Shown piece by piece: positions 1 to 64,000 of a stretch of 64,000 nt of DNA (positions within the stretch are counted from its first letter, which is position 1; the number at the start of each line of letters is the position of its first letter). A program made the translations under genes and the position numbers. The stretch covers positions 1,116,001 to 1,180,000 of the forward strand of contig MCFL01000001.1 of NCBI GenBank assembly GCA_002102555.1, in the 5' to 3' direction. The notes beneath the pieces are model-generated. The model saw only the letters and a program-made list of their open reading frames with translations. It had not been told where the DNA came from and searched no databases. This DNA comes from Catenaria anguillulae PL171. Lineage: Eukaryota; Blastocladiomycota; Blastocladiomycetes; Blastocladiales; Catenariaceae.

Positions 1-276
1 TTTGGTCGACGAGAAAGTGGCAATTGTCCACCATGGGATCCACGCGGTGAGCAAATGGCGCCGCGGTGCCAACGGCGCGCGTGACGAGGTGACCACTGGC
101 CAAGACCGGCCAGGTGTCTGGTCGAGTTGCTGGAAATGGAGCAGGTTGGAGCGGTGGTCAAAGACGTGACGAATCAAGCTGTGCTGTGGGCGGTAACGAT
201 TTTTGTCTATAGATTTGGCGAAGCTGATGTAGTCCTGGTGGTCAAAGGACAAGCCAAGAGTGGAAGATGCGGCCAT
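1..276 (-). CDS. Possible 5' part of a gene running off the left edge
   Basis: On the minus strand a reading frame is open from about position 476 to the window edge, with its first ATG at 276. It gives about 92 codons with no stop (starts MAASSTLGLSFDHQDY). The composition is protein-like, with few low-complexity runs, but I recognise no domain and cannot see the end. It could be a chance open frame in GC-rich DNA or another member of the dispersed families described below. The call rests only on openness and composition. Confidence 0.25.
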   Translation of the reverse strand, partial: MAASSTLGLSFDHQDYISFAKSIDKNRYRPQHSLIRHVFDHRSNLLHFQQLDQTPGRSWPVVTSSRAPLAPRRHLLTAWIPWWTIATFSSTK

Positions 277-651
277 AATCCCATGAAGGTTGGTTCTGGC
301 CTGCTGATAACAGAATGTTCGTGAGCGAATCGGAATTGAGCTTTTTGCAGAGCGACTAAAAAATGTTGTTCCGTCATCAGTCAGAAGCCCAGCAAGCGCT
401 GACGTTGAATGGGGTGAGCTGCTACAGATGGTGAATCCTAAAAGACCGGAAAAGCACAAAATTCAGCGTGCGGACTTGGATTCACGGTCACTGCCAAGCA
501 ATGGTCGTGTGAGTGCCCAAACGTCTAGTAGCATCTCAGTCGGCAGCAGGCCGTACGCCGTGGCCGCATCAACCCCCATCATTCAGGTGTCTATCGCAAC
601 TGAATGACATACTGACATTCTACCCTCCCCCTTGGCGGTCGCATTCTATTC
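277..651. other. Intergenic, nothing recognised
   Basis: This stretch lies between the putative edge gene and the 3' end of the next minus-strand gene. No RNA gene, repeat or promoter motif was recognised. Confidence 0.4.
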
Positions 652-3067
652 TCACGGTCCATGCTCATGGAACACCTTTCCCCAATCCCATCCACACTCC
701 TTCAACCCCGCCGCCACCACCCGCGAAGTCGCATTCAACGACTTTATCGCGCTGAGAAACGGGTAGCTCTCGCGAATGTGCTCGGGCAACACACCCAAGA
801 TGGCCACAACCGCCTGCTTGTCCCCGCCCTCGCCCGCACGCCGGAGCGCAGAAACGGCATGGTGGAACTTGAGCCTGGGCCCGAGGGCTGCAATCGTGTG
901 GGTCGAAAACAAAAGCCATACCCACACACACGTGTCTTTACTCCAGCACACGTGTTCCTTGGCGAACGCGGGGTCGAGCGAGTGGATTTGGTCAAACAGG
1001 AAGCGCGCCATGGCTTGGTCCAGTCCGGTGGATATGGTGGTGATGGACCGAATGGCAGCTTGAAATCCAGTGCTGATGGAAGGGACCAGGTTGACATTGA
1101 ATACCGAGTTGGGTTGTGGTACAGGCGGTTCTTGACCGGCAAGTGCGCTGCTGACAATGGTCATGATGTTTGGCACAATGCTGGTTTGTGCTTCGAGATG
1201 CTGGCACTCGTGACGAGGGTGAAGGATCAAGTATGACAAGTACACAGCGACCGCACACAAGGCACTTTGCACAGACAGGCTTGGATCGGTCAGCACGTAC
1301 GGCTCACGTGCCACATGTTGCCGATAGATGACATGGAACAAAGCCTTTCCGAGCAATCGGGCACGCTCCATGTTGGGTCGGTTGGCCTCGTGGAGGTCGA
1401 CTTGGTCGGGGAACCGGTTGAGCCAAGCGACTGCAAACCGAGCAAGATCCAAGGGGGTGTGAAGCTGTGCGTCGAAGAGAAGAATTGCGAGCAAAGCTGT
1501 CGATAGCGAGCCAGAAACATCAATGACAAACTCGGTGGGACAGATGCCTGCGTCAATGACGTGGTTCAAGAGCGTCGTCGCGACCCGACGAGCGGTCGAG
1601 TCCACAGCATCGGGTGTGTAAAGCAGTAGCGCTGCAAACATAATACGCCAAGTTAGCATCAAAAACAGTGGGAAATCGGCGGGATCGATGCGCACCAGCT
1701 CGAATCATGTCATGCAGCGACTCTTTGCTCGCCTGATGCTGGATCATGACCCAAGCTTGACGATCCGTGTCTGAGGCAAGGCATGCGTTCCACATCAACC
1801 GACCCATTCCAAATGAGTCCAGAAGGTCATGCTCGGTGGCAGCCGCAAGCAGTTGATTCTGCGCGTCCACCGACATGTCGGCGTTGCTGGCCATCCACTT
1901 GACAATCTTTTGCCCAAGGTAGTAGCGGCTGTGCGGGCGATCGGCCAGTTGTGCGAGCTTGGGCACATCGAACTTGAAAAACAGCTCAAGAAACACGCTG
2001 CAATCGCCTGCATTGGTCGAAATGTCACCGGTCTCTTCAAAGTCGTATGTGAATCCATGGTCCGTGAGCCAGTGCATAACTTGGATTGCACGGGAGGCCG
2101 ATTTGCATTCCCACAAAGTTGACATCATGCCATGGAATACGGAGCGCCATTTTGTCATGTGAGGGACGCAAACGGCTGAGTCAAATGAGAAGACGTCCTG
2201 AATGACTTGAAGAACATGAGGAGACCAATCAAGTGCGGCCAGCGTCGTCAGGAAGAGGGAAAGTGGGATGGGCGAGTCGTCGTCGAATCGGATGTATGCG
2301 AATGTTTCTCGGACACGGTAGCGATTATCCATGGCAAGCTGAACCCACCGTGAGAGCGGATGCGATTCGGTCGCGAGGTTGGGCAAAATGCCAAGCAGGT
2401 GGAGAAGCGTGTGCCGTAGCAAATCGGGTTGGCCAGCACGGATAAAGTAGGCGACAAGTTGAAAGCCGTCCGGCACCAACATCCACGACACGTGCTTGAG
2501 CGGCTCTGCACGTTTGGGTGAACCATAGAGATTCATGGAGTTTGGTTCATTGTTTTGGGTGTCCACGGGAACAAACAGCTCATCCAGTCGCATGCCCAAA
2601 AGGGCCTGATTTTGTCGATACGGTGCGGCGTGACGCCGGAACGGCCCAGCAAAGAGCCAGTTGATCAAGCCGTCGGTCAGGATGGGTTCCGGCAACGGCG
2701 CATCAGGTGCGAGCGCACATGCGAACGGGCAGTCGTTGAATTTGACATGCGCCGCGGGTAACCAGGGCAAGCGGCCCTTGAGAAAATATGAGAGGCGAGA
2801 TTGCACCTGACGGACTTCGGCGAAATACTCGAACAGAATCGACTCGCATTCATACGCGACCAGTTCCTGGGGCAAGGGTGAGGCGAAGATGACTTGATGG
2901 ATCCACGCCAAGCGGCCCGGTTGTAATGTGCTGCTGCCCTGGAACTCGGCCGACAGGGTGCGGCTTGTGGCAGGCAAGTGAGGACTTGGCCGCGTGAGGA
3001 TGAGGACGTCAATCAAGAGTTCATGCGGCAAGATGTCGAACGGCGTTGGCGATGAATGTGCGCCCAT
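652..3067 (-). CDS. F-box-like lineage-specific protein, 783 aa
   Basis: Two exons: 3067-1696 and 1631-652. The 64-nt intron (1632-1695) has donor GTGCGC, branch GCTAAC and acceptor TTTGCAG; splicing joins the two frames exactly. The N terminus (FDILPHELLIDVLIL) resembles an F-box helix, after which I see only helical, Trp-rich sequence with no recognised domain. Segments such as LINWLFAGPFR, VPDGFQLVAYFIRAG and IQVMHWLTDHG reappear in diverged form in the protein at 40022-41137, so this belongs to a local gene family. If the F-box is real it would recruit an SCF ubiquitin ligase; that is inference. It is divergent from COG4, with 406 bp between the two ATGs. Confidence 0.6.
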
Positions 3068-3473
3068 TTTGACAATTGCATTGGGTACACGTATGTATGA
3101 TTGGCCGGGCCAGTTAAGTAGCGATTCTCACGAAGGTGGTCATAGGTCTTTATGGCCTCGCCTGTTGTCGGCCCAGTCTCGCGTATCGAACAGTTGCCTG
3201 ACTCGGGTGCTTTCACATCGTTGAGTTGACCGCACGATCGACTCGGCAATGACATGACATGGGATGAGGATACCTGGTACCATTTGTCGGGGTTCCGAGA
3301 CTGGGCTGGGGCGACACAACATGCACATCGTGAGGAGGACACTCATCCAGCAGCAGACGTGTGACGGCCACAGGCGCACGGCCAATGTGCCCTTGAACCA
3401 GAGATCATTGCCAGCAGGTTTATGGAGCCATGACGCCATGAACCGATCCTGAAAAACACTCTATGAAATCCCT
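3068..3473. promoter_or_regulatory. Divergent intergenic region between F-box-like gene and COG4
   Basis: 406 bp separate the two start codons, so both promoters must lie here. No TATA-like element stands out. Confidence 0.4.
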
Positions 3474-6389
3474 ATGCCTGCGGCACACACTCCTCTCATG
3501 ACTTCCGCCAGGCCCGTTGCCGCCAACGGCACCCCGAATGCCTCGGATCAAGCTCCATTCGTCCCGGCAGACCAGGCGGCAGCCGTTGCCACGCCACCCA
3601 ACTCGGTCAAGACTGACCCAGAACAAATCTCAACGCTGGCCGAGGTGCACGCCGCACTTGACGCACTCAATGCCCTCGAAGACTCGCTGACGGCCGAGCT
3701 TTCCGTGCTCACGAGTGTGCCGCTCTCAACGCCCGCCGCGTTTCTGGCCGACAAATCGTACGCACTTGCACTGAATACCAGCCTACAACGAGCTGACCTG
3801 GAACTCATTAGACCGGAAATCGCCATGCTCATGGGCCAATCCGCGCAGCTTCTCGCGCTTGCCTCGGAAAGCGATTCGCTCACCATGACGCTCGGATCAC
3901 AACTCAAGTCGCTCGACCTCGAGCTGGTTTGTGCCCGCTTTCTTCTTTTCACTCAAGGTTCCCTTGACTGTTTTTCACTAATGATTTTGGAACCACAGCG
4001 CCACCTCGACAAAGCCATTGATCGCATCCACCTTCTCACCGACATCAAGGGCTGCGCAACCAACGTTCAATCCGCCATGGCGGTTGCCGATTGGGAAACC
4101 GCAGCAGGTTACGTCGAGCGGCACCTTGAGCGTATCAAGGCAATGCCTCCTCCCGCAGCCCTCGCCCCCTCGCGTCCCGCCGCTTCCACCGTGCCACCAG
4201 CTGGCACCGACACGCTCCCGGCAACCCCGCGCATGTCGCTTGCCGAATTCGAAGACCTGCCACCATCCCTGCAATCGCTGTTCCCGCACCACACGTCGAT
4301 CGAGCGCGACCTGCGGCACGCCGAAGCTATTCTCGACTCGACCCGCGCAGACCTCAAGCAAGCTCTGACATCGGAATTTCAACGCGCAGGCGACCCTGCC
4401 CACCCAGATTCGCCCGCCTTGCTGCGTTGCGTGTCGCTGTTCCCACGCATTGGCGAGCACGAGCTAGGCGTGTCGCTGTTTGCCGCCTATCTTGCCAGCA
4501 TGCTTGCCGACCGGTGCCGGGCCGTTGCCGCCGATGTGCACCAGCTCGGGCCCGCAGCCAACGTGCAGCTCATGACCAAAGTGTTTGAAAACATTGCATT
4601 GCTTGTGGACCAGAATGCAGGCATGATTGAGGAAAAGTACGGCCACGGGTATGCGTTGATCTTGTTGCAGCATTTGCACGCCGAGGGCGCACGCCAGGGA
4701 CTCGACTTGGTGCGTGGGTGGATGGACAAGCGTCGCGTCGACCACTTGTTGGGCATGGCTCGGCAGGCCGTCGACTTGTCTGCACGCGAGCTCGACGCGA
4801 CGCTTGCCGAGATGGTGGCCGTGGTTCAGCACACCGACTTGTTTTACCGGTTCTTGAGGCATCGTGGACGCGCCGAGGTTGCCGGCATTCGTGCGGCGGC
4901 GGCCGCCGGCAATGCCGGCATGCAGGCGCTGGCAACCAAGATTGACGACCAGCCAAAGACCCTTGCGCCCGAAACGGGCCTGCCGCTCATGGGCGACCTG
5001 GAAGGCGTTGCAATCAAGGAAATGTCCAACCATTATATTGCACTTGAGTCGGCATACTTCAAGTCCAACGTAGCACGTGCCATGGATCTCGACATGCAGA
5101 CTGCGGGCGGCGATGCCGACGCGAACGGGCCGCTCATGAGTGCGTGCGTCGACGATGTGTTTTACTTGTTGAAAAAGTGCGTGTTTCGCGCGCTGGCAAC
5201 GAGGGATTTGGACGTGGCGTGCACCGTGTTGCAAGAGTTTGAAAGTGTCGTGCAGGGCGAGTTTGTGGGCGGATTGCAAGGGAGACTCGAAGGTTTATTG
5301 GAGGCATTTGCGGGCGAGCCGAGGGCAGACACGAGGGCCGGGTTGATGGTACATTCGTTCCGTTCGCTCAACCTGCGATTTTTGTTGTCGATGCAGCGGC
5401 CAAACTTACATCACTGACGGATCACTTCCCAGATGCAACTCAACAACCTTCAGCAAGTGGTTGTCTATATGCCGAAATTCCTCGACGAAGTCGAGCGCTC
5501 AATCCAACCACTGGTCCGCCTACTCCCAACCACCTCGTCACTGCCCGACGTGTCGCAGTCCGCCTCCACCCTCGACATGCCCGACGTGGACCCCAAACTG
5601 GCCCAGCTTCTCGCCAAGCGCCGTGAAAAAGTCGCATTTTCGCTTGGCCCCTACAATCGACTTGCGCACTCTGTGGCGCAAGTCGTGCACAAGCACCTCG
5701 ACGACATGTTTGAGACGTTTTTGCGGTCCAAGGTCCAGGGACTGCTCAAGCAGTACCTGTACACAAACTACACCATGGACGAGGACGAGTACACACAGCT
5801 GGCCGCGGCCAATGCATACATTGGCAACAATACCCGGTTTGTGAATGCATTTAGCGGGCTTGTTGCTAACAGCAAGGTACATTTTCCTTGTCGTTCCCTC
5901 GATTGCTTTCCCTTAGCTTACCCATGCCGTGTGTAACCCCCCCCCAATTCACAGAACGAGCTTTTGCCCGCCAACATGCACGTGCTGCTCCTGGTCATGG
6001 TCGACTTTTGCATCAAGTACTGGGAATCGCTCATTCTCACGCAACGTTTCTCGCAATTCGGTGCCTTGTACCTGGAGCGCGACGTGCGGTCGTTTGCGTC
6101 GTATGCGACCTCGGAAGCCTCGCGCACGGCCGGCGCGGCCGAGCCCGCGGGTGGGGCGGGCGGAGGCGGTGCGTCGTTGACATGGGCACATAGTTTGCGT
6201 GAAAAGTTGGCCGGGTTGCATCAGATTATCACCTTGTTGACGGTGAGTGAGCCCGCAGAGGTGTTGGATTATTGGGGTCCAAAGGCGGTGGCACCCATTG
6301 AGTGGAAGCTGAAGGAGAAGCAGGTCAGGCAGGTGTTGGGGTTGAGGGTCGAGTTTGGGGCCGAGGAGATTGCGAAGCTCAAGTTGTAG
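3474..6389 (+). CDS. COG4: Conserved oligomeric Golgi complex subunit 4
   Basis: Subunit of lobe A of the COG tethering complex, which acts in retrograde intra-Golgi vesicle traffic. Proposed exons: 3474-3926, 3999-5348, 5433-5876 and 5955-6389, giving about 893 aa, slightly longer than animal and yeast COG4. The C terminus (QVRQVLGLRVEFGAEEI followed by KLKL) matches the signature end of COG4, and the N-terminal coiled coil (HLDKAIDRIHLLTDI, then a CATNVQSA helix) fits the family. Intron 1 is 72 nt, a multiple of three, has no stop, and carries a CACTAAT branch. The third-exon start (MQLNNLQQVVVYM) follows an 84-nt intron with donor GTACAT; an alternative donor at about 5384 exists. Residues around 180-240 are Ala/Pro-rich. 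Confidence 0.93.
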
Positions 6390-6663
6390 TTGGATACATG
6401 TATGTCCATATTTGCACATCTTTCAGTGTTTACTTTATGCGTGGGGAAGGCAGGAGTATGTGGTGGTATATAGAATGAGAGGGAGGAGTTGTGAAAGGGG
6501 GGCGAGTGAGACCAGCAAAAGAAAACAACGAGCATTCAGAGATAACGAGGGTCACAACGGTGCAGCAATGCAAAAAAACGGCCAATGGATGCCAGGGTGA
6601 AGATGCCGAGCGGGTACCGAGAATTAAATAGAAATGTACAGATATCGCAACCAAATGGCACAG

Positions 6664-7844
6664 TTACAGTGCCAATCCCGCCGTCCGCCCAACCAACGCT
6701 CCGGCCTCCTCGGCCATTCCCTCGGTTGTTGCGTCTTGAAAGTAGGGATGCGCCAGCGCTTGATGTGCATTGTACCGCAAATTTGGGTCGTATGCCAGCA
6801 TGTTCTGTGGCAAAAAAAACGCCTACCTTAGAAATCGGTTGAGATCCCGCAAAGAACGACGTAGCAAGTGAGCATACCTCAATCAAATGCAGCGCATACT
6901 CTGGCGGGTTGGGGACAACAGACTCGAGAGGTTTTCCCCTCCATTGCGGAAACTCAATCTGAAAGTCGGGCATGTCTGCAACTTCTTTCCAAACCCGCGG
7001 GTCGGGTGTGCCGCGCAATTGAAAGATTTTGAAGAGCTGGTCAATCTCCGAGTCACCTAAAGGCAAAATGTCCACGTCAGTACATATGTACATGACTACG
7101 TTGACCAGGAGGCAAGTGATGAACCTGGAAACACGGCCTTGCCCGTAAGCATTTCCAAGAGGATACACCCAGCAGACCAAATGTCGACGGCAAACGAGTA
7201 GTTTTTCGATCCAAGCAAGATTTCGGGCGGACGGTACCACAAGGTGACGACCTCGTGTGTGTAGACGCGCATTGGGACATTGATGCCACGTGCTAGGCCA
7301 AAATCGGCGAGTTTGAGGTTGTAGTTTGCATCAATGAGAATGTTCTGATGTGATGGGGAGTAAATAGACAAGTCAGAACAAGGAGGAAGACACCTGAAAA
7401 AGTGTATCGGAAAGAAGTGTATACCTGAGGTTTCAGGTCCCGGTGAAAGATGCGATGGCGATGGCAAAAGTCGAGCGCCCTGAGCAGCTGCAAGGTAAAG
7501 CTCTTACAAAGTGTGTGGGGCAGGGGCAAATTCTTTGTCTGATCCATGAACATTTTGAGATCGTGGTCGACAAACTCGTAGACCAAGTGCAGCTGGCGAT
7601 GCGAGTACGTCACGTCGTGCAAGCGGACAATGTTTGGGTGGTTGAACTCGATGAGCAAGGCAACCTCACGCAGAGCCGTGGCAGGGACGCCATTGTCGTC
7701 GTTGTCAAAGCGGATGCGCTTGAGGGCAACGAGGCGGCCGGTGGCGAGGTCTCGGGCCTTGTAGACGACGCCATAGGTTCCTTCGCCAATCTTTTCGACG
7801 CACGAGTAGGAGCGGTCCGAGGAGTTGAAGTAGCCGTTGAGCAT
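6664..7844 (-). CDS. Cyclin-dependent kinase, CDK1/CDK2-like
   Basis: Ser/Thr kinase of the CMGC group. Four exons: 7844-7425, 7344-7125, 7056-6878 and 6804-6664 (introns of 80, 68, 73 and so on, with CTGAC-like branches), giving 319 aa, a normal CDK length. Visible motifs: [12 protein letters not shown] (Gly loop, with the regulatory Thr-Tyr), VALKRI (catalytic Lys), HRDLKPQN (catalytic loop), [19 protein letters not shown] (activation segment) and [12 protein letters not shown]. The cyclin-binding helix reads PATALRE rather than the PSTAIRE of CDK1. The [11 protein letters not shown] segment favours a CDK1/2-like identity, while the RPPE and PATALRE variants leave a CDK5/PHO85-like or divergent role open. 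It is divergent from coatomer gamma. Confidence 0.88.
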
Positions 7845-8358
7845 TGTCAGGTGTCGAGGTCGGGTTGGGAGGGGGAACGGAACCGCGTTTGGATGAACGG
7901 AGGGGGAACAACGACGGTAGGAGGGGGCGGGAAAGCCGAAAAAAAGAGGACCGAAAAAGACGGAATCAGGTGACTTGCGTGTGTTGCGTAGAGTTTTGTT
8001 GGGTGTGATGACTTGACGTGCTGTCCAGCACCGGTTGCATATTCAAGGCAGAGTATCAAGTTAGAGAGATCGTCGATCAGGTTTTTATCTGAGGTTGACG
8101 TGTCGCCCGCCGTGATCAAGATCGAGCTTCCGATCTGCACCTCAACGTCCGCCGACTCGAACTCGCCGCGCGGCGCCTATCCTCTGCAGTTCAGCTCAGT
8201 TGCCACGCCATTATTCATATCCTCTTGTCAAGTCAAGTCGATCAATGGATGGATGGACGACGGGGTCAATGAGCAATGCATATCTGATCCATCAACCACA
8301 CTCTCAACGATCACTATTATACCACAGCTCAATCACCACCACCAAATCAAAATCGAAC
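7845..8358. promoter_or_regulatory. Divergent intergenic region between CDK and coatomer gamma
   Basis: 513 bp lie between the two start codons. No specific site was recognised. Confidence 0.35.
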
Positions 8359-11300
8359 ATGGCCGGCAAGAAGGACGACGACACCTCGGCCGCCAACAAG
8401 GGCAGCTCGCCCTACGACAAGTCGCAGGTCCTCCAGGAGACCCGCGTCTTCAACGAGACCCCGCTCAACCCGCGCAAATCGCGCCTGCTCCTCGGCAAGG
8501 TCCTGGCCCTGCTCTACGCGGGCGAGCACCTGACCCGCCCCGAGGCCACCGACCTCTTCTTTGCCACCACAAAGCTCTTCCAGGCAAAGGACCCGGGCCT
8601 GCGCCAAATCATCTACCTCGTCATCAAGGAGCTCGCTGACAAGGCCGACGATGTGCTCATGGTCACCTCCTCGCTCACAAAGGACATCAACGCCAAGCCC
8701 GACGAGCTCTTTTCCAACAATACGGTCCTCTCGTCGGCCGCGTCCGCGTTCGGCTTCCGGTTTGGCGGCGGCTCGTCCTCGACTTCGTCGTCGTCGGCTG
8801 CCACCACCTCGCTCAACTCGGCCGCCTTGGCCCTCGGCGCAGGCGCGGGGCCTAGCGCGCTCATTGGCACCAACGTGTCACATCGCGCAGACGCCATCCG
8901 CGCCCTGTGCCGCGTCACGGACCCGAGCATGCTTGCTGCCATTGAACGCTTCCTCAAGCAAGCCATTGTCGACACGCACGCGGCCGTGTCGACCTCTGCC
9001 TTGATCGCGGCCTACCACCTCTCCGGTGTCACAAAGGACATTGTGCGCCGCTGGGCCAACGAGGTCCAAGAGGCTTTCACCTCGCCCAAGGTGGCCAACC
9101 CAGGTGCGCCTGGGTATTCGTCCACGTGTTACATTGTGCAGTACCACGCGCTCGGTCTGCTTTACCAGATCAGGCAACATGATCGAATGGCCGTGGCAAA
9201 GTTGGTCCAAGGGTTGGCGCGGTCGGGGGCCGTCCGGTCGCAGTGGGCACAATGTCTGCTTGTGCGGTTTGCCGTCAAGTGTTGCGAGGACGAATCGAGC
9301 TCATTTGGTGGCAAGTCCATGGTCAGCACCGAGGGCAGTGTCTCAGCGAGCATGTATGAGTTTTTGAAGGCTTTGTGCAAGTACGTTTTTGCTTTTTCCA
9401 TAGCACTCTTGCCCCGTCGGATGCCATTTGCTAACTATCAACGCCATGCGTCACTATAGTGCAAACGATATGGTCATGCTCGAAGCCGCCCGCGCCTTGT
9501 GCTCCATGGTCACTGACAACGCCGCCACATCCCTCACGGCCACCCAAGTGCAGCCTGCCATCCAAGCCCTCCAACAACTGCTCGCGTCCCCGAAACCCAC
9601 CCTCAAATTTGCAGCCTTGCGCACACTCAACCAACTCGCACAAATCAACCCGTCGCTCGTGTCCGCATGCAACCTCGACATGGAATCCCTCGTCAGCGAC
9701 TCGAACCGGTCGATTGCAACATTTGCCATCACAACGCTGCTCAAGACGGGCACGGAATCGTCCGTGGACCGCCTCATGAAACAAATTGCCGGGTTCATGT
9801 CCGAAATCTCGGACGAGTTCAAGGTCATTGTGATTGACGCCATCCGCGTGCTTGCCGTGAAATTCCCAAACAAGCAAGCCGTCATGTTGCAATTCCTGTC
9901 GGGCGTGCTGCGCGACGAGGGCGGGTACGAGTACAAGAAGGCCGTGGTGGAAGCCATCTTTGACTTGGTCCAGCGCATGCCCGAGTGCCTTGAGACGGCG
10001 CTCGCCCACCTGTGCGAGTTTATTGAAGATTGCGAGTTTACCAAGCTGGCTGTGCGCATTCTCAACCTGCTGGGCATTGAAGGCCCTCGCACAAAAGATC
10101 CGGCAAAGTACTTGCGGTACATTTACAACCGCGTCATTCTCGAAAACTCAAACGTGCGTGCTGCCGCAGTCACGGCACTCGCATCGTTTGGCGCGCGCGT
10201 CGATTCTGTGCGCCCGACCGTCCGCGTGCTGCTTTCGCGGTGCACGGACGATCCGGACGACGAGGTCCGCGACCGCGCAACGCTCTACTTGCGCATTCTC
10301 GACAATGAGCCGCTCCGCAAAAAGTACCTCATGAACGCCACGGCGTTTGCCTTGCCTGCGTTGCACGCCAAGCTCGGGTACTACACGGCACAACGTGCAT
10401 TTGATGCACCCTTGGACTTGGCGGCCGTGCCCAGGGTCGACAAGCGCGACGAGTTTGCTCGCGAGGTCAAGGCTCGGGCGCAAAGTCCGACACGTCAGGC
10501 CATGATGGCTGGCCCTGGGTCGCCCGGCACGTTGCCGTCATCGGCCACGGCGACCACTTCCTCGACGGCTGGCGTTGGTGGTGCAAGCGCAGGTGCAGGT
10601 GCAGGTGCAACGGCCGCATCGGCCGCACACTCGGCCACGCAAGCCGCCGCCGTGCTCGAAAAAGTGCCCGAACTTGCCCCGCTCGTGCCCTCGCTCTTCA
10701 AGTCGTCACCGGCCACCCCGCTCACCGACAAGGAAATGGAATATGTCGTGCACGTTGTCAAGCACGTGTTTGCCGAGTGGCTCGTGTTTGAGTATGTGGT
10801 GGTCAACACGGTGCCCGATGCGCTGCTCGAGCAGGTCACGGTGCAGATGGTACCCGATGTGCCCATTGATGCCGTCATGCGCCAAATGCTCGTGGTGCCT
10901 GCGCCAAGGATCGTCTGCGGAGCTCAGGAGCCAGCCAGGGTGTTTGTGGCGTTCCAGCGGGCGCCTGGGTCCGCGCCCATTGTATCGTTTGCGACCACGC
11001 TCAAGTATGTTGTCAAGGACTGCGATCCGGTCACGCATGAGCCGGATTCGGTGGAGGGGTACAATGACGAGTACAATGTACGCTCACACTTTGTTTTTCT
11101 TCTTTTTTTTTTCTCGTTTCCACCCGGATACTAACATTCATACACGCGATTGCAATGATCATAGCTCGAGGACGTGGACTTGACCCTCGCAGACTACATG
11201 CTTCCCACCGCCGTCCCCGACTTTTCCTCTGCCTGGTCGTCTCTCCCCGCCGAACTCATTCAAACCTTCCAAGTGCCCGGCACCCTGCACGCCTCGGTCG

Positions 11301-11533
11301 GTAACCTGCTCACGCTCTTGGGCATGCAAGCACTCGAAGGTTCCGGTAACGTGGCAAAGGACCGCGCGTCGCATGTGCTCGTCATGGCGGGCGTGTTCAT
11401 GGGTGGGTTCCCCGTGCTGGTGCGTGTGCGGCTGGCGGGCGAGCCCGGCGCAGGCGTCACGGCCATGGAGGTGGCGGTCAGGAGTTCGGTGGCCGAGGTG
11501 GCGCAGATGGTGGTGCAGGCCGTTCAGGGATGA
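8359..11533 (+). CDS. SEC21: Coatomer subunit gamma (COPI)
   Basis: Gamma subunit of the COPI coat, for Golgi-to-ER and intra-Golgi vesicles. Exons 8359-9380, 9460-11077 and 11165-11533 give 1002 aa, longer than the roughly 870-935 usual because of Ser/Ala/Gly insertions around residues 135-170 and in the hinge. The start is the ATG in GAACATGGCC, giving MAGKKDDDTSAANKG; an in-frame open stretch upstream lacks a better ATG. The adaptin-like N-terminal solenoid (ETRVFNETPLNPRKSR, LRYIYNRVILENSNVRAAAV) and the C-terminal appendage (LEDVDLTLADYMLP) are both recognisable. The introns of 79 and 87 nt have GTACGT and GTACGC donors; the first contains GCTAAC. Confidence 0.95.
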
Positions 11534-12102
11534 GTGACTGAGCATTCAGTGAGTTGGGAGCCTGGAGGTTGTGTGGTTATTGAATTTGTCTTTCTTGTTT
11601 CCTTCTTGTTTGGTTGCAGTCTCGGTATGAGTCGCACTACGGTAAATACACATGGTCCATTTTCACTTCTCGGCAACGTGGTGCCCGTCAGCGCAATGGC
11701 CGTCGATGTTCTGATCTCGACACAAGTCATGTAAACCTGACGCGGCACCTGCTCTTTCCCCAGGTTTTTTCGACCACAAGGGACATGATGTATCCTCGCC
11801 GTCTAGTTGGTAAATACGTGCTCGCTCATTCATCTCCGCCGTCGACTCAACACTGTCAATGATCCGACTGCTCACCGCCACTTTCTCTCTCCTCTCCTCA
11901 GACTGGGCCCTTCCCACCCTCCAATCAATCCAACCACACACCGTCCTCAACGGCATACGCTCTTCCCGCCACTTAGCAGTCTCTTGCTTGCTCGTGCCAC
12001 GGCTGCCTTCACCTTGAAACTCGCTGTAGTCACCGCCCGCTCATCATGCCCCGGCCAGAGGGCCTGCCCCGGTTGTCGCAAATCAAGTCGCACAACATCG
12101 AA
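11534..12102. other. Intergenic, downstream of coatomer gamma
   Basis: 3' flank of the coatomer gene. Apart from a short tandem repeat near its right end nothing was recognised. Confidence 0.4.
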
Positions 12103-12119
12103 TCAAGTCGCACAACATC
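12081..12119. repeat. Two-copy 20-bp tandem repeat
   Basis: The unit AATCAAGTCGCACAACATC occurs twice head to tail, starting at 12081 and 12101, with one base between copies. Confidence 0.85.
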
Positions 12120-12300
12120 TTGGCTTTGCCAACAAAGACAAACCCGGGTGACGTTCTTTGAGCCACCGAAGGTCATTCACAGCCTTGATGCCGTTGCTTG
12201 ATTGCGTTGTGGAAACGGTCTCCTTCATGCGCTGCACGAATGAATGGCCCATTTTGTCAAACAGCCGCTGACTTGTCAATACAGCGCCGTTCGCCGCGGA
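12103..12300 (-). pseudogene. Possible relic of the F-box-like family
   Basis: The minus frame ending at 12103 contains LFDKMGHSFVQRMKETV, then GIKAVNDLRWLKERHPG. This resembles the segment around IQVMHWLTDHG in the protein at 652-3067 and VEWLKARGVRV in that at 40022-41137. The similarity is short and was judged by eye. Upstream parts in the same frame look like random translation, so this is at most a fragment. Confidence 0.3.
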
Positions 12301-12811
12301 CAAGCGGAACATGGTCAATACGACAGGCCACTCGCGATGACAGGTTACAGTCCGTCGAGCTTGCTGGCCGCCGGGCGGCCAAGGATGCAGAGCAGCGGAC
12401 GCAAAACCGCCGCCTTGCCGTCGGTACGACACGTTCACGTTGGGTGATCGGTTGGAACGACCCGACCTGGAGATGCAAAACCAGGGTGTGGTCATCGAGA
12501 TCCAGGGGAGAGCGAATTGGGGTGCGAATGAGCGAGCTGCCACAGAGTAATTGTATCGAAAGAGTCGACCGGAAAACACTGTAGTGATAAATGTACCAAG
12601 GATCGGCTGTAAGCGGAACAAAAGAGAGAAATGGGATGAACAATGGATGAGTAGGATGATTTAAACGAAAGGAAAAACCAACACAATAATCAAGAACACA
12701 ATACACTAAAGGGAGATGGCAAGCAACAGGAAAGCAACGAAAGAGACACACGCCCAGTCATACAAACTAACGAAACATGAAACATGGGATCCGTACGATT
12801 ACACACCCACC

Positions 12812-14839
12812 TTAGTTGGCCAGGGATGTCCCATAAATGGTCGCCTTGGTCGACGACGGCGAGCTCGACGCTGACACGCCCTGTTGCGGCGCTTGCTCCT
12901 CGCGGCGCCAAGATACCTGCGACGACCCGCCCACCAGATCACTCGAGGTCCACACTTGGGCGTCCGCTGGCTGCAGCACCGTCGGCGCGGTTGCAAATGT
13001 CGACCGTGTTGACGTATCCGAGACACGCGACGCTGCAAGCTCGTGTGGCGGTGGGCTCACAGCCGACGGAGACGCAAGCGATCCGGGCCAGTGCACAGAC
13101 CCTGGAAGCGCGGAAAAGACGGATGCGGCGTGGCCGGCTGCTGAGGCTGGAGGAACCGCACTGGTCGGCGTCACTGGTGCTGAAAAGGAAGTCATTTCCA
13201 GCGATGGGCGACTGTTGACGGCTGTAGGCGCTGCCGAGTGGCTGCCCAGTTGAATCAGTCCAGCGCGTTGGAGAGCAGCAGCTCGCGGAGACATGAGACT
13301 TTGCAATCCTGGCGGCATGGAACGGCGATGGGTGACCACCCGAGGGGCTTGCTGGCGGACGCGCGGGCGAGGATGTGCAATGTTGGATGGGTTGGTTGAC
13401 GACATATCGGAAGACGCGGGAGCAATGGAAGATGCGTGACCAGATGATCCAAACGACAGCACAGTGGATGGCGACGCAGCAATGGTTTCCAATGAAGAAG
13501 CCAGAGCTTGTGCCGCATCCTCGGTTGTTGGCAGCGTGGGCACATTCCACTTATTGGCTGCGAGAGCCGCTGCCCCTCCATTCCGCCTGCTCTTGCGTGA
13601 ACCTGACACATTGACCGCCGACGCAGACTTGCGCAAATGCTGAATGGGACTTGCATACGCGTGCCCCGCAACCCGCTCCAGCGATGCAATGTGCCGCAAT
13701 CCGCCGCCTCCTGCAACACCTTGAGCCGCCAAAGGTCCCACGCACGCATCGTTTGCCGACGCTGGACGCGACGAGATTTCCGATGTGGACGACAGCGCCA
13801 TGGACGGAGCTACAGACGAGCTGATGGCCGAACAAGACATCGAGTCGTCAGCGTCAGCGGTCGCGGGACGAAGAGTAGACGCGGGCGACAAGCCGCTGGA
13901 CGACGAACCCGCACCTGCGCCTGCACCTGCCCCGCTGCCGCTCGTGTTGTTGCTTGGCCTCCTCGCATGCCCGTGGCCGGCAAAGCCGCCCGGTTCACGC
14001 GGCGAGTGAAGCGAGCCGCGCAAGCTTGTCGGTGACACATCGGCCATGTTGATCAGGGAGGCAAGCGCTTGCATGGCGACCGAGCTGCCGCCATTTGAAG
14101 GTGCGCGTGGCCGTGGAATAGACATGGACGGATCGTACGACGCGTGGTGGCAGGTACCGCTCGAGCCCGACGACGAGATGGACATGTGACCAGTGGACGG
14201 GGTCAGGATTCGTGGCATGGACGAATACCCGTTGGCATACTGCGGCTGTGCTTGCATGTGCTGATGAAAGTAATCCGTCGAGCCCTGTTGCTGGTACCCA
14301 TTGAGTGATGATTGCTGCTGCCGGGGCCCGGTCCCGGAATTTGCTGGTGACGGAACCATGTACAAGGTGCTTGGCGTCGTCGACGCCGCAGCTTGCGGGC
14401 CAAGGTGGCCAGGCCTGGGCGTGTGAGGAAGTGATCCGCCACCATTGTGAATTTGCGGGTAGTGCTCGTAGCCGTGCTGAGCTGACCCATTTGTGGTTGC
14501 TGCGGCAGTCACATCATCTGCAGCATGAATGAGCGATGCCAGCATGGCTTGCGCTGAGACGACGGATCCCGAGCGTGAGCGCTGTTGCGGCGGTGGGGGC
14601 CCTTGAGTTGGCGGTGGGAACGGTGGCGGAGAAAAGTGCACTTGATCATTTGTTGAGCGAGCACGAGAGCGCGAGCGGCTGCGGGACTGGTGTCGAGCGG
14701 AGCGGCCGGAAGGTGTGCTGGACTTGGTCGATGGAACGAGAGTCACGGCGGGGACTGGGGCTGGGTGAGAGGCAAAGTTGTTGACGGAGATGGGAGGCGG
14801 TACAGCGATGGGAGGGACGCTTGACTTTCGGGCCTCAGG
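12812..14839 (-). CDS. Ser/Ala-rich low-complexity protein with a repeated ALASLI motif
   Basis: The frame is open from 14839 to the stop at 12812 (about 675 codons). The upper bound is set by a TAG that also forms a possible splice acceptor (TGTGTAG), so a short upstream exon with the start codon is likely; the first in-frame ATG is only at 14545. The visible N-terminal part is RS-rich (SRSRSRSRAR) and Pro-rich, then Ser/Ala/Gly/Gln-rich to the end. Two spaced copies of a helix, QAMLASLIHAADDV and MQALASLINMADVS, are the only non-random feature. No known domain. Probably a disordered regulatory or RNA-associated protein (inference). Confidence 0.5.
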   Translation of the reverse strand, partial: PEARKSSVPPIAVPPPISVNNFASHPAPVPAVTLVPSTKSSTPSGRSARHQSRSRSRSRARSTNDQVHFSPPPFPPPTQGPPPPQQRSRSGSVVSAQAMLASLIHAADDVTAAATTNGSAQHGYEHYPQIHNGGGSLPHTPRPGHLGPQAAASTTPSTLYMVPSPANSGTGPRQQQSSLNGYQQQGSTDYFHQHMQAQPQYANGYSSMPRILTPSTGHMSISSSGSSGTCHHASYDPSMSIPRPRAPSNGGSSVAMQALASLINMADVSPTSLRGSLHSPREPGGFAGHGHARRPSNNTSGSGAGAGAGAGSSSSGLSPASTLRPATADADDSMSCSAISSSVAPSMALSSTSEISSRPASANDACVGPLAAQGVAGGGGLRHIASLERVAGHAYASPIQHLRKSASAVNVSGSRKSRRNGGAAALAANKWNVPTLPTTEDAAQALASSLETIAASPSTVLSFGSSGHASSIAPASSDMSSTNPSNIAHPRPRVRQQAPRVVTHRRSMPPGLQSLMSPRAAALQRAGLIQLGSHSAAPTAVNSRPSLEMTSFSAPVTPTSAVPPASAAGHAASVFSALPGSVHWPGSLASPSAVSPPPHELAASRVSDTSTRSTFATAPTVLQPADAQVWTSSDLVGGSSQVSWRREEQAPQQGVSASSSPSSTKATIYGTSLAN

Positions 14840-15082
14840 CTACACAGATTGTTCACAAATGATTGAATAGTACAGATGTTAATGTATATACGGATTGATA
14901 TCTATCAGATGGGGAGGAGGTGAAGTGGGCAATGACTTGGGATTGGAAAGTATGGGTACAGAGTCAGAAATGGAAGGGCAACGATGCAAGTGGGCAAGTT
15001 GGCGTAAATGGAATGGTACAGGCAAGGAACAAAGGGTACAGCAAGAGAGATGAATGAAAAAAAGAGTGGGGTGCAACATGGT
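14840..15082. other. Spacer between two minus-strand genes
   Basis: On the minus strand this sequence is pyrimidine-rich, as expected of a 5' leader or intron. It contains no good ATG for the downstream gene other than one at 15079. Confidence 0.35.
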
Positions 15083-18000
15083 TCAAGGCAAATGCGACGA
15101 CTGAGGGGAAGAAACAGTGGGTGGCGAAAAGATGCCCGAGTCCGAAGTGTCGCGTACCGTAGCACGGCGAGACGACGTAGCTGAATGCGCCGTCGAGGCA
15201 ACAGCCGAGTCGGCATTGCGGCGGCGCGAAGTAGTTGCGGTGGCAGCGCTGCTGCCATGCGCATGTTGGTAGTGCTGCGGGCTCGAAACAGAAGCGTGCC
15301 CGGAATCCATGGTATCTACCCTCGTCGACAATGCAGGAGGCGACATGGCGTAATGTACATGCTGGTGCTGCTGATGGTGGTTCTGCGGCTGCTGAGTTGG
15401 TGGCGCAAGGTCGATAATTTCATCCACTTCGCCCAAGTCGGCCATGGTCTCGTCGAGAATCCGCAACAAGCGGCGACACACGGAAATGGTAGCTTTGGCT
15501 TCTTCAGCAGCGCCCTCGACCGTCTCGGCGGCAGTTGAAGGCTCGGCAAAGGTCGCGGGCCGGCCGCCATTGACACTACTGCCGACGGACCGCAGGGAGC
15601 CTTGCATCTGTTGTTGTTGCTGCTGGGTCGCCATGGCCCTCGACGACCCTGCGCCCATGATGACGGCCTCCAACAACGGCCGCAAATGTGCTCGCCGCAC
15701 GGCAAAGTCGAACTCGAGCAGTACGGCCACACGCATTTCAAGGGCAACCAAATCGGGACATCCAGAGAAGCACTTTTCGGGAGCAACGCCCGACACGGCC
15801 TTGGCCGTGAAACTGTGGTCGTTGAGCACCTTGCACGCAATGAGCGTCGCCACCGTCAAGAGCCGCACCTGGGCACGGACAAGGCGCTCGGCGGGCGGAA
15901 TGTTGGACCTGCCCGTGGACTTGGCCGCCGCGCGCGCAGAGGGGACAGACGTCGGGCGGTCAAACGGCAACCGCTCGGTCGCAAGCGCGGCCCAAGCCGC
16001 TGCAAACTGCTCGTCAAGCGACTGATTGGCCACAACACCCGAGGTTGCTGCCGCCACGACACCGGTAGATGCAGCAGCATCCAGCTCCTCCTCGCCCTCG
16101 CCCGCCCTCAACTTGGACTTGCTGGCCGTGCGCGTCAGCTTCTTTTTCGCCTGACCAAGCTTCCATTTGAAACTACCCAAGGCACCCCTTGTCCTCGTCA
16201 ATTGCACCGTATCGAGCGACCTGCGTGAATCATCCGACGCGCTCGCCGGCGACCCGGGCGCCTCCACCAATCCCGTACCACTCGCCTCGGGCATGGTGTT
16301 TCGATACGCAGCCAAGAACCGCGCAAGGTAAATGGTCATGACGCTGAAATGCTGAGGCGTCATCCTGGTTGCTCGAAACAATGGATACATCCTGGCCACG
16401 GCCTCGCGGTTACATCCGACCAAATCAAACACCGAGTGCACAAACGCACGTGTTGACCGCCACCCTGGGTGCCAAGCGCCTGCCCATTTGTTGCCAAAGG
16501 CTGCACGTTCCTTTGCGGGAGACACAGTCACACGCGTGTCGGTGCCTGCGGCAGTGCGATGCGTGATCGAGTATGCGCCAGGGTCGGCTTGTGTGTAGGG
16601 CGCTTGCGCCGACGTGGGCGGATGCGACGAGGCAGACGGAGGCGGCGCAGGTGGCGTGGGGCGGTGCCGGAACGAGATGGACGTGGCACCGGGACCCGCC
16701 GTGTATTGTGCGGCTTGTGTGGCCGTGGACGGAGGCGGGGCCGCAGGCACGTGATAGGACGACGCAACAGATGTCGGGACCGTTGTTGACGATTTGGCCG
16801 ATGGTGTGACTTGGTGCTCGGCAGGTACCGAAATCGATGCGCGGCCGCCGACAGAGTGCGCGCCAGACATGCTCGAGCTGGATGCGCGATACCGGTACTG
16901 AATCGACATGCTTGCCGCCGGGTCCTCGCTACCTCCCGCATTGGCGGACACAAGCAGTGGCGTCGACTTGCGCACGAGCACGGGTTCGGGTTCAACTTCG
17001 GACTCGTCCGCAAAGCTCATGGCCGACCCTTCCACTGTGACACTCATTTCCGTCTCATCCACGTCATACTCGGACATGGCCTCATCTGTCGTCAAGTATC
17101 CGCCTTCGTCATCCGTATCCACGGACCTTGACGACAGCGCAGACGAAAATGTGTCCCTGTTGGGCATGCGCGGGGCGGGCACCGACGACCACGGGGTGCT
17201 CGCGCCCGATCTCGGCGACGTAGCCGCGCTCGGGTCGCCGCCCGCATTGTATCGAGACACGGGATCCGGATCCGGAATCACTTCGGGCGAATGCTCAGGT
17301 GATGACCCGACATCGCTCATGGTATGCCCGCGCATATGCGACGTGCTAGATTCGCCTGCACCCGCGGCGCCCGCGTCACGTAAAAGCGTGGCGGTCACGC
17401 CCGTGTCGAGGGCAGACATGGCCGAGGGCGCCGTCGAGTGGCGGCGCGGGTCCATTGTGCTGATGCGCGAGGCAGCGCGGGCCGTGGTCGTTGCTGGCAT
17501 GTACATGGCCGGAAGCGGGATGGGTGGGGCAACCGACGCGTCCGCCGTGGTCGACGATGACCGGTCGGTCGTAGTTCTGCACAGCAGGAATGCCAAGCAA
17601 TTGGCCAGCGGATTGACGCCGGGCGTCGACGCTGCCTTGGTCTTGCGACCCGAAGATTTTGCGGGCCCGGGCGCCGGTGGCGGAGCAGAAGGCGGCTGTG
17701 CAGGCCGAGGGCGGGGAGTGCCAAGGGTGCGTTGCGAAGTCCGTCGGCGGAGCGAGAAGGACGGACGCACAGAGACGGATGACGACGGTGCAGACCGTGG
17801 AATGGAATCGCTTGCTTCGGCGGACGGTGGGACTGCATTTCCGATAAACACGCGCGAGGTCGGACGTGGGCGACCAGAGACGATTGATGAGCGGGAGAGC
17901 GGGGCAGCGGACGAGTTTGGCGACATCGAGGACGACATCACGTTGGCGCTATGCCGACGAATGGCCGCCGGAGTCACATTGGACGACGACCCATGCCTGC

Positions 18001-18280
18001 GATGCTGTTGCTGTTGCTGTTGCTGCAGCTGGTATTGGTAATACTGCTGCTGCTGGTACATGGCCTGCTCCTGGGCCTGTGATGGCAACTGTGACGAGGA
18101 TGAACCAACGTCCAGGGGCGACGATGGCGGGCTCGACACGGTGCTCACGCTGAGCACGATGGATGCTGACGAAACATCGCTGGCCCGGCGGGCTCCGGCG
18201 ACACGGACTTGGTTGCCGTTGCGCGAAGCGACGCTCGGGGTTGCGGAGCTGCGCCGTGGAGGGTGCGGGCGGTGGGACAT
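15083..18280 (-). CDS. Large disordered protein with a PHO80/PCL-like cyclin box
   Basis: Single-exon frame of 1065 aa starting at ATG 18280 (MSHRPHPPRR). Residues 1-630 are Ser/Pro/Ala-rich with a Gln tract near residue 80. Around residues 640-910 a cyclin-like fold can be discerned: FVHSVFDLVGCNREAV, MTPQHFSVMTIYLARFL, then after an insertion of about 130 residues rich in basic and Ser residues, LLTVATLIACKVLNDHSF and LVALEMRVAVLLEFDF. These match the helix pattern of PHO80/PCL cyclins, whose partners are PHO85-type CDKs. The C terminus is again low complexity. The cyclin assignment is by pattern only; if right, the insertion between cyclin helices 2 and 3 is unusual. Confidence 0.6.
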   Translation of the reverse strand: MSHRPHPPRRSSATPSVASRNGNQVRVAGARRASDVSSASIVLSVSTVSSPPSSPLDVGSSSSQLPSQAQEQAMYQQQQYYQYQLQQQQQQQHRRHGSSSNVTPAAIRRHSANVMSSSMSPNSSAAPLSRSSIVSGRPRPTSRVFIGNAVPPSAEASDSIPRSAPSSSVSVRPSFSLRRRTSQRTLGTPRPRPAQPPSAPPPAPGPAKSSGRKTKAASTPGVNPLANCLAFLLCRTTTDRSSSTTADASVAPPIPLPAMYMPATTTARAASRISTMDPRRHSTAPSAMSALDTGVTATLLRDAGAAGAGESSTSHMRGHTMSDVGSSPEHSPEVIPDPDPVSRYNAGGDPSAATSPRSGASTPWSSVPAPRMPNRDTFSSALSSRSVDTDDEGGYLTTDEAMSEYDVDETEMSVTVEGSAMSFADESEVEPEPVLVRKSTPLLVSANAGGSEDPAASMSIQYRYRASSSSMSGAHSVGGRASISVPAEHQVTPSAKSSTTVPTSVASSYHVPAAPPPSTATQAAQYTAGPGATSISFRHRPTPPAPPPSASSHPPTSAQAPYTQADPGAYSITHRTAAGTDTRVTVSPAKERAAFGNKWAGAWHPGWRSTRAFVHSVFDLVGCNREAVARMYPLFRATRMTPQHFSVMTIYLARFLAAYRNTMPEASGTGLVEAPGSPASASDDSRRSLDTVQLTRTRGALGSFKWKLGQAKKKLTRTASKSKLRAGEGEEELDAAASTGVVAAATSGVVANQSLDEQFAAAWAALATERLPFDRPTSVPSARAAAKSTGRSNIPPAERLVRAQVRLLTVATLIACKVLNDHSFTAKAVSGVAPEKCFSGCPDLVALEMRVAVLLEFDFAVRRAHLRPLLEAVIMGAGSSRAMATQQQQQQMQGSLRSVGSSVNGGRPATFAEPSTAAETVEGAAEEAKATISVCRRLLRILDETMADLGEVDEIIDLAPPTQQPQNHHQQHQHVHYAMSPPALSTRVDTMDSGHASVSSPQHYQHAHGSSAATATTSRRRNADSAVASTAHSATSSRRATVRDTSDSGIFSPPTVSSPQSSHLP

Positions 18281-19971
18281 GATGATTTGTTGCTGTGAAG
18301 TTGGGAGAGGGAGGGCATGCTGCGAGCGTCAAGGCCAAAGTGAGCAATCGATGATAAAAGCAGGAAACAACCAAGATGCATCTGGTGAACAAAGGGGGGA
18401 ACGTACAATGCAATAGTCCTCAAGCAACCAGCATCAAGAAGCAACTCAGCGATAAGATTTGGGCAAGCAGGAACAATACCAGAGTACGACAGGCCGGGCT
18501 CGTGCGAGCAATGGGCGATGAGGAACGAGGCCGGTGGTCCTGGGTCCAGGTCCGGAAGCCGCTGGAGTCCACAGTTGTTCGAGTCGAAAGCAAAGGCAAA
18601 GGGCAAAGTGGGGTCTATATCGGCTGGGTCGTCTGGAGCAGCAACCGATGCCAGTCGACTCTCAAGGGAGCAATCGTAGCGTCGCGGCCGATTGTCAAGC
18701 AAAGTGATGGTGGCTGCTGTTGATGTTGGCCCTCGTGACCAAGGTGACGAGGGGAATTGTGCGGAACCAGTGGGTATCGGTATTGGTACATGCAACACAA
18801 AAGCGTGCACCACGATGGCTGGGAGAAAGAGTTGCGGGGAAAGGGAATGGAAAGGATGGGAATCCACTGGGCAGCGAGGGACGGGGCCTAACAAGCGCCA
18901 AAGGTGCCCGGACAATCGATGAACGGTGAGAGCTGAGGCGAGGCTTGGAAATACTGGGTTCTTGGTTCGTTCGTTTAGGAGCTGGGACGAGCTGAGGAGC
19001 TAGTAGGGGATGACAAGATGATGACGATTGGAGTGATGGCCGAGACTGTGACAAGTGGTTCAGGTCTCCAGCCCGTTCAGGTTTCGGGAAAAACGTGAGA
19101 AGTAACTGGAGAGCAGTGTGAGGGAGAGGTTGGCGGCGCGGCTCGCGCGGCTGTGATGGGCTGGTGTCTGGTGATGGATGGGCGGCGATGGCGTTGGTGG
19201 ATGCTGCTCGCGCTCTTCTTTGCACCTCTACCCAGGATGCAAAGATGCACGGAACAAGACTACACAGACTCAAGATCACAGAATTTGCTCAAGTCGACGG
19301 AATGCGGCGACTTGAAAAGTCATTCAAAGATTAGAAATACATGGATTTTGCGCTTGATTTGAAATGTTGCACGTACATGGGACAACGCTCATGGGTGGCG
19401 GTGGTGGTGGCCGCCGATTCGCTCACCAAAGCGCAGAACTGTTGTGTCTCGCGCCTCCGAGCCCGAGTCCATGCCCTTGGACCGAACTGACAATATCAGC
19501 AAACAATCAAACGACACTCAAGTCAACATACAAGCATAGGTTGACACCGCCATCATTCGCAATTGTGGCAGGGCAAAGTGGCAATCGGCGGAATGTACTA
19601 GTTTGTGTAATCGATTATGTAGGCGAGCAGGCGACGAGAGGCGAAACCACACTTGGGTGAGCGGCGCGCGAATCGAATCAGGGAAAGGGGATGGGGAAAT
19701 TGGGATGGGCGTAAACGGGCGAGAGCAAAGATGAAGAAAAGCAAAGAGAGCAGAGGGGAATGAGAAGCAAACAGCAGAATCGGAACAAGACGGGCGGCGA
19801 GACAAAACAGGGGGGTAGCGATCACAAAATGGGGATGGGTCGGTGGGAGGCGACAACAGAATACAAGAGACGGGTGGTGAAAAAGAAAAGGACAAAACAC
19901 TAGGAGAGTGTAACAGCAACAACAAAAATCAATACGCTACTCAATTGTGGCTATTGCACACTTGTTGACCC
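18281..19971. other. Long intergenic region, promoter of the cyclin-like gene
   Basis: 1.7 kb between two same-strand genes. The part next to 18280 should hold the 5' leader and promoter of the cyclin-like gene, and the part next to 19972 the 3' flank of the transportin gene. Open frames here are short and lack coding character. No RNA gene recognised. Confidence 0.35.
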
Positions 19972-22900
19972 TTACCGACGGCGCCTCGACGACTTGTCAT
20001 CGTCCTTGGACCCCGTCCGCCGCTGGTGCAACTGGACCATCTTGTGCAACCCTTCGCGCACCCGATGCGTCGTCGACTCGCCATTTACTCCGGGCAGCAC
20101 GGACTCAAAGTACGTCTGAATCAACTGCCGCTCTGCCGGGGACAAGAACGACATGCCGGCCAAGCACGATGCACACCACGTCGGGTACACGTCCGGGAAC
20201 GTCTCGGCGAGTCCTCTAATCGTCGACAGCAAGTCCTTGAACGCCTCTGAATTGACACAATCGGCGATTCGCTTGACGAGCAACAGGCCCAGCAACTGCT
20301 GGCCCACGGGCCGAATCAGCCGGTCGCGCACTTGGGTGTTGTCGAGTCCCATGCGCGCATAGTGCTCGTGGTGCATGGGATGCGCCGTGTCTACGAGAAA
20401 CTTGAGGTAGTACAAGAGCGAGCCAACAGTTCGCGGATACGTCGAGTGATGCAGCGACTCGAGCGTGAACCGCATGAGCTGCTCGATCGTGGGCCACCAC
20501 GACAGGAACTGCACGGGCAACGTGTTGAGCACGGCACACAGCATGCCATGCATCTCATCAATCTGCTCGTACGCCGCATCCCACCCTTGCGCGTTGGCCA
20601 TGTTGGCCGTGCTCTGTGCCACGTTTTGCACAAACGGCAGCACTTGCGCAACCCACTGCGGATCCTTGCCAAAGTAGTCAATCACGTGCGTGCCTACCCA
20701 CAGCCAGCACGAAAACTGAGTCTCGGCATACTGCGACGAAATCAAATCGAGCATACGCTGCACCTGCGCCGGCTGGAAATGCGTCACCATCGACTTGTTG
20801 AGCGTGTTACGCAGCACCTTGGCAATGCCCTCGGTCACTGGATCCTCGCGCGCGTGCACGGCAAGCAGCCGCACGAAAAACGGCCACAGCGCATCCGTGA
20901 GGGCGAGCACAGGGTGCATGGCCGAGGCGGCCACATCGGGCTGTACCGTCTTGACCATGACGGCCAACCGGTACAGGGCAAGCTTGACCTGCTGAATCGG
21001 ATACGTAGGTTCCAGCTGCTCAACAAGCGGCGCGGCAAATCGCTGCATGAGCGGCGACATTTGCTCGTAGGGCGAGTGCGCGATAATGTGCGACACGGCC
21101 TCAATCACCTCGAGTGCCTCGGTCGCATTGAGCGTGTTGAGGTGCGACATGTAGAACGGGTACAGCTGATCCAGGTACTGATGCATGATGGGCGCAAGGT
21201 CCGACGCCAAGAAGCGCAGTGTGCGCGACGACGCCCACGTGCACTCGTGGTCGTTTTGGTTGAACCCTTGGCTGACGAGGCCCATGAGGCCTGACAGATA
21301 CTCTGGGTTGGATTCGACCCAGGGCGAGTAGCACCCAATCAAGATGAGCACGGCGCGGCGCGTGTGGATGTTGAGATTGAACATGGCAGGCAACAGGTTG
21401 ATGATTTGCGGCACGTACGGGCTGCCGAAATTGATGGCCTGGTACGCAACCGAGCGGAGGGCGTACAGCACGGCCTCGAGCTCGGGCCAGCGTGCCTGCT
21501 GATCTGCAGGCGGGAGTTGCTGGAACTGTGCCACCATGCCGACAAGCTGGCTCAGGACTGTATCGGATCCAAGCACAGAAAAGCAATCCTTGAGCACGTC
21601 GCCCATGTAGTGGCGGAAATCCCGAAAGTCGTCACGATCCTTGGCCGTCCACTCGCCGTTTTCATTTTCGGGCGGGTACTGCAGCTGGCGAATGAGAATG
21701 CCAACGAGCCGCTGAAATGCGGGCAGCAGCGGCGCAGAGTCGTATGCGCGTGGGCCATCCTCGGAAAGAACAGAGTGCGTGAGGTGTGCCCAAAAGTCAA
21801 ACGTCGGGTTGAGTACTTCGAGGAACGGGTAGGCCATGACAGAGAGCATGAGGTCGAGCAAGCCAGCGTACTGGGCGGGGGACTCAAGGATGGGTCCAAG
21901 GCACGCTTGGCACACCGCCGTGATGAGCTTGACCATGGCCTTTGCGCGATCCTCGTCGTCGCTTGCATCTTGAATGAGCGCGGGGCAGTTGCGAAGGAGA
22001 AGCGGCATGGCCGTCGTTAGCACCGTCGTGCCTTCTTGAGTTTGGTGAGTAATGTCGGGCTCGGCGTGGTCAAAGATGGCAGACAAGATGGTGGCTGCCG
22101 GTTGCACCAGGTCGTCGTTGGTGAGTCCTTCAAACGAAATGGGAATGATGGGCGACTGGGCAATCGACGTGAGCGGGATCGTGTGTGTTTCGAACCAACT
22201 TTCCAAGCACACAAACAACTTGGCCTTGAGCTGCGCTGATGACTGCGCTTGCGGCGATTGCAGGAATTGGACGAGTGAGTGGAACACGAGTTGCGAGTTG
22301 GCTTCCAAGAGCGAAGAGTTGCGCTCGAGGTATTCCTCGCGAGTCAAGATGTGCTCGGCATTGAGGAGCTCTTGCGGCAAGACAGTCAAAAACTCGAGCA
22401 ATACGCTCAACAGCTCTGCGCGCTCATTGCACTTGTTGAGGACCTCGCCCACGGGGTTTTGCCACGATTGAACATGGATGGCCATTTCCGCAAGAGCAAG
22501 ACACAGCTGGGTCACGATGGGCGTCAACAGCGGGTGTGCGGGCGAGGTGAGCGTGTCGAGGATGGTGTTGCGAAGCTGCGTGACATGTTCCTCGGGCAAC
22601 TTGTACAGATCGCGGACGACCTTGTGGCGGATCACTTGTGAAGCAAAGATGCGTGCGGGGTCGGAAGAGTTGGATTGCCCCGGTGGGGCCGTCAAGACGG
22701 TCAGGGCAACGTTCCATGCTTCATCCTGGAAAATTTTCCATGTGCGGCGGCAACATCGTTGTAAGCATCAGATCACATCAGACGGGACGGGCACGACACA
22801 GCGAGAGGGGGCAAGCAGGCAGGCGGATCATTGTCACCAACTCATCCGTCTTTTGAGGATCCAGAAGACCGGTGAAGATTGCTGGAATGTCACCACGGCG

Positions 22901-23056
22901 GTTGTGTCGACGATGGGAGACCCGTTCACGAGTGTTGATGTATGTAAGTACCTTGCGCTCAAAGTCCTCGAGCCACTTGGCGGCACTCTGGCGAGTCACC
23001 TCGTCGGTGGCGCAGTAAAAGGTGTTGACGGCACCGTAGAATTCGGTCGATTGCAT
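19972..23056 (-). CDS. TNPO3: Transportin-3 / MTR10-type importin beta
   Basis: Nuclear import receptor whose family carries SR and SR-like proteins into the nucleus. Exon 1 is 23056-22952 (35 codons, ending WLEDFERK) and exon 2 is 22725-19972, giving 952 aa, close to human TNPO3. The 226-nt intron (22726-22951, donor GTACTT, acceptor TTTTCCAG) is longer than most here. Matching blocks include WLEDFERK-DEAWNVAL (importin N-terminal region), LTPIVTQLCLALAEMAIH and LLSVLLEFLTVLPQELLN. The C terminus ends in a basic run SSRRRR. Two probable cargo classes, RNPS1-like and TRA2-like proteins, are encoded in the same window. Confidence 0.93.
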
Positions 23057-23975
23057 AGTGTGTGCGAGTGGAGACGGGCTCTGAAAATGGGCCGGCCGTG
23101 TGTCTGTCGTGCGGCCGACTTGGGGACGACGCTGATGATGGCAAAAAATCCAACACACACACGGCGATGTAAGGGCGTGATCAGCGAGACACGATCGACG
23201 GCCCAGCCTTGGACCCCTCAACGCAACTTGAAAACCATCTTGCTTGCGCTTGAACTCAGTTACTGTTTGTTGGTACAAACGCAGTGCGACGGGCTTCCCG
23301 CTTGCACTGGCGCAGGTTCGAACCCTGCGAGTCTACTTTCACCAAATCTGGTCGGATCGAAATCGCCTTCGATCTGTCGCTGCGAGGCTTCAAGCAGGAC
23401 CAATAGACATGCGGGCGGGCCTGAGGTTGTGCGCTTACGGGGTCAATGGTGAATGGCTTGCGCCTTCGGGCGTGGGCTCCTGCAACCATGGACCGCTGCC
23501 TCTGCACGGTCTCTTCGGATATCTTGACCGCTCAGTGGACGCTCTTCGGACAAATGGCGGGGTGCTTTGAGAAATCAAGCTGCCTCGGCGTCCTTGAATC
23601 GCCTGGGAATGCGTGAGACCGGCTTCACGGAGCAGCGAATACAGGCAGCTGAGCGTGGCACAGAGATGACAGCTCCTAGCAGGGCGCCGTTGATCCTGCT
23701 CAACCAATAAGTTGGTTCCACCGCATGTCTTTTGCCACCTCGAGTTTGATCTTTGGCCGTCTTTTTGCGAGTCGCCCATGCATGAGGTGTTTGCATGTGT
23801 CGCAGGTCCCATTGTCGACCGTCAAGAAGGTGCATGATTGTTGCCGTTTCTCGCTGATCCTGCTGGCAGGAATAGTCATGGCAGCCATGCAATGGTTGAC
23901 CCTCGATCCAAACCGATGTATGCACGGCTGACCTTTTGCAACCTCCAGCAGTCGATGAAGCAGGCTGCCTCCGCA
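23057..23975. other. Intergenic region with a tRNA-like B box
   Basis: Contains the promoter side of the transportin gene. GGTTCGAACCC at 23315-23325 is a perfect Pol III B-box/T-arm core (GCAGG, TTCGAAC, CCTGC), preceded by a hairpin pairing 23282-23287 with 23304-23309. I could not fold a convincing acceptor and D arm around it, so no tRNA is called. Nothing else recognised. Confidence 0.4.
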
Positions 23976-25015
23976 ATGAATCACCTCCCGCCCGAGTTGC
24001 TGCACCAGATTGTCGGCCATCTACACCTGCGCTAAACCGTCCCGCTTGTCCACGCTGCTCGCTCGTTTTCCGATTTGGTACAAACCTACCCCTACTGTCC
24101 GCTGGACTTGGCAGTCCGCGACAACAATCTCGTCGCCTTTCGCCGTGCCGTTCTCGCTGTCTGCTCGATCGCGCCATGGTGCAAGTCCAGCATTCTCGAG
24201 CCTGACTGGGGCTGTGCAATTCTTGCCTGTTTGTCAGTCGGCATACAGTCTTGCCGTTTTTCGTCGCAACGACCAATTGCTGGCCCGGCTCATGACACGC
24301 ATTGTCAAGGAGGCATCGTATCCCGATCGATTTGCTCGGCATGCAAGCACATGCCGAAACCGACATTAATCCAAACGACACACCATTGCTCTGCACAAGC
24401 TACTCTCCGCTGGTCCAAGCCACACTTGTGCACACAAGAACCAACCCGTTGCTTGCCTGGTTTGCATCCGAACAGTGGCATGCCTCGTCCAACCCGATTC
24501 TCTTGGACGAATGGGTTGCCGAGACGCGCGCCGTTGCGCGGGTGATTGAGTCGTTGGGCCAGGTTGGCGCACATGCGTGGATCGAGTATGTTGAGTCGGA
24601 TCATGTGCGAACATCTGCAGTAGGGCCAAGTCGGCGAGGGGAATGCAGATGTGGTGGGTTGGTGGCAGGCGCTTCGGGGGTCAATCGCATGGACGTGGCG
24701 GCATTGGTCGTTGCGTATTTACGCGAGGACCGGTTCAACGAAGCAAGGCGGGTGGTTGAGCGGATGTCTACCGCGAGCGAGGGTGACGGCGACCTCCAGG
24801 AGGTGAACTGGATGCATGTTTTGGATTGGATCAAAACGCGGATAGGCCCGACTTGCGACACTTCCAACGCCATGGCGGAAAACAATGATTTGGTTGGATT
24901 TGGTTTGGTTGAAGTTGCGCGGGCGATAATGGAGACAACGAATGCATGCGAGTCTGTGGTTGATGACAAGTGGCTGATTGAGTGGGAATGTAAGCTGGAG
25001 CAGGCAAGTGGATGA
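23976..25015 (+). pseudogene. Decayed F-box-like family gene
   Basis: Starts at ATG 23976 with MNHLPPELLHQIVGHLHLR, an F-box-like helix, broken by TAA at 24033 and continuing in the same frame (TVPLVHAARSFSDLVQ, then LDLAVRDNNLVAFRRAVL). At about 24235 the homologous frame shifts (SLAVFRRNDQLLARLMTRI), and by about 24320 it shifts again to the frame that stays open to 25015 (WVAETRAVARVIESLG, REDRFNEARRVVERM, KWLIEWECKLEQASG). No splice sites account for the shifts. The C-terminal half is clearly related to the decayed gene at 61834-63474. Confidence 0.6.
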
Positions 25016-25364
25016 ACGTTTGGCGCTTGTACGAGACAACCCTAGCGGCACAATAGCAATCCATAGATACGGGAGCTCAATGGACGAAATGGGCGAGCAG
25101 CTCGCTGAAGTGGGTGCGAACACATGAACAAGTGGGGACAGCGAATCGAAGGCCAAATCGGGCCACTTCCCACAACGACAACGGCACGACGGCTGTTTCG
25201 TGGCCGCTCACAAATACAGTTCGATTCCCACATTTTGAATGCAAATGCAACTCTGATGCCATAAAGTACATGCCAGAGAGACAAAAGCCTTGGCAACTTG
25301 AATCCACTCATTCGGGCCCGAATCTTTGCCCTCGACGCTCGCTCTCTTCGTTCATTGCGTCAAC
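25016..25364. other. Intergenic, upstream of the SH3 membrane protein
   Basis: Presumed promoter and 5' leader of the following gene. No specific element recognised. Confidence 0.35.
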
Positions 25365-26462
25365 ATGACTGTCCACCCATTCACAATCCGGTCCCGCCTC
25401 GTCAAGCGACAGCAGCAAGACGGGTCTGGGAGCACTCCGCCGTATGGCGGAATCGTCATTGGCGTCATGGCCCTCGTCGTCATTGTGGGCGGCTGTTTTT
25501 ACCTCAAGCGGCTGCGTCAGCGGGCAACAAAGGAACAAGCCAAATCCGAGGTGGAGGCGGCCGCTGCGGCCTCTGCGGCCAATACGGCTGCATCCAACTC
25601 TGCCCAGCGCCCATCAGCAGCCACGCCCGCAAACCGCCCGCCCGCAGGCTCAAGCACTGGCATCGCTGGGTCAACGTCGCACGACAACCTGCTTGGCCTG
25701 CACTCTCAACCACACGTCCGCCCGGCTGCTGGGCTCGCGGCTCCTCCATCCCCCTTCAACAACTCGTTCAATCCAAGCACCCCTCCTCCTCCACCGACTC
25801 CGTTTGCGCCAGTCACAGCCGCCGCATACGGCTCGCCGCGGCCCATGGCGCAGCAACAGCATCAACAACAGGTTCATATGCCCGTTCCCATGCAGCATTC
25901 AGGTGGCGTCCCAGGGATCCCCATGCAACACTCTGGTGGCGGACCGTTCGTCCCCATGCAACATTCCGGCGGCGGCGGCGGAGGTCCAATGATGATCCCA
26001 CAACCCACACCCATCAATCCGCAATTCACGGGCGGGCACATGCCGCAACCCACTTCTGTTGCCCCACAATTCACGGGCGGCCAAATGCCACAACCCACGC
26101 CGATTCCTCACCAATACTCTGGCAACCCGGCCCTTGCCGCTGCCATGATCCCACCCGCCCCAATCCAAACGCGCCCGAAATCACCCAGCCTCCCGCCGCA
26201 CCAATACGTTGCGCAGTTTGCTTACGCCCCACAACAAGCCGACGAATTACCGTTGCAGCCGGGCGATCAAGTCTCGGTGCTCAAGGCATTTGACGACGGA
26301 TGGGCGCTCGTCAGCGTGCACGGCCAGCAAGGGTCCGGCATGGTGCCCATGTCCTTGTTGGCGGCGGCGGCACACCAGCAGGTGCATGCACCCGCGGGCA
26401 GCATGCAAGGGGGAGGCATGCCGGGCATAGCCAATCGGTATGCGTCATTGCATCGGCGGTGA
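25365..26462 (+). CDS. Single-pass membrane protein with C-terminal SH3 domain
   Basis: 365 aa, single exon, start at ATG 25365 (MTVHPFTIRS); the open frame extends upstream without an ATG. A hydrophobic segment at about residues 29-47 (GIVIGVMALVVIVGGCFYL) followed by KRLRQR predicts one transmembrane helix, with the long tail in the cytoplasm. The tail is Ala/Pro/Gln-rich and has three MQHSGG repeats and three PQPTP...QF/QY repeats. Residues about 282-335 form an SH3 domain: FAYAPQQADELPLQPGDQVS, then DDGWALV and GSGMVPMSLL. The layout recalls the fungal membrane SH3 proteins Sho1 and Fus1, but with one helix and a short outside part it is closer to Fus1 in plan. Probably a cortical scaffold (inference). 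Confidence 0.75.
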   Translation: MTVHPFTIRSRLVKRQQQDGSGSTPPYGGIVIGVMALVVIVGGCFYLKRLRQRATKEQAKSEVEAAAAASAANTAASNSAQRPSAATPANRPPAGSSTGIAGSTSHDNLLGLHSQPHVRPAAGLAAPPSPFNNSFNPSTPPPPPTPFAPVTAAAYGSPRPMAQQQHQQQVHMPVPMQHSGGVPGIPMQHSGGGPFVPMQHSGGGGGGPMMIPQPTPINPQFTGGHMPQPTSVAPQFTGGQMPQPTPIPHQYSGNPALAAAMIPPAPIQTRPKSPSLPPHQYVAQFAYAPQQADELPLQPGDQVSVLKAFDDGWALVSVHGQQGSGMVPMSLLAAAAHQQVHAPAGSMQGGGMPGIANRYASLHRR

Positions 26463-26870
26463 ACGGTGCAGCGCCGTGTGGTCAAAGGAGATGCAGAGAG
26501 GATTTTTAGACTATGTATTCCATCAGCAGCAAGAGTAAAATTTTGTCGTCTATCAAGTGGTTTCGCTATCTTTTTCATGTTTTTATATCCCTGTTTTTTT
26601 TCGTCCTAGTTCCCATTACTTGCTTCAACTCATAGGCAGGACAAGACAGGGGATCCAAACTCAAAAATCGATAATACATGATGAAAAAATTAAACAATCC
26701 GGCATCGATCCGCATCGAAAACCAAACGCAGTAACGCATCCAAACGAGCAGCGAGGAGACTTGCACAGGTCGGGAAAAGAAACAACAACGAAAAACGCAA
26801 AAATGAAAACTCAATCAACGCCAACACATCACGCGTAAAGCAACACGCCCACCTCACATCCGCGATTTGC
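26463..26870. other. Convergent 3' intergenic region
   Basis: AT-richer sequence between convergent gene ends, so it holds both 3' ends. No hairpin terminator expected or seen. Confidence 0.35.
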
Positions 26871-28589
26871 TCACCGGTACCTCCTGGGCGGGGGCGTCCT
26901 TGACCGCGACCGTGACCGCGACCTCGAACTCGCATAACTCGAAACGGATCTGTTCCTCCTACCCGCGGGGCCGCCACCATACCTGCGATCCATTGGCCGC
27001 GCAGGCGACCGCGACCGCGATCTGCCCCTCGTCTCTGGGCGCTCGCGATACTCCCTATCCCTGGGCGCGCGGCCGTGATCCCTGCGATACCCATCGCCGC
27101 CTCCACCACGATACATGTCCCTGTGGGGCGGCGGCGGCGGCGGCGACATGAACCGCCCGTGGCCCGCCCTCCCAGGACCCCAGGCGCCTCTCCCACCCAA
27201 TGGTTCTGCGGCACGTCCCAAATCGCCAGGCACGCGAGCCACCAGAGCCAGGTCCACGCGCATCCCATCAATCTCGCCATCTTGCATATGGTCCAAGGCT
27301 TGCTTGGCGTCGTGCTCACTGGCCATGGTCACATATGTCCTAGCGAGCCGCGTGCCGGGCGGGACGTGTTCCTTGACAATTGCACGCACGGATCCAAAAT
27401 AGGTGAAGATGGTGCGCACGTTTGCTTCCGAGACACGCACGGGCACGCGCAGAAACAAGATGCGTTTGGCTGACGATGCGGGCGGGGATGGCGACCGCAT
27501 AGGGCGTGCGCGTGCACCCAAGGCGCGGTACGGCGACCGAGACCGCGACCGCGAGCGAGTACACGAGTCCCTACGGCCACCATGCACAGGCGGCGGCGGC
27601 GGCGGCGGCGATAGTGGCGACCGCGATCTGCGCCGGGCGTATCGGGGACCTGGGCGGCCTCGAGGAGGGCTGCGGCTGCGGCTACGGCTACGTGATTGGC
27701 TACGCGACCATGCACGCCGGCCACGTGCGGTGGCGTACGGCGACCGGCCTCTGCGCGAGCGTGAGCGCGAGCGGGACCGGCTGCGAGATGGAGAGTAGGA
27801 CCGGCCGCGCGGTCTCGTGCCACGAGCAACATGGCGGCGCCGAGACACGGAGCGCGAGCGCGAACGTGAGCGTGAGCGTGAGCGGCTGAATGACGGCGAC
27901 CGCGAGAATTGCCGGAGCGCCGGTGCCCGTGCGGCCGTCGCAGCGGGTGTCGGGACGGGTGCATCGCGACGTGGCGACGGCGTGCGCGAGACGCTGCGCG
28001 AATAATCCGACGGCGTGAGCGAGCGAGAGCGGCGCCGGGCACGGCCACGGGGGATGGGCGACCGAGAACGAGAACGAGAACGAGAACGGGACCGCGACGG
28101 CGAGCGTGAGTACGACCGGTTGCGGGTGCGGGTACGACGCGGAGGCGTGCGCGATGGCGAGCGTGAGAAGGAGCGCGACCGAGAACGGGAACGAGAGCGA
28201 GAGCGGTCCATGGGCGAGCGTGAGCGTGAGCGTGAGCGCGATCGGGATGCAGGCCGGCGGCGTCCGCGGGACCTGGAGCGTGAGCGTGAGCGCGGGGGCG
28301 ACCGCGACCGGGAGAGGGAGCGTAAGCGGGAGCGAGGTGAGCGAGGCCGAGACCGAGACCGAGACCTAGATCTTGCGGGCGAGTCCACGTCCATGGGGTC
28401 CGAAGACGGACCGACGGCAGCGGTCGGGGACTTGGCAGCGGGCTCTTGGACCGAGCCGTCGGATTCGGGGGCGGCAGACGACGAGAGTTTGAGTGCATCG
28501 ACGGCGTGGTCTACAGCCATGTCGCCCGAGCTGGGGCTTGCAGTTTGGCTCGGCCCTTGGCTCGACGAACGAGCGGTGGCCACCATCAT
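26871..28589 (-). CDS. RNPS1: RNPS1-like SR protein
   Basis: 572 aa, single exon, ATG at 28589. Residues about 75-365 are dominated by RS dipeptides. One RRM follows at about 375-450 (RILFLRVPVRVSEANV, GSVRAIVKEHVPPGTR, ARTYVTMASEHDAKQAL), ending HMQDGEIDGMRVDLALV, which resembles the MDGGQIDGQE end of the RNPS1 RRM. A Gly/Arg/RS tail closes the protein. RNPS1 is a peripheral exon-junction-complex factor (ASAP/PSAP) acting in splicing and mRNA decay. The RS part is longer than in human RNPS1 (305 aa in total). The DNA of this part is a run of near-identical hexamers, readable on the plus strand as GAGCGT/GAGCGC units. Divergent from the UbiA-FAD fusion gene. Confidence 0.82.
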   Translation of the reverse strand: MMVATARSSSQGPSQTASPSSGDMAVDHAVDALKLSSSAAPESDGSVQEPAAKSPTAAVGPSSDPMDVDSPARSRSRSRSRPRSPRSRLRSLSRSRSPPRSRSRSRSRGRRRPASRSRSRSRSRSPMDRSRSRSRSRSRSFSRSPSRTPPRRTRTRNRSYSRSPSRSRSRSRSRSRSPIPRGRARRRSRSLTPSDYSRSVSRTPSPRRDAPVPTPAATAARAPALRQFSRSPSFSRSRSRSRSRSRSVSRRRHVARGTRPRGRSYSPSRSRSRSRSRSRRGRSPYATARGRRAWSRSQSRSRSRSRSPPRGRPGPRYARRRSRSPLSPPPPPPPVHGGRRDSCTRSRSRSRSPYRALGARARPMRSPSPPASSAKRILFLRVPVRVSEANVRTIFTYFGSVRAIVKEHVPPGTRLARTYVTMASEHDAKQALDHMQDGEIDGMRVDLALVARVPGDLGRAAEPLGGRGAWGPGRAGHGRFMSPPPPPPHRDMYRGGGGDGYRRDHGRAPRDREYRERPETRGRSRSRSPARPMDRRYGGGPAGRRNRSVSSYASSRSRSRSRSRTPPPRRYR

Positions 28590-28996
28590 TGTCTTTGTCT
28601 TGGGATCGGGTCCTGATCACCCTGTGCAATGAGCGGGGCGAGCGTGGGTAGGGGCGGTTTGCAATTGATGGGTGCGGGCACGAAGGACTTGAGGGACGGT
28701 GCGTGCGAGTCGGATTGCGCAGAGTCAGTCCGGGTCAACCTTTGCTTTTTGCTTTGCTTTTTCCTTTGTTTCTTTCGATGTTTTTTGCTCGCTCGGCATA
28801 AGTACGTCAACATTCAAACAAAGGGAAAACCAATCGGGAGCCTTCACGATTGCCTGGACATGCTCATGAACGGCCTCGCGCGTGCCGCAGCTGGCATATG
28901 CATGCATGGTATCGCCGAGTACCAATGTTATGACCCATGGACACTTGACGAGCACCTCGAGCAGTTGACTCATTCGGATTCAGGACCATCGTCATC
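28590..28996. promoter_or_regulatory. Divergent intergenic region, RNPS1 / UbiA-FAD fusion
   Basis: 407 bp between the two ATGs. A T-rich stretch with repeated TTTGCTTTG-like units lies at about 28740-28790. No TATA box identified. Confidence 0.4.
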
Positions 28997-31639
28997 ATGC
29001 GCACGGCTCCAGCCTCGCCCTTTCAACGCCGACGCCCACGCTCGCCGGGCCCAGCATCATCCTCATCATCACTACGGCCCTCATCACCCGCTCCGTCATC
29101 CCCGATGGGAAAAGCAGTGGCAGCGATCGGGGCTGCCCTTCGGCTCATGCGGCTGCGCATGACCGTCTTCTCGGCCGTCACCTATGCCACCGCCGCTTAC
29201 ATTGGCTTCTCACAGACTGCTCTCGACACGGATACGGACACCGCCAACGCGCCTTGGACAGAAAACGCGGGGCTCGACCTTGGCCTGCTCGTCCTCGGCT
29301 GGATCTTTGTGCTCACGTGCCAGGTCTCGGCCCACTTGCTCGGCGAGTACTACGACTTGCCGTCGGATCGCTACGCCTACCTCGCGTCGCCCTCGCCCTT
29401 CACGGGTGGCTCCCGCGTCCTGGTATCTGCCGCGGCCGACGCTGCCCACAAGGTCACGCCGTTAACCTGTAAACACCTCGGCCAACTGACCACCTTATTG
29501 GCACTTGTCCAAGCGCTTGCAGGCCTCGGATGGCTCGACCTTGCCGGCCGTGAAGCGGTCCTGTTTCCGCTCGCGCTCGCCATGATTGCCCTTGCGCACC
29601 AGTACTCTGCACCGCCGCTCAAACTCAATCACCGTGCTCTTGGCGAACTTGGTGCGGGCGTTGTCATGAACCTTTTGCTGCCCTATTTCGGCGCCATTCT
29701 GCATTTGCCCAACAAGGTCTACCTTACCAACCCCAGTGCGGCCATGGCCAACCTGCACACATCGCTCGCCATGCTCGTCATCCCATCTTTTCTCCTCAAA
29801 ATCGCCCTTTTCATGATCCTCAACTGGGCCGACCGCCGAGCCGACTTTCTTGGCGGCAAAACCACCCTTGCCCTGGTCCTCTCGCCCCATGCCCTTGCAC
29901 ACGCCACCCGTGCATGCATGTACCTCGCCTACTTGTCAGCCATGGCCCTTGCCTACTTTGTCCCCGCGACCATCGCCACGCGCGCCAACCAACTGGGCCT
30001 CGCGTGCCTACTTGCCACCTTGCCACTCGCCCACAAGCTCGCGCGCACGCTGCACCCAAGTTCGCGCTCGCTTGCGCCCTCGGCCGTGTTTCTCGCTCTC
30101 AAGCTCGCACCCCTGCCCGTCCTGGGCCTCTTTTTCGCACACTTACTTGCCGAACTCGCTGCCAGTCCAGCACAAACACTCTGGTCGCCCGCGTTTTATT
30201 TGCGCACGCTTCCCGTGCTGCCATTTGTGAAAAACATGGCGCTCGCTCGTGGTCCGCCATACGTCCAGCCCTTGCCACCTGCGGCAGCCAACGCCGACGC
30301 TACGGACGATCGCGTGGTGATTGTTGGCGGCGGGGTCGCTGGGCTACTGGCCGCGCTCGAGCTCGACATGCGCGGGTCGCCCGTGGTGGTGCTTGAGCGA
30401 CGTGTGGGCGCACAAGTGGCGGATCGCGGTGCGGATTTGGGGTTGTGGCCGACGGCCGTCGACGTGCTCAAGCGATGGATCAAGGAGCCGGCGTGGTGGC
30501 TTGCAAATGCGTATCGGATTGCCAAGGTTGATGTGGTGGCGTTGCCCAAGGGGGTGGACGCTAGGGCGTGGCCGTTGCGCCAAGTCGACATGGAGGAGGT
30601 CACGGACCGTGGTGGGTTTTACCTGGTGGTCAGGCAAGCGCTCATGCAGCGGTTGCGGGAAGAGGTGGAGGCGCGTGGGATTGATGTGCGGTATGGTGCC
30701 AAAGTGGTGCGTGTCACGGAAACGCGCGACCACGCAAGTGTCGAGTACGAGGCAAATGGAATGCGCAACGAGGTGATTGGCAAGCTCGTCATTGGGGCCG
30801 ACGGCGTATCAAGCGTGTGCCGGCGAGCGATTCGCGCCGTGTTGAGCAAAGGCATGGGCGTGGACAATGATGACGACCAAGAGGGCGAGCCGCGGTACGC
30901 GGGCGAAGTGTGTTACCGTGGCGTCATTGACTTGCACCGGTGCCCCAATTCAGGCGAGGTGCGCAAGCTGTTGGATGCCGTTGGCGACAATGTCATGCCG
31001 CTCGTCATGGGTGTCGGAATTCGCGCCAGCTGGTCGTACATCAACGAGGATAGGTCGGTTGCGTGCTGGTGGGTCAAGGAAAAGATGGACCAGCGGCTGC
31101 GCGAGCAAGAAGTGAGCCGCCAGGAGGACGACCCTGGCCAAGACCAATTGGTTGGCGGCTGGGGTGCCGTGCGCAAAGCGTACGACCAAGGCGTCGAATG
31201 GCCCCATGTCTTGCGCACCCTCCAGGACGCCACGCGCACCACCGACCTATACCTGCAAGACATTATCGACCGGTCGCCCAACGGCACACCCTGGTGCACG
31301 CATCGGATCGTGCTTGTAGGTGACGCGGCGCATCCCGTCACGCCCAATATGGGCCAAGGGGCCACCATGGCCATCGAGGACGTGGACTTGCTTGTACGGC
31401 TCATGGATGCAGCTCCGCACCAGGTGGATGCGTTCATCGAGTATGTGCGGTGGCGGCGGCCGCATGCGAGTCAAGTGGCGGGCGAGAGTTACAAGCAGGC
31501 AAAGGCCGGGCAGGTCGTGCATCCTGTTGGTGTCAGGTTGAGGTGGTGGCTGCTGGGCAAGTTGCCGCGGTTTGTGTTTGATGGTCGGTTGAAGTCGGTG
31601 AATATGTTTAAGCAGCCCACGGTGCCAAAGTCTTGGTGA
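28997..31639 (+). CDS. UbiA-family prenyltransferase fused to FAD-dependent monooxygenase
   Basis: One uninterrupted 880-aa frame. Residues 1-50 are rich in Arg, Ser and Pro with no acidic residue, like a mitochondrial presequence. Residues about 50-390 are a polytopic UbiA domain with the two Asp-rich motifs: EYYDLPSD (117-124, where NDxxDxxxD is usual) followed by SPFTGGSRVL, and NWADRRADFLGGKTTLAL (276-293). The GGSR and GK-TL patterns are closest to the MenA-like branch. Residues about 438-830 are a class A flavin monooxygenase: VVIVGGGVAGLLAALEL (FAD, GxGxxG-like), VIGADGVSSVCRR and VLVGDAAHPVTPNMGQGA. Such a protein would prenylate an aromatic acid or naphthoate and then oxidise the ring or the prenyl chain. 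Substrates are unknown. Both active sites look intact. Confidence 0.88.
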   Translation: MRTAPASPFQRRRPRSPGPASSSSSLRPSSPAPSSPMGKAVAAIGAALRLMRLRMTVFSAVTYATAAYIGFSQTALDTDTDTANAPWTENAGLDLGLLVLGWIFVLTCQVSAHLLGEYYDLPSDRYAYLASPSPFTGGSRVLVSAAADAAHKVTPLTCKHLGQLTTLLALVQALAGLGWLDLAGREAVLFPLALAMIALAHQYSAPPLKLNHRALGELGAGVVMNLLLPYFGAILHLPNKVYLTNPSAAMANLHTSLAMLVIPSFLLKIALFMILNWADRRADFLGGKTTLALVLSPHALAHATRACMYLAYLSAMALAYFVPATIATRANQLGLACLLATLPLAHKLARTLHPSSRSLAPSAVFLALKLAPLPVLGLFFAHLLAELAASPAQTLWSPAFYLRTLPVLPFVKNMALARGPPYVQPLPPAAANADATDDRVVIVGGGVAGLLAALELDMRGSPVVVLERRVGAQVADRGADLGLWPTAVDVLKRWIKEPAWWLANAYRIAKVDVVALPKGVDARAWPLRQVDMEEVTDRGGFYLVVRQALMQRLREEVEARGIDVRYGAKVVRVTETRDHASVEYEANGMRNEVIGKLVIGADGVSSVCRRAIRAVLSKGMGVDNDDDQEGEPRYAGEVCYRGVIDLHRCPNSGEVRKLLDAVGDNVMPLVMGVGIRASWSYINEDRSVACWWVKEKMDQRLREQEVSRQEDDPGQDQLVGGWGAVRKAYDQGVEWPHVLRTLQDATRTTDLYLQDIIDRSPNGTPWCTHRIVLVGDAAHPVTPNMGQGATMAIEDVDLLVRLMDAAPHQVDAFIEYVRWRRPHASQVAGESYKQAKAGQVVHPVGVRLRWWLLGKLPRFVFDGRLKSVNMFKQPTVPKSW

Positions 31640-32282
31640 TTCTGTCGCTTTATAGTGTTCTCATAAATCTAGTGCTTGCTTAGTGCCCTGATGCTTCTCA
31701 ACGCGCGGAGCTGATCTCATCGACTGCAGCGCGGTCCAGCAACGGCGACCACGATGCCGTGACATGACTGACTACTGACTTGCAGTCCATGACGAGTGAG
31801 GGGTGACGGGATCGAGTTGCACACCATATGTACGCGTCTCATGTTCGCACCCAATCAATGTGAAGGATTCTCACACTGAATCGGTTGCAAATATTCCGAG
31901 CGGCCATCGAAATAGGCAAACTGGGCAATGCGCACTGGTCAAGTCTATGCATTTGTATTGATCCATGTTACAGTAGACGGCGCAATCACTTTCAAGTTCC
32001 CACAAGCGAATCGCAAACCTCCGCCCGCTTGACAAGAACTTGTGTACACGCACACGCATCACGACCCGCCAACCGTCTCTTTGCCCCGCGGTCACGCAGT
32101 GTGCGTACCTGTCCCATCGCTCCGAGTGAGAAAGAGAAAAGTGCACTCCAGGAGCCCGTCAGCTCCATTGTTGTGACGATCCACAAATCCAGAAAGAAAT
32201 CGATTGCCCACACGCTTCCCTGTCGAGCTTTCCCACCTCATCGCAGTCTTTCGAAATCTGTCCAGCCAAAAACCTCCCAATC
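31640..32282. other. Intergenic between the fusion gene and Rap1GAP
   Basis: 3' flank of the fusion gene and promoter of Rap1GAP. Nothing specific recognised. Confidence 0.35.
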
Positions 32283-33723
32283 ATGTCACTCAACGCCGGA
32301 GGGCCAAGTCATTCCGGCGACGGTGCAACCTTCTCCCTTGAAAAACCACAGGCTGCCGCCAAAGTCACAGGCGTCCATGAATCATTGTTGCAAGAATGCG
32401 AGCGGGATATCATTTGGTACCGCGACTACTTTTTCGGCAAACCACACATCAATCTACTGGCAAAATCGTCGACTCGAGGACCATTGGCCGTGTCGATTGT
32501 ATTGGATGGCGATTACTACAAGGGCATTGTGCGGACGACCGAGGTAATGTCACCTTGCCCCGATGGATCTTTGACATCAATCCAAACTAACACATCAATT
32601 CACATAGGGGTCGGAACGGCTGACGGTTCCTCGCGACTCGGTCGCCTCGTCGTTTTGGCGCAAACTCTTTGGCATGCCTCCTACGCCATCAAGCATCTTG
32701 CGAGCGCTCAGTCCAAACATTCCCGTGCCCGCACTCAAGCCGTCGCGCGAACCGTCTCTTCCGAATGAGCTGCTTGCCATGGAAGAGCGTCAAGTCATCC
32801 GCAGCTACAAGTTTGGTCTTGGGTACTTGCGCGCCGGTCAAAGTACCGAGGAGCAGCTATTTGCCAACACAGAGGGTACGGATCGAGATTGGTTGGATAA
32901 GCCTGCTATTGCTTGATTGGTACTCTTGACGCTCACTTGTGTATTTCATGCACCACAGAGGACATGTCGGCGGAATTCAAGGAGTTTGTCAATTTTCTGG
33001 GTGAAACCATCGACCTCAAGGGCTGGCGTGGGTACCGGGCTGGATTGGATGTTGCGAGTATGTTGGATCAAAGCCATCTCGTACATTGATTGTGACTGAC
33101 ACAAACCGTATCGGCAACAACAGATGACCAAACGGGCAAGCAGTCTGTCTACACCAAATGGCAAGGCTACGAAATCATGTTCCATGTGTCGACGTACCTG
33201 CCGCACAATCAAGGCGACCGACAACAACTGGAAAAGAAGCGCCACATTGGCAACGACATTGTTGTTCTCATTTTCCAAGATAGCGATACGCCATTCAACT
33301 TGCCAACGCTCACATCCAAACAGAACCGTACGTTGTTTACCCACCCGACTCTTTGCAGCTGGCACACTTGTCCTCTGACGAGCCGAATCATCATGACAGA
33401 TGTTGTGATTGCCGTCCGCCCCGATGGCGACAAATATTGCATTTCGGTGAGTTCAAAGACTGGCGTTCCCCACTTCAATCCCGACATTCCGGATCCACCT
33501 CAGTTCAATCGCGACGCTGTTGGACGCGACTTCTTGCTCCACAAATGTACGCACCACAGTTTGGCTGCACTTTTTGCCACCTCTTTCTGACTTCACCATT
33601 TATGCTCCTCCAGTGGTCAATGCCGAGCGTGCAAGTTACAAGTCGCCCTCATTCGCACCCAAAATCTCTCGGACACGCAACGTGCTGCTCTTGGATGTTG
33701 CCGAGCGGTTCGAGGGCCGGTAA
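32283..33723 (+). CDS. RAP1GAP: Rap1GAP-like GTPase-activating protein
   Basis: Six exons: 32283-32543, 32608-32875, 32959-33057, 33124-33327, 33400-33546 and 33614-33723; introns of 64-83 nt with CTAAC/CTGAC branches; 362 aa. The order matches animal Rap1GAP: dimerisation region (DIIWYRDYFFGKPHINLL), then the catalytic domain with SYKFGLGYLRAGQSTEEQLF, GYEIMFHVSTYLP and QQLEKKRHIGNDIVVLIFQD, and finally FLLHKLVNAERASYK. The Asn in HIGND is the catalytic Asn thumb, so activity on Rap-type GTPases is expected. The protein ends soon after the GAP core, without the long C-terminal tail of animal enzymes. A small Pro/Ser linker (PTPSSILRALSPNIPVPALK) sits between the two halves. Confidence 0.9.
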
Positions 33724-35804
33724 TCGTGTTGCCTGAGCGTGTAAGTGTACCTGTTTGTCTGTTCTGCTACCTCTTTTCCGCAGCCGACCGATATGTTGAT
33801 TCGTCTGTCCCATCTTCCTGTGGCTTGTTGGCATCGTATATTCCTTTTGTCTGCTTTTGCCCATATCTGTGCTTACTGGCCTTCAGTTTTGGCCGGCCCG
33901 CCCTTGCACGTCATGTTTTCTGGTGTCTTTCTTTGCTGTTTTGTTTCGATGGTATTTCGTTTCGCTCTCATACAAACTGAAGTACAAACGGATGATCTAT
34001 TCACCGCAGGCGGACTCGTTGTCGCCAACCACACTCAATTATAAACGGGTTATGGCCGGAATTCTCGATGTCGAATTGACAGACAAGTGCGAATGAGATC
34101 ACCCCCGTCACTACCGATCCCTTGGCTGGACTTGTACAACAGACATGACGCATGACGCTTGCTATCCAAGGGCATCTTCGAGCACGACCACTTGGCCGAC
34201 AAGAATGTTCTTTACTGTGTTGATGGTGGCGTGTCTGGTTTCTGTTCGCGGCCATCAGTCACTCCATACCAGTACCATGACACAACCAGCCATTCTTGGG
34301 AAGCTGGGCGTCACAGTCGGCGAATAGCCTCCAAATCACCTCGCTCAAGCGCACAAGATCAACGACTCTCGTCAGCACAACTCGGCGCATTCGATTTCGG
34401 TGCCGTCTTCCGTAGTTTATCCACCACCTCGTGCCTTGTGCCAAAGGAACGGCTAGTGACCGATGCCGATGGGTAAGGCTGGAGGCCGCTGGTCGAGTAT
34501 GTTTTTCCATGCCTTCGTTGAGGTACTGCATTGGACCAATCGCTTCATGTCCGCCGCTAACGATCCAGCCCTTGCACAGGCTCTCTCCCTGTCAGCAGTG
34601 CCACAGGTCGTCCGCTGTAGCCCAATCATCAACCGATCTTGCCGCCGTCAACATCACATACATAGTGGCCAACCGCGTCAGGCGTCTCGGCCAAGGCTGG
34701 CGGTTACCATGCCGAATTCGGGCGGTTCCTGCTACTCTGAGCCAACGATCTACGGCACGAACCCAAGAGCCCTCTTTTCCACCTGCTTCGTCCCCGGCTC
34801 GGCCCTCTCCAGCAGAAGACGGCGTGATCGCGCGCCGCTTGGTTTGATGCCGCCGCCCCATCCCGGGCGCTTATTGAAAGTGAGGCGACCAGTGCGCGAA
34901 CGTTTCGCCTCCAAGTCGTTGCCTGGGCAACGGCCAGGACCTTTCTGCCAGTTCCAATACGAGTTCCAGCGCAACGATCAATTGCAGAGCGATTGCGCTC
35001 AAGGAGAAGCGCAGCGGTCCGCCTTTTCGCTCCTCTTTTCACTCGTACTCGCTGTCAACTCGTCCTTGCGGGGCCTCGACTCGCCCACACCATTTCCAAC
35101 ACAATCATTCTCAACATGGTGCAAGCCGCATTTGTCAACCCGGGATGCGTGTGAGCGTTCGTGAACTGCAATGGCTGTTTCCAAGTATACTACTGTCCTC
35201 GTCCGCATCGCTGCGCTTCCCGAGCAGAGGCGGACGGGGGCTTTGTGACCGATGCGCACCCGTTTTCCGCAGTCATGCCTGACACGGGACTCGGTCGTCA
35301 TTTCGCATCGCTTGGGCACAAATCGCTCCACGGCCGCCTATTGCAACCTTGGCGAGACTCACAACCCTCACATGTACCGACCGGATTGCAACGCTGCTCC
35401 CGACAACCACAGTAAACGCTCAATGTACCTTGCGTGTCACTGCCCGACAGCGTGCAAAACGCCCTACTTGCTCAAGATCGGGCTTGCAGCGTTACGCACT
35501 CTATCACTGTCCAACGGATGTACGTTTCTTTCAACCACAGGACGGGTGCCAGGGAAGAATACCTGCTAACAGTCTTCAACAGTTATGCCCACAGGCCCAC
35601 GCAGTTGCAACTCCCCTCAGTGGTCAAGTTGAGCCATGTGGCCGCCCAAGCACCCACGGGTTGAAGGCTGTCGCGAGCTGAGTACCCAAGAGAAAGTTTT
35701 GATTGATTCTGCAAATCTCACAAGATTGCGGGTGTGCACTGCCAGCACAGCACCAACTGAGCTGCACAAATGGTCATTGACATTCTCCACTGTCTTGTAC
35801 TGGG
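33724..35804. other. Gene-poor stretch with fragmentary open frames
   Basis: No gene could be modelled. The longest plus frame (34463-35164) has no recognisable domain. Short patches look protein-like in different frames: NCNGCFQVYYCP near 35165 recalls half a MYND zinc finger, and GAREEYLLTVFNSYAHRP near 35545 looks like a beta-rich domain end. Together with the adjacent hAT relic this reads as decayed or transposon-derived DNA, or a multi-exon gene I cannot resolve. Confidence 0.35.
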
Positions 35805-35879
35805 GTATGTGATCAAACTTGCACTGGTTTTCTGTCGGCATCAGTCTGACTCTGACTAACACATGACTTGCATTGCCAG

Positions 35880-36150
35880 CTGAGGAAACTCCTGTCAGCT
35901 CTCTACTACAGCCCAACCATCCGAACATCACTTGAAAAGGCATGCAAGGCAGCAGGTATTCCATACAAGGTCCCTCGACATGATGTCCGGACATGTTGGA
36001 ACAGCACATCGGAAACACTCCAACGACTCCTTGACTTTTAGCCAGCCATCCTTCTCGCATTTGCTCAAATTAACGATGAATGCCCCCAGGTTACTTGAAA
36101 AGCACCATTGGGAGTACATGGGTCATGTCCTTCATTTGCTTCATGTCCAG
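35880..36150 (+). pseudogene. hAT-family transposase relic
   Basis: The frame from 35880 reads LRKLLSALYYSPTIRTSLEK, then KAAGIPYKVPRHDVRTCWNS and TSETLQRLLDF before a TAG at 36040. The block DVRTxWNST is the hallmark of the hAT transposase core (normally DVRTRWNST), preceded by the usual GIPxKxPxxD. After the stop a further similar piece, LEKHHWEYMGHVLHLLH, appears in another frame. A plausible intron precedes it (35805-35879, donor GTATGT, branch CTGACTAAC). No terminal inverted repeats were located, so this is annotated as a broken copy. Confidence 0.65.
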
Positions 36151-36671
36151 TTAGTCGTTCTTTTAATAAAAGAATTCGTCGAACTGCTTTGCCCTTTCTG
36201 GGCGTGTGCACGCAGTTCGCTGCTGCTGCTGGTGTTGACACTTGGACTTTGCCGTGGGTTTTTGCCATGCGATGAGCATCCACACCGGGGATGGATCTGG
36301 ACATGCAGACAAAGAAGGTAATGCAATCAAGCAAGGCGTCTCACACACGCACCATGGTTTGGGCCCGACTTGGACTTGGAGTCGACTGTGCTGTGTCGGC
36401 TTTGCTCAAGCCTGTGGATGGGTCGTTTCCGTTGGACCCATGGTGAGCCCAGTATCTGGCCGCCAGGCGCTGACAAGAAAAACATTGGAACGGTCCCAAA
36501 AGTCATTGGCGCCTACCAAGACGATGTCGAAGGAGTATTGGATGGGCTGGCGGGGCAAACCGAGCAGCAAGAACTTGGATTGCGGGCGGCCATTGTCGCG
36601 AACGTTTGTGTGCGTGATTCAGCATTGAAAGTGGATAAATATGTAGGTAGGTGTAAGAGTACATGAAATAG
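36151..36671. other. Short open frames, unassigned
   Basis: A plus frame ending at 36666 (VPKVIGAYQDDVEGVLDGLA onward, to DKYVGRCKST) looks protein-like but is short, and no start or partner exon could be defined. Confidence 0.3.
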
Positions 36672-37764
36672 TCAACGAATTAACTGTGATAAGGGGAAAC
36701 GAATGCAAAACGGGTGGAAGTAAGGTGTGAAGAAATAACGGAGGAGATTAAGACAAGAAACAATTACAAACTCGCGGGAATCAATGACAGGGCAGGACAG
36801 GACTAGTAGTTGCGATGTTAAGGAAGAAAAACAAAGTGCGTGGGAAACGATTGAAAGAATCAGGTCATTCAGTGGCTGACACGACCACGCTCCGAGCACC
36901 CATCTGTGGCTCCGTTGCACAACTTGGCGCGGGCGTGAAGAATGTCGGGGCCGCTCAACTTGGCCAATCCAATGTGGAAACGTCTCGACAATGGTGCACA
37001 CGACACCGGGGCACGAAAGGGTGTATTCGCGCGAGAGATTGTCGGGCGCTGGAAGTTTGGTGACTCTGAGCAGTTGGAAGGTGGGAAGCACGCCAATGTG
37101 ACTGTATGATACAAAACAGGTGCGTGAAGAGGGGTCAGCAGAAAGAACAAGAAGCAAGGATAACGTGTGAGAGGCGGCATACCGGAAGAATTGGCCGAGG
37201 CCGATGGATTTGGTAATGAGCAGGTCATAGAAGGCTGGATCGGAAATCTCGAGCGAAGACGTTGCAACGCAAAGAACCTGGGAAACAGAAGCGAATAAGT
37301 CCCATGGCAACAGACCTCAAATGGATCAAGATAAAAAACATACCTCACCAAGACACACGAGGTGAATCTCGCGATCAACGGTCCAGACGCATTCGCGATC
37401 CAGCCGAGGGGTGGCCACATTCTTGACCATCTTGATGTCGATGGGTGCGTTGTAAAACCCACTGTGAACGCATGCACACATCAATAAACGGCAAGACATA
37501 CTGATTGGGGAACGGCGCAAAAAAAAAAGAAAGCGCAACGAACCTCAGTACACGTTGAAGTGATCCATTGGACGACAGCATGACTCGCTCCATTGGTGTC
37601 AGGCCAAGGGCCCCGTCAAAGCACAGGTCGACCCGCGACGGGGTCACAGATTCGGAATAGAACGGCTGCATGGCAGTGTACGTGGTAGGCTTGACATGCA
37701 TTTGGTCGGAAAGCGTCAGGGAGACTGAAGAATCAGATTGGCGGGAGGAAACGATGGGAGGCAT
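36672..37764 (-). CDS. Chorismate-lyase-like (UbiC/UTRA fold) protein
   Basis: Proposed exons: 37764-37544, 37461-37344, 37277-37183 and 37101-36672 (introns 82, 66 and 81 nt), about 287 aa; the start is uncertain (the frame stays open upstream to about 38060 with no ATG), and the last exon may end earlier through an unseen intron. The spliced core shows the three chorismate lyase hallmarks in order: REIHLVCLGEVLCVATSSL (UbiC: REV.L...G.P...A.S), SIGLGQFFR (UbiC: LG..LF) and VVCTIVETFP (UbiC: LLTELFLP, with its active-site Glu). The head, MLSSNGSLQRVLSGFY, fits the Rv2949c-like branch. A role in making 4-hydroxybenzoate is inference; UTRA-fold ligand-binding proteins are the main alternative. 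Confidence 0.6.
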
Positions 37765-39002
37765 TTGCGTTGCGAAGGACGATGACGGAAACTTGGAAGC
37801 TTGCGAAGTTGGTATAGCGTTTGCGAACAGTACGGATACAGTCGGGTCGAGGAACAGGTCGTGTGGGGAAGAGAGGCGACCCCGAGGTATTTGAGTGCGA
37901 CCTGGAATAGTCGCCCACGGCCAAGCGAATTTAGATGAGAACGGGAGAAACGGGCACGTGGTACCCAGCAACGAAAGTGGTCGGATTGAAATTAAGCTGA
38001 GACTAGGGAGGCGAAACAATCGATCCCCACTGCGGCCAGAGGCGAGGTCAGGCGACTAGAAGTGGTTGGTGCCGATTGGAAGTAGTGACGTTGATGTACT
38101 GCTTGGAATGAGCCAGGACTCGGCCATAATTGACGTTGAAAGGCAAGACGGGCGAGGCTTTTGGAGGATGACCAAGAGGCGGTTTGAAGGAACGGGAACT
38201 GGTGACCACAAGTAATCAGTCGTTCTTGGTGGCTACTCGTGCCTATTGGTGGCGACGCTCCCGGGCGAAAGGACGAAATTGATCAATGGGCACGGGGCGG
38301 GTAATTTGGGCAATAACACTCATGCGGTTTGGCCGGGAGGCGAGATTGTTGAGTCGAAAATGCACATGGATTTCGGAATACAACGGAATGGGAATGGTGA
38401 GCTGGGACTTGGGCCGGATCCAGGCAGGAGGTACGAATGAGTAGAATGGGTGGTGACACAGCCTCGACTCTCCCTAGAAGGAAAAATGCATTGCGCCGTC
38501 TGCGTGTATGTTGCTTTCCTTGTCGTTTTTTGCTTGTGAGTAACCCTCCTCTCTCCATACATATAAAGGCCGTCCGCTGGAAATCGGGAAGAATTAGGAC
38601 CATTTCCCATCGAAGATGGTCCGTCGATGCGCCTTTCTTCGCTTGAATTAATTTCTCGAGCACATGTCCAAGTACATACTTGTACACACTTTCCTTCACT
38701 TTCCGTCCATGCAATGCAATTCCCATGAGTGTGACAAGGACTTGCTGCATTGCCGCCTGAATTCATTCTCTCGCCTTTACTGGGTCTCCGCTTGCGTCCT
38801 GGCCACAGCATCACTTTGCTCGCTTCCAACCTCAAGCCAACTTCATCGCCCATCCATCCGCCTCGGCTCATTGAGCAGTTAGCAGTTGACACGCTCTCAA
38901 CTCCCCATCGTCCCACGTCAAACAACGCACTCTAAACATCCCTCCATCTCCCATCCTGCTGTTCAAGCACCGTTCGCAACACCCCATTCCACCTCCGCTA
39001 CC
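37765..39002. promoter_or_regulatory. Divergent region between chorismate-lyase-like gene and BET1
   Basis: The first 300 bp or so may encode an N-terminal extension of the minus-strand gene (open frame, presequence-like composition). The rest holds both promoters. No discrete element recognised. Confidence 0.35.
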
Positions 39003-39416
39003 ATGAACTTTCCACCAAGCTCCTCTCCGGGCGTCACCAACCGCAAACCGGCCCACCCTTACGCCCCTCTCCCCGGCCCTTCCTCCTCCTCCGCCTACCC
39101 GAATGGCGCTGGCGGCGGCGCTGCTGGGGCCGCATACACCCTCGAGCGCCAAAATGACGAGCACGTTGACCGGCTACACGAAAAGGCCGCCATGCTCAAG
39201 CACCTGACGCTCAACTTGGGCGTCGAGATTGACGAGTCAAACAAGTTTCTGGATACCATGAGCACATCGTTTGTACAGACCGAGGGATTGCTCGGGTCAG
39301 CAAGTCGAAAGCTCAAGGACCTTTCGCGGTCGGGCGGCGCAAACTTGTGGTGTTACATGACGCTCTTCATCTTTTGCGTGTTTTTGTTTGTGTACTTTGC
39401 GCTGTGGCGCAAGTGA
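39003..39416 (+). CDS. BET1: BET1-type Qc-SNARE
   Basis: 137 aa, single exon, ATG in CTACCATGAAC. SNARE of ER-Golgi transport. After a Pro/Ser/Ala-rich N terminus of about 45 residues the Qc-SNARE motif runs through LERQNDEHVDRLHEKAAMLK, then HLTLNLGVEIDESNKFLDTM and GLLGSASRKLKDLS. A single C-terminal anchor, LWCYMTLFIFCVFLFVYFAL, ends in WRK. Length and layout match BET1. The third traffic gene of the window after COG4 and coatomer gamma. Confidence 0.93.
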   Translation: MNFPPSSSPGVTNRKPAHPYAPLPGPSSSSAYPNGAGGGAAGAAYTLERQNDEHVDRLHEKAAMLKHLTLNLGVEIDESNKFLDTMSTSFVQTEGLLGSASRKLKDLSRSGGANLWCYMTLFIFCVFLFVYFALWRK

Positions 39417-40021
39417 GGTTACTGCCGTCATCGTATCGCCGATCGGTATTGCCGGTTCGTGCCAGTGGAGTCGTCTGTCGTACCGGATATGGACGTTCGA
39501 ACTGGTTAGTTTGGCACCGTGTCGCCCATCTTGTAAGTATTCATCCATCCCTTTCGTTGGCGATTGGCGGTCGGCTACTTTTTCAAGTCTCCGCTCTGTC
39601 CTTTTCTCCAATCTTCTTGTTGATAAACTTGAGTGCTCCATTTGCTCGTCATGAAGTTTTTTTACCCTTCATCGGTTGTGCGCACTCTTCTGTGTAGGAT
39701 TTATCTGGCCGCAAGTCAGCAACTTGGTCCGGGTGACACACACTTCTTTCCTGTCGCACGTGCCAACCAGCTGCATTCGACTTGGATTGAAACGAAACGC
39801 GCCGCCTCCAGGCAATCTGAAGCGCGGCAACATCCGCCTCTTGCGTTTTACCTCTGTCATAAGTTTCCATTTAGCCTTGAACCATCGCCTTCCCAGCGAC
39901 TGGATGGGCCGGATTTAATATCGCGGTTCAGCGCCTTTCCTGCAGGTCTTGACCTCCGCGGTAGGTATCATACACACATGACAACAGGCAAAGCACACAA
40001 CGTGAAAATGAATGAAACACC
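39417..40021. other. Intergenic, nothing recognised
   Basis: 3' flank of BET1 and promoter of the next gene; no feature stands out. Confidence 0.35.
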
Positions 40022-41137
40022 ATGATCCGCGAGACGAGCAATAACACAATGTCAATACCGATTCCCACCCATTCCAACACAGAAGCTCCGCCAAGGCCAT
40101 GCCATCACGCCCATCCCGCGGAGACGACTGCCCATCACCTCCTCCATCACCACTCACATCTTCTCCTCGCTATCCTCTCCTTGGTCCAGAGGCCTTCCTC
40201 ATCGCTCGTTGCTTCCACATGCGCCATCGGCCACCTTGTCCTCAACCCGCCTAACGCACACCACGTCCATCGACTTTGCATCGCCTGGGCCAACCGCCTG
40301 CTCTTCTACACGCCCTCACCGCCCGATCTGCTTTCCGAATGCACACAACTCAACGACATGTACCCTCATGCGGCACACATTATCTCGCCGCTTGCCCTGT
40401 CCATGCTTGCCCTCCTGCCAACAAGCACATTGCCCAGCGTGTACCAGTCGGCAAGCAACCAGCAAGGCTTCGCCAGCGCAGGCATTCCCGTATCCTATAC
40501 CCAATCTCCATCATCAAGTGTCCTCGTCCAACCGTTTTTTATCCACTGGCTCCTGACCACGGGCCCGTTCCGCTCACGAGCACACATCCTCGCGCATACC
40601 CGCGGCGGCGCCTGGGGTCCGCCTACACACTTTGCCCTGCATGACTCGCGCACGTGGACCTTTGCCCCCGACGCGTTCCTGCTCTTGAGCTACTACGTGC
40701 GGCTGGGCCACGCCAAGCTCGTATACGTGCAGTTGCATCACATGCTGCGCATTGACCCCTTATTGGCACATGTGCGTGCGCCCGTGTCCGTGTGGGCACA
40801 AGCGTCACTTGACTTGCGGCTCGCGTCTTGGTTGGCCGTGGACGCTTTGGTCGTGCACGCGGGCAATCCCCAGGTATGCGTGCACGAGTGGGTGGCGTAT
40901 GTGGCGGCGGGGGACGTCGCAGTGCATGTGCTGGAGGCAGTTGAGCAAGGGGTTGGGGAGCGGGTGCAGGTGAGCCGGTGGCCCGAGGCTTTGGTAGGAG
41001 CGTTGGTCGGGAGGTTGGCAAGGGTCAGGGTAGAGGCCAAGGATGATAACGAGATGAGGGAGCGGTTGGCGGCAACGGTCGAGTGGCTCAAGGCCAGAGG
41101 GGTGAGAGTGGTATTGAGTGGGGAACACGTTGGGTAA
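40022..41137 (+). CDS. Lineage-specific family protein, 371 aa
   Basis: Single exon, ATG at 40022, with a second in-frame ATG ten codons on (MSIPIPTHSN), which may be the true start. No known domain. It matches the 783-aa protein at 652-3067: FFIHWLLTTGPFR versus LINWLFAGPFR, TWTFAPDAFLLLSYYVRLGH versus SWMLVPDGFQLVAYFIRAGQ, then a shared MLRIDPLLAH/LLGILPNLAT segment, and VEWLKARGVRV versus MHWLTDHGF. It is about half the length, lacking the long N-terminal part and the second exon. The His-rich N terminus (HAHPAETTAHHLLHHHSHLL) is specific to this copy. Confidence 0.65.
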   Translation: MIRETSNNTMSIPIPTHSNTEAPPRPCHHAHPAETTAHHLLHHHSHLLLAILSLVQRPSSSLVASTCAIGHLVLNPPNAHHVHRLCIAWANRLLFYTPSPPDLLSECTQLNDMYPHAAHIISPLALSMLALLPTSTLPSVYQSASNQQGFASAGIPVSYTQSPSSSVLVQPFFIHWLLTTGPFRSRAHILAHTRGGAWGPPTHFALHDSRTWTFAPDAFLLLSYYVRLGHAKLVYVQLHHMLRIDPLLAHVRAPVSVWAQASLDLRLASWLAVDALVVHAGNPQVCVHEWVAYVAAGDVAVHVLEAVEQGVGERVQVSRWPEALVGALVGRLARVRVEAKDDNEMRERLAATVEWLKARGVRVVLSGEHVG

Positions 41138-41314
41138 CAATGGATGCTCTCTTGACTTGCAAGTGCTGGCGGTGGAGGGCATTTACATGTATATTGAGCG
41201 TAGGAGCGAAAACAACAAGAAATGGCTCAAAACTCGAGCGAGCTCTCGTTCGCCACTGTTGGTCAAGTGCGCAAAAACTGTGAGCTGATCATGGCCAAGT
41301 GAATTGAATACCCG

Positions 41315-42906
41315 TCAAAGAGACAGCGTACATCGTGCTTGCCGACGAATCTCGGCCTCGAGCCCGCCAACAAATGCCCGGAAATGCTCCATGTACGGCT
41401 TGAGACTCGTCTTTGCCCAATCTGCGGACACATGTTCACGTACACTCTTGTCAGATTCTTCCGAGGATCCCCAACACCACAGCGGGCAACCGTACCGGGC
41501 ACGTCACTCTCGAGCTCCATGCTCTCGTCCAACTCCCTGACCAAATCGACGACGGTGGGCACCGAAGTCGGATCAAACTCTTCGCACGTGTCTGGGTCAA
41601 TGGGAACACACACCTTGCCCGTCTTTGGGTGCACGCAAAATGGCGACTTGAGCAAGTGGTTAATGTGCGTTGACACATTGGCGTCGAGACGCGGGTACAT
41701 GTACTGAAACATGAGGTCGCGGGCAAGGTCGCGTGGCATGGTGGTGCGGGCAGACGAGGTTGCGGATGTCCCGCCTCCGACCGACTTGCGCGACGACGAC
41801 TTGGCTTCGGCAGAGATCATGGACGTAAACGTGTGCCACTTGGCTTTGGCCATGCGGCACGTGTCGCCCTGATTGTCGCCTTCCTCGTCTTCGTACTCAT
41901 CATCCGATGACGTTGGATCCTGCGGCACAGGGACCCCGTCGCGCTCAATTTTGTCCCACGCCGCACGAATCTTGGTCGCAACCGCCACATCTGGTACGGC
42001 CGCCAACACCTTTTCCCTGGCCGCGGTCACGGCCAAAATCTGCTGATTGACTAGCACCGTCTTGACAAACGCGGGCTGAATCACGGTGTCAAATGCCCTT
42101 TGCAGCGTCGGATGCAACACAGCCGGTAAATGGACCTTCTTACCGCCCGGCCCCTCTTGTCCCTTGACCACGTCCAAATACTTGACGAGCGCAGCCCTTG
42201 CCTCGTTGGTCAACTTCCTCGCCGCCTCGTCACACACCCACCCGTGAATGCCTCGCCTGCCCGAAAACACCCACAAGATGTGCTTGAACCCGAAATCGTC
42301 GCGCAAGGCGGCATCCAGGACCCGCTGCGCGGCGGCCATGAGCGGCCAGCACTTGCGGCACACGGCGCCACCCGTGCAGCATGTGCGCAGGTCGTCGTAG
42401 TCGGTCATGTCGATATCAACCACCAGTTCCTTTTGGTGCGGCTGGAAGGCCGCGGGGGCAATGGATTTTTTCAGTTTGGGCGCAACATTGTACACGGCAC
42501 CAATGTCAATTTTCACGGGTTGTAGGCGGAGCAGCTCGGTCTTGAAGGTGTCGATCGAGTCGAAGGATTGGAAGCGGATGTAAATGTCGTTTTTCAGGGT
42601 GAAGGAGAACTCGCGGCGGGCCAGATACGAGTCAGAAGCGGACGAGGACGAGGACGAGGACGTGGTGGGTCCCGACCCGTACGACAGCCAGCGCGCGTAC
42701 TCCTTGAAGGGGAAGAAGCGGCGGTAAAACGTGTCGAGCAATTCCATGGATTCGGCGGCGACATCGACATTGGCTGCCGCAGACGTGGGTTGAGCAGGGG
42801 TGGTGATCGTGGTGTCCGAGGGGCGGTCAATGTCCATGGCGTCGATGGCATCTATGGCAGCCATGGGCGAGGCCGAGGCCGAGGCAGAAGAGGCGGCAAC
42901 GGTCAT
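41315..42906 (-). CDS. PRI1: DNA primase small (catalytic) subunit
   Basis: Makes the RNA primers for DNA replication within the polymerase alpha-primase complex. Exons 42906-41478 and 41421-41315, 511 aa. The 56-nt intron (donor GTGTTG, branch ATCTGAC, acceptor CCGCAG) restores the conserved tail WAKTSLKPYMEHFRAF. Motifs: YRRFFPFKEYARWLSYG, REFSFTLKNDIYIRFQSF, ELVVDIDMTDYDDLRTCC (catalytic Asp residues, followed by the zinc Cys pattern CCTGGAVCRKC) and HILWVFSGRRGIHGWVCDE. An N-terminal Ala/Ser stretch and an acidic loop (SSDDEYEDEEGDN) make it longer than the roughly 420-aa human protein. Divergent from RRP45 with only 237 bp between ATGs. Confidence 0.94.
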
Positions 42907-43052
42907 TTTGGATTCATGCGATGATGTAGACTACTCGGATTGTGGATTGTGTCCAATGTGTGTCATGTCGTGTGAGGTGAGATGTGGACTGAAGTGAAGC
43001 AGAACTGAGAAGCAGAGAGCGTGAGACAAGACTGGGCCTCCGATCCATCCCG

Positions 43053-43073
43053 TCCCATCCCATCCCATCCCAT
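43053..43073. repeat. (CCCAT)n tandem tract
   Basis: About four perfect CCCAT units in the shared promoter. Confidence 0.85.
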
Positions 43074-43112
43074 CTTCGCAAAATGCTCTTCGAATTCGAA
43101 ATCCGCTTCGGC

Positions 43113-43119
43113 TATATAT
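43113..43119 (+). promoter_or_regulatory. TATA-like box of RRP45
   Basis: TATATAT lies 31 bp before the first ATG (43144). With a usual TATA-to-start spacing transcription would begin at or after that ATG, which favours the next in-frame ATG at 43162 as the real start. Inference from spacing only. Confidence 0.4.
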
Positions 43120-43143
43120 CCATGCATCACCCATGCACTATCC

Positions 43144-44213
43144 ATGTCCAACCACAGCACCATGGGCAAATCCCTCCTCGTCTCCACCTCCGAGCGCAAC
43201 ACGCTCCTCCAAGCCCTCGCCCAAGGCGTCCGCACTGACGGCCGCGGCCTTCACGACCTGCGCCCCGTCCAGGTCGTCTACGGCAAGGATTTCGGCTATG
43301 TCACCGTCACGCTTGGCCGCACTCGGTGCTCCGCAACCGTCTCGGCTGAAATCAATGCCCCGCGCTTGGAGGATCCCGCTGAGGAGGGCATGCTCTTCTT
43401 CAACACCGAGATTTCACCCATGTCGGATCCGCTCATTGATACTTCTCGGTAACGCACATGCTCGCTCAAAGTCTCTCCTTGTTTACCTGCTGCTGCTCAT
43501 GACTCATCAATCAAGCTTTCTTTAGCATTTCCGGAAGAGGAACTCTTTGTTTCTCGAACCATTGAAAAATGCCTTCGCCGATCCCGCGCCATCGACACTG
43601 AGGGCCTGTGCATTGTTGCCGGCCAACAAGTCTGGCACGTGCGTGTGGACGTGCGTGTGCTGGACAATGACGGCAACATGGTCGATTGTGCGTGCTTGGC
43701 CGCCTTGGCTGCCTTGCTCCATTTCCGCCGGCCAGACGTGACCGTCACCAACGGCGGCTCAGACGTCACGGTGCATTCCATGCTTGAAAAGAACCTGTGC
43801 CGCTTACTATTTACCATGCACCGGTCGCCACAACGTTCGCGTTTTTCGACAACGGGTACCGTCTAGCTTCGGCTTTTTTTTCACGCTTGTGATCGATCTT
43901 GGCTCACACCAACCATCACAGTGCCATAAACCTGATCGACCCCAACCTGCTCGAAGAGGCCGAAAAGGACGGCACCCTCACCATTGCCTCCAACGTCCAC
44001 CGCGAAATCTGCGCCGTGTCGCTTTCGGGCGGTGCGCCTTTGCCCGCCGATCGCATCTTGCAATGTGCACAGCTCGCCACGGTCAAAGTCGCTCACTTGA
44101 CTCGCACCTTGCATGCGGCGCTCAAGCAGGATTATGACCGCAGGGGAATCAAGTTGCATGCCAGTAATATCTTTGACAAGTTGCAGGCTGAGGGGGGTGT
44201 CATTCAGGATTGA
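43144..44213 (+). CDS. RRP45: Exosome complex subunit RRP45 (EXOSC9), with frame breaks
   Basis: RNase PH-fold subunit of the RNA exosome ring. Exon 1 (43144 or 43162 to 43450) ends LFFNTEISPMSDP, then LIDTSR; exon 2 runs about 43527-43855 and exon 3 43922-44213. Family blocks: ALAQGVRTDGRGLHDLRPVQ, IEKCLRRSRAIDTEGLCIVA, VWHVRVDVRVLDNDGNMVD, then PLTIYHAPVATTFAFFDNG joined to AINLIDPNLLEEAEKDGTL and HREICAVSLSGG. Two points do not fit one frame: the 43451-43526 intron leaves one base too many, and at the A4 run near 43788-43791 one base is missing before EPVPLTIYH. The two shifts cancel out. Assembly indels or an unusual splice are the likely causes. Confidence 0.8.
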
Positions 44214-44484
44214 GTGTTTGCAACGGATATAGTGTATTAATACTTATCATTTTTTGATTGATTGATTGCTTGCTTGAATACGTATGTGAAGCATCTGGGA
44301 GGCGAGTCGTGGGTAATCATGAGGAGGGAAACCTAGTATGTGCGAGGTTGAAGCGAAAAGAGAGGACATGGAGCGAGCGGTGCGAGCAGTTGTTTTGTAC
44401 ACACGAGGAGCGAGTGGAGCGACGGGTCATGAGGAACAAATATCGACGGCGTAAAGATTGATCTACACTTGACAAACCACTCCT

Positions 44485-45702
44485 TCACCGGCACTTGACC
44501 CAAATCTTGTATGTGCCCAGCAATGCCGCACAAAAGCCCGCAACCGCCTGGACACCATCTGCACGATGCCCAGACAATTGCCTGAAATCCACCCAGCAGA
44601 AGGCAAAGTCAGCCATGAGCTTTGCAAACGACACGCGCTGCATCCACAGTTTGAACTCGGCCGCTTGCAATGCCGTGCGTGCGGTTCGAATCTGTTCCTG
44701 GATGGGCGACGGTGAGGCCGATGAAGAGGACGAAGGCGTCATGATGGGCGAGCTTGCTGGGCTCGGGTAAGCCAGTGCTTGAGCGTTGAGCGTGGCGAGG
44801 TCGCGGCGCTTGCGGGCAACGTCGGCTGTCAGCTTTTGTTGGCCGCGGTAGTTGTCATAGAGATCCACAAGAATGGTTCTGTGCAATATTGGACGCACGT
44901 GAGCGTAAGTTAAGGGCCATCATGCATGATGCACAAAGACCAACAACAAGCACGTACGAAAACCACAACCGTGTTGACGTCATGTCCAATCGCTTTGCCC
45001 ACGACTTGTCAATGGCGCCCATCTTTGCCAAGCAAATGGTATCGTCGACAACATCGTTGACAATGCCTGCTGCCGGATTGTACCACGCCAATACCTGCAC
45101 AAACCGTTCCTTGACCGACAAGCCGGGCTTCAACACAGTACCGCGCAACCCGCCCTCGTGCACAATCAAATCCCTCAACTCGGCATACGGCTCATTGACA
45201 TGTCCCAAGCGCAAGATGCGCCGCGTCATTGAGAATTGCGACACGACCGCCGAGATGCGCGCATGAGCCGTTGGATGTGTTGTTTTGGACACGAGGTCGG
45301 CCCACAGCACCACCTTGAAGAGATACTGGACAATTTTCATGACTAGAAGTGCGAGTACGGGCGACAAGAGGTGGATGCGCACGCGCACGCGAAACAGGCG
45401 AAACGCATGGTACGATGATGACGACGAGGGTCGAGTCGAGGACGACCAGAAGGTGAAGCGGATGGGCATGATTGGTGGTTATACGAGGTGCAAGACATTG
45501 ATGAGGAGCAGGTGCGATGGGATGACAAAGGAATAGTATGGTGAGAAGGAATGCATTGCATGCAAAGAGCTCGAGTGATTATCAGGGGTGGAGACAAACC
45601 CTTGTCGCGGCCATCTGCGATCTGGAGGTACTTTTTCACAGCGGCCGGATTGGCCAGCAGCACGAGTGCCAGCGATTGCTGTTGCTGAATGGATGCGCCC
45701 AT
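44485..45702 (-). CDS. PEX11: Peroxisomal membrane protein PEX11
   Basis: Peroxisome elongation and division factor. Exons 45702-45600, 45342-44958 and 44878-44485, 293 aa. Exon 1 reads MGASIQQQQSLALVLLANPA, then KKYLQIADGRDK, joined by a 257-nt intron (donor GTTTGT, acceptor CTTCTAG) to VMKIVQYLFKVVLWADLV; this YL...DGRDK...IQYL run is the PEX11 signature. Further on: SMTRRILRLGHVNEPY, then ERFVQVLAWYNPAAGIVND. A Ser-rich loop (about residues 205-225) precedes the final helix. The 257-nt intron contains a spurious in-frame ATG open frame, so a model starting at 45469 should be avoided. Its 3' end faces that of RRP45, about 270 bp away. Confidence 0.88.
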
Positions 45703-47368
45703 GGTGACTTGTGGAGTATTGTGTGTATTATCGAGGATGTGGAAAGAGAACGGAAGATGTTGCGAGTGGTGCCAGACTGTTGGTGCGAGCCTCGACTCGA
45801 GCCTGAGGTGGGAAATGTGGCCGGTTTTAGATGCGTTGGGGGAAAGCCAATTGGCGACGATGAGCGCTTCAAAGTCGGTCGAGACGAGAATGCATGGGTG
45901 AGTAGGCGCTTGGTGCAGTTTGTCAGCGACCAAAGGAGGGGAGGGGTCGCTGCACTTTTCAATGGCACGTCCCAACTCCATAGGAGACTCTGCAGAGGCG
46001 GCGGCCGCCAGATCGGTGAAGCGAACGATGGCAGTCCGCTCCTTATCTGCACAGCCAAAAAGCGCGTCCTTACCGTCACGTGCGTCATCACGTTTGTCGA
46101 CCGCAGTAGACCGTTTGTCTCCGTGCGGTATCAGAATGCCGCTCTCAAATGGTGGAAATATACACTCACAATCGACTCGCAATACGACATCGAGCAGACA
46201 TCATTGAGCACCGAGAAACAAGCAAGTTCGCCGACTGTCCATTCGTTCCCAAGACCACTCCTTCAGCCGTATGCGCAGCGAAGTCAAGTTTACTCGTCAC
46301 CTAATGAACGGTTTGTCCCGTCTCGTTCTCCCGGGCCACCACACAGCGACAGCCAAAAGACAACCACAAACGACAACGATGTAGCCCATTACTGTCCACG
46401 GAATAACCGTTTTGTACGACAGATTACGCTACTCTCGATCACCAAAGACTTTTCATTCGAATCCCCCCCACCGAATGTCCGTGATTGGTGGGCGATGAAT
46501 CTGATGGGAAACGGGCAGCCACACCATGCGAATCGAATCAGTGTCAAGTCCTGTGGAGTTGAAGAAAAGAACGTGAATTGCGGTAGCTCGACTGTGGCCA
46601 TGATGCCTGTCGGCCATGTACATCTGCAGTCCACCGCGGTTAGGTAGTCTTGCGAGGTGAAGTCGGCCAGACTTGCTTAATGGTTGCGGCGCCCTATTCT
46701 GAACGCAAATGTCTAGGAGGTGGACACCGGCTGCGGTAAGGATATTGCGGCGGTATGGGGAGCTCGAACAGGGGGCTCACTATCAGTGCGGTTGCGTGCT
46801 TGACGTAAGCTTTTGACTGATGCATTTGTGTGGTTGCTCCAGCCAGATTGATGATGGCTGGCGACAGTGGTTTTTCTGACACACCTGCCGTTTTTTCACA
46901 AAGTCCTTCGATTGGCTATAGCACTAGCACGCAAGCAACAAACACGCCGAAGCCTATCAGCAATCAATCGTGGGGCCCTTCCTTTAGGCACACAGGCTAA
47001 CTCCAAGAGACGAACGGTTACACGACGCCCACAATGGCTGCATTTTGCTGATGTCGCCACGGTTTCTTTTTTCCCAAGCAAGCTTACCGCTCGCAGTCTG
47101 ATTTTTCCAACCCTCAAGGCAAGCAACCACTTAAATAGGCAAAGCAGCCCCCCTTTCCTCCCACAACGAGCGATTCTTCTTTCCTTGGCCAGTCGTGTCG
47201 AGCTCCATATGCTTTCTTTTCTTTCAAATTTACATCCAGAACGCTTCAGAATACTAGTATACAAGTATCATAGTAGTCGCGCATTTAGCCCGCCTGCATC
47301 AACACCATTCTGCCCACCACACTTGCACACAACAAGCAATCACCACTACAGTACTCTGCCACCTCATC
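45703..47368. other. Long intergenic region
   Basis: Contains the PEX11 promoter on the left and that of the next gene on the right, where TTAAATA near 47131 could be a TATA-like element. A 369-codon plus-strand open frame (45538-46647) overlaps PEX11 exon 1 in antisense and has no domain; I do not accept it as a gene. Confidence 0.35.
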
Positions 47369-48211
47369 ATGATCCACGGCTCGGTCGACCCGCGGCAATC
47401 CATTCCGCTCTCTTTTTTGCCCAACTCCCTCCATGCCGCAGCTTCAGGCGTGTCTCACTCGAGTGCGAGCAGAGCCGGCCTTGGCGCCGCTCCACTCTTC
47501 TTGGACGACCACTTGTCCGTTTCCTCTCGTCTGCGTGCACTCAAGCAGGCCGCCAGACGGTTTTTGCACCCTCCTCATACGAAAGCAGCACAGCCCAAGA
47601 TGTCGCCAGTCGTTGTTCCCACCCAAGTCGTCACGGTCACCAAGGCATCTCCCGCGCTCGTTTCCATCACGGCTCATTCCATCCCTACACCTCCAGCATC
47701 GCCGCCACATTCGTTCGCGTCAATTCCCACTCTGCCAGTGTCCGAGGCCAGTCCAGATGCGTGCGACAACAAGCAAGTCAATGACATTGTGGCTCCAACG
47801 CAAGGACCCCTCCAGGTGGAACCTCAGGCGACATCTGCCAACGACACGGCATACCTCGTCACTCCCGTCACGTCGCCAAAGGCAGCTTCCATGTCACCTT
47901 CCACGCGTCGCTCTGTCTCATTTGCCGCCGAAATAGTCACGCAAATCATTCCTGCCTACTCGCACGATGAATATCCGGATCGGTCGGACCCGACACCGCC
48001 GCGCAGGCTCAAGTTTGCTGAGGCCGCTCAAGTCATGGCCTTCCAGTCGCTCATGCGCCGTCAGCATGCCATGATTGCCGTTGACGACGAGGCTGCGGAT
48101 TTCGTGCATGAAAAGTGTCCAGCGTGCAAGGGGTTTCACCCGCCGTTGAGTGCAAAGATGGAAGGGTGGGCCGTGCCGACGTTGGAATACATGGAGGAGA
48201 TGGGCATGTAA
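47369..48211 (+). CDS. Unknown 280-aa protein with an RVxF-like motif
   Basis: Single exon, ATG at 47369. No known domain. The middle is Ser/Thr/Pro-rich. The C-terminal third is better ordered: RRSVSFAAEIVTQIIPAYS, then DEYPDRSDPTPPRRLKFAEA, and a final CPACKGFHPP. KxVxF followed by a Tyr/Asp-rich stretch resembles docking motifs for protein phosphatase 1 (RVxF type) and similar segments of fungal regulatory proteins; this is suggestive only. CPAC could be half of a metal site. Confidence 0.6.
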   Translation: MIHGSVDPRQSIPLSFLPNSLHAAASGVSHSSASRAGLGAAPLFLDDHLSVSSRLRALKQAARRFLHPPHTKAAQPKMSPVVVPTQVVTVTKASPALVSITAHSIPTPPASPPHSFASIPTLPVSEASPDACDNKQVNDIVAPTQGPLQVEPQATSANDTAYLVTPVTSPKAASMSPSTRRSVSFAAEIVTQIIPAYSHDEYPDRSDPTPPRRLKFAEAAQVMAFQSLMRRQHAMIAVDDEAADFVHEKCPACKGFHPPLSAKMEGWAVPTLEYMEEMGM

Positions 48212-49995
48212 GAAAGGCGTCCAAAAACAGCGGGACCGGCTGCATGTAGCTGCATCCGTGTATCATCGACAGATTCCCCGATTGCGCTGGTTTGCATCAT
48301 GACCTTCTCAGCTTCTTCTGCGTTGGTCACCGCCATAGTGCTCGAGGCACCCAAGCGCCAGCGATTTGGCATTTCTTTTGTTTCACATTTCCACGCACAC
48401 GCTCGCCAAGATTTTCTTTACCATTCCGTCCTTGATCCATCCACCCGTCGCCAAGCTGCCTACACATTTTGCTCTCACTCACCACGACCAAGACGCCCGC
48501 TTGTTCGCTTCATGATCGTCTAGACGACGATGACTCACTCTTTCTTACACTCAATCTTGGCCGTGGCTCCTCCACTTGGTGTGGCGCTCGCTTATGCTTC
48601 TCCTACCTACCTATTCCTCCCACTTCTGGCGCGTGATCCACCCTCAACGAGTTAGTTTCCTTTCCCAACTTGACCAGTTACCCAATTGCTGTTGACTTGG
48701 CTTTTCCAGTACTGGTTTTGTCGCTCACGCCCGCAATGCCTTTAGTTTGACCTATGTTACTACGCCAACCCCACCTCATTGTGATACCCATTATTTTTTT
48801 CCGCCCTTCTTTTGTTTTTCGTCATAAACACACCGTTACCGACACCACCCACAGATCTTAACCCGTGGCCACATGCCATTCACTGCCTCGGTTGATCCTT
48901 GCGCTGTTCGACTCGAACTCGCTCACGCACTTGTTTGTTGGGTCATCTGGCTCCTTTTGAATAAACATGCATCTACTCATGCTTGTCCATCCCAGACAAT
49001 GACAGCAGATGGAATCTTGGGCTATCTTGAGTGTACAAATGTACAGCAGAACGACAGGAGCAGAAGGTTCGCTCGCTCGAGACTCGTGACAGTTGAGAGC
49101 CTGTTCGCATGCACAAACGCGTGAGCATGGCCCACCTCCATTCAAGTTCCGCACACAAGAATCAACGCTTGTTACACCCGACGCTGCACCCGACGATCTG
49201 GGCCGTGTCTGCAAGGCTTCCAAGTATTCCAGACATGTTGGTGTGTCTGGCGCTGACGAAGGCAACCGTGGACACGACGCGGGCCGAGCTAACGACGCTT
49301 TGCAAGGCACTCTGTGTTTGTCTTCACGGCGGTTTGCGAAGTGCCATTAGCAACAGACAAGTCAAATCCAAGTCTGGCGGCTCAGCGGCGACCATCAGCG
49401 CGGCTGAAATGCTCGTGGGATTGGGCCATTTGGAACATTGTCACGGAGGGCTGTGAGCTTCAGACTGGTCCTTATGATTTAACCGGTCGCGCTGTGGGGT
49501 ATCTCATTTGAGACCTTGCTTGCCAACCCGTTTCCTGCCTCAGAATCCGAGCATTCTGGGTACGGTCCCACCGGTCCATTCAATGGCGGCTCCTCCTCTT
49601 GGTCTGGCAACAAAAAGAGCAACGTCCCCATGCACCAGGTCTGCTGCCGCCATCCTTGCTCTTTCTCCCATGCTTGCGTGCCATTTGCTTACTTGCTTTG
49701 CCTCTGGCCGTTGCTCTCTTTCTGTATTGTTTGTTTTGTCTCTAGACATTGCTCGCTTTTGATATGGAATGAGATAACCCTCGCGTCATAATGATGAGCC
49801 ATGAGCAAAGCGAAGCCGACGGATATGTCAATGGTGTCCTGAGCAAGAGTTCCAGTACAGTACATATACCAGTGATGGAATGCATTTCGGATGCGCAAGT
49901 CCAGAGTGACGCAATGGATACAAGAGAGAATGCAGGAAAGTATCTACGGGAGCAAGTACCTAACCTCAATGCGCAACAAACATGGTCATGGCAAA
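48212..49995. other. Gene-poor region
   Basis: 1.8 kb with T/C-rich tracts (48400-48850). A plus frame at 49109-49456 (SIPDMLVCLALTKATVDTTR onward) has a faintly helical look but no start context or homology. No RNA gene or repeat recognised. Confidence 0.35.
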
Positions 49996-52420
49996 TCAAT
50001 CCAAAATCCCAGCCGTTCCCACCGTGTGCATTTTCCAATACGTGCCCTTCATGGCCATGAGTTGCGCATGCGTGCCCATTTCCAAAATCTGGCCTTGCGG
50101 TTTGCCCATGACAACAATCATGTCGGCATTTTGAATCTACGCGGTAAAGAGAATGAGTGTTTGTGCAAGACCAGTGTGAAGGAATGCGTGTGCAGAGAAG
50201 GTACGTACAGTTTGCAAACGGTGGGCAATGACAATCACGGTGCGGCCGTGCATGAGCTTGTTGAGTGCGTCTTGGACAAGTCGTTCCGATTGAGCTAAAC
50301 ACAGGGCAAAGTATGTGAGTGGTCGCATCGTCAATCGCGGCAAGGATGGATGCACGGACTGTCTAACGCCGAAGTTGCCTCGTCCAGAATCAAAATCTTT
50401 GGGTTCTTGAGAATGGCGGCCGCAATCGCAACTCCAGACATAAACAACCGAAAGTGAGTCACATGATCACTAGATTCAATACTAGTGGATGCATAAGCGT
50501 ACTCCGTTGCCTCTGCCCGCCACTCAGTGACGCGCCCCGCTCGCCCACGACCGTCTCGTACCCATCAGCAAACCCACTGATAAACTCGTGAGCATTGGCG
50601 GCCCTTGCCGCCTGTTCCACCTCCTCGTCCGTTGCATCGGGGCGTCCATACTTGATATTGTCCTTGATGGTCGACGAAAACAAGACTGGCTGCTGCGCCA
50701 AGTACCCAACGTGCTCCCGCCACCACTTTGTGTCCATGTCCCTTAGATCCACACCGTCGACCGTCACCTGGCCCTTGAGTGGATCGTAGAAGCGCTCGAG
50801 CAGGCCCGACACGGTTGTCTTGCCTGACCCGGACGCGCCACACAGGGCAACCACAGAGCCGGCAGGCACGTGCAGTGAAAAGTTGCGCAAGACAACATGG
50901 TCGGGCCGTGTAGGATACGCAAAGTCGACGTGACTGAACTCAAGCTCACCCCGTAGATCCGAAAGCCGGACAGCCTGGCCCGGGGCAGCCACGGGAATCT
51001 CGGGCTGCATGTGAATAAATTCAAACACGCGCACGGCCGCGGCCTGCGCCTTGATCAACTGGCCCACCAGCACGCCGAGCTGCGCCAAGCTGCGCTGTGC
51101 GGCCTGCGTGGCCATCAAGTACGTCATGAGATGACCCGGGTCCATGGCGCCTTGCGCGACTTGCGCGCCGCCCACATAAAGCACCAGCAAGATCATGGAT
51201 CCAATGGACGTGGACGTGATGGCTTGAAACGCGCCAATGTGCATGCCCAAGTACTGGTTCCAGGCAGCCGACTTGCGCGTGGCCCTGTGGAGCTTGGCCA
51301 CCTCGCGGTCCTCTGCCGCATACGCCTTGACAGACCGGATGTTGCCAAGGGCTTCGCCGGCACTGCCCAAAGCGCTCGCCTCCACGTCCTTTGCCTTGCG
51401 CGACAGCCGCCGCAAGTACGCACCGTACAGCGTGCCAATCAAGTACAACACAGGCATGCTGCCTGCGAGCGTGGCCGTGAGCACGGGGCTCAGGTGCAAG
51501 AGGTGTAGCACAGAGCCCGTGACTTCAGTCACGCTGCGCAACCCGTTGGTCACGCATTGCTTGAACGTGTGCTTGAACTCTTGCACGTCGGCCGTCAGGC
51601 GCGCAACGAGCTCGGACGATTGCCGAGCGTCGAAAAACGCCAAGTCTTGGTGGACAAGCGAGTCAAACAGCTGGGTGCGCAGGCGGTGTGCGAGGTTTTC
51701 GCCGAGTTGCGACACGAGCGAGATGTGCGTGAAAGTGAGAATGCCCTTGGCGAGAAACAGAGCCAGCAGGCGCAGGGCGGGGCGGTTGAGTGGCGCGAGG
51801 GCAGCCGCCAGTGAAGTGCCAGTGGTGGTAGCAGCTGTAGCGGCTGCGGTCGGCGAGGCGGTCGTGAGCGATTGCGAGATGACCGTCACGAGCTGGCCCA
51901 TGACGCGCGGAAGCGCCAGGCTGGCGAGTGCGCCCGCAACGGTGGAGAGAATGACGGCGAGCAAGAGCGGCCAGTCGCGGCGGATCAATTGCCATATTTC
52001 GTGGATCAGCGATATGGGCTGTTGTTTCTGGGTAAGCTGCTGACCACTGGCGAGGTTGGGGCGAGCAACGGCCAAGGATCCGTCTGCCCAGGCGGTGGGA
52101 AAGATGAAAGTGGAGAGGACAAAGCGGTCGCGGCGCCATGAGTGGATGCGCGAGACGAGGGTCAGAGTGCCGAGGTGGGTCCACAGCGTTGTCGCAGAAG
52201 TAGGACGGCTGCTGTTGAACACCTTGGAAAAGTGTTTTGCAGCATGGTGATGACGATGGTGGTGCTGGAGCGAGCTCCGCCAAAGATTGCCAACAAACGA
52301 TGCGTGGAATGAGCGCTTGGCCGAGGCGGTTGACTGGAAGGAGCTTGAAGAGCCGTGCTGCAGCTGTCGGGCAATGGCCAATACGCCAGAGCTGTTGCTC
52401 CTGATGCCGTTGCGGCACAT
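49996..52420 (-). CDS. ABCB8: Mitochondrial ABC half-transporter, ABCB8-like
   Basis: Exons 52420-50503, 50431-50360, 50294-50209 and 50136-49996; introns 71, 65 and 72 nt; 738 aa. The first 80 or so residues are Ser/His/Arg-rich like a mitochondrial presequence. The transmembrane domain includes SELVARLTADVQEFKHTFKQ, nearly the ABCB8 sequence, and EALGNIRSVKAYAAE. Nucleotide-binding domain: CGASGSGKTT (Walker A), AQQPVLFSSTI (Q loop), LSGGQRQR (signature), ILILDEATSALD (Walker B, D loop), IVIAHRLQT (His switch). ABCB8 is the ATP-binding part of the mitochondrial K-ATP channel and has been linked to iron handling. All catalytic residues are present. Any model ending at 50459 is truncated by intron 1. 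Confidence 0.93.
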
Positions 52421-53073
52421 GGTGTGTGGGCCGCCAGGGCGGCGGGTCCAGCGGTGCGCGCCAGGCCGAAGCCCAAGGCGAAGCGGATGAGGGGGTGAGT
52501 GCCGCGAGTCGAATCAACATTGCAGTCAAGGGCAATCTACCCGGTATGGACAGTTACCAGTGTGCTATATGAGCGAGGTTGAAGTCGGTCAACAACACAT
52601 TGGGACAAAGTCGGCAGGGGATATGTGGTACTTTTATGATGAACGTGTACGATGGATATCGTCATCACAGACATGCATTATGCATGCGCATGGTCGTCGT
52701 CGTCGTTACCCGAGGCCCTGTGCCGCTGCTGCTGTCGAGCCGAGCCTGTCCGCACCGGAAAACCAGCGTCCTCAGCGTCCGCGTGATGCAACTCTCGTAG
52801 TACGCGAAGCGAAGACAAAGGCGAATCCGACGGGCCGCCGATCTGACGGCGTCTTTTGTGCTGATCCAGTCGCTCAATGTCCGATCTGAGATGTTGGTCA
52901 GCTCGAGAGAACCTCTCTTCGGACCTTCTTGACATACAGTCAGTAATTCCATACACTCGTTGAGGAACTCTTGCTTGCTTGCTTGCTTGCTGCTGCTGCT
53001 CATCTGCCAGCCTGTCGACTCTCCTCTGCCTCCCGCCGATTCCATTCCACCGTGACCCATTGCCTCCATCATC
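52421..53073. promoter_or_regulatory. Divergent region between ABCB8-like gene and TRA2 locus
   Basis: Promoters of both genes must lie here. (CTTG)n and CTGCTG runs occur near 52970-53000. Nothing else recognised. Confidence 0.35.
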
Positions 53074-53442
53074 ATGTCCGACAACGGCTACTACGGCTCC
53101 TCGGCCCACCCGGAAGACCGCCACGACGACCGCATGGAAACGGACGAGCGTGATCGCCAGGCCTTGCAGCAAGCCGCCGACCAGGATCGCGACGCCCAAG
53201 CTCCTCGTTCCCGCTCTCGCTCCCGCTCGGCCGAGCGTGGCGGTGACCGTGACCGCGTTGACCGCCGTGCTGCCGACTCTTCTCGCTCGCCCGTCCGCCG
53301 GGACAGCCGCGATAGGGAGAGGGAGACTCGCCGCCCCGAGTATGTGGTTCATTCTTGTGTTGGTTGTCATGTCGTCGCCGGCGCCGCGAACGTCCCGTCA
53401 GTCCGAGTGTCCTTGGCATCACCGCTGGCCGCCAGTTCTTGA
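53074..53442 (+). CDS. RS-rich first exon, probably alternative 5' exon of the TRA2-like gene
   Basis: ATG in ATCATCATGTCC opens MSDNGYYGSSAHPEDRHDD, then a region with RSRSRSRS, and alternating Arg/Asp/Glu up to about 53340, where GAGTATGTGG offers a donor; beyond it the frame reads intron-like sequence to a stop at 53440. TRA2 proteins start with an RS domain, so this exon fits as an alternative N terminus spliced over about 0.5 kb into the TRA2-like gene downstream. I could not find an acceptor of matching phase with certainty. A separate small RS gene is the alternative. Confidence 0.45.
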   Translation: MSDNGYYGSSAHPEDRHDDRMETDERDRQALQQAADQDRDAQAPRSRSRSRSAERGGDRDRVDRRAADSSRSPVRRDSRDRERETRRPEYVVHSCVGCHVVAGAANVPSVRVSLASPLAASS

Positions 53443-53865
53443 CTCAATTTTGTGTCATTGGACTGGTGCATCTTGTATCTGCATTTACACATCTCCACTC
53501 GATTCGATTTTGCTCTTTCTCGTCATTTTGTTACACGCTTGAGTCACGTGCTCGCGCAAACGGTGCTTTTTTCGCCATTTTTTCGCTTTTCGCAGCATGT
53601 CGTTATGCCTCGAGATCACACTCTCTTTGCCCAAAAAGGCCAATCGCTCAGCCTCATAAAGACCCGACTACCCCCGTCCTCTTCCGCCTGCCCGTGCCTC
53701 TTCTTCTTCCTCCTCTGCTGCTGCTGCGATCTGCCTTTGTGACCGACTCATACAGACTCATCTGCCCATCCACTCTTTCCTTCTGTTCTCGTCACTCTTT
53801 CCTGCTTCCGACGTGATCGCCACACTGTTTTCCCACGCTCTACTTTCTCCAATCATACCGTCATC

Positions 53866-54948
53866 ATGCTCGCAACCCCATCCAACTCAAAGCCCTATCC
53901 TGCCTCTGACTCGGACATGGACTCGTCGACGTACCGCGGCCGTGACGACCGTTCCCGCTCACCCCGCACTTCCTCTGCTAAACTCGATGCCATTCGCGAC
54001 CGCAACAACAACAACAACAACAGAGATGACGAGGAGGTGTCTAACCCTGGCAACCAGCTGTACGTGCGCGGCCTCAGTTTCCGCACCACCGAGCCCGAGC
54101 TCAGGGACTTGTTTGGCAAGTATGGCGAGGTATGCACGCTATCTCGTTCCGTATCTGTGTGCGGCGTTCTCTTGAGTTCTCACTCCATCATTGCGGGTAT
54201 TTCACAGCTCACCGAGGTCAATGTGGTCAAGGATCCGCACCTCAACGAATGCCGCGGATTCGCCTTTGTCAAGTTTGCCAACCCAGAAGATGCCGCGAGC
54301 GCCATCAAGGGCGAGCACGACCAAGACTTCCACGGCCGTCGGTTGATTGTCGAGCTGGTACCTATCCTCGTCATGATCAACCTTTCGCGCGTTGCCACCC
54401 AGCAGCACACAAGTTGCCATCTCGGCGGCGCCAACCCTTGTCAACCAGTCACCGCAGCTTTCAACTGATGCATCAACTCAACCAACCACCCCACTCGACC
54501 ATCATGTCTCACTTAGTCTCGCCGTGCCAAGCCTCGTCCCAAGACCCCTGGTGAGTACCTTGGTCGTCTCTCGACACGTACGTCCTCTCCGAGCTCTTTT
54601 CTAAAGCTTCTACCCACTCGAAGGGTGTCTCATCATCTGACATGTTGATGGGTTTACACAGGCGAAATGGAACTCCGTGGCGACCGCCGCCGCCGCATCG
54701 ACGACCGTGACCGGCCCTACGGCCGCGGGTCGTACAGCGGCGACCGCGGCTACGACCGTGGCGGCTACGATGACCGCGACCGTGGCTATGGCGGCCGTGG
54801 TGGTGGCCGTGGCGGCTATGATGAGCGCGACCGCTATGACCGGTACGACGACCGGTCGGGTGGCGGCGACCGTGGGTATGGCGGCGCCCGCGGCGGAGCT
54901 GGCGGCAGGGGTGGGTACGATGATCGCGATTACGGCCGCCGGTACTGA
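53866..54948 (+). CDS. TRA2: Transformer-2-like splicing factor
   Basis: Exons 53866-54129, 54208-54357, 54517-54562 and 54662-54948; introns 78, 159 and 99 nt; 248 aa. One RRM: NQLYVRGLSFRTTEPELRD (RNP2), GFAFVKFANPEDA (RNP1) and GRRLIVEL, followed by the TRA2 linker SRRAKPRPKTPGEYLG, directly comparable to the PTPGHYLG linker of metazoan TRA2. The short N terminus has SRSP motifs and an Asn run; the tail is a Gly/Arg/Asp/Tyr-rich domain (GRGGGRGGYDERDRYDRYDD) instead of a second RS domain. Binds purine-rich exonic enhancers in the family. A likely transportin-3 cargo. Confidence 0.87.
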
Positions 54949-56652
54949 TCTTATTGCTTGCGCGCCACGCTCGTTCCACCAAGCCTCGCGAGTTCCGAGT
55001 ACTGCAGAAGTTGAGCTGACGACGACGGCAACGAACGCAATTGTTTTCTCAAACACCTTTCAACTTCAACGACATGTTTTCAGCCACTGCAAGTTCTTTC
55101 TGCCCCACTGCCTCTTTCGATTTGTCGTGTTTATCAGCAACTGTTGTCTCTCTATCCTTTTTCATGTCCTCTTCCCTTCTTTGCCTTTATCTGTTCTCTA
55201 TGTCGGTGTCCTTCTCTGCCCCCCGCTCAACTCATGTGCTGCGACCCGTTTCTCTTGTTACGTAAAATCGGTTCCAACTGGTTCAACTTCAGCAACAGCA
55301 CGGCCAGCCATCGCTCAGCCAGCCAGCCATCACTCAGCTAGCCAGCCCTCGCCCAGCCAGTCTTCCGACGTCAAGTGTCGACGACTCCTCAGCTTGACTT
55401 CAAATCAAACCCGTCAGCTTTTTTTTTTTCAAATTCAACAGCTCCCACTTGTCGGTGAGCATAAGCCGACCGTTCGCTCATAGATACCTCCCGCCTCACC
55501 CCTCCAGTTATTCGTTGAATATTGTTGATACCTGCCACGACGATCGATGGAATTGTTTCTTGATTCCCTGCCGTCGACCTTGGATATGCTGCAGCTGCCA
55601 GATGCCATTTCAGTTTTCCGATCAAGGATGCGCACCCCGAACTGCCCGAACTTGAAGCCATTGCTGGAGCACTGGCGAGAGGCGCAGGGTTGAACTCCGT
55701 CGCCGGCCAGGGCAGGTGCGCACTGGCACGAGGACCCCGTCATGAGCCGCGAAATCGCGAAATGAAATGAGGGCAGTCAAACGTGGTCAGGGGACCTGTT
55801 TTTGGAGACCAGGACTCACTCAACAATCGTGGCAACATGCATTTTACTGTTTCCGTACCGAGTTTGGTTCGCCCCCACACCACTCCATTTATCAAGTGCC
55901 GTTGGTCGCTTGCGATCGACAGCTTGCTCTTCTCGGTGTTTGAGGGTATGCATACGTAGTGGAATGATAAAAGCATACATATCAGATTGTGATAAATTAT
56001 GAATGATCAAACACCCTTGCCCACTTCCCAGTTTCAGAGCCCTTGAAACCCACGCCCAAACCTCCTTGTTTGTCGTCAGTTCAACAGCCGAGGCCCATGT
56101 GGCTCATTGAGCAAGGTGCGGTTGCCTGGTCCTCGCGCCGTTCTCCTCTCTTCTCTCTCTCTCTTTCTCTGTCTGATTTTGGAAATCGCACACTCCTCCT
56201 CCCTCTCATACACATCATAGACTGAATAGACGACCATCTCTCATCCTTTCTCGCAGTGCTTGGTCAGCGCTCCTTCAGCATTTTCTCCGTCTCATCTCGG
56301 ATTTTGAACAGTACGTCTCCATCTTGCCTTAGACCAGATCCGGTCTGCGGTCACCAGTCGGCTGCCCATGGCCGACGGACCGACACTTTCGATTCGGCAG
56401 CTGGGCCGTGCTGGCCCGCCTTGCCATGTCGACGTTCATTCATACGGATCCGTCCAAAAGATGGAAGGATGAATGTCTGCATGGCATGGACCATGGTCAC
56501 GCCATACACACTCTCGCATCCAGCGCTGTCTCGCACTCTAAGCAGATCCAATCCACTCACCCTGTACTGTTATCTGTCGACTCTAGATCCTCAATTCGAT
56601 TCATTCATTCAAGAACACATAGACTTTTTACCTTAGACGGTCATTTCCAGCC
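54949..56652. other. Long pyrimidine-rich intergenic region
   Basis: 1.7 kb with T/C tracts and a short direct repeat (next entry). No gene recognised; frames here are short and rich in Ser/Leu/Phe, as expected of T/C-rich DNA. Confidence 0.35.
55303..55361. repeat. Degenerate CAGCCA direct repeats
   Basis: CAGCCATCGCTCAGCCAGC is followed by CAGCCATCACTCAGCTAGC and shorter CAGCC units. Confidence 0.75.
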
Positions 56653-58452
56653 ATGCGCCTCCACCCACTCACGCTGCTGGCCGCGGTTGCCTCCCTCACA
56701 ACCTTGCTGTCCACGCCAGCCCACGCCCAATCGCCAACCAACAACACGACCGCCGCCGCACCCACCCAAGACCCGCGGTGCTCGCAACACCGGTCGCGCG
56801 ATGCATGCGATGCCTCGCAACCCTTCTCAGCAACATCGCGATGCCAATGGCGGTTCGGCGCCTGTGTGCGCGCAGACTACTGCTCGCCGGCAGATTGCTC
56901 GGGCACGCCCAACCCAAACTGCGACCAGTGTGCGGCATTTGGAAACTGGTGCCGATCCAAGCCAATCGGGTGCCCTATGGCGTGCGATCGCATCACGGTT
57001 CAGGCAGACTGTCAGATGTGGGCGAGTGCAAACAATGGCGTGCCAAGTTGCCGGTGGAATGCCGGCAGATGTGCTTTGGTGAACCCGTGGGCCGCGGCGG
57101 TGCAGCGGCCGCCTGCGGGACCCCAGCCAACGCAGGAGACGAGGGCCGCGGTGGTGCCTGGCGGGAACGGGAATGCCATGCCCGAGACGGGGCCGTCGAC
57201 CACGACCACGGCGAATACGAACAACAACAGCAGCGGTAGCGGGTCGTCGTCAAAGGGCACAACGCAAGCTACCCAAAAGAACGAGCAGTATGTGGTCAAC
57301 AACCCAAAACTTGTGCCAGGGATCTTGGGTGGTGCCGCCGTGGTTGCCATTGCAGGCATGGTGTACATTATGCGCCCAAACCATCCCGCGAACGCTGCAG
57401 GCCAATCATTGTCGCCCATTGCTGTCCCGCCCAAACCCTTCAACCCGACCACGCGTCCGCCACCGCCGCCAGTCAAGAAACCCGTCGCTCGCAACCACAA
57501 CAACAACAACATCGGAAACAATTTGCACGCGAACCGGTCGCCGCGCCCGTCGGGATCCGCGCCAGGTCTGTCGCCATTGCCGCATCACGACAACAACTCG
57601 CTGCATCCCTCGAGTGCCGCAGGGGTGCGGCGCGGCGTTGTGCGCAAACCAAGTAGCCTGCGCATGGGCGTTTCGGCCGATGGGACCGAGGTGCACGCAA
57701 TGTCGCCCACATCGCCCAGGTCGGTGCCGGGCAGTCCGCACATTTCGCCGCTCGCGTCGCCGTCGCTCACGCCTGGGGTAGTCACCACAAAGACGGTGGA
57801 CGGCAAATTGACCGTGTCGCTTGCGCCGGCAGCAGCAGGCGGAACCGTGTCGCCTCAGGTGTCGCCGCGCTTGTCGCCCATGCTTTCGCCAACGCCCACA
57901 GCCGTCGCGACAAGGTCAGCGGATGGAAAGTTGACTGTGACGCTCGCGGGGTCTGCGCCACCGAGTCCGACGTTTTCGGCGTTGCCGTCGCCCACCTTGG
58001 CCGGACCAACGACGTACGCGCAAGGCCACCGTGTTGAACCTGCCCCACTGTCACCCGTGTCGCCCGCGTCCATTTCAACTCCGCCGCCGAGCGCTGCCGC
58101 CTCCGCCACTGGCGCACCCAAGCGCAACCACTCGATCCGCTCACACGTGTCCGTGTGGCACAATGGTACCGACCGGGACTCGTTTGCGCCCGAAATGCTG
58201 GCTTCGCAGTCTCAGCCGCAGCCGCAGCCGCAAGCTTACCCGACGTCACCAGCGTCGTTGTCACCTTCGCCCGCATCCTCGCTCATGATGCAAGCACTCA
58301 TGGACGACCTGAATGCCGCTGCCGCTGCCCAGGGTGTTGCCGGTTTACCGCCTGCGTTGGTCAGGCAGGGGTCGCAGGCGTCCTCGGTGAATGCGGACGG
58401 GGCACCAGTCAGGGGAACGTCGGTGGTTGCTGCCAAGCCCAGTCATTTTTGA
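56653..58452 (+). CDS. Cys-rich single-pass surface protein, copy 1
   Basis: 599 aa, single exon, ATG at 56653. Signal peptide MRLHPLTLLAAVASLTTLLS with a likely cut after AHA (residue 25). Ectodomain of about 115 residues with 14 Cys (43, 52, 64, 71, 77, 82, 90, 93, 100, 107, 111, 120, 133, 140), probably seven disulfides. A Thr/Asn/Ser-rich stalk leads to a transmembrane helix at about 221-240 (VPGILGGAAVVAIAGMVYIM). The 360-residue cytoplasmic tail is Ser/Pro-rich with many SP sites and two related units, VDGKLTVSLA and ADGKLTVTLA. Ectodomain unrecognised. It has a downstream paralog with the same Cys spacing. Likely a cell-surface sensor or adhesion protein (inference). Confidence 0.75.
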   Translation: MRLHPLTLLAAVASLTTLLSTPAHAQSPTNNTTAAAPTQDPRCSQHRSRDACDASQPFSATSRCQWRFGACVRADYCSPADCSGTPNPNCDQCAAFGNWCRSKPIGCPMACDRITVQADCQMWASANNGVPSCRWNAGRCALVNPWAAAVQRPPAGPQPTQETRAAVVPGGNGNAMPETGPSTTTTANTNNNSSGSGSSSKGTTQATQKNEQYVVNNPKLVPGILGGAAVVAIAGMVYIMRPNHPANAAGQSLSPIAVPPKPFNPTTRPPPPPVKKPVARNHNNNNIGNNLHANRSPRPSGSAPGLSPLPHHDNNSLHPSSAAGVRRGVVRKPSSLRMGVSADGTEVHAMSPTSPRSVPGSPHISPLASPSLTPGVVTTKTVDGKLTVSLAPAAAGGTVSPQVSPRLSPMLSPTPTAVATRSADGKLTVTLAGSAPPSPTFSALPSPTLAGPTTYAQGHRVEPAPLSPVSPASISTPPPSAAASATGAPKRNHSIRSHVSVWHNGTDRDSFAPEMLASQSQPQPQPQAYPTSPASLSPSPASSLMMQALMDDLNAAAAAQGVAGLPPALVRQGSQASSVNADGAPVRGTSVVAAKPSHF

Positions 58453-59578
58453 GTTGGATATTGTGCAGATTGGATTGAGTGGTGCAGCAAGGGTAGGGTC
58501 TAATCCAATGTCACGGTGCATGTATGCTGGTCAGTCCGCCGTTATTTTCGTTGTTTTTGCTATATTCTCTTCTTTTACGCGCACTGCTTTTGGACCGTGT
58601 TTACTGTTCCCACGTTCACCCGCCGCGTACCAGTTGGTAGTTCGTATGTAGTGCTTTTGTTGTTGCTCTGTCTGGAGACCATGTGTCTCTCAATGTGCCA
58701 TTGAAGTGACAGGCGGCGGACAGCGGTCATGTGCTCCTACAAGCGCCAAAGATGACGTCGGGTAGAAAGTGCCCATGACCCGCAGCACCCAGCTAATGAT
58801 GGGCTTGTAGGGTGCTTGACCCGAGAGCTCAGTCCCTCAGCGAGGACTTTCTTGTGTCCTGCAAAAATGGAGTCAGGACTCGGCAACAGCGGACGTGGCG
58901 AGGACCGCGTTCGCGCCATGCGCGCCTCGTCTCGCGTCGCAACAAGAGGCGGTATCAAAAAATGTGTTTGCCAAAATGAGAGGGAACGTGTGCAGGAGAC
59001 GAAGTCAGTCATCCCTCCAGCTGCAGTTCCCATCTTGACTTGCCGATTCGCCTCGATTCTTGGCCAGCAGTCATTTACCGCAGAGAACCCGCGGTCTCCC
59101 TCCCTCGCCCCGTTGTCACTCTGAACGGGAACCGCCGCTGTCATCCATCCCTCTGTGTCTGCCTGCTCAGCGCATGCATATTTCCGTCGACTCGACGCAT
59201 CGATATCAATAGAATTTTGTACACATAGACGCCTGCCATCGACATCGTCGTGGCCCCCTCCAGCTCGCACGCCCTTGCCCAAACAATTACAACGAACGCC
59301 TTCTGTCAGTGCAGCCGCCGATCGAGCCATCCATCGTCCCGTCCTTCCATCAACAACAGGCTTCATTGGCATTTCTTCGAGAATCCAACGCAAAGGCCAA
59401 CGAATCCATTACCGCCAACCAACCGGAAGTCTATGCATCCCTTCTCAGCTCTGCGGCTGCTCCGCCAGTATTAGATTCATTCAAGCTCTCGGCGCCCTCC
59501 CGCGTGTTCTTCCCTTTCCTAGAGCGACACTTCAGTCTTGTCGCCCCACGTTAGAGCCACCTTTTCCCGTACTCCATC
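58453..59578. other. Intergenic between the two surface-protein paralogs
   Basis: 3' flank of copy 1 and promoter of copy 2. No feature recognised. Confidence 0.35.
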
Positions 59579-61264
59579 ATGCCTTGCCATCGCATTCGCT
59601 CAGCGTCTCCTCTTATGGCCGTTGCCGCCGGCATCCTTGCCGTTCTGGCCGTCGTCACCATTTTGGCACCAACAATGACTGCCGCCCAATGTGCGTTTCG
59701 TCGGCCAAATTTGCCCACACGGGCTGATCCATCATGTGCCCTACTGACAAGCAGGTGCAATCAATCTTCACAGCCGACCTGTGCTCCTCGCAACGCACCC
59801 GCGATTCGTGCGAATCGCAATCGCCCACCTCCCCCACCGGCTCGCAATGCTACTGGTCGGGGCTCGCTTGCCACCTGGCCGACGCCTGCGGCTCGGACTG
59901 CTCAAAACCAGGGTGCCAGCGGTGCGCCACATTCCCGGACCTGTGCTATCCGCTCACATTGCGTGCCCGCTGGCGTGCGACGCTTACCCAGTCGAGCAAA
60001 TGTGCAATGGGTGGGCACAGCCTTCCAAGCGCCCCGGGGCGGCCGGGTGTAACTGGGACAAGGCCGCAAACAAGTGTTTGGCGGTTGGGCTCGCCAGCAA
60101 TGGGACAGTGAGTGTACAGGCACCGGGGACAACGGCCGTGCCGCGAATGGCGCCGTTCAGCCGGGGCAGACGACGAGTGGCGGGACACCAATTGGGTTGA
60201 TTTTGGGGATCATCGCGCTCGTGGCCGTTGTGGGGGTCGTGGGGATGGTGCTTGTGACAAGGCACCGTAGGCAGGGCCGCAAGTCGGCGGCGGGCAGCTC
60301 AAGGGCCGGCGCAGGGACGCCCAGTGTTCCGCTGTCTTCGAATGATTCGCCCCAACCGCCGCCCAGTGCAGGGCGTGCGTCGTCAAGCTTCGCGAAACCC
60401 TCAACCACGTACAATGGCACCCGCCAGATTCTTTCGCCGTCAACGCAACCGCTGTCTGCGTCGTCGTCGGTCCCATCCACGCCCGCAACCTCGGTCACGG
60501 CCGTCAACGCCGCTGCACCCGCGACTCTCGACACTTCCCGCCCAGCGGCAAGTACCAGCAAATCTGCCACGGTTACTTCGCCCATCACTTCCCCTGGTTC
60601 GACGCCGATTCCCCGTCCTGCAGCCGCTTGGCCTGCAACTGGCATGTCGCCCATGCACCAGCGCTCTTCGCCACCCAACATGTCGCGCGACTCGGTGTAC
60701 ACGGATTTGTCGACGACCGTGACCGAACACCCAATGTCCATGGATTATGTTGTTCCCGAAAAGTCGCGCATGACCATGATTTCCATCGCCGACACGGACC
60801 GCGAGCTCGGGTCCGAGGTTGGGACGCCCATGGACGAGGAGTTTGGCGCCCGGCGTCGGAGCTCGTACTTTGCGACTTCGTCGCCGCCCAACGGAACACC
60901 AACCAGCGGCGGCGGCGCTCCCGTCGGCATGCGCATGCTTCCGTCGTCTGCATCGGTTGCCACGTCCGAGTTTAGTGCAGTCACCGACTCGGGCTCGCTT
61001 GGGCCCATTGCGTTGCCGCCCGCGCCGTCATCCAGGGTCAATTCAATGGCCGGGTCATCGGCTTTGGGGAGTATGGTGCCGGCCACGCCAGTGAGTGCCG
61101 TTCCGTCTAGGATGCACATGCCCGACACACCCGGATCGCCCGGGTCGCCGTATTCGCTTGCGGATATCGAGTATTACTCGCAGGTTGGATCGAGTGGCAA
61201 TGTGGCACCGGCACCGGCAGCCAGCGGGTCGCCCACGGCAAGTGAGCGGGCCATGCGTCGTTGA
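59579..61264 (+). CDS. Cys-rich single-pass surface protein, copy 2, frame broken
   Basis: Exon 1 (59579-59690) encodes a signal peptide (AVAAGILAVLAVVTILAPTM). After an 83-nt intron (donor GTGCGT, branch CTGAC, acceptor TTCACAG) exon 2 begins at 59774 with DLCSSQRTRDSCESQ. Cys spacing follows copy 1: CYWSGLACHLADACGSDC, CQRCATFPDLC, ACPLACDAYPVEQMC and CNWDKAANKC. Two 1-nt deletions relative to copy 1 break the frame, near 59952 and between about 60110 and 60145. Beyond them a long intact frame carries the helix IGLILGIIALVAVVGVVGMV, then RHRRQGRK and a Ser/Pro-rich tail to 61264. Such a long open tail argues for a recent break or an assembly error rather than an old pseudogene. Confidence 0.65.
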
Positions 61265-61833
61265 TTCTCATTTCCACTCCCATGAGTCCATCTCGCTCTC
61301 AAGCACCAATCCCCATACTCTTCTCTTTTTTCTTTGAACTCTCACTTTGTGTTTATTCCTGTTGACTTGCCTCCTAGTTTTGCGGCCGCTGCACCGACAT
61401 TCATTGCTTGTCGTATCTCCTTTCACAACTCATGCATACCTATCCCATCTCGTAGTCTCCTCGTTTGTGTGTCCATTTGCTTTGTTTCTCATCATGTGTC
61501 TTTTCCTTTTCCCAGTCTACTCCTTCCTTCCTTACCTAAACACATACATTTTCGTTCATTTCGAGATCTTGAGACTCTGTGCCACAAGCAGACACCCCAA
61601 CAAGACGAACCCAGTCCTTCTTGTCCGCACATGTTTTCATCTTTTTTCTTATGTTGTCAAGCCGCAGTTGAACTTGCCCATGCATCGCACGTCACTCGCC
61701 GCAACATTTTTTTCTGCCGCCGTACCCCTTTGCGACTTGCTGCCCGAACTCTCGGCCACCGTCGGCTCACTCTACGTGGTCTCGATCATCCGTGTTGCAC
61801 CCACATGCCGCTAGGTGGGCGCCCTTGACTCAT
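61265..61833. other. Intergenic, T-rich
   Basis: 3' flank of copy 2, T/C-rich. Nothing recognised. Confidence 0.35.
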
Positions 61834-63474
61834 ATGATGAGTAACCTGGCACCAGTCCCAGTGCCAACCGATGCTCGTATGTATCGCCTTTCTACGGTTC
61901 CATGAGAGTCAGGTGCATCATCGACTGCTTGTGCGCTCGGTTGCATCGGCCGCAATCAAGTGTCGAATTGATCTCCTCGATAGCCTTATCATCAAGAATG
62001 CAGCCTGGTCCAGTTGATTTGACTTCCACTCTAGCTCGGACTGGCAATTCATGTCAGTTCTTCTCAATGCCGTCATCGAAAAGGACCAGCACGATTGGGG
62101 ACCGCAGCAGCAACGTCAGCTCATGTTAGTCCTGTTGACCATCGCCAGCGGCGTTGATTTTCTTGCTTGCTTCCAAAAGAATCCATCTTGGACGCAGTCG
62201 TCGCCACTCACGATTTACCGCTCATTGTGACTTTTATGTTGGAGCACAATCGGTTTCAACGTACATTAGTCCTGTTGACTTCATGTCACTCTTTGTGTCG
62301 GCGAGCTCCAACGACCATGCAAACATGTTTTAGCTCTTTACCAAGACGCATCCGGCGGCGATCGGCTCGCATTCGTCAACGCAATCGCCCGCCGGCATAC
62401 CCGAAATCAAATTCCCTTTCCCTGTCTATCAAGTCCCACAAACCTACGCGCTTGCCGGTGTACCCTCGGCTCATTTCTCATCCCTCTTGCGGTTCTTCCA
62501 CCCTCGCCATTTCTCGACGTGGCTGCTCACATGTGACAGCACTGCCTGGGCAAAGTACGCACGCGGCCTCAACGATCTCACCTGGCTTGTGTCGCACGTT
62601 CACATACATGTCGCCATGATGCACGCACTCGGGATTCACCGACTGGCTCAATTCGGCTATCAAGACGACTACGACAGCGACGCGACAACAGATGGGGGGG
62701 GGGGAGTGCCAACGCTGGCAAGACGACCAGCGTACACTCGAGCCAGACCAGACGCATTGCATTCGTCCTTGTGCACGTGCCCGTGGATGTCGTTGGCCAG
62801 CAGACACATTCGACTTGGTCACTTCGGCCGCAGACCGTTGATGGCGGCGATGGCCCGTCAATGTGGCACACGGTCCGCGATGCCGCGCATTGACGCGTGC
62901 TGCGCGCGAGTCGGCGCCTGGGGATCGGTTGCTTGAGCGGCTTGTGTCGGGCAAGTGCCACGTGCCGTACAATCTGATTCAAAAAAACGAGTGGATGGCC
63001 GAGGCAAAGGCCGTTGCCAGGCTGATTCGGTTAATGGACAGTCACGATCCAAGCGACAAGGACTGGATGGATTACCTTGATTCAGTCGCCCCGGTTTTGG
63101 TAGTTGATGGCGACGATGGGATGGCGTCGGAAATTGCAGTCAACTGGGCTGCTGTGCGAACCGAAGAAATCAACCAGTTGGGTGCCCCGGCTGCCCGGGA
63201 TTGGTGTCTGAGGACCGGTTTGACGCGGCCGTCAGAATGATTCAAGCGGACCAAGTTTGGCTCGCGGAATTTGCATCGTCGGATTGGGCTCGTGTTTTGG
63301 ATACAATCAAGTCGCAGGTGGATCGGATCCAAAGTCAGAAGGGGGGATCAAGGCTATGAGATTAGGCTGAAAGAGATGTTGGCCAATGCGGCGGTTCTTG
63401 TGCGTGAACGGTCGAGTCTCTGTGACAAATGGGTGGGCGAACATGACTTTGTTGCTTGGGCAGTAGCAGCATGA
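61834..63474 (+). pseudogene. Decayed gene related to the 24-kb pseudogene
   Basis: Coding-like segments lie in changing frames: CRIDLLDSLIIKNAAWSS ended by a stop, DWQFMSVLLNAVIEKDQ, then FSTWLLTCDSTAWAKYARGL up to a G10 run at about 62695-62704, WMAEAKAVARLIRLMDSHD (62995 on), EDRFDAAVRMIQADQVWL (63207 on, other frame) and EMLANAAVLVRERSSLCDKW (63375 on, third frame). The last three pair with WVAETRAVARVIESLG, EDRFNEARRVVERM and ARAIMETTNACESVVDDKW of the copy at 23976-25015. At least three frameshifts and one stop. Start and end are approximate. Confidence 0.55.
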
Positions 63475-64000
63475 CTGGTGGGTTGACAAAATCAATACAG
63501 CTTCAGGAGATGATGCATTCATGGCGAGTCTTCTCGTGGTTGGATCAAATCATGACTGCGTCGTCGCGTATTATGCAAACTGAACCTGTTAAACTTGCTC
63601 AGTCGAGTCCAACAAGATCGACCAGTGTGGAAAAGATGTATAGGTAACGATCATGAAGTCTGGCACTTGGCATGAGGCTTGTCCTCTAGACCGACACCGG
63701 GCACTCTGCAGCTGACTGTTACTTGTCACATACTACACGCACGATCTGGTGAAATAGGCACAGTTTTAGTGTGAGGGTGCCACCGGCCACTATGGCTTGA
63801 TGGTGGGTGACCGTGTTCGCACACTGCATGCATATGTTTACTTTCAGTGTCATGCGGTCGAGTAAGCGCTTTGACAGCCGGTAAGCTCATGCTACCTTCC
63901 GGAGCTAGCAGAGATCACGCATTCGAATGGTGTGTCGGCCAATACCGCCACGGACTTCATTCCCAGCACGACACAGACACAGGAAGGGTGATGGACGGAT
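63475..64000. other. Right edge, nothing recognised
   Basis: No gene or RNA feature could be supported. Confidence 0.35.

Follow-up and report, generated by a model that had tools for sequence, protein, structure and literature searches.

An uninterrupted, intronless frame of Catenaria anguillulae PL171 joins a UbiA-type membrane domain to a class A FAD monooxygenase (FMO) with intact motifs, and the same two-domain chain recurs in several eukaryotic supergroups. With moderate confidence, we regard the protein as one member of an old eukaryotic bifunctional membrane family that would prenylate a small phenol, homogentisate being the favoured acceptor, and then oxidise the product through its FMO. 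Positions are those of the window, i.e., the whole 64,000-nucleotide stretch of DNA that was analysed.

A continuous frame encodes both domains

The features of the locus are as follows.

28997-31639, + strand: fusion ORF, 880 codons plus stop, intronless
28997-29104, + strand: possible 5′ leader, upstream of M37
29105-31639, + strand: likely coding sequence from M37, 844 aa (start of database model P0001; N termini of several relatives align about there)
29105-30097, + strand: UbiA-like membrane domain, about residues 37-367 (sub-threshold Pfam UbiA on 91-366; PF01040 in relatives; tree)
29342-29368, + strand: motif 1, GEYYDLPSD (Gly116 replaces the canonical Asn; Asp120 and Asp124 retained)
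29402-29422, + strand: TGGSRVL loop, also present in a bacterial non-MenA UbiA clade
29600-29617, + strand: QYSAPP with conserved Tyr203 (Tyr in 34/34 eukaryotic rows)
29798-29800, + strand: Lys268 (34/34 eukaryotic rows; of 133 bacterial rows, 93 have Gln and 14 have Val)
29822-29845, + strand: motif 2, NWADRRAD (Asp279, Asp283; alignment)
30098-30301, + strand: remainder of the membrane domain, then a linker of variable length (59-135 aa across 31 rows)
30302-31636, + strand: class A FAD monooxygenase domain, about residues 436-880 (Pfam FAD_binding_3; tree)
30326-30343, + strand: GGGVAG, dinucleotide-binding GxGxxG (glycines invariant in the 31-row alignment)
30794-30805, + strand: GADG, DG motif (31-row alignment)
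31319-31336, + strand: GDAAHP, GD motif (31-row alignment)

The stop-to-stop run at the locus is 896 codons; the longest in 20 base-shuffles of the 64-kb window was 327. A second genomic copy of the gene (C445) encodes a protein of 99% identity, and its frame is likewise uninterrupted. The two copies differ by 32 synonymous and 12 non-synonymous changes (dN/dS 0.126 overall; UbiA half 0.137, FMO half 0.096). Both halves are thus under purifying selection. An assembly or gene-model artefact has a negligible chance of explaining the fusion: the raw frame is continuous, the second copy exists, and 29 further homologous chains carry both domains, by which this reading is refuted in practice. The first-pass annotation had proposed a natural fusion at this locus, and the continuous frame, the second copy and the recurrence of the chain in several supergroups bear it out. 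The last two also speak, indirectly, against the objection raised there that the halves might come from separate mRNAs or the fusion vanish in an improved assembly. Pfam analysis of 20 neighbouring window ORFs, with introns disregarded, matched seven, all to ordinary eukaryotic families, which argues against a bacterial contaminant. No biosynthetic gene cluster around the fusion gene was seen among these 20 ORFs.

Database model P0001 starts at M37 (29105), about where several relatives start, so the Arg/Ser-rich first 36 residues of the 880-residue frame are a doubtful part of the protein. Mitochondrial targeting, previously suggested from this stretch, is unsupported because the stretch is absent from the relatives read and may precede the true start.

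The FMO half matched Pfam FAD_binding_3 (PF01494) on residues 439-614 (6e-22, 78.7 bits; cut-off 22), and GxGxxG, DG and GD are invariant or nearly so in the 31-row alignment, placing this half among the class A flavin monooxygenases. The UbiA half matched PF01040 on residues 91-366 at 1.6e-3 (18.2 bits, below the 34.2-bit cut-off), and is therefore divergent. Its identity as UbiA comes from PF01040-bearing relatives (the domain is precomputed for most of the protein's 30 relatives), the alignment and the trees. All motifs quoted in the first-pass annotation were found; the first, given there as EYYDLPSD, extends to GEYYDLPSD.

The fusion recurs in distant eukaryotes

A search for the same fusion in other genomes, suggested from the single locus, found the two-domain chain in 30 of the 31 best database rows. 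Nine named species carry it, from Blastocladiomycota, Hyaloraphidium, an amoebozoan, Plasmodiophora, two stramenopile algae and a red alga; the fusion thus spans fungi, an amoeba, and red and brown algae. PF01040 joined to PF01494 was not found outside the eukaryotic clade among the matches listed in three protein searches, each scoring at most 8000 candidates (73 rows; best 120 of 152; best 120 of 1229). As these are listed matches only, absence of the fusion from Dikarya, animals and plants cannot be concluded. A literature search found no description of a prenyltransferase-monooxygenase fusion protein. This agrees with the earlier remark that no standard fungal quinone enzyme has such a plan; however, the protein is no one-off but belongs to a conserved eukaryotic family.

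The eukaryotic UbiA halves form one clade, with support of 100/98 in a 51-row tree and 99 in a second tree (38 of 111 bacterial P rows used, three distant references left out). The eukaryotic FMO halves also form one clade (support 99). Since each half is a single eukaryotic clade, one ancient fusion event is the simplest reading. P0004, P0014 and P0031 are placed differently in the trees of the two halves; the only groupings plainly common to both are a red-algal-type group, an amoeba-type group and the window-Blastocladiella pair. The Chrysoparadoxa row, which has too little FMO sequence, was not included in the FMO tree.

The UbiA half is separate from MenA

The first-pass annotation had pointed to MenA-like patterns in the UbiA half. 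For most UbiA relatives tested, MenA models are indeed the nearest curated profiles, and TIGR01988 (UbiH/COQ6) matches the FMO half at 65.7 bits, so that a menaquinone or ubiquinone enzyme, with MenA or COQ2 joined to UbiH or COQ6, can be considered. We find this very improbable. The TIGR01988 score is under its cut-off of 224.65, seven relatives score far under the cut-offs of the curated MenA models, and MenA forms a separate clade in the 51-row tree with full support (100/100), the UbiA half grouping instead with a bacterial clade marked by TGGSRVL. The best MenB and MenD matches in the genome reached 140.7 bits (cut-off 342.7) and 38.7 bits (cut-off 244.2), respectively; on these two enzymes the menaquinone pathway was rejected for this genome, and the MenA-like interpretation does not hold. 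A COQ2-like gene (L031) exists separately, its best profile on exon pieces being TIGR01474, under the cut-off. When curated profiles were run on the window protein, FMO models only were among the best 25 matches.

Motif 1 has lost its Mg-binding Asn

Motif 1 of the UbiA superfamily, NDXXDXXXD with a Mg-binding Asn, is incomplete in the fusion family. Both later Asp residues (Asp120, Asp124) are retained in 34/34 eukaryotic rows, and the Asn position is Gly in 34/34 eukaryotic rows versus Asn in 133/133 bacterial rows, which need not all be independent proteins (some rows and loci may coincide, e.g., the Streptomyces niger row and locus), and in 4/4 MenA. P0098, P0102 (short, Gly like eukaryotes), P0025, P0029 and P0030 were removed from these counts by a length filter, and P0028 was left out because its start is cut. 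Motif 2 (DXXXD) and the Tyr are complete: Asp279, Asp283 and Tyr203 are present in 34/34 eukaryotic rows. Thr62, Asn211 and Lys268 are conserved residues peculiar to the eukaryotic rows. The Asn to Gly change is absent from the first-pass annotation.

According to PMC4106721, the Asn binds Mg and is essential in E. coli MenA, equivalent mutants lose function, a mutant of AfUbiA at the corresponding Asn is affected in GPP binding, and Asn102 of UBIAD1 is the counterpart of the residue lost here. Prenyl transfer is therefore not to be assumed. The UbiA domain might lack a transferase role and serve as a membrane anchor and lipid pocket, offering a prenylated quinol to the FMO, which would be the sole catalyst. 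The Gly substitution and the MenA mutants speak for such a role, and Lys268, Thr62 and Asn211 suggest an altered pocket; however, both Asp pairs and the Tyr, kept in 34/34 rows, would be superfluous for a pure anchor, and the UbiA half is under purifying selection. We consider this role unlikely. The natural Gly raises the question of whether UbiA catalysis can proceed without that Mg ligand.

Most scanned bacterial relatives lie near HPPD genes

A genome scan with the eukaryotic UbiA alignment as query yielded no relatives, and the rescan used the bacterial alignment. Of 22 bacterial loci scanned, 15 have a gene for 4-hydroxyphenylpyruvate dioxygenase (HPPD) close to the UbiA gene, and one more has a broken copy; these are raw counts, and many of the loci are from related Streptomyces. 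All four intact HPPDs scanned exceed the curated cut-off. The product of HPPD is homogentisate. HPPD was not found at 6/22 scanned loci, nor at 4/4 further loci, and the sister group of the eukaryotic UbiA clade was not resolved in the 51-row tree; the acceptor may therefore differ from homogentisate. The same fungal genome has an HPPD over the cut-off, which is weak support because HPPD is widespread in eukaryotes. The homogentisate prenyltransferase model NF009525 gave 22.3 bits (cut-off 226) on P0075, a relative from the eukaryotic clade.

At two loci, FMOs encoded beside the bacterial UbiA gene are hit by the eukaryotic FMO profile (1.6e-21 and 3.4e-18). The FMOs of loci L014 and L024 were rejected as the origin of the FMO half, as they lie far outside the eukaryotic clade, on a branch of 4.2.

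Proposed function

We infer the following relay, from prenyl transfer, acceptor and donor length to FMO reaction, product and step order. A prenyl diphosphate would be bound between the two acidic motifs of the N-terminal domain, which would move the prenyl chain onto a small phenolic acceptor, with homogentisate favoured. The tethered FMO domain, with FAD, NAD(P)H and oxygen, would then oxidise the prenylated product, by ring hydroxylation or oxidative decarboxylation more probably than by side-chain epoxidation. The tether may prevent a lipophilic intermediate from leaving the membrane; that the fusion couples two successive steps, as first proposed, is a plausible inference.

The top match of the FMO profile among solved structures was 6-hydroxynicotinate 3-monooxygenase; the next include tropone, salicylate and 4-hydroxybenzoate enzymes. 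Others are named 4-hydroxybenzoate decarboxylase, salicylate hydroxylase and decarboxylative vanillate 1-hydroxylase. These names, and the fungal precedent of VibMO1 (below), would suit a relay with another ring as acceptor, e.g., 4-hydroxybenzoate, in which the FMO decarboxylates and hydroxylates the product to a prenyl hydroquinone. This variant is possible but on the unlikely side: HPPD is near most scanned bacterial UbiA relatives (the loci were scanned for HPPD genes), and the FMO profile matches 90 distinct solved chains at 1e-10, covering so many kinds of aromatic hydroxylase that similarity does not settle the FMO reaction. Epoxidation of the prenyl chain followed by cyclisation occurs in fungal meroterpenoid pathways. 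An FMO that epoxidises the chain ahead of cyclisation, as proposed for XimD of the XimB/XimD relay (below), is nevertheless quite improbable here, since the top solved matches carry aromatic hydroxylase names and the Pfam scan of 20 window ORFs matched no terpene-cyclase family.

A bolder form of the homogentisate relay, which we offer tentatively, is that the family arose before several eukaryotic supergroups diverged, or else moved between them, and turns homogentisate into a prenylated quinol not yet described. In its UbiA site, the role of the Mg-binding Asn would then fall to the Lys found only in the eukaryotic rows, which sits in the helix preceding motif 2, together with other polar residues. 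If this is true, the quinol may be a redox or signalling lipid that early fungi share with amoebae and algae. That such distant eukaryotes conserve a two-domain enzyme implies a lipid-like metabolite, and none assigned to it was found in the literature. The fusion offers a direct handle, i.e., a single gene for two chained reactions, and Blastocladiella is a culturable host. From the bacterial HPPD neighbourhood one would likewise expect Streptomyces, Nocardia and Bacteroidota to make a prenyl compound derived from homogentisate; none was found in the literature searched on homogentisate and HPPD, and the aurachin literature gave aurachins only.

Comparison with known systems

Within the UbiA superfamily, the UbiA profile matches a single solved chain at E≤1, that of UBIAD1 (E 0.007); however, MenA splits off in the tree, and UBIAD1 has Asn at the position lost here. 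The bacterial TGGSRVL prenyltransferases (Flexithrix, Nocardia, Saccharopolyspora, Streptomyces) are stand-alone relatives from the same non-MenA clade, but they retain the canonical Asn, are unfused and often have an O-methyltransferase gene nearby. In P0154 and P0168, a bacterial UbiA domain is also fused to a flavoenzyme; however, this is a flavodoxin-fold NAD(P)H quinone reductase at the opposite chain end, and the UbiA domain has the canonical Asn and falls in a separate clade. EboC, described as a separate UbiA cluster, is set apart by that description only. The aurachin enzymes AuaA and AuaG were also weighed.

For the FMO half, the 6-hydroxynicotinate 3-monooxygenase/salicylate hydroxylase group is among the best solved matches, but its members are stand-alone enzymes of 400-470 residues without a UbiA part. 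VibMO1 of Boreostereum vibrans, as cited in PMC11574748, is an FAD monooxygenase that carries out oxidative decarboxylation of prenyl 4-hydroxybenzoate; it is a separate basidiomycete protein, likened to the FMO half by described reaction, not by sequence. The proposed relay as a whole resembles xiamenmycin biosynthesis in Streptomyces, where, according to PMC4053376, the UbiA geranyltransferase XimB hands its product to the FAD enzyme XimD. That likeness is again one of described function, not of sequence: XimB and XimD are two proteins, the acceptor is 4-hydroxybenzoate and XimD is a proposed epoxidase, whereas in the fusion family both domains share one chain.

Structure of the fusion gene

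The fusion gene has the following features:

28997-31639, + strand: fusion ORF, 880 residues, uninterrupted
residues ~37-367, + strand: UbiA-like membrane domain
between residues ~367 and ~436, + strand: end of the UbiA-like domain, and linker
residues ~436-880, + strand: class A FAD monooxygenase (FMO)

The stop-free run around this frame was 896 codons; the longest in 20 shuffles of the window was 327. The FMO half comfortably exceeded its Pfam cut-off. The UbiA half scored under its cut-off (18.2 vs 34.2 bits), and PF01040 was present in most relatives. Window neighbours of the fusion include genes for COG4, coatomer gamma, a transportin-like protein and the DNA primase small subunit. The upstream ORF 26871-28589 (- strand) is very Arg/Ser-rich, resembles SR splicing proteins, and matched nothing in Pfam at the threshold applied.

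The database model of the window protein begins at M37 (29105), and several relatives begin with a short stretch followed by the first membrane helix. The real protein thus probably lacks the Arg/Ser-rich first 36 residues, which cannot support any claim of targeting, including the mitochondrial location suggested by the first-pass annotation. The N-terminal extension of the Hyaloraphidium protein (P0014) is longer and dissimilar. One database record labels the Plasmodiophora protein "mitochondrial"; this label was discounted (its contig is 1.29 Mb).

Distribution and origin of the fusion

A protein search recovered 30 proteins (rows P0002-P0031; E < 1e-35) besides that of the window itself. 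In 30 of the 31 rows, FMO sequence occurs together with the region of the second UbiA motif. P0030 lacks this motif region, three more rows are truncated at the start of the UbiA half, and P0009 is truncated in the FMO. Eight named species occur among these rows (Blastocladiella, Paraphysoderma, Sorochytrium, Hyaloraphidium, Planoprotostelium, Plasmodiophora, Ectocarpus and Gracilariopsis); a UbiA search added Chrysoparadoxa (473-residue model, both Pfam domains present). By NCBI lineage, the nine species belong to Fungi, Amoebozoa, Rhizaria, Stramenopiles and Rhodophyta. The nearest named relative is from Blastocladiella emersonii (48%); this and the window neighbours listed above are in keeping with a blastocladiomycete fungus. 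Among the matches listed, none outside the eukaryotic clade combined PF01040 and PF01494 in one chain. Titles and abstract starts in the open PubMed Central literature yielded no description of such a fusion.

Eukaryotic UbiA halves formed one clade in both a quick tree (35 rows, support 99) and a careful tree (14 rows, 100/98). FMO halves also formed one clade in a quick tree (support 99; 47 rows, of which 15 are fragments or stand-alone copies and one is a paralogue from the window's genome, vs 35 bacterial-type rows). A red-algal-type group, an amoeba-type group and the window-Blastocladiella pair recurred in UbiA and FMO trees; P0004, P0014 and P0031 shifted position between them. The simplest reading is that the two halves were joined once, long ago, and that the gene was then inherited, lost or transferred from one eukaryote to another.

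Copies and paralogues in the same genome

The genome (41.07 Mb, 457 contigs) contains a second fusion copy on contig C445, with 99% protein identity to the window copy. DNA identity was 97.4% over the gene and downstream side and 94.4% on the upstream side. Both halves look conserved, because dN/dS between the copies was low in each, though from only 44 differences (0.126 whole, 0.137 UbiA half, 0.096 FMO half). Near-identical gene pairs on contigs C1/C445, C57/C204 and C75/C57 resemble uncollapsed haplotypes or recent duplication. Loci L003/L006 (C429) and L004/L007 (C57) hold FMO-half relatives split over two frames, with no UbiA match alongside; the copy on C429 carries a long C-terminal tail and was placed within the fusion clade. 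Other UbiA-type genes are a heme O synthase (L030), a UbiA-like gene in two copies (L033/L034) and a COQ2-like gene in exon pieces (L031; best profile TIGR01474, under its cut-off). MenB and MenD had matches in this genome below cut-off only.

Bacterial relatives of the UbiA half

Unfused relatives of the UbiA half are of bacterial type and carry a TGGSRVL or SGGSRVL loop; DHNA prenyltransferase is the annotation of many of them. The MenA-like pattern reported at first pass is thus a real resemblance, but a misleading one, because curated MenA models scored far under cut-off on all seven relatives tested and true MenA proteins of the same bacterial genomes (four, above the TIGR00751 cut-off) formed a separate clade (100/100, careful tree). 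Rows of ~500 aa, including P0154 and P0168, are bacterial-type fusions of a flavodoxin-fold NAD(P)H quinone reductase (PF02525/PF03358) with a UbiA domain from an adjacent clade.

Twenty-two loci came from a scan of GTDB species genomes. The gene for 4-hydroxyphenylpyruvate dioxygenase (HPPD), source of homogentisate, adjoined the UbiA gene or lay within ~1.5 kb in 15 of them (L008, L011-L020, L022-L024, L029), a raw count in which nine Streptomyces-type loci are kin. Four intact HPPDs scanned were all above the curated cut-off. In a sixteenth locus, Actinosynnema L028 (7767-9509), the UbiA frame runs on, stop-free, into an HPPD copy missing its middle. HPPD was absent at the other 6 loci and at four further loci, including a Candidatus Megaera plasmid. 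It lies upstream on the same strand in two Bacteroidota, Saccharopolyspora and Streptomyces F-6131, immediately downstream in Nocardia and Mycobacteriaceae, and divergently, with an O-methyltransferase gene between, in the nine Streptomyces-type loci. An O-methyltransferase was close by in 11 of the 22 loci and a geranylgeranyl-reductase-type FAD protein in nine; one of the latter, when scanned, exceeded the GG-reductase subfamily cut-off, and its MenJ match was below cut-off. Such a neighbourhood, seen in Bacteroidota, Streptomyces and other actinobacteria, suggests an unassigned prenyl compound derived from homogentisate. Because of this neighbourhood, homogentisate is favoured as acceptor of this bacterial branch. 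The case is weaker for the eukaryotic branch, because the careful tree did not resolve the sister group of the eukaryotic UbiA clade.

Candidatus Megaera polyxenophila belongs to the Rickettsiales and lives as a symbiont of protists; its plasmid carries a UbiA gene of this clade near conjugation genes (L083, 9950-11011, AP017965.1) and might be a vehicle for transfer between bacteria and eukaryotes. At locus L086, a PF01494 FMO frame lies beside, and convergent to, a UbiA gene of this clade (7074-8720 and 8734-9927); this FMO resembles the eukaryotic one only remotely (9.6e-9).

Active site of the UbiA half

PMC4106721 describes Mg binding in AfUbiA by N68, D72, D198 and D202, and complete or almost complete loss of function in E. 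coli MenA mutated at equivalent positions. The three Asp positions and a Tyr were kept in 34/34 fusion rows. The Asn position was Gly in all 34, and Asn in 133/133 bacterial rows and 4/4 MenA. Two short Gly-bearing rows that were listed among the bacterial matches, P0098 and P0102, lie outside the 133-row count; with 45-48% identity to the window protein over one third of it, they may be eukaryotic fragments. Conserved residues particular to the eukaryotic clade are above all Lys268 (34/34), Thr62 (33/33) and Asn211 (33/34); Gln109 was found in 33/33 eukaryotic rows, yet also in 75/132 bacterial rows. Because the clade has its own conserved residues, a decaying domain hardly fits; an altered reaction or metal site would.

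FMO half and proposed reaction sequence

GxGxxG, DG and GD motifs were intact throughout the FMO alignment. The best solved match of the FMO profile was 6-hydroxynicotinate 3-monooxygenase (2.8e-36), followed by tropone 2-monooxygenase, further flavoprotein monooxygenases, 4-hydroxybenzoate decarboxylase and salicylate hydroxylase; a single-sequence search ranked the indole enzyme CtdE first. The FMO half scored below the cut-off of the COQ6/UbiH model. Our best guess is that the FMO acts on a small aromatic acid, either oxidizing its ring or decarboxylating it oxidatively.

In the best-supported model, to which we give an even chance, an acceptor would be prenylated within the membrane UbiA-like domain and the same molecule then oxidized by the tethered FMO. 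Homogentisate as the acceptor is tentative, about half as probable as the relay itself. Two of the rival models are variants of the relay, one with a different acceptor and one with a different oxidation. Precedents for prenylation followed by flavin oxidation are described for XimB/XimD (PMC4053376) and VibMO1 (cited in PMC11574748); in those systems, however, the enzymes are separate proteins.
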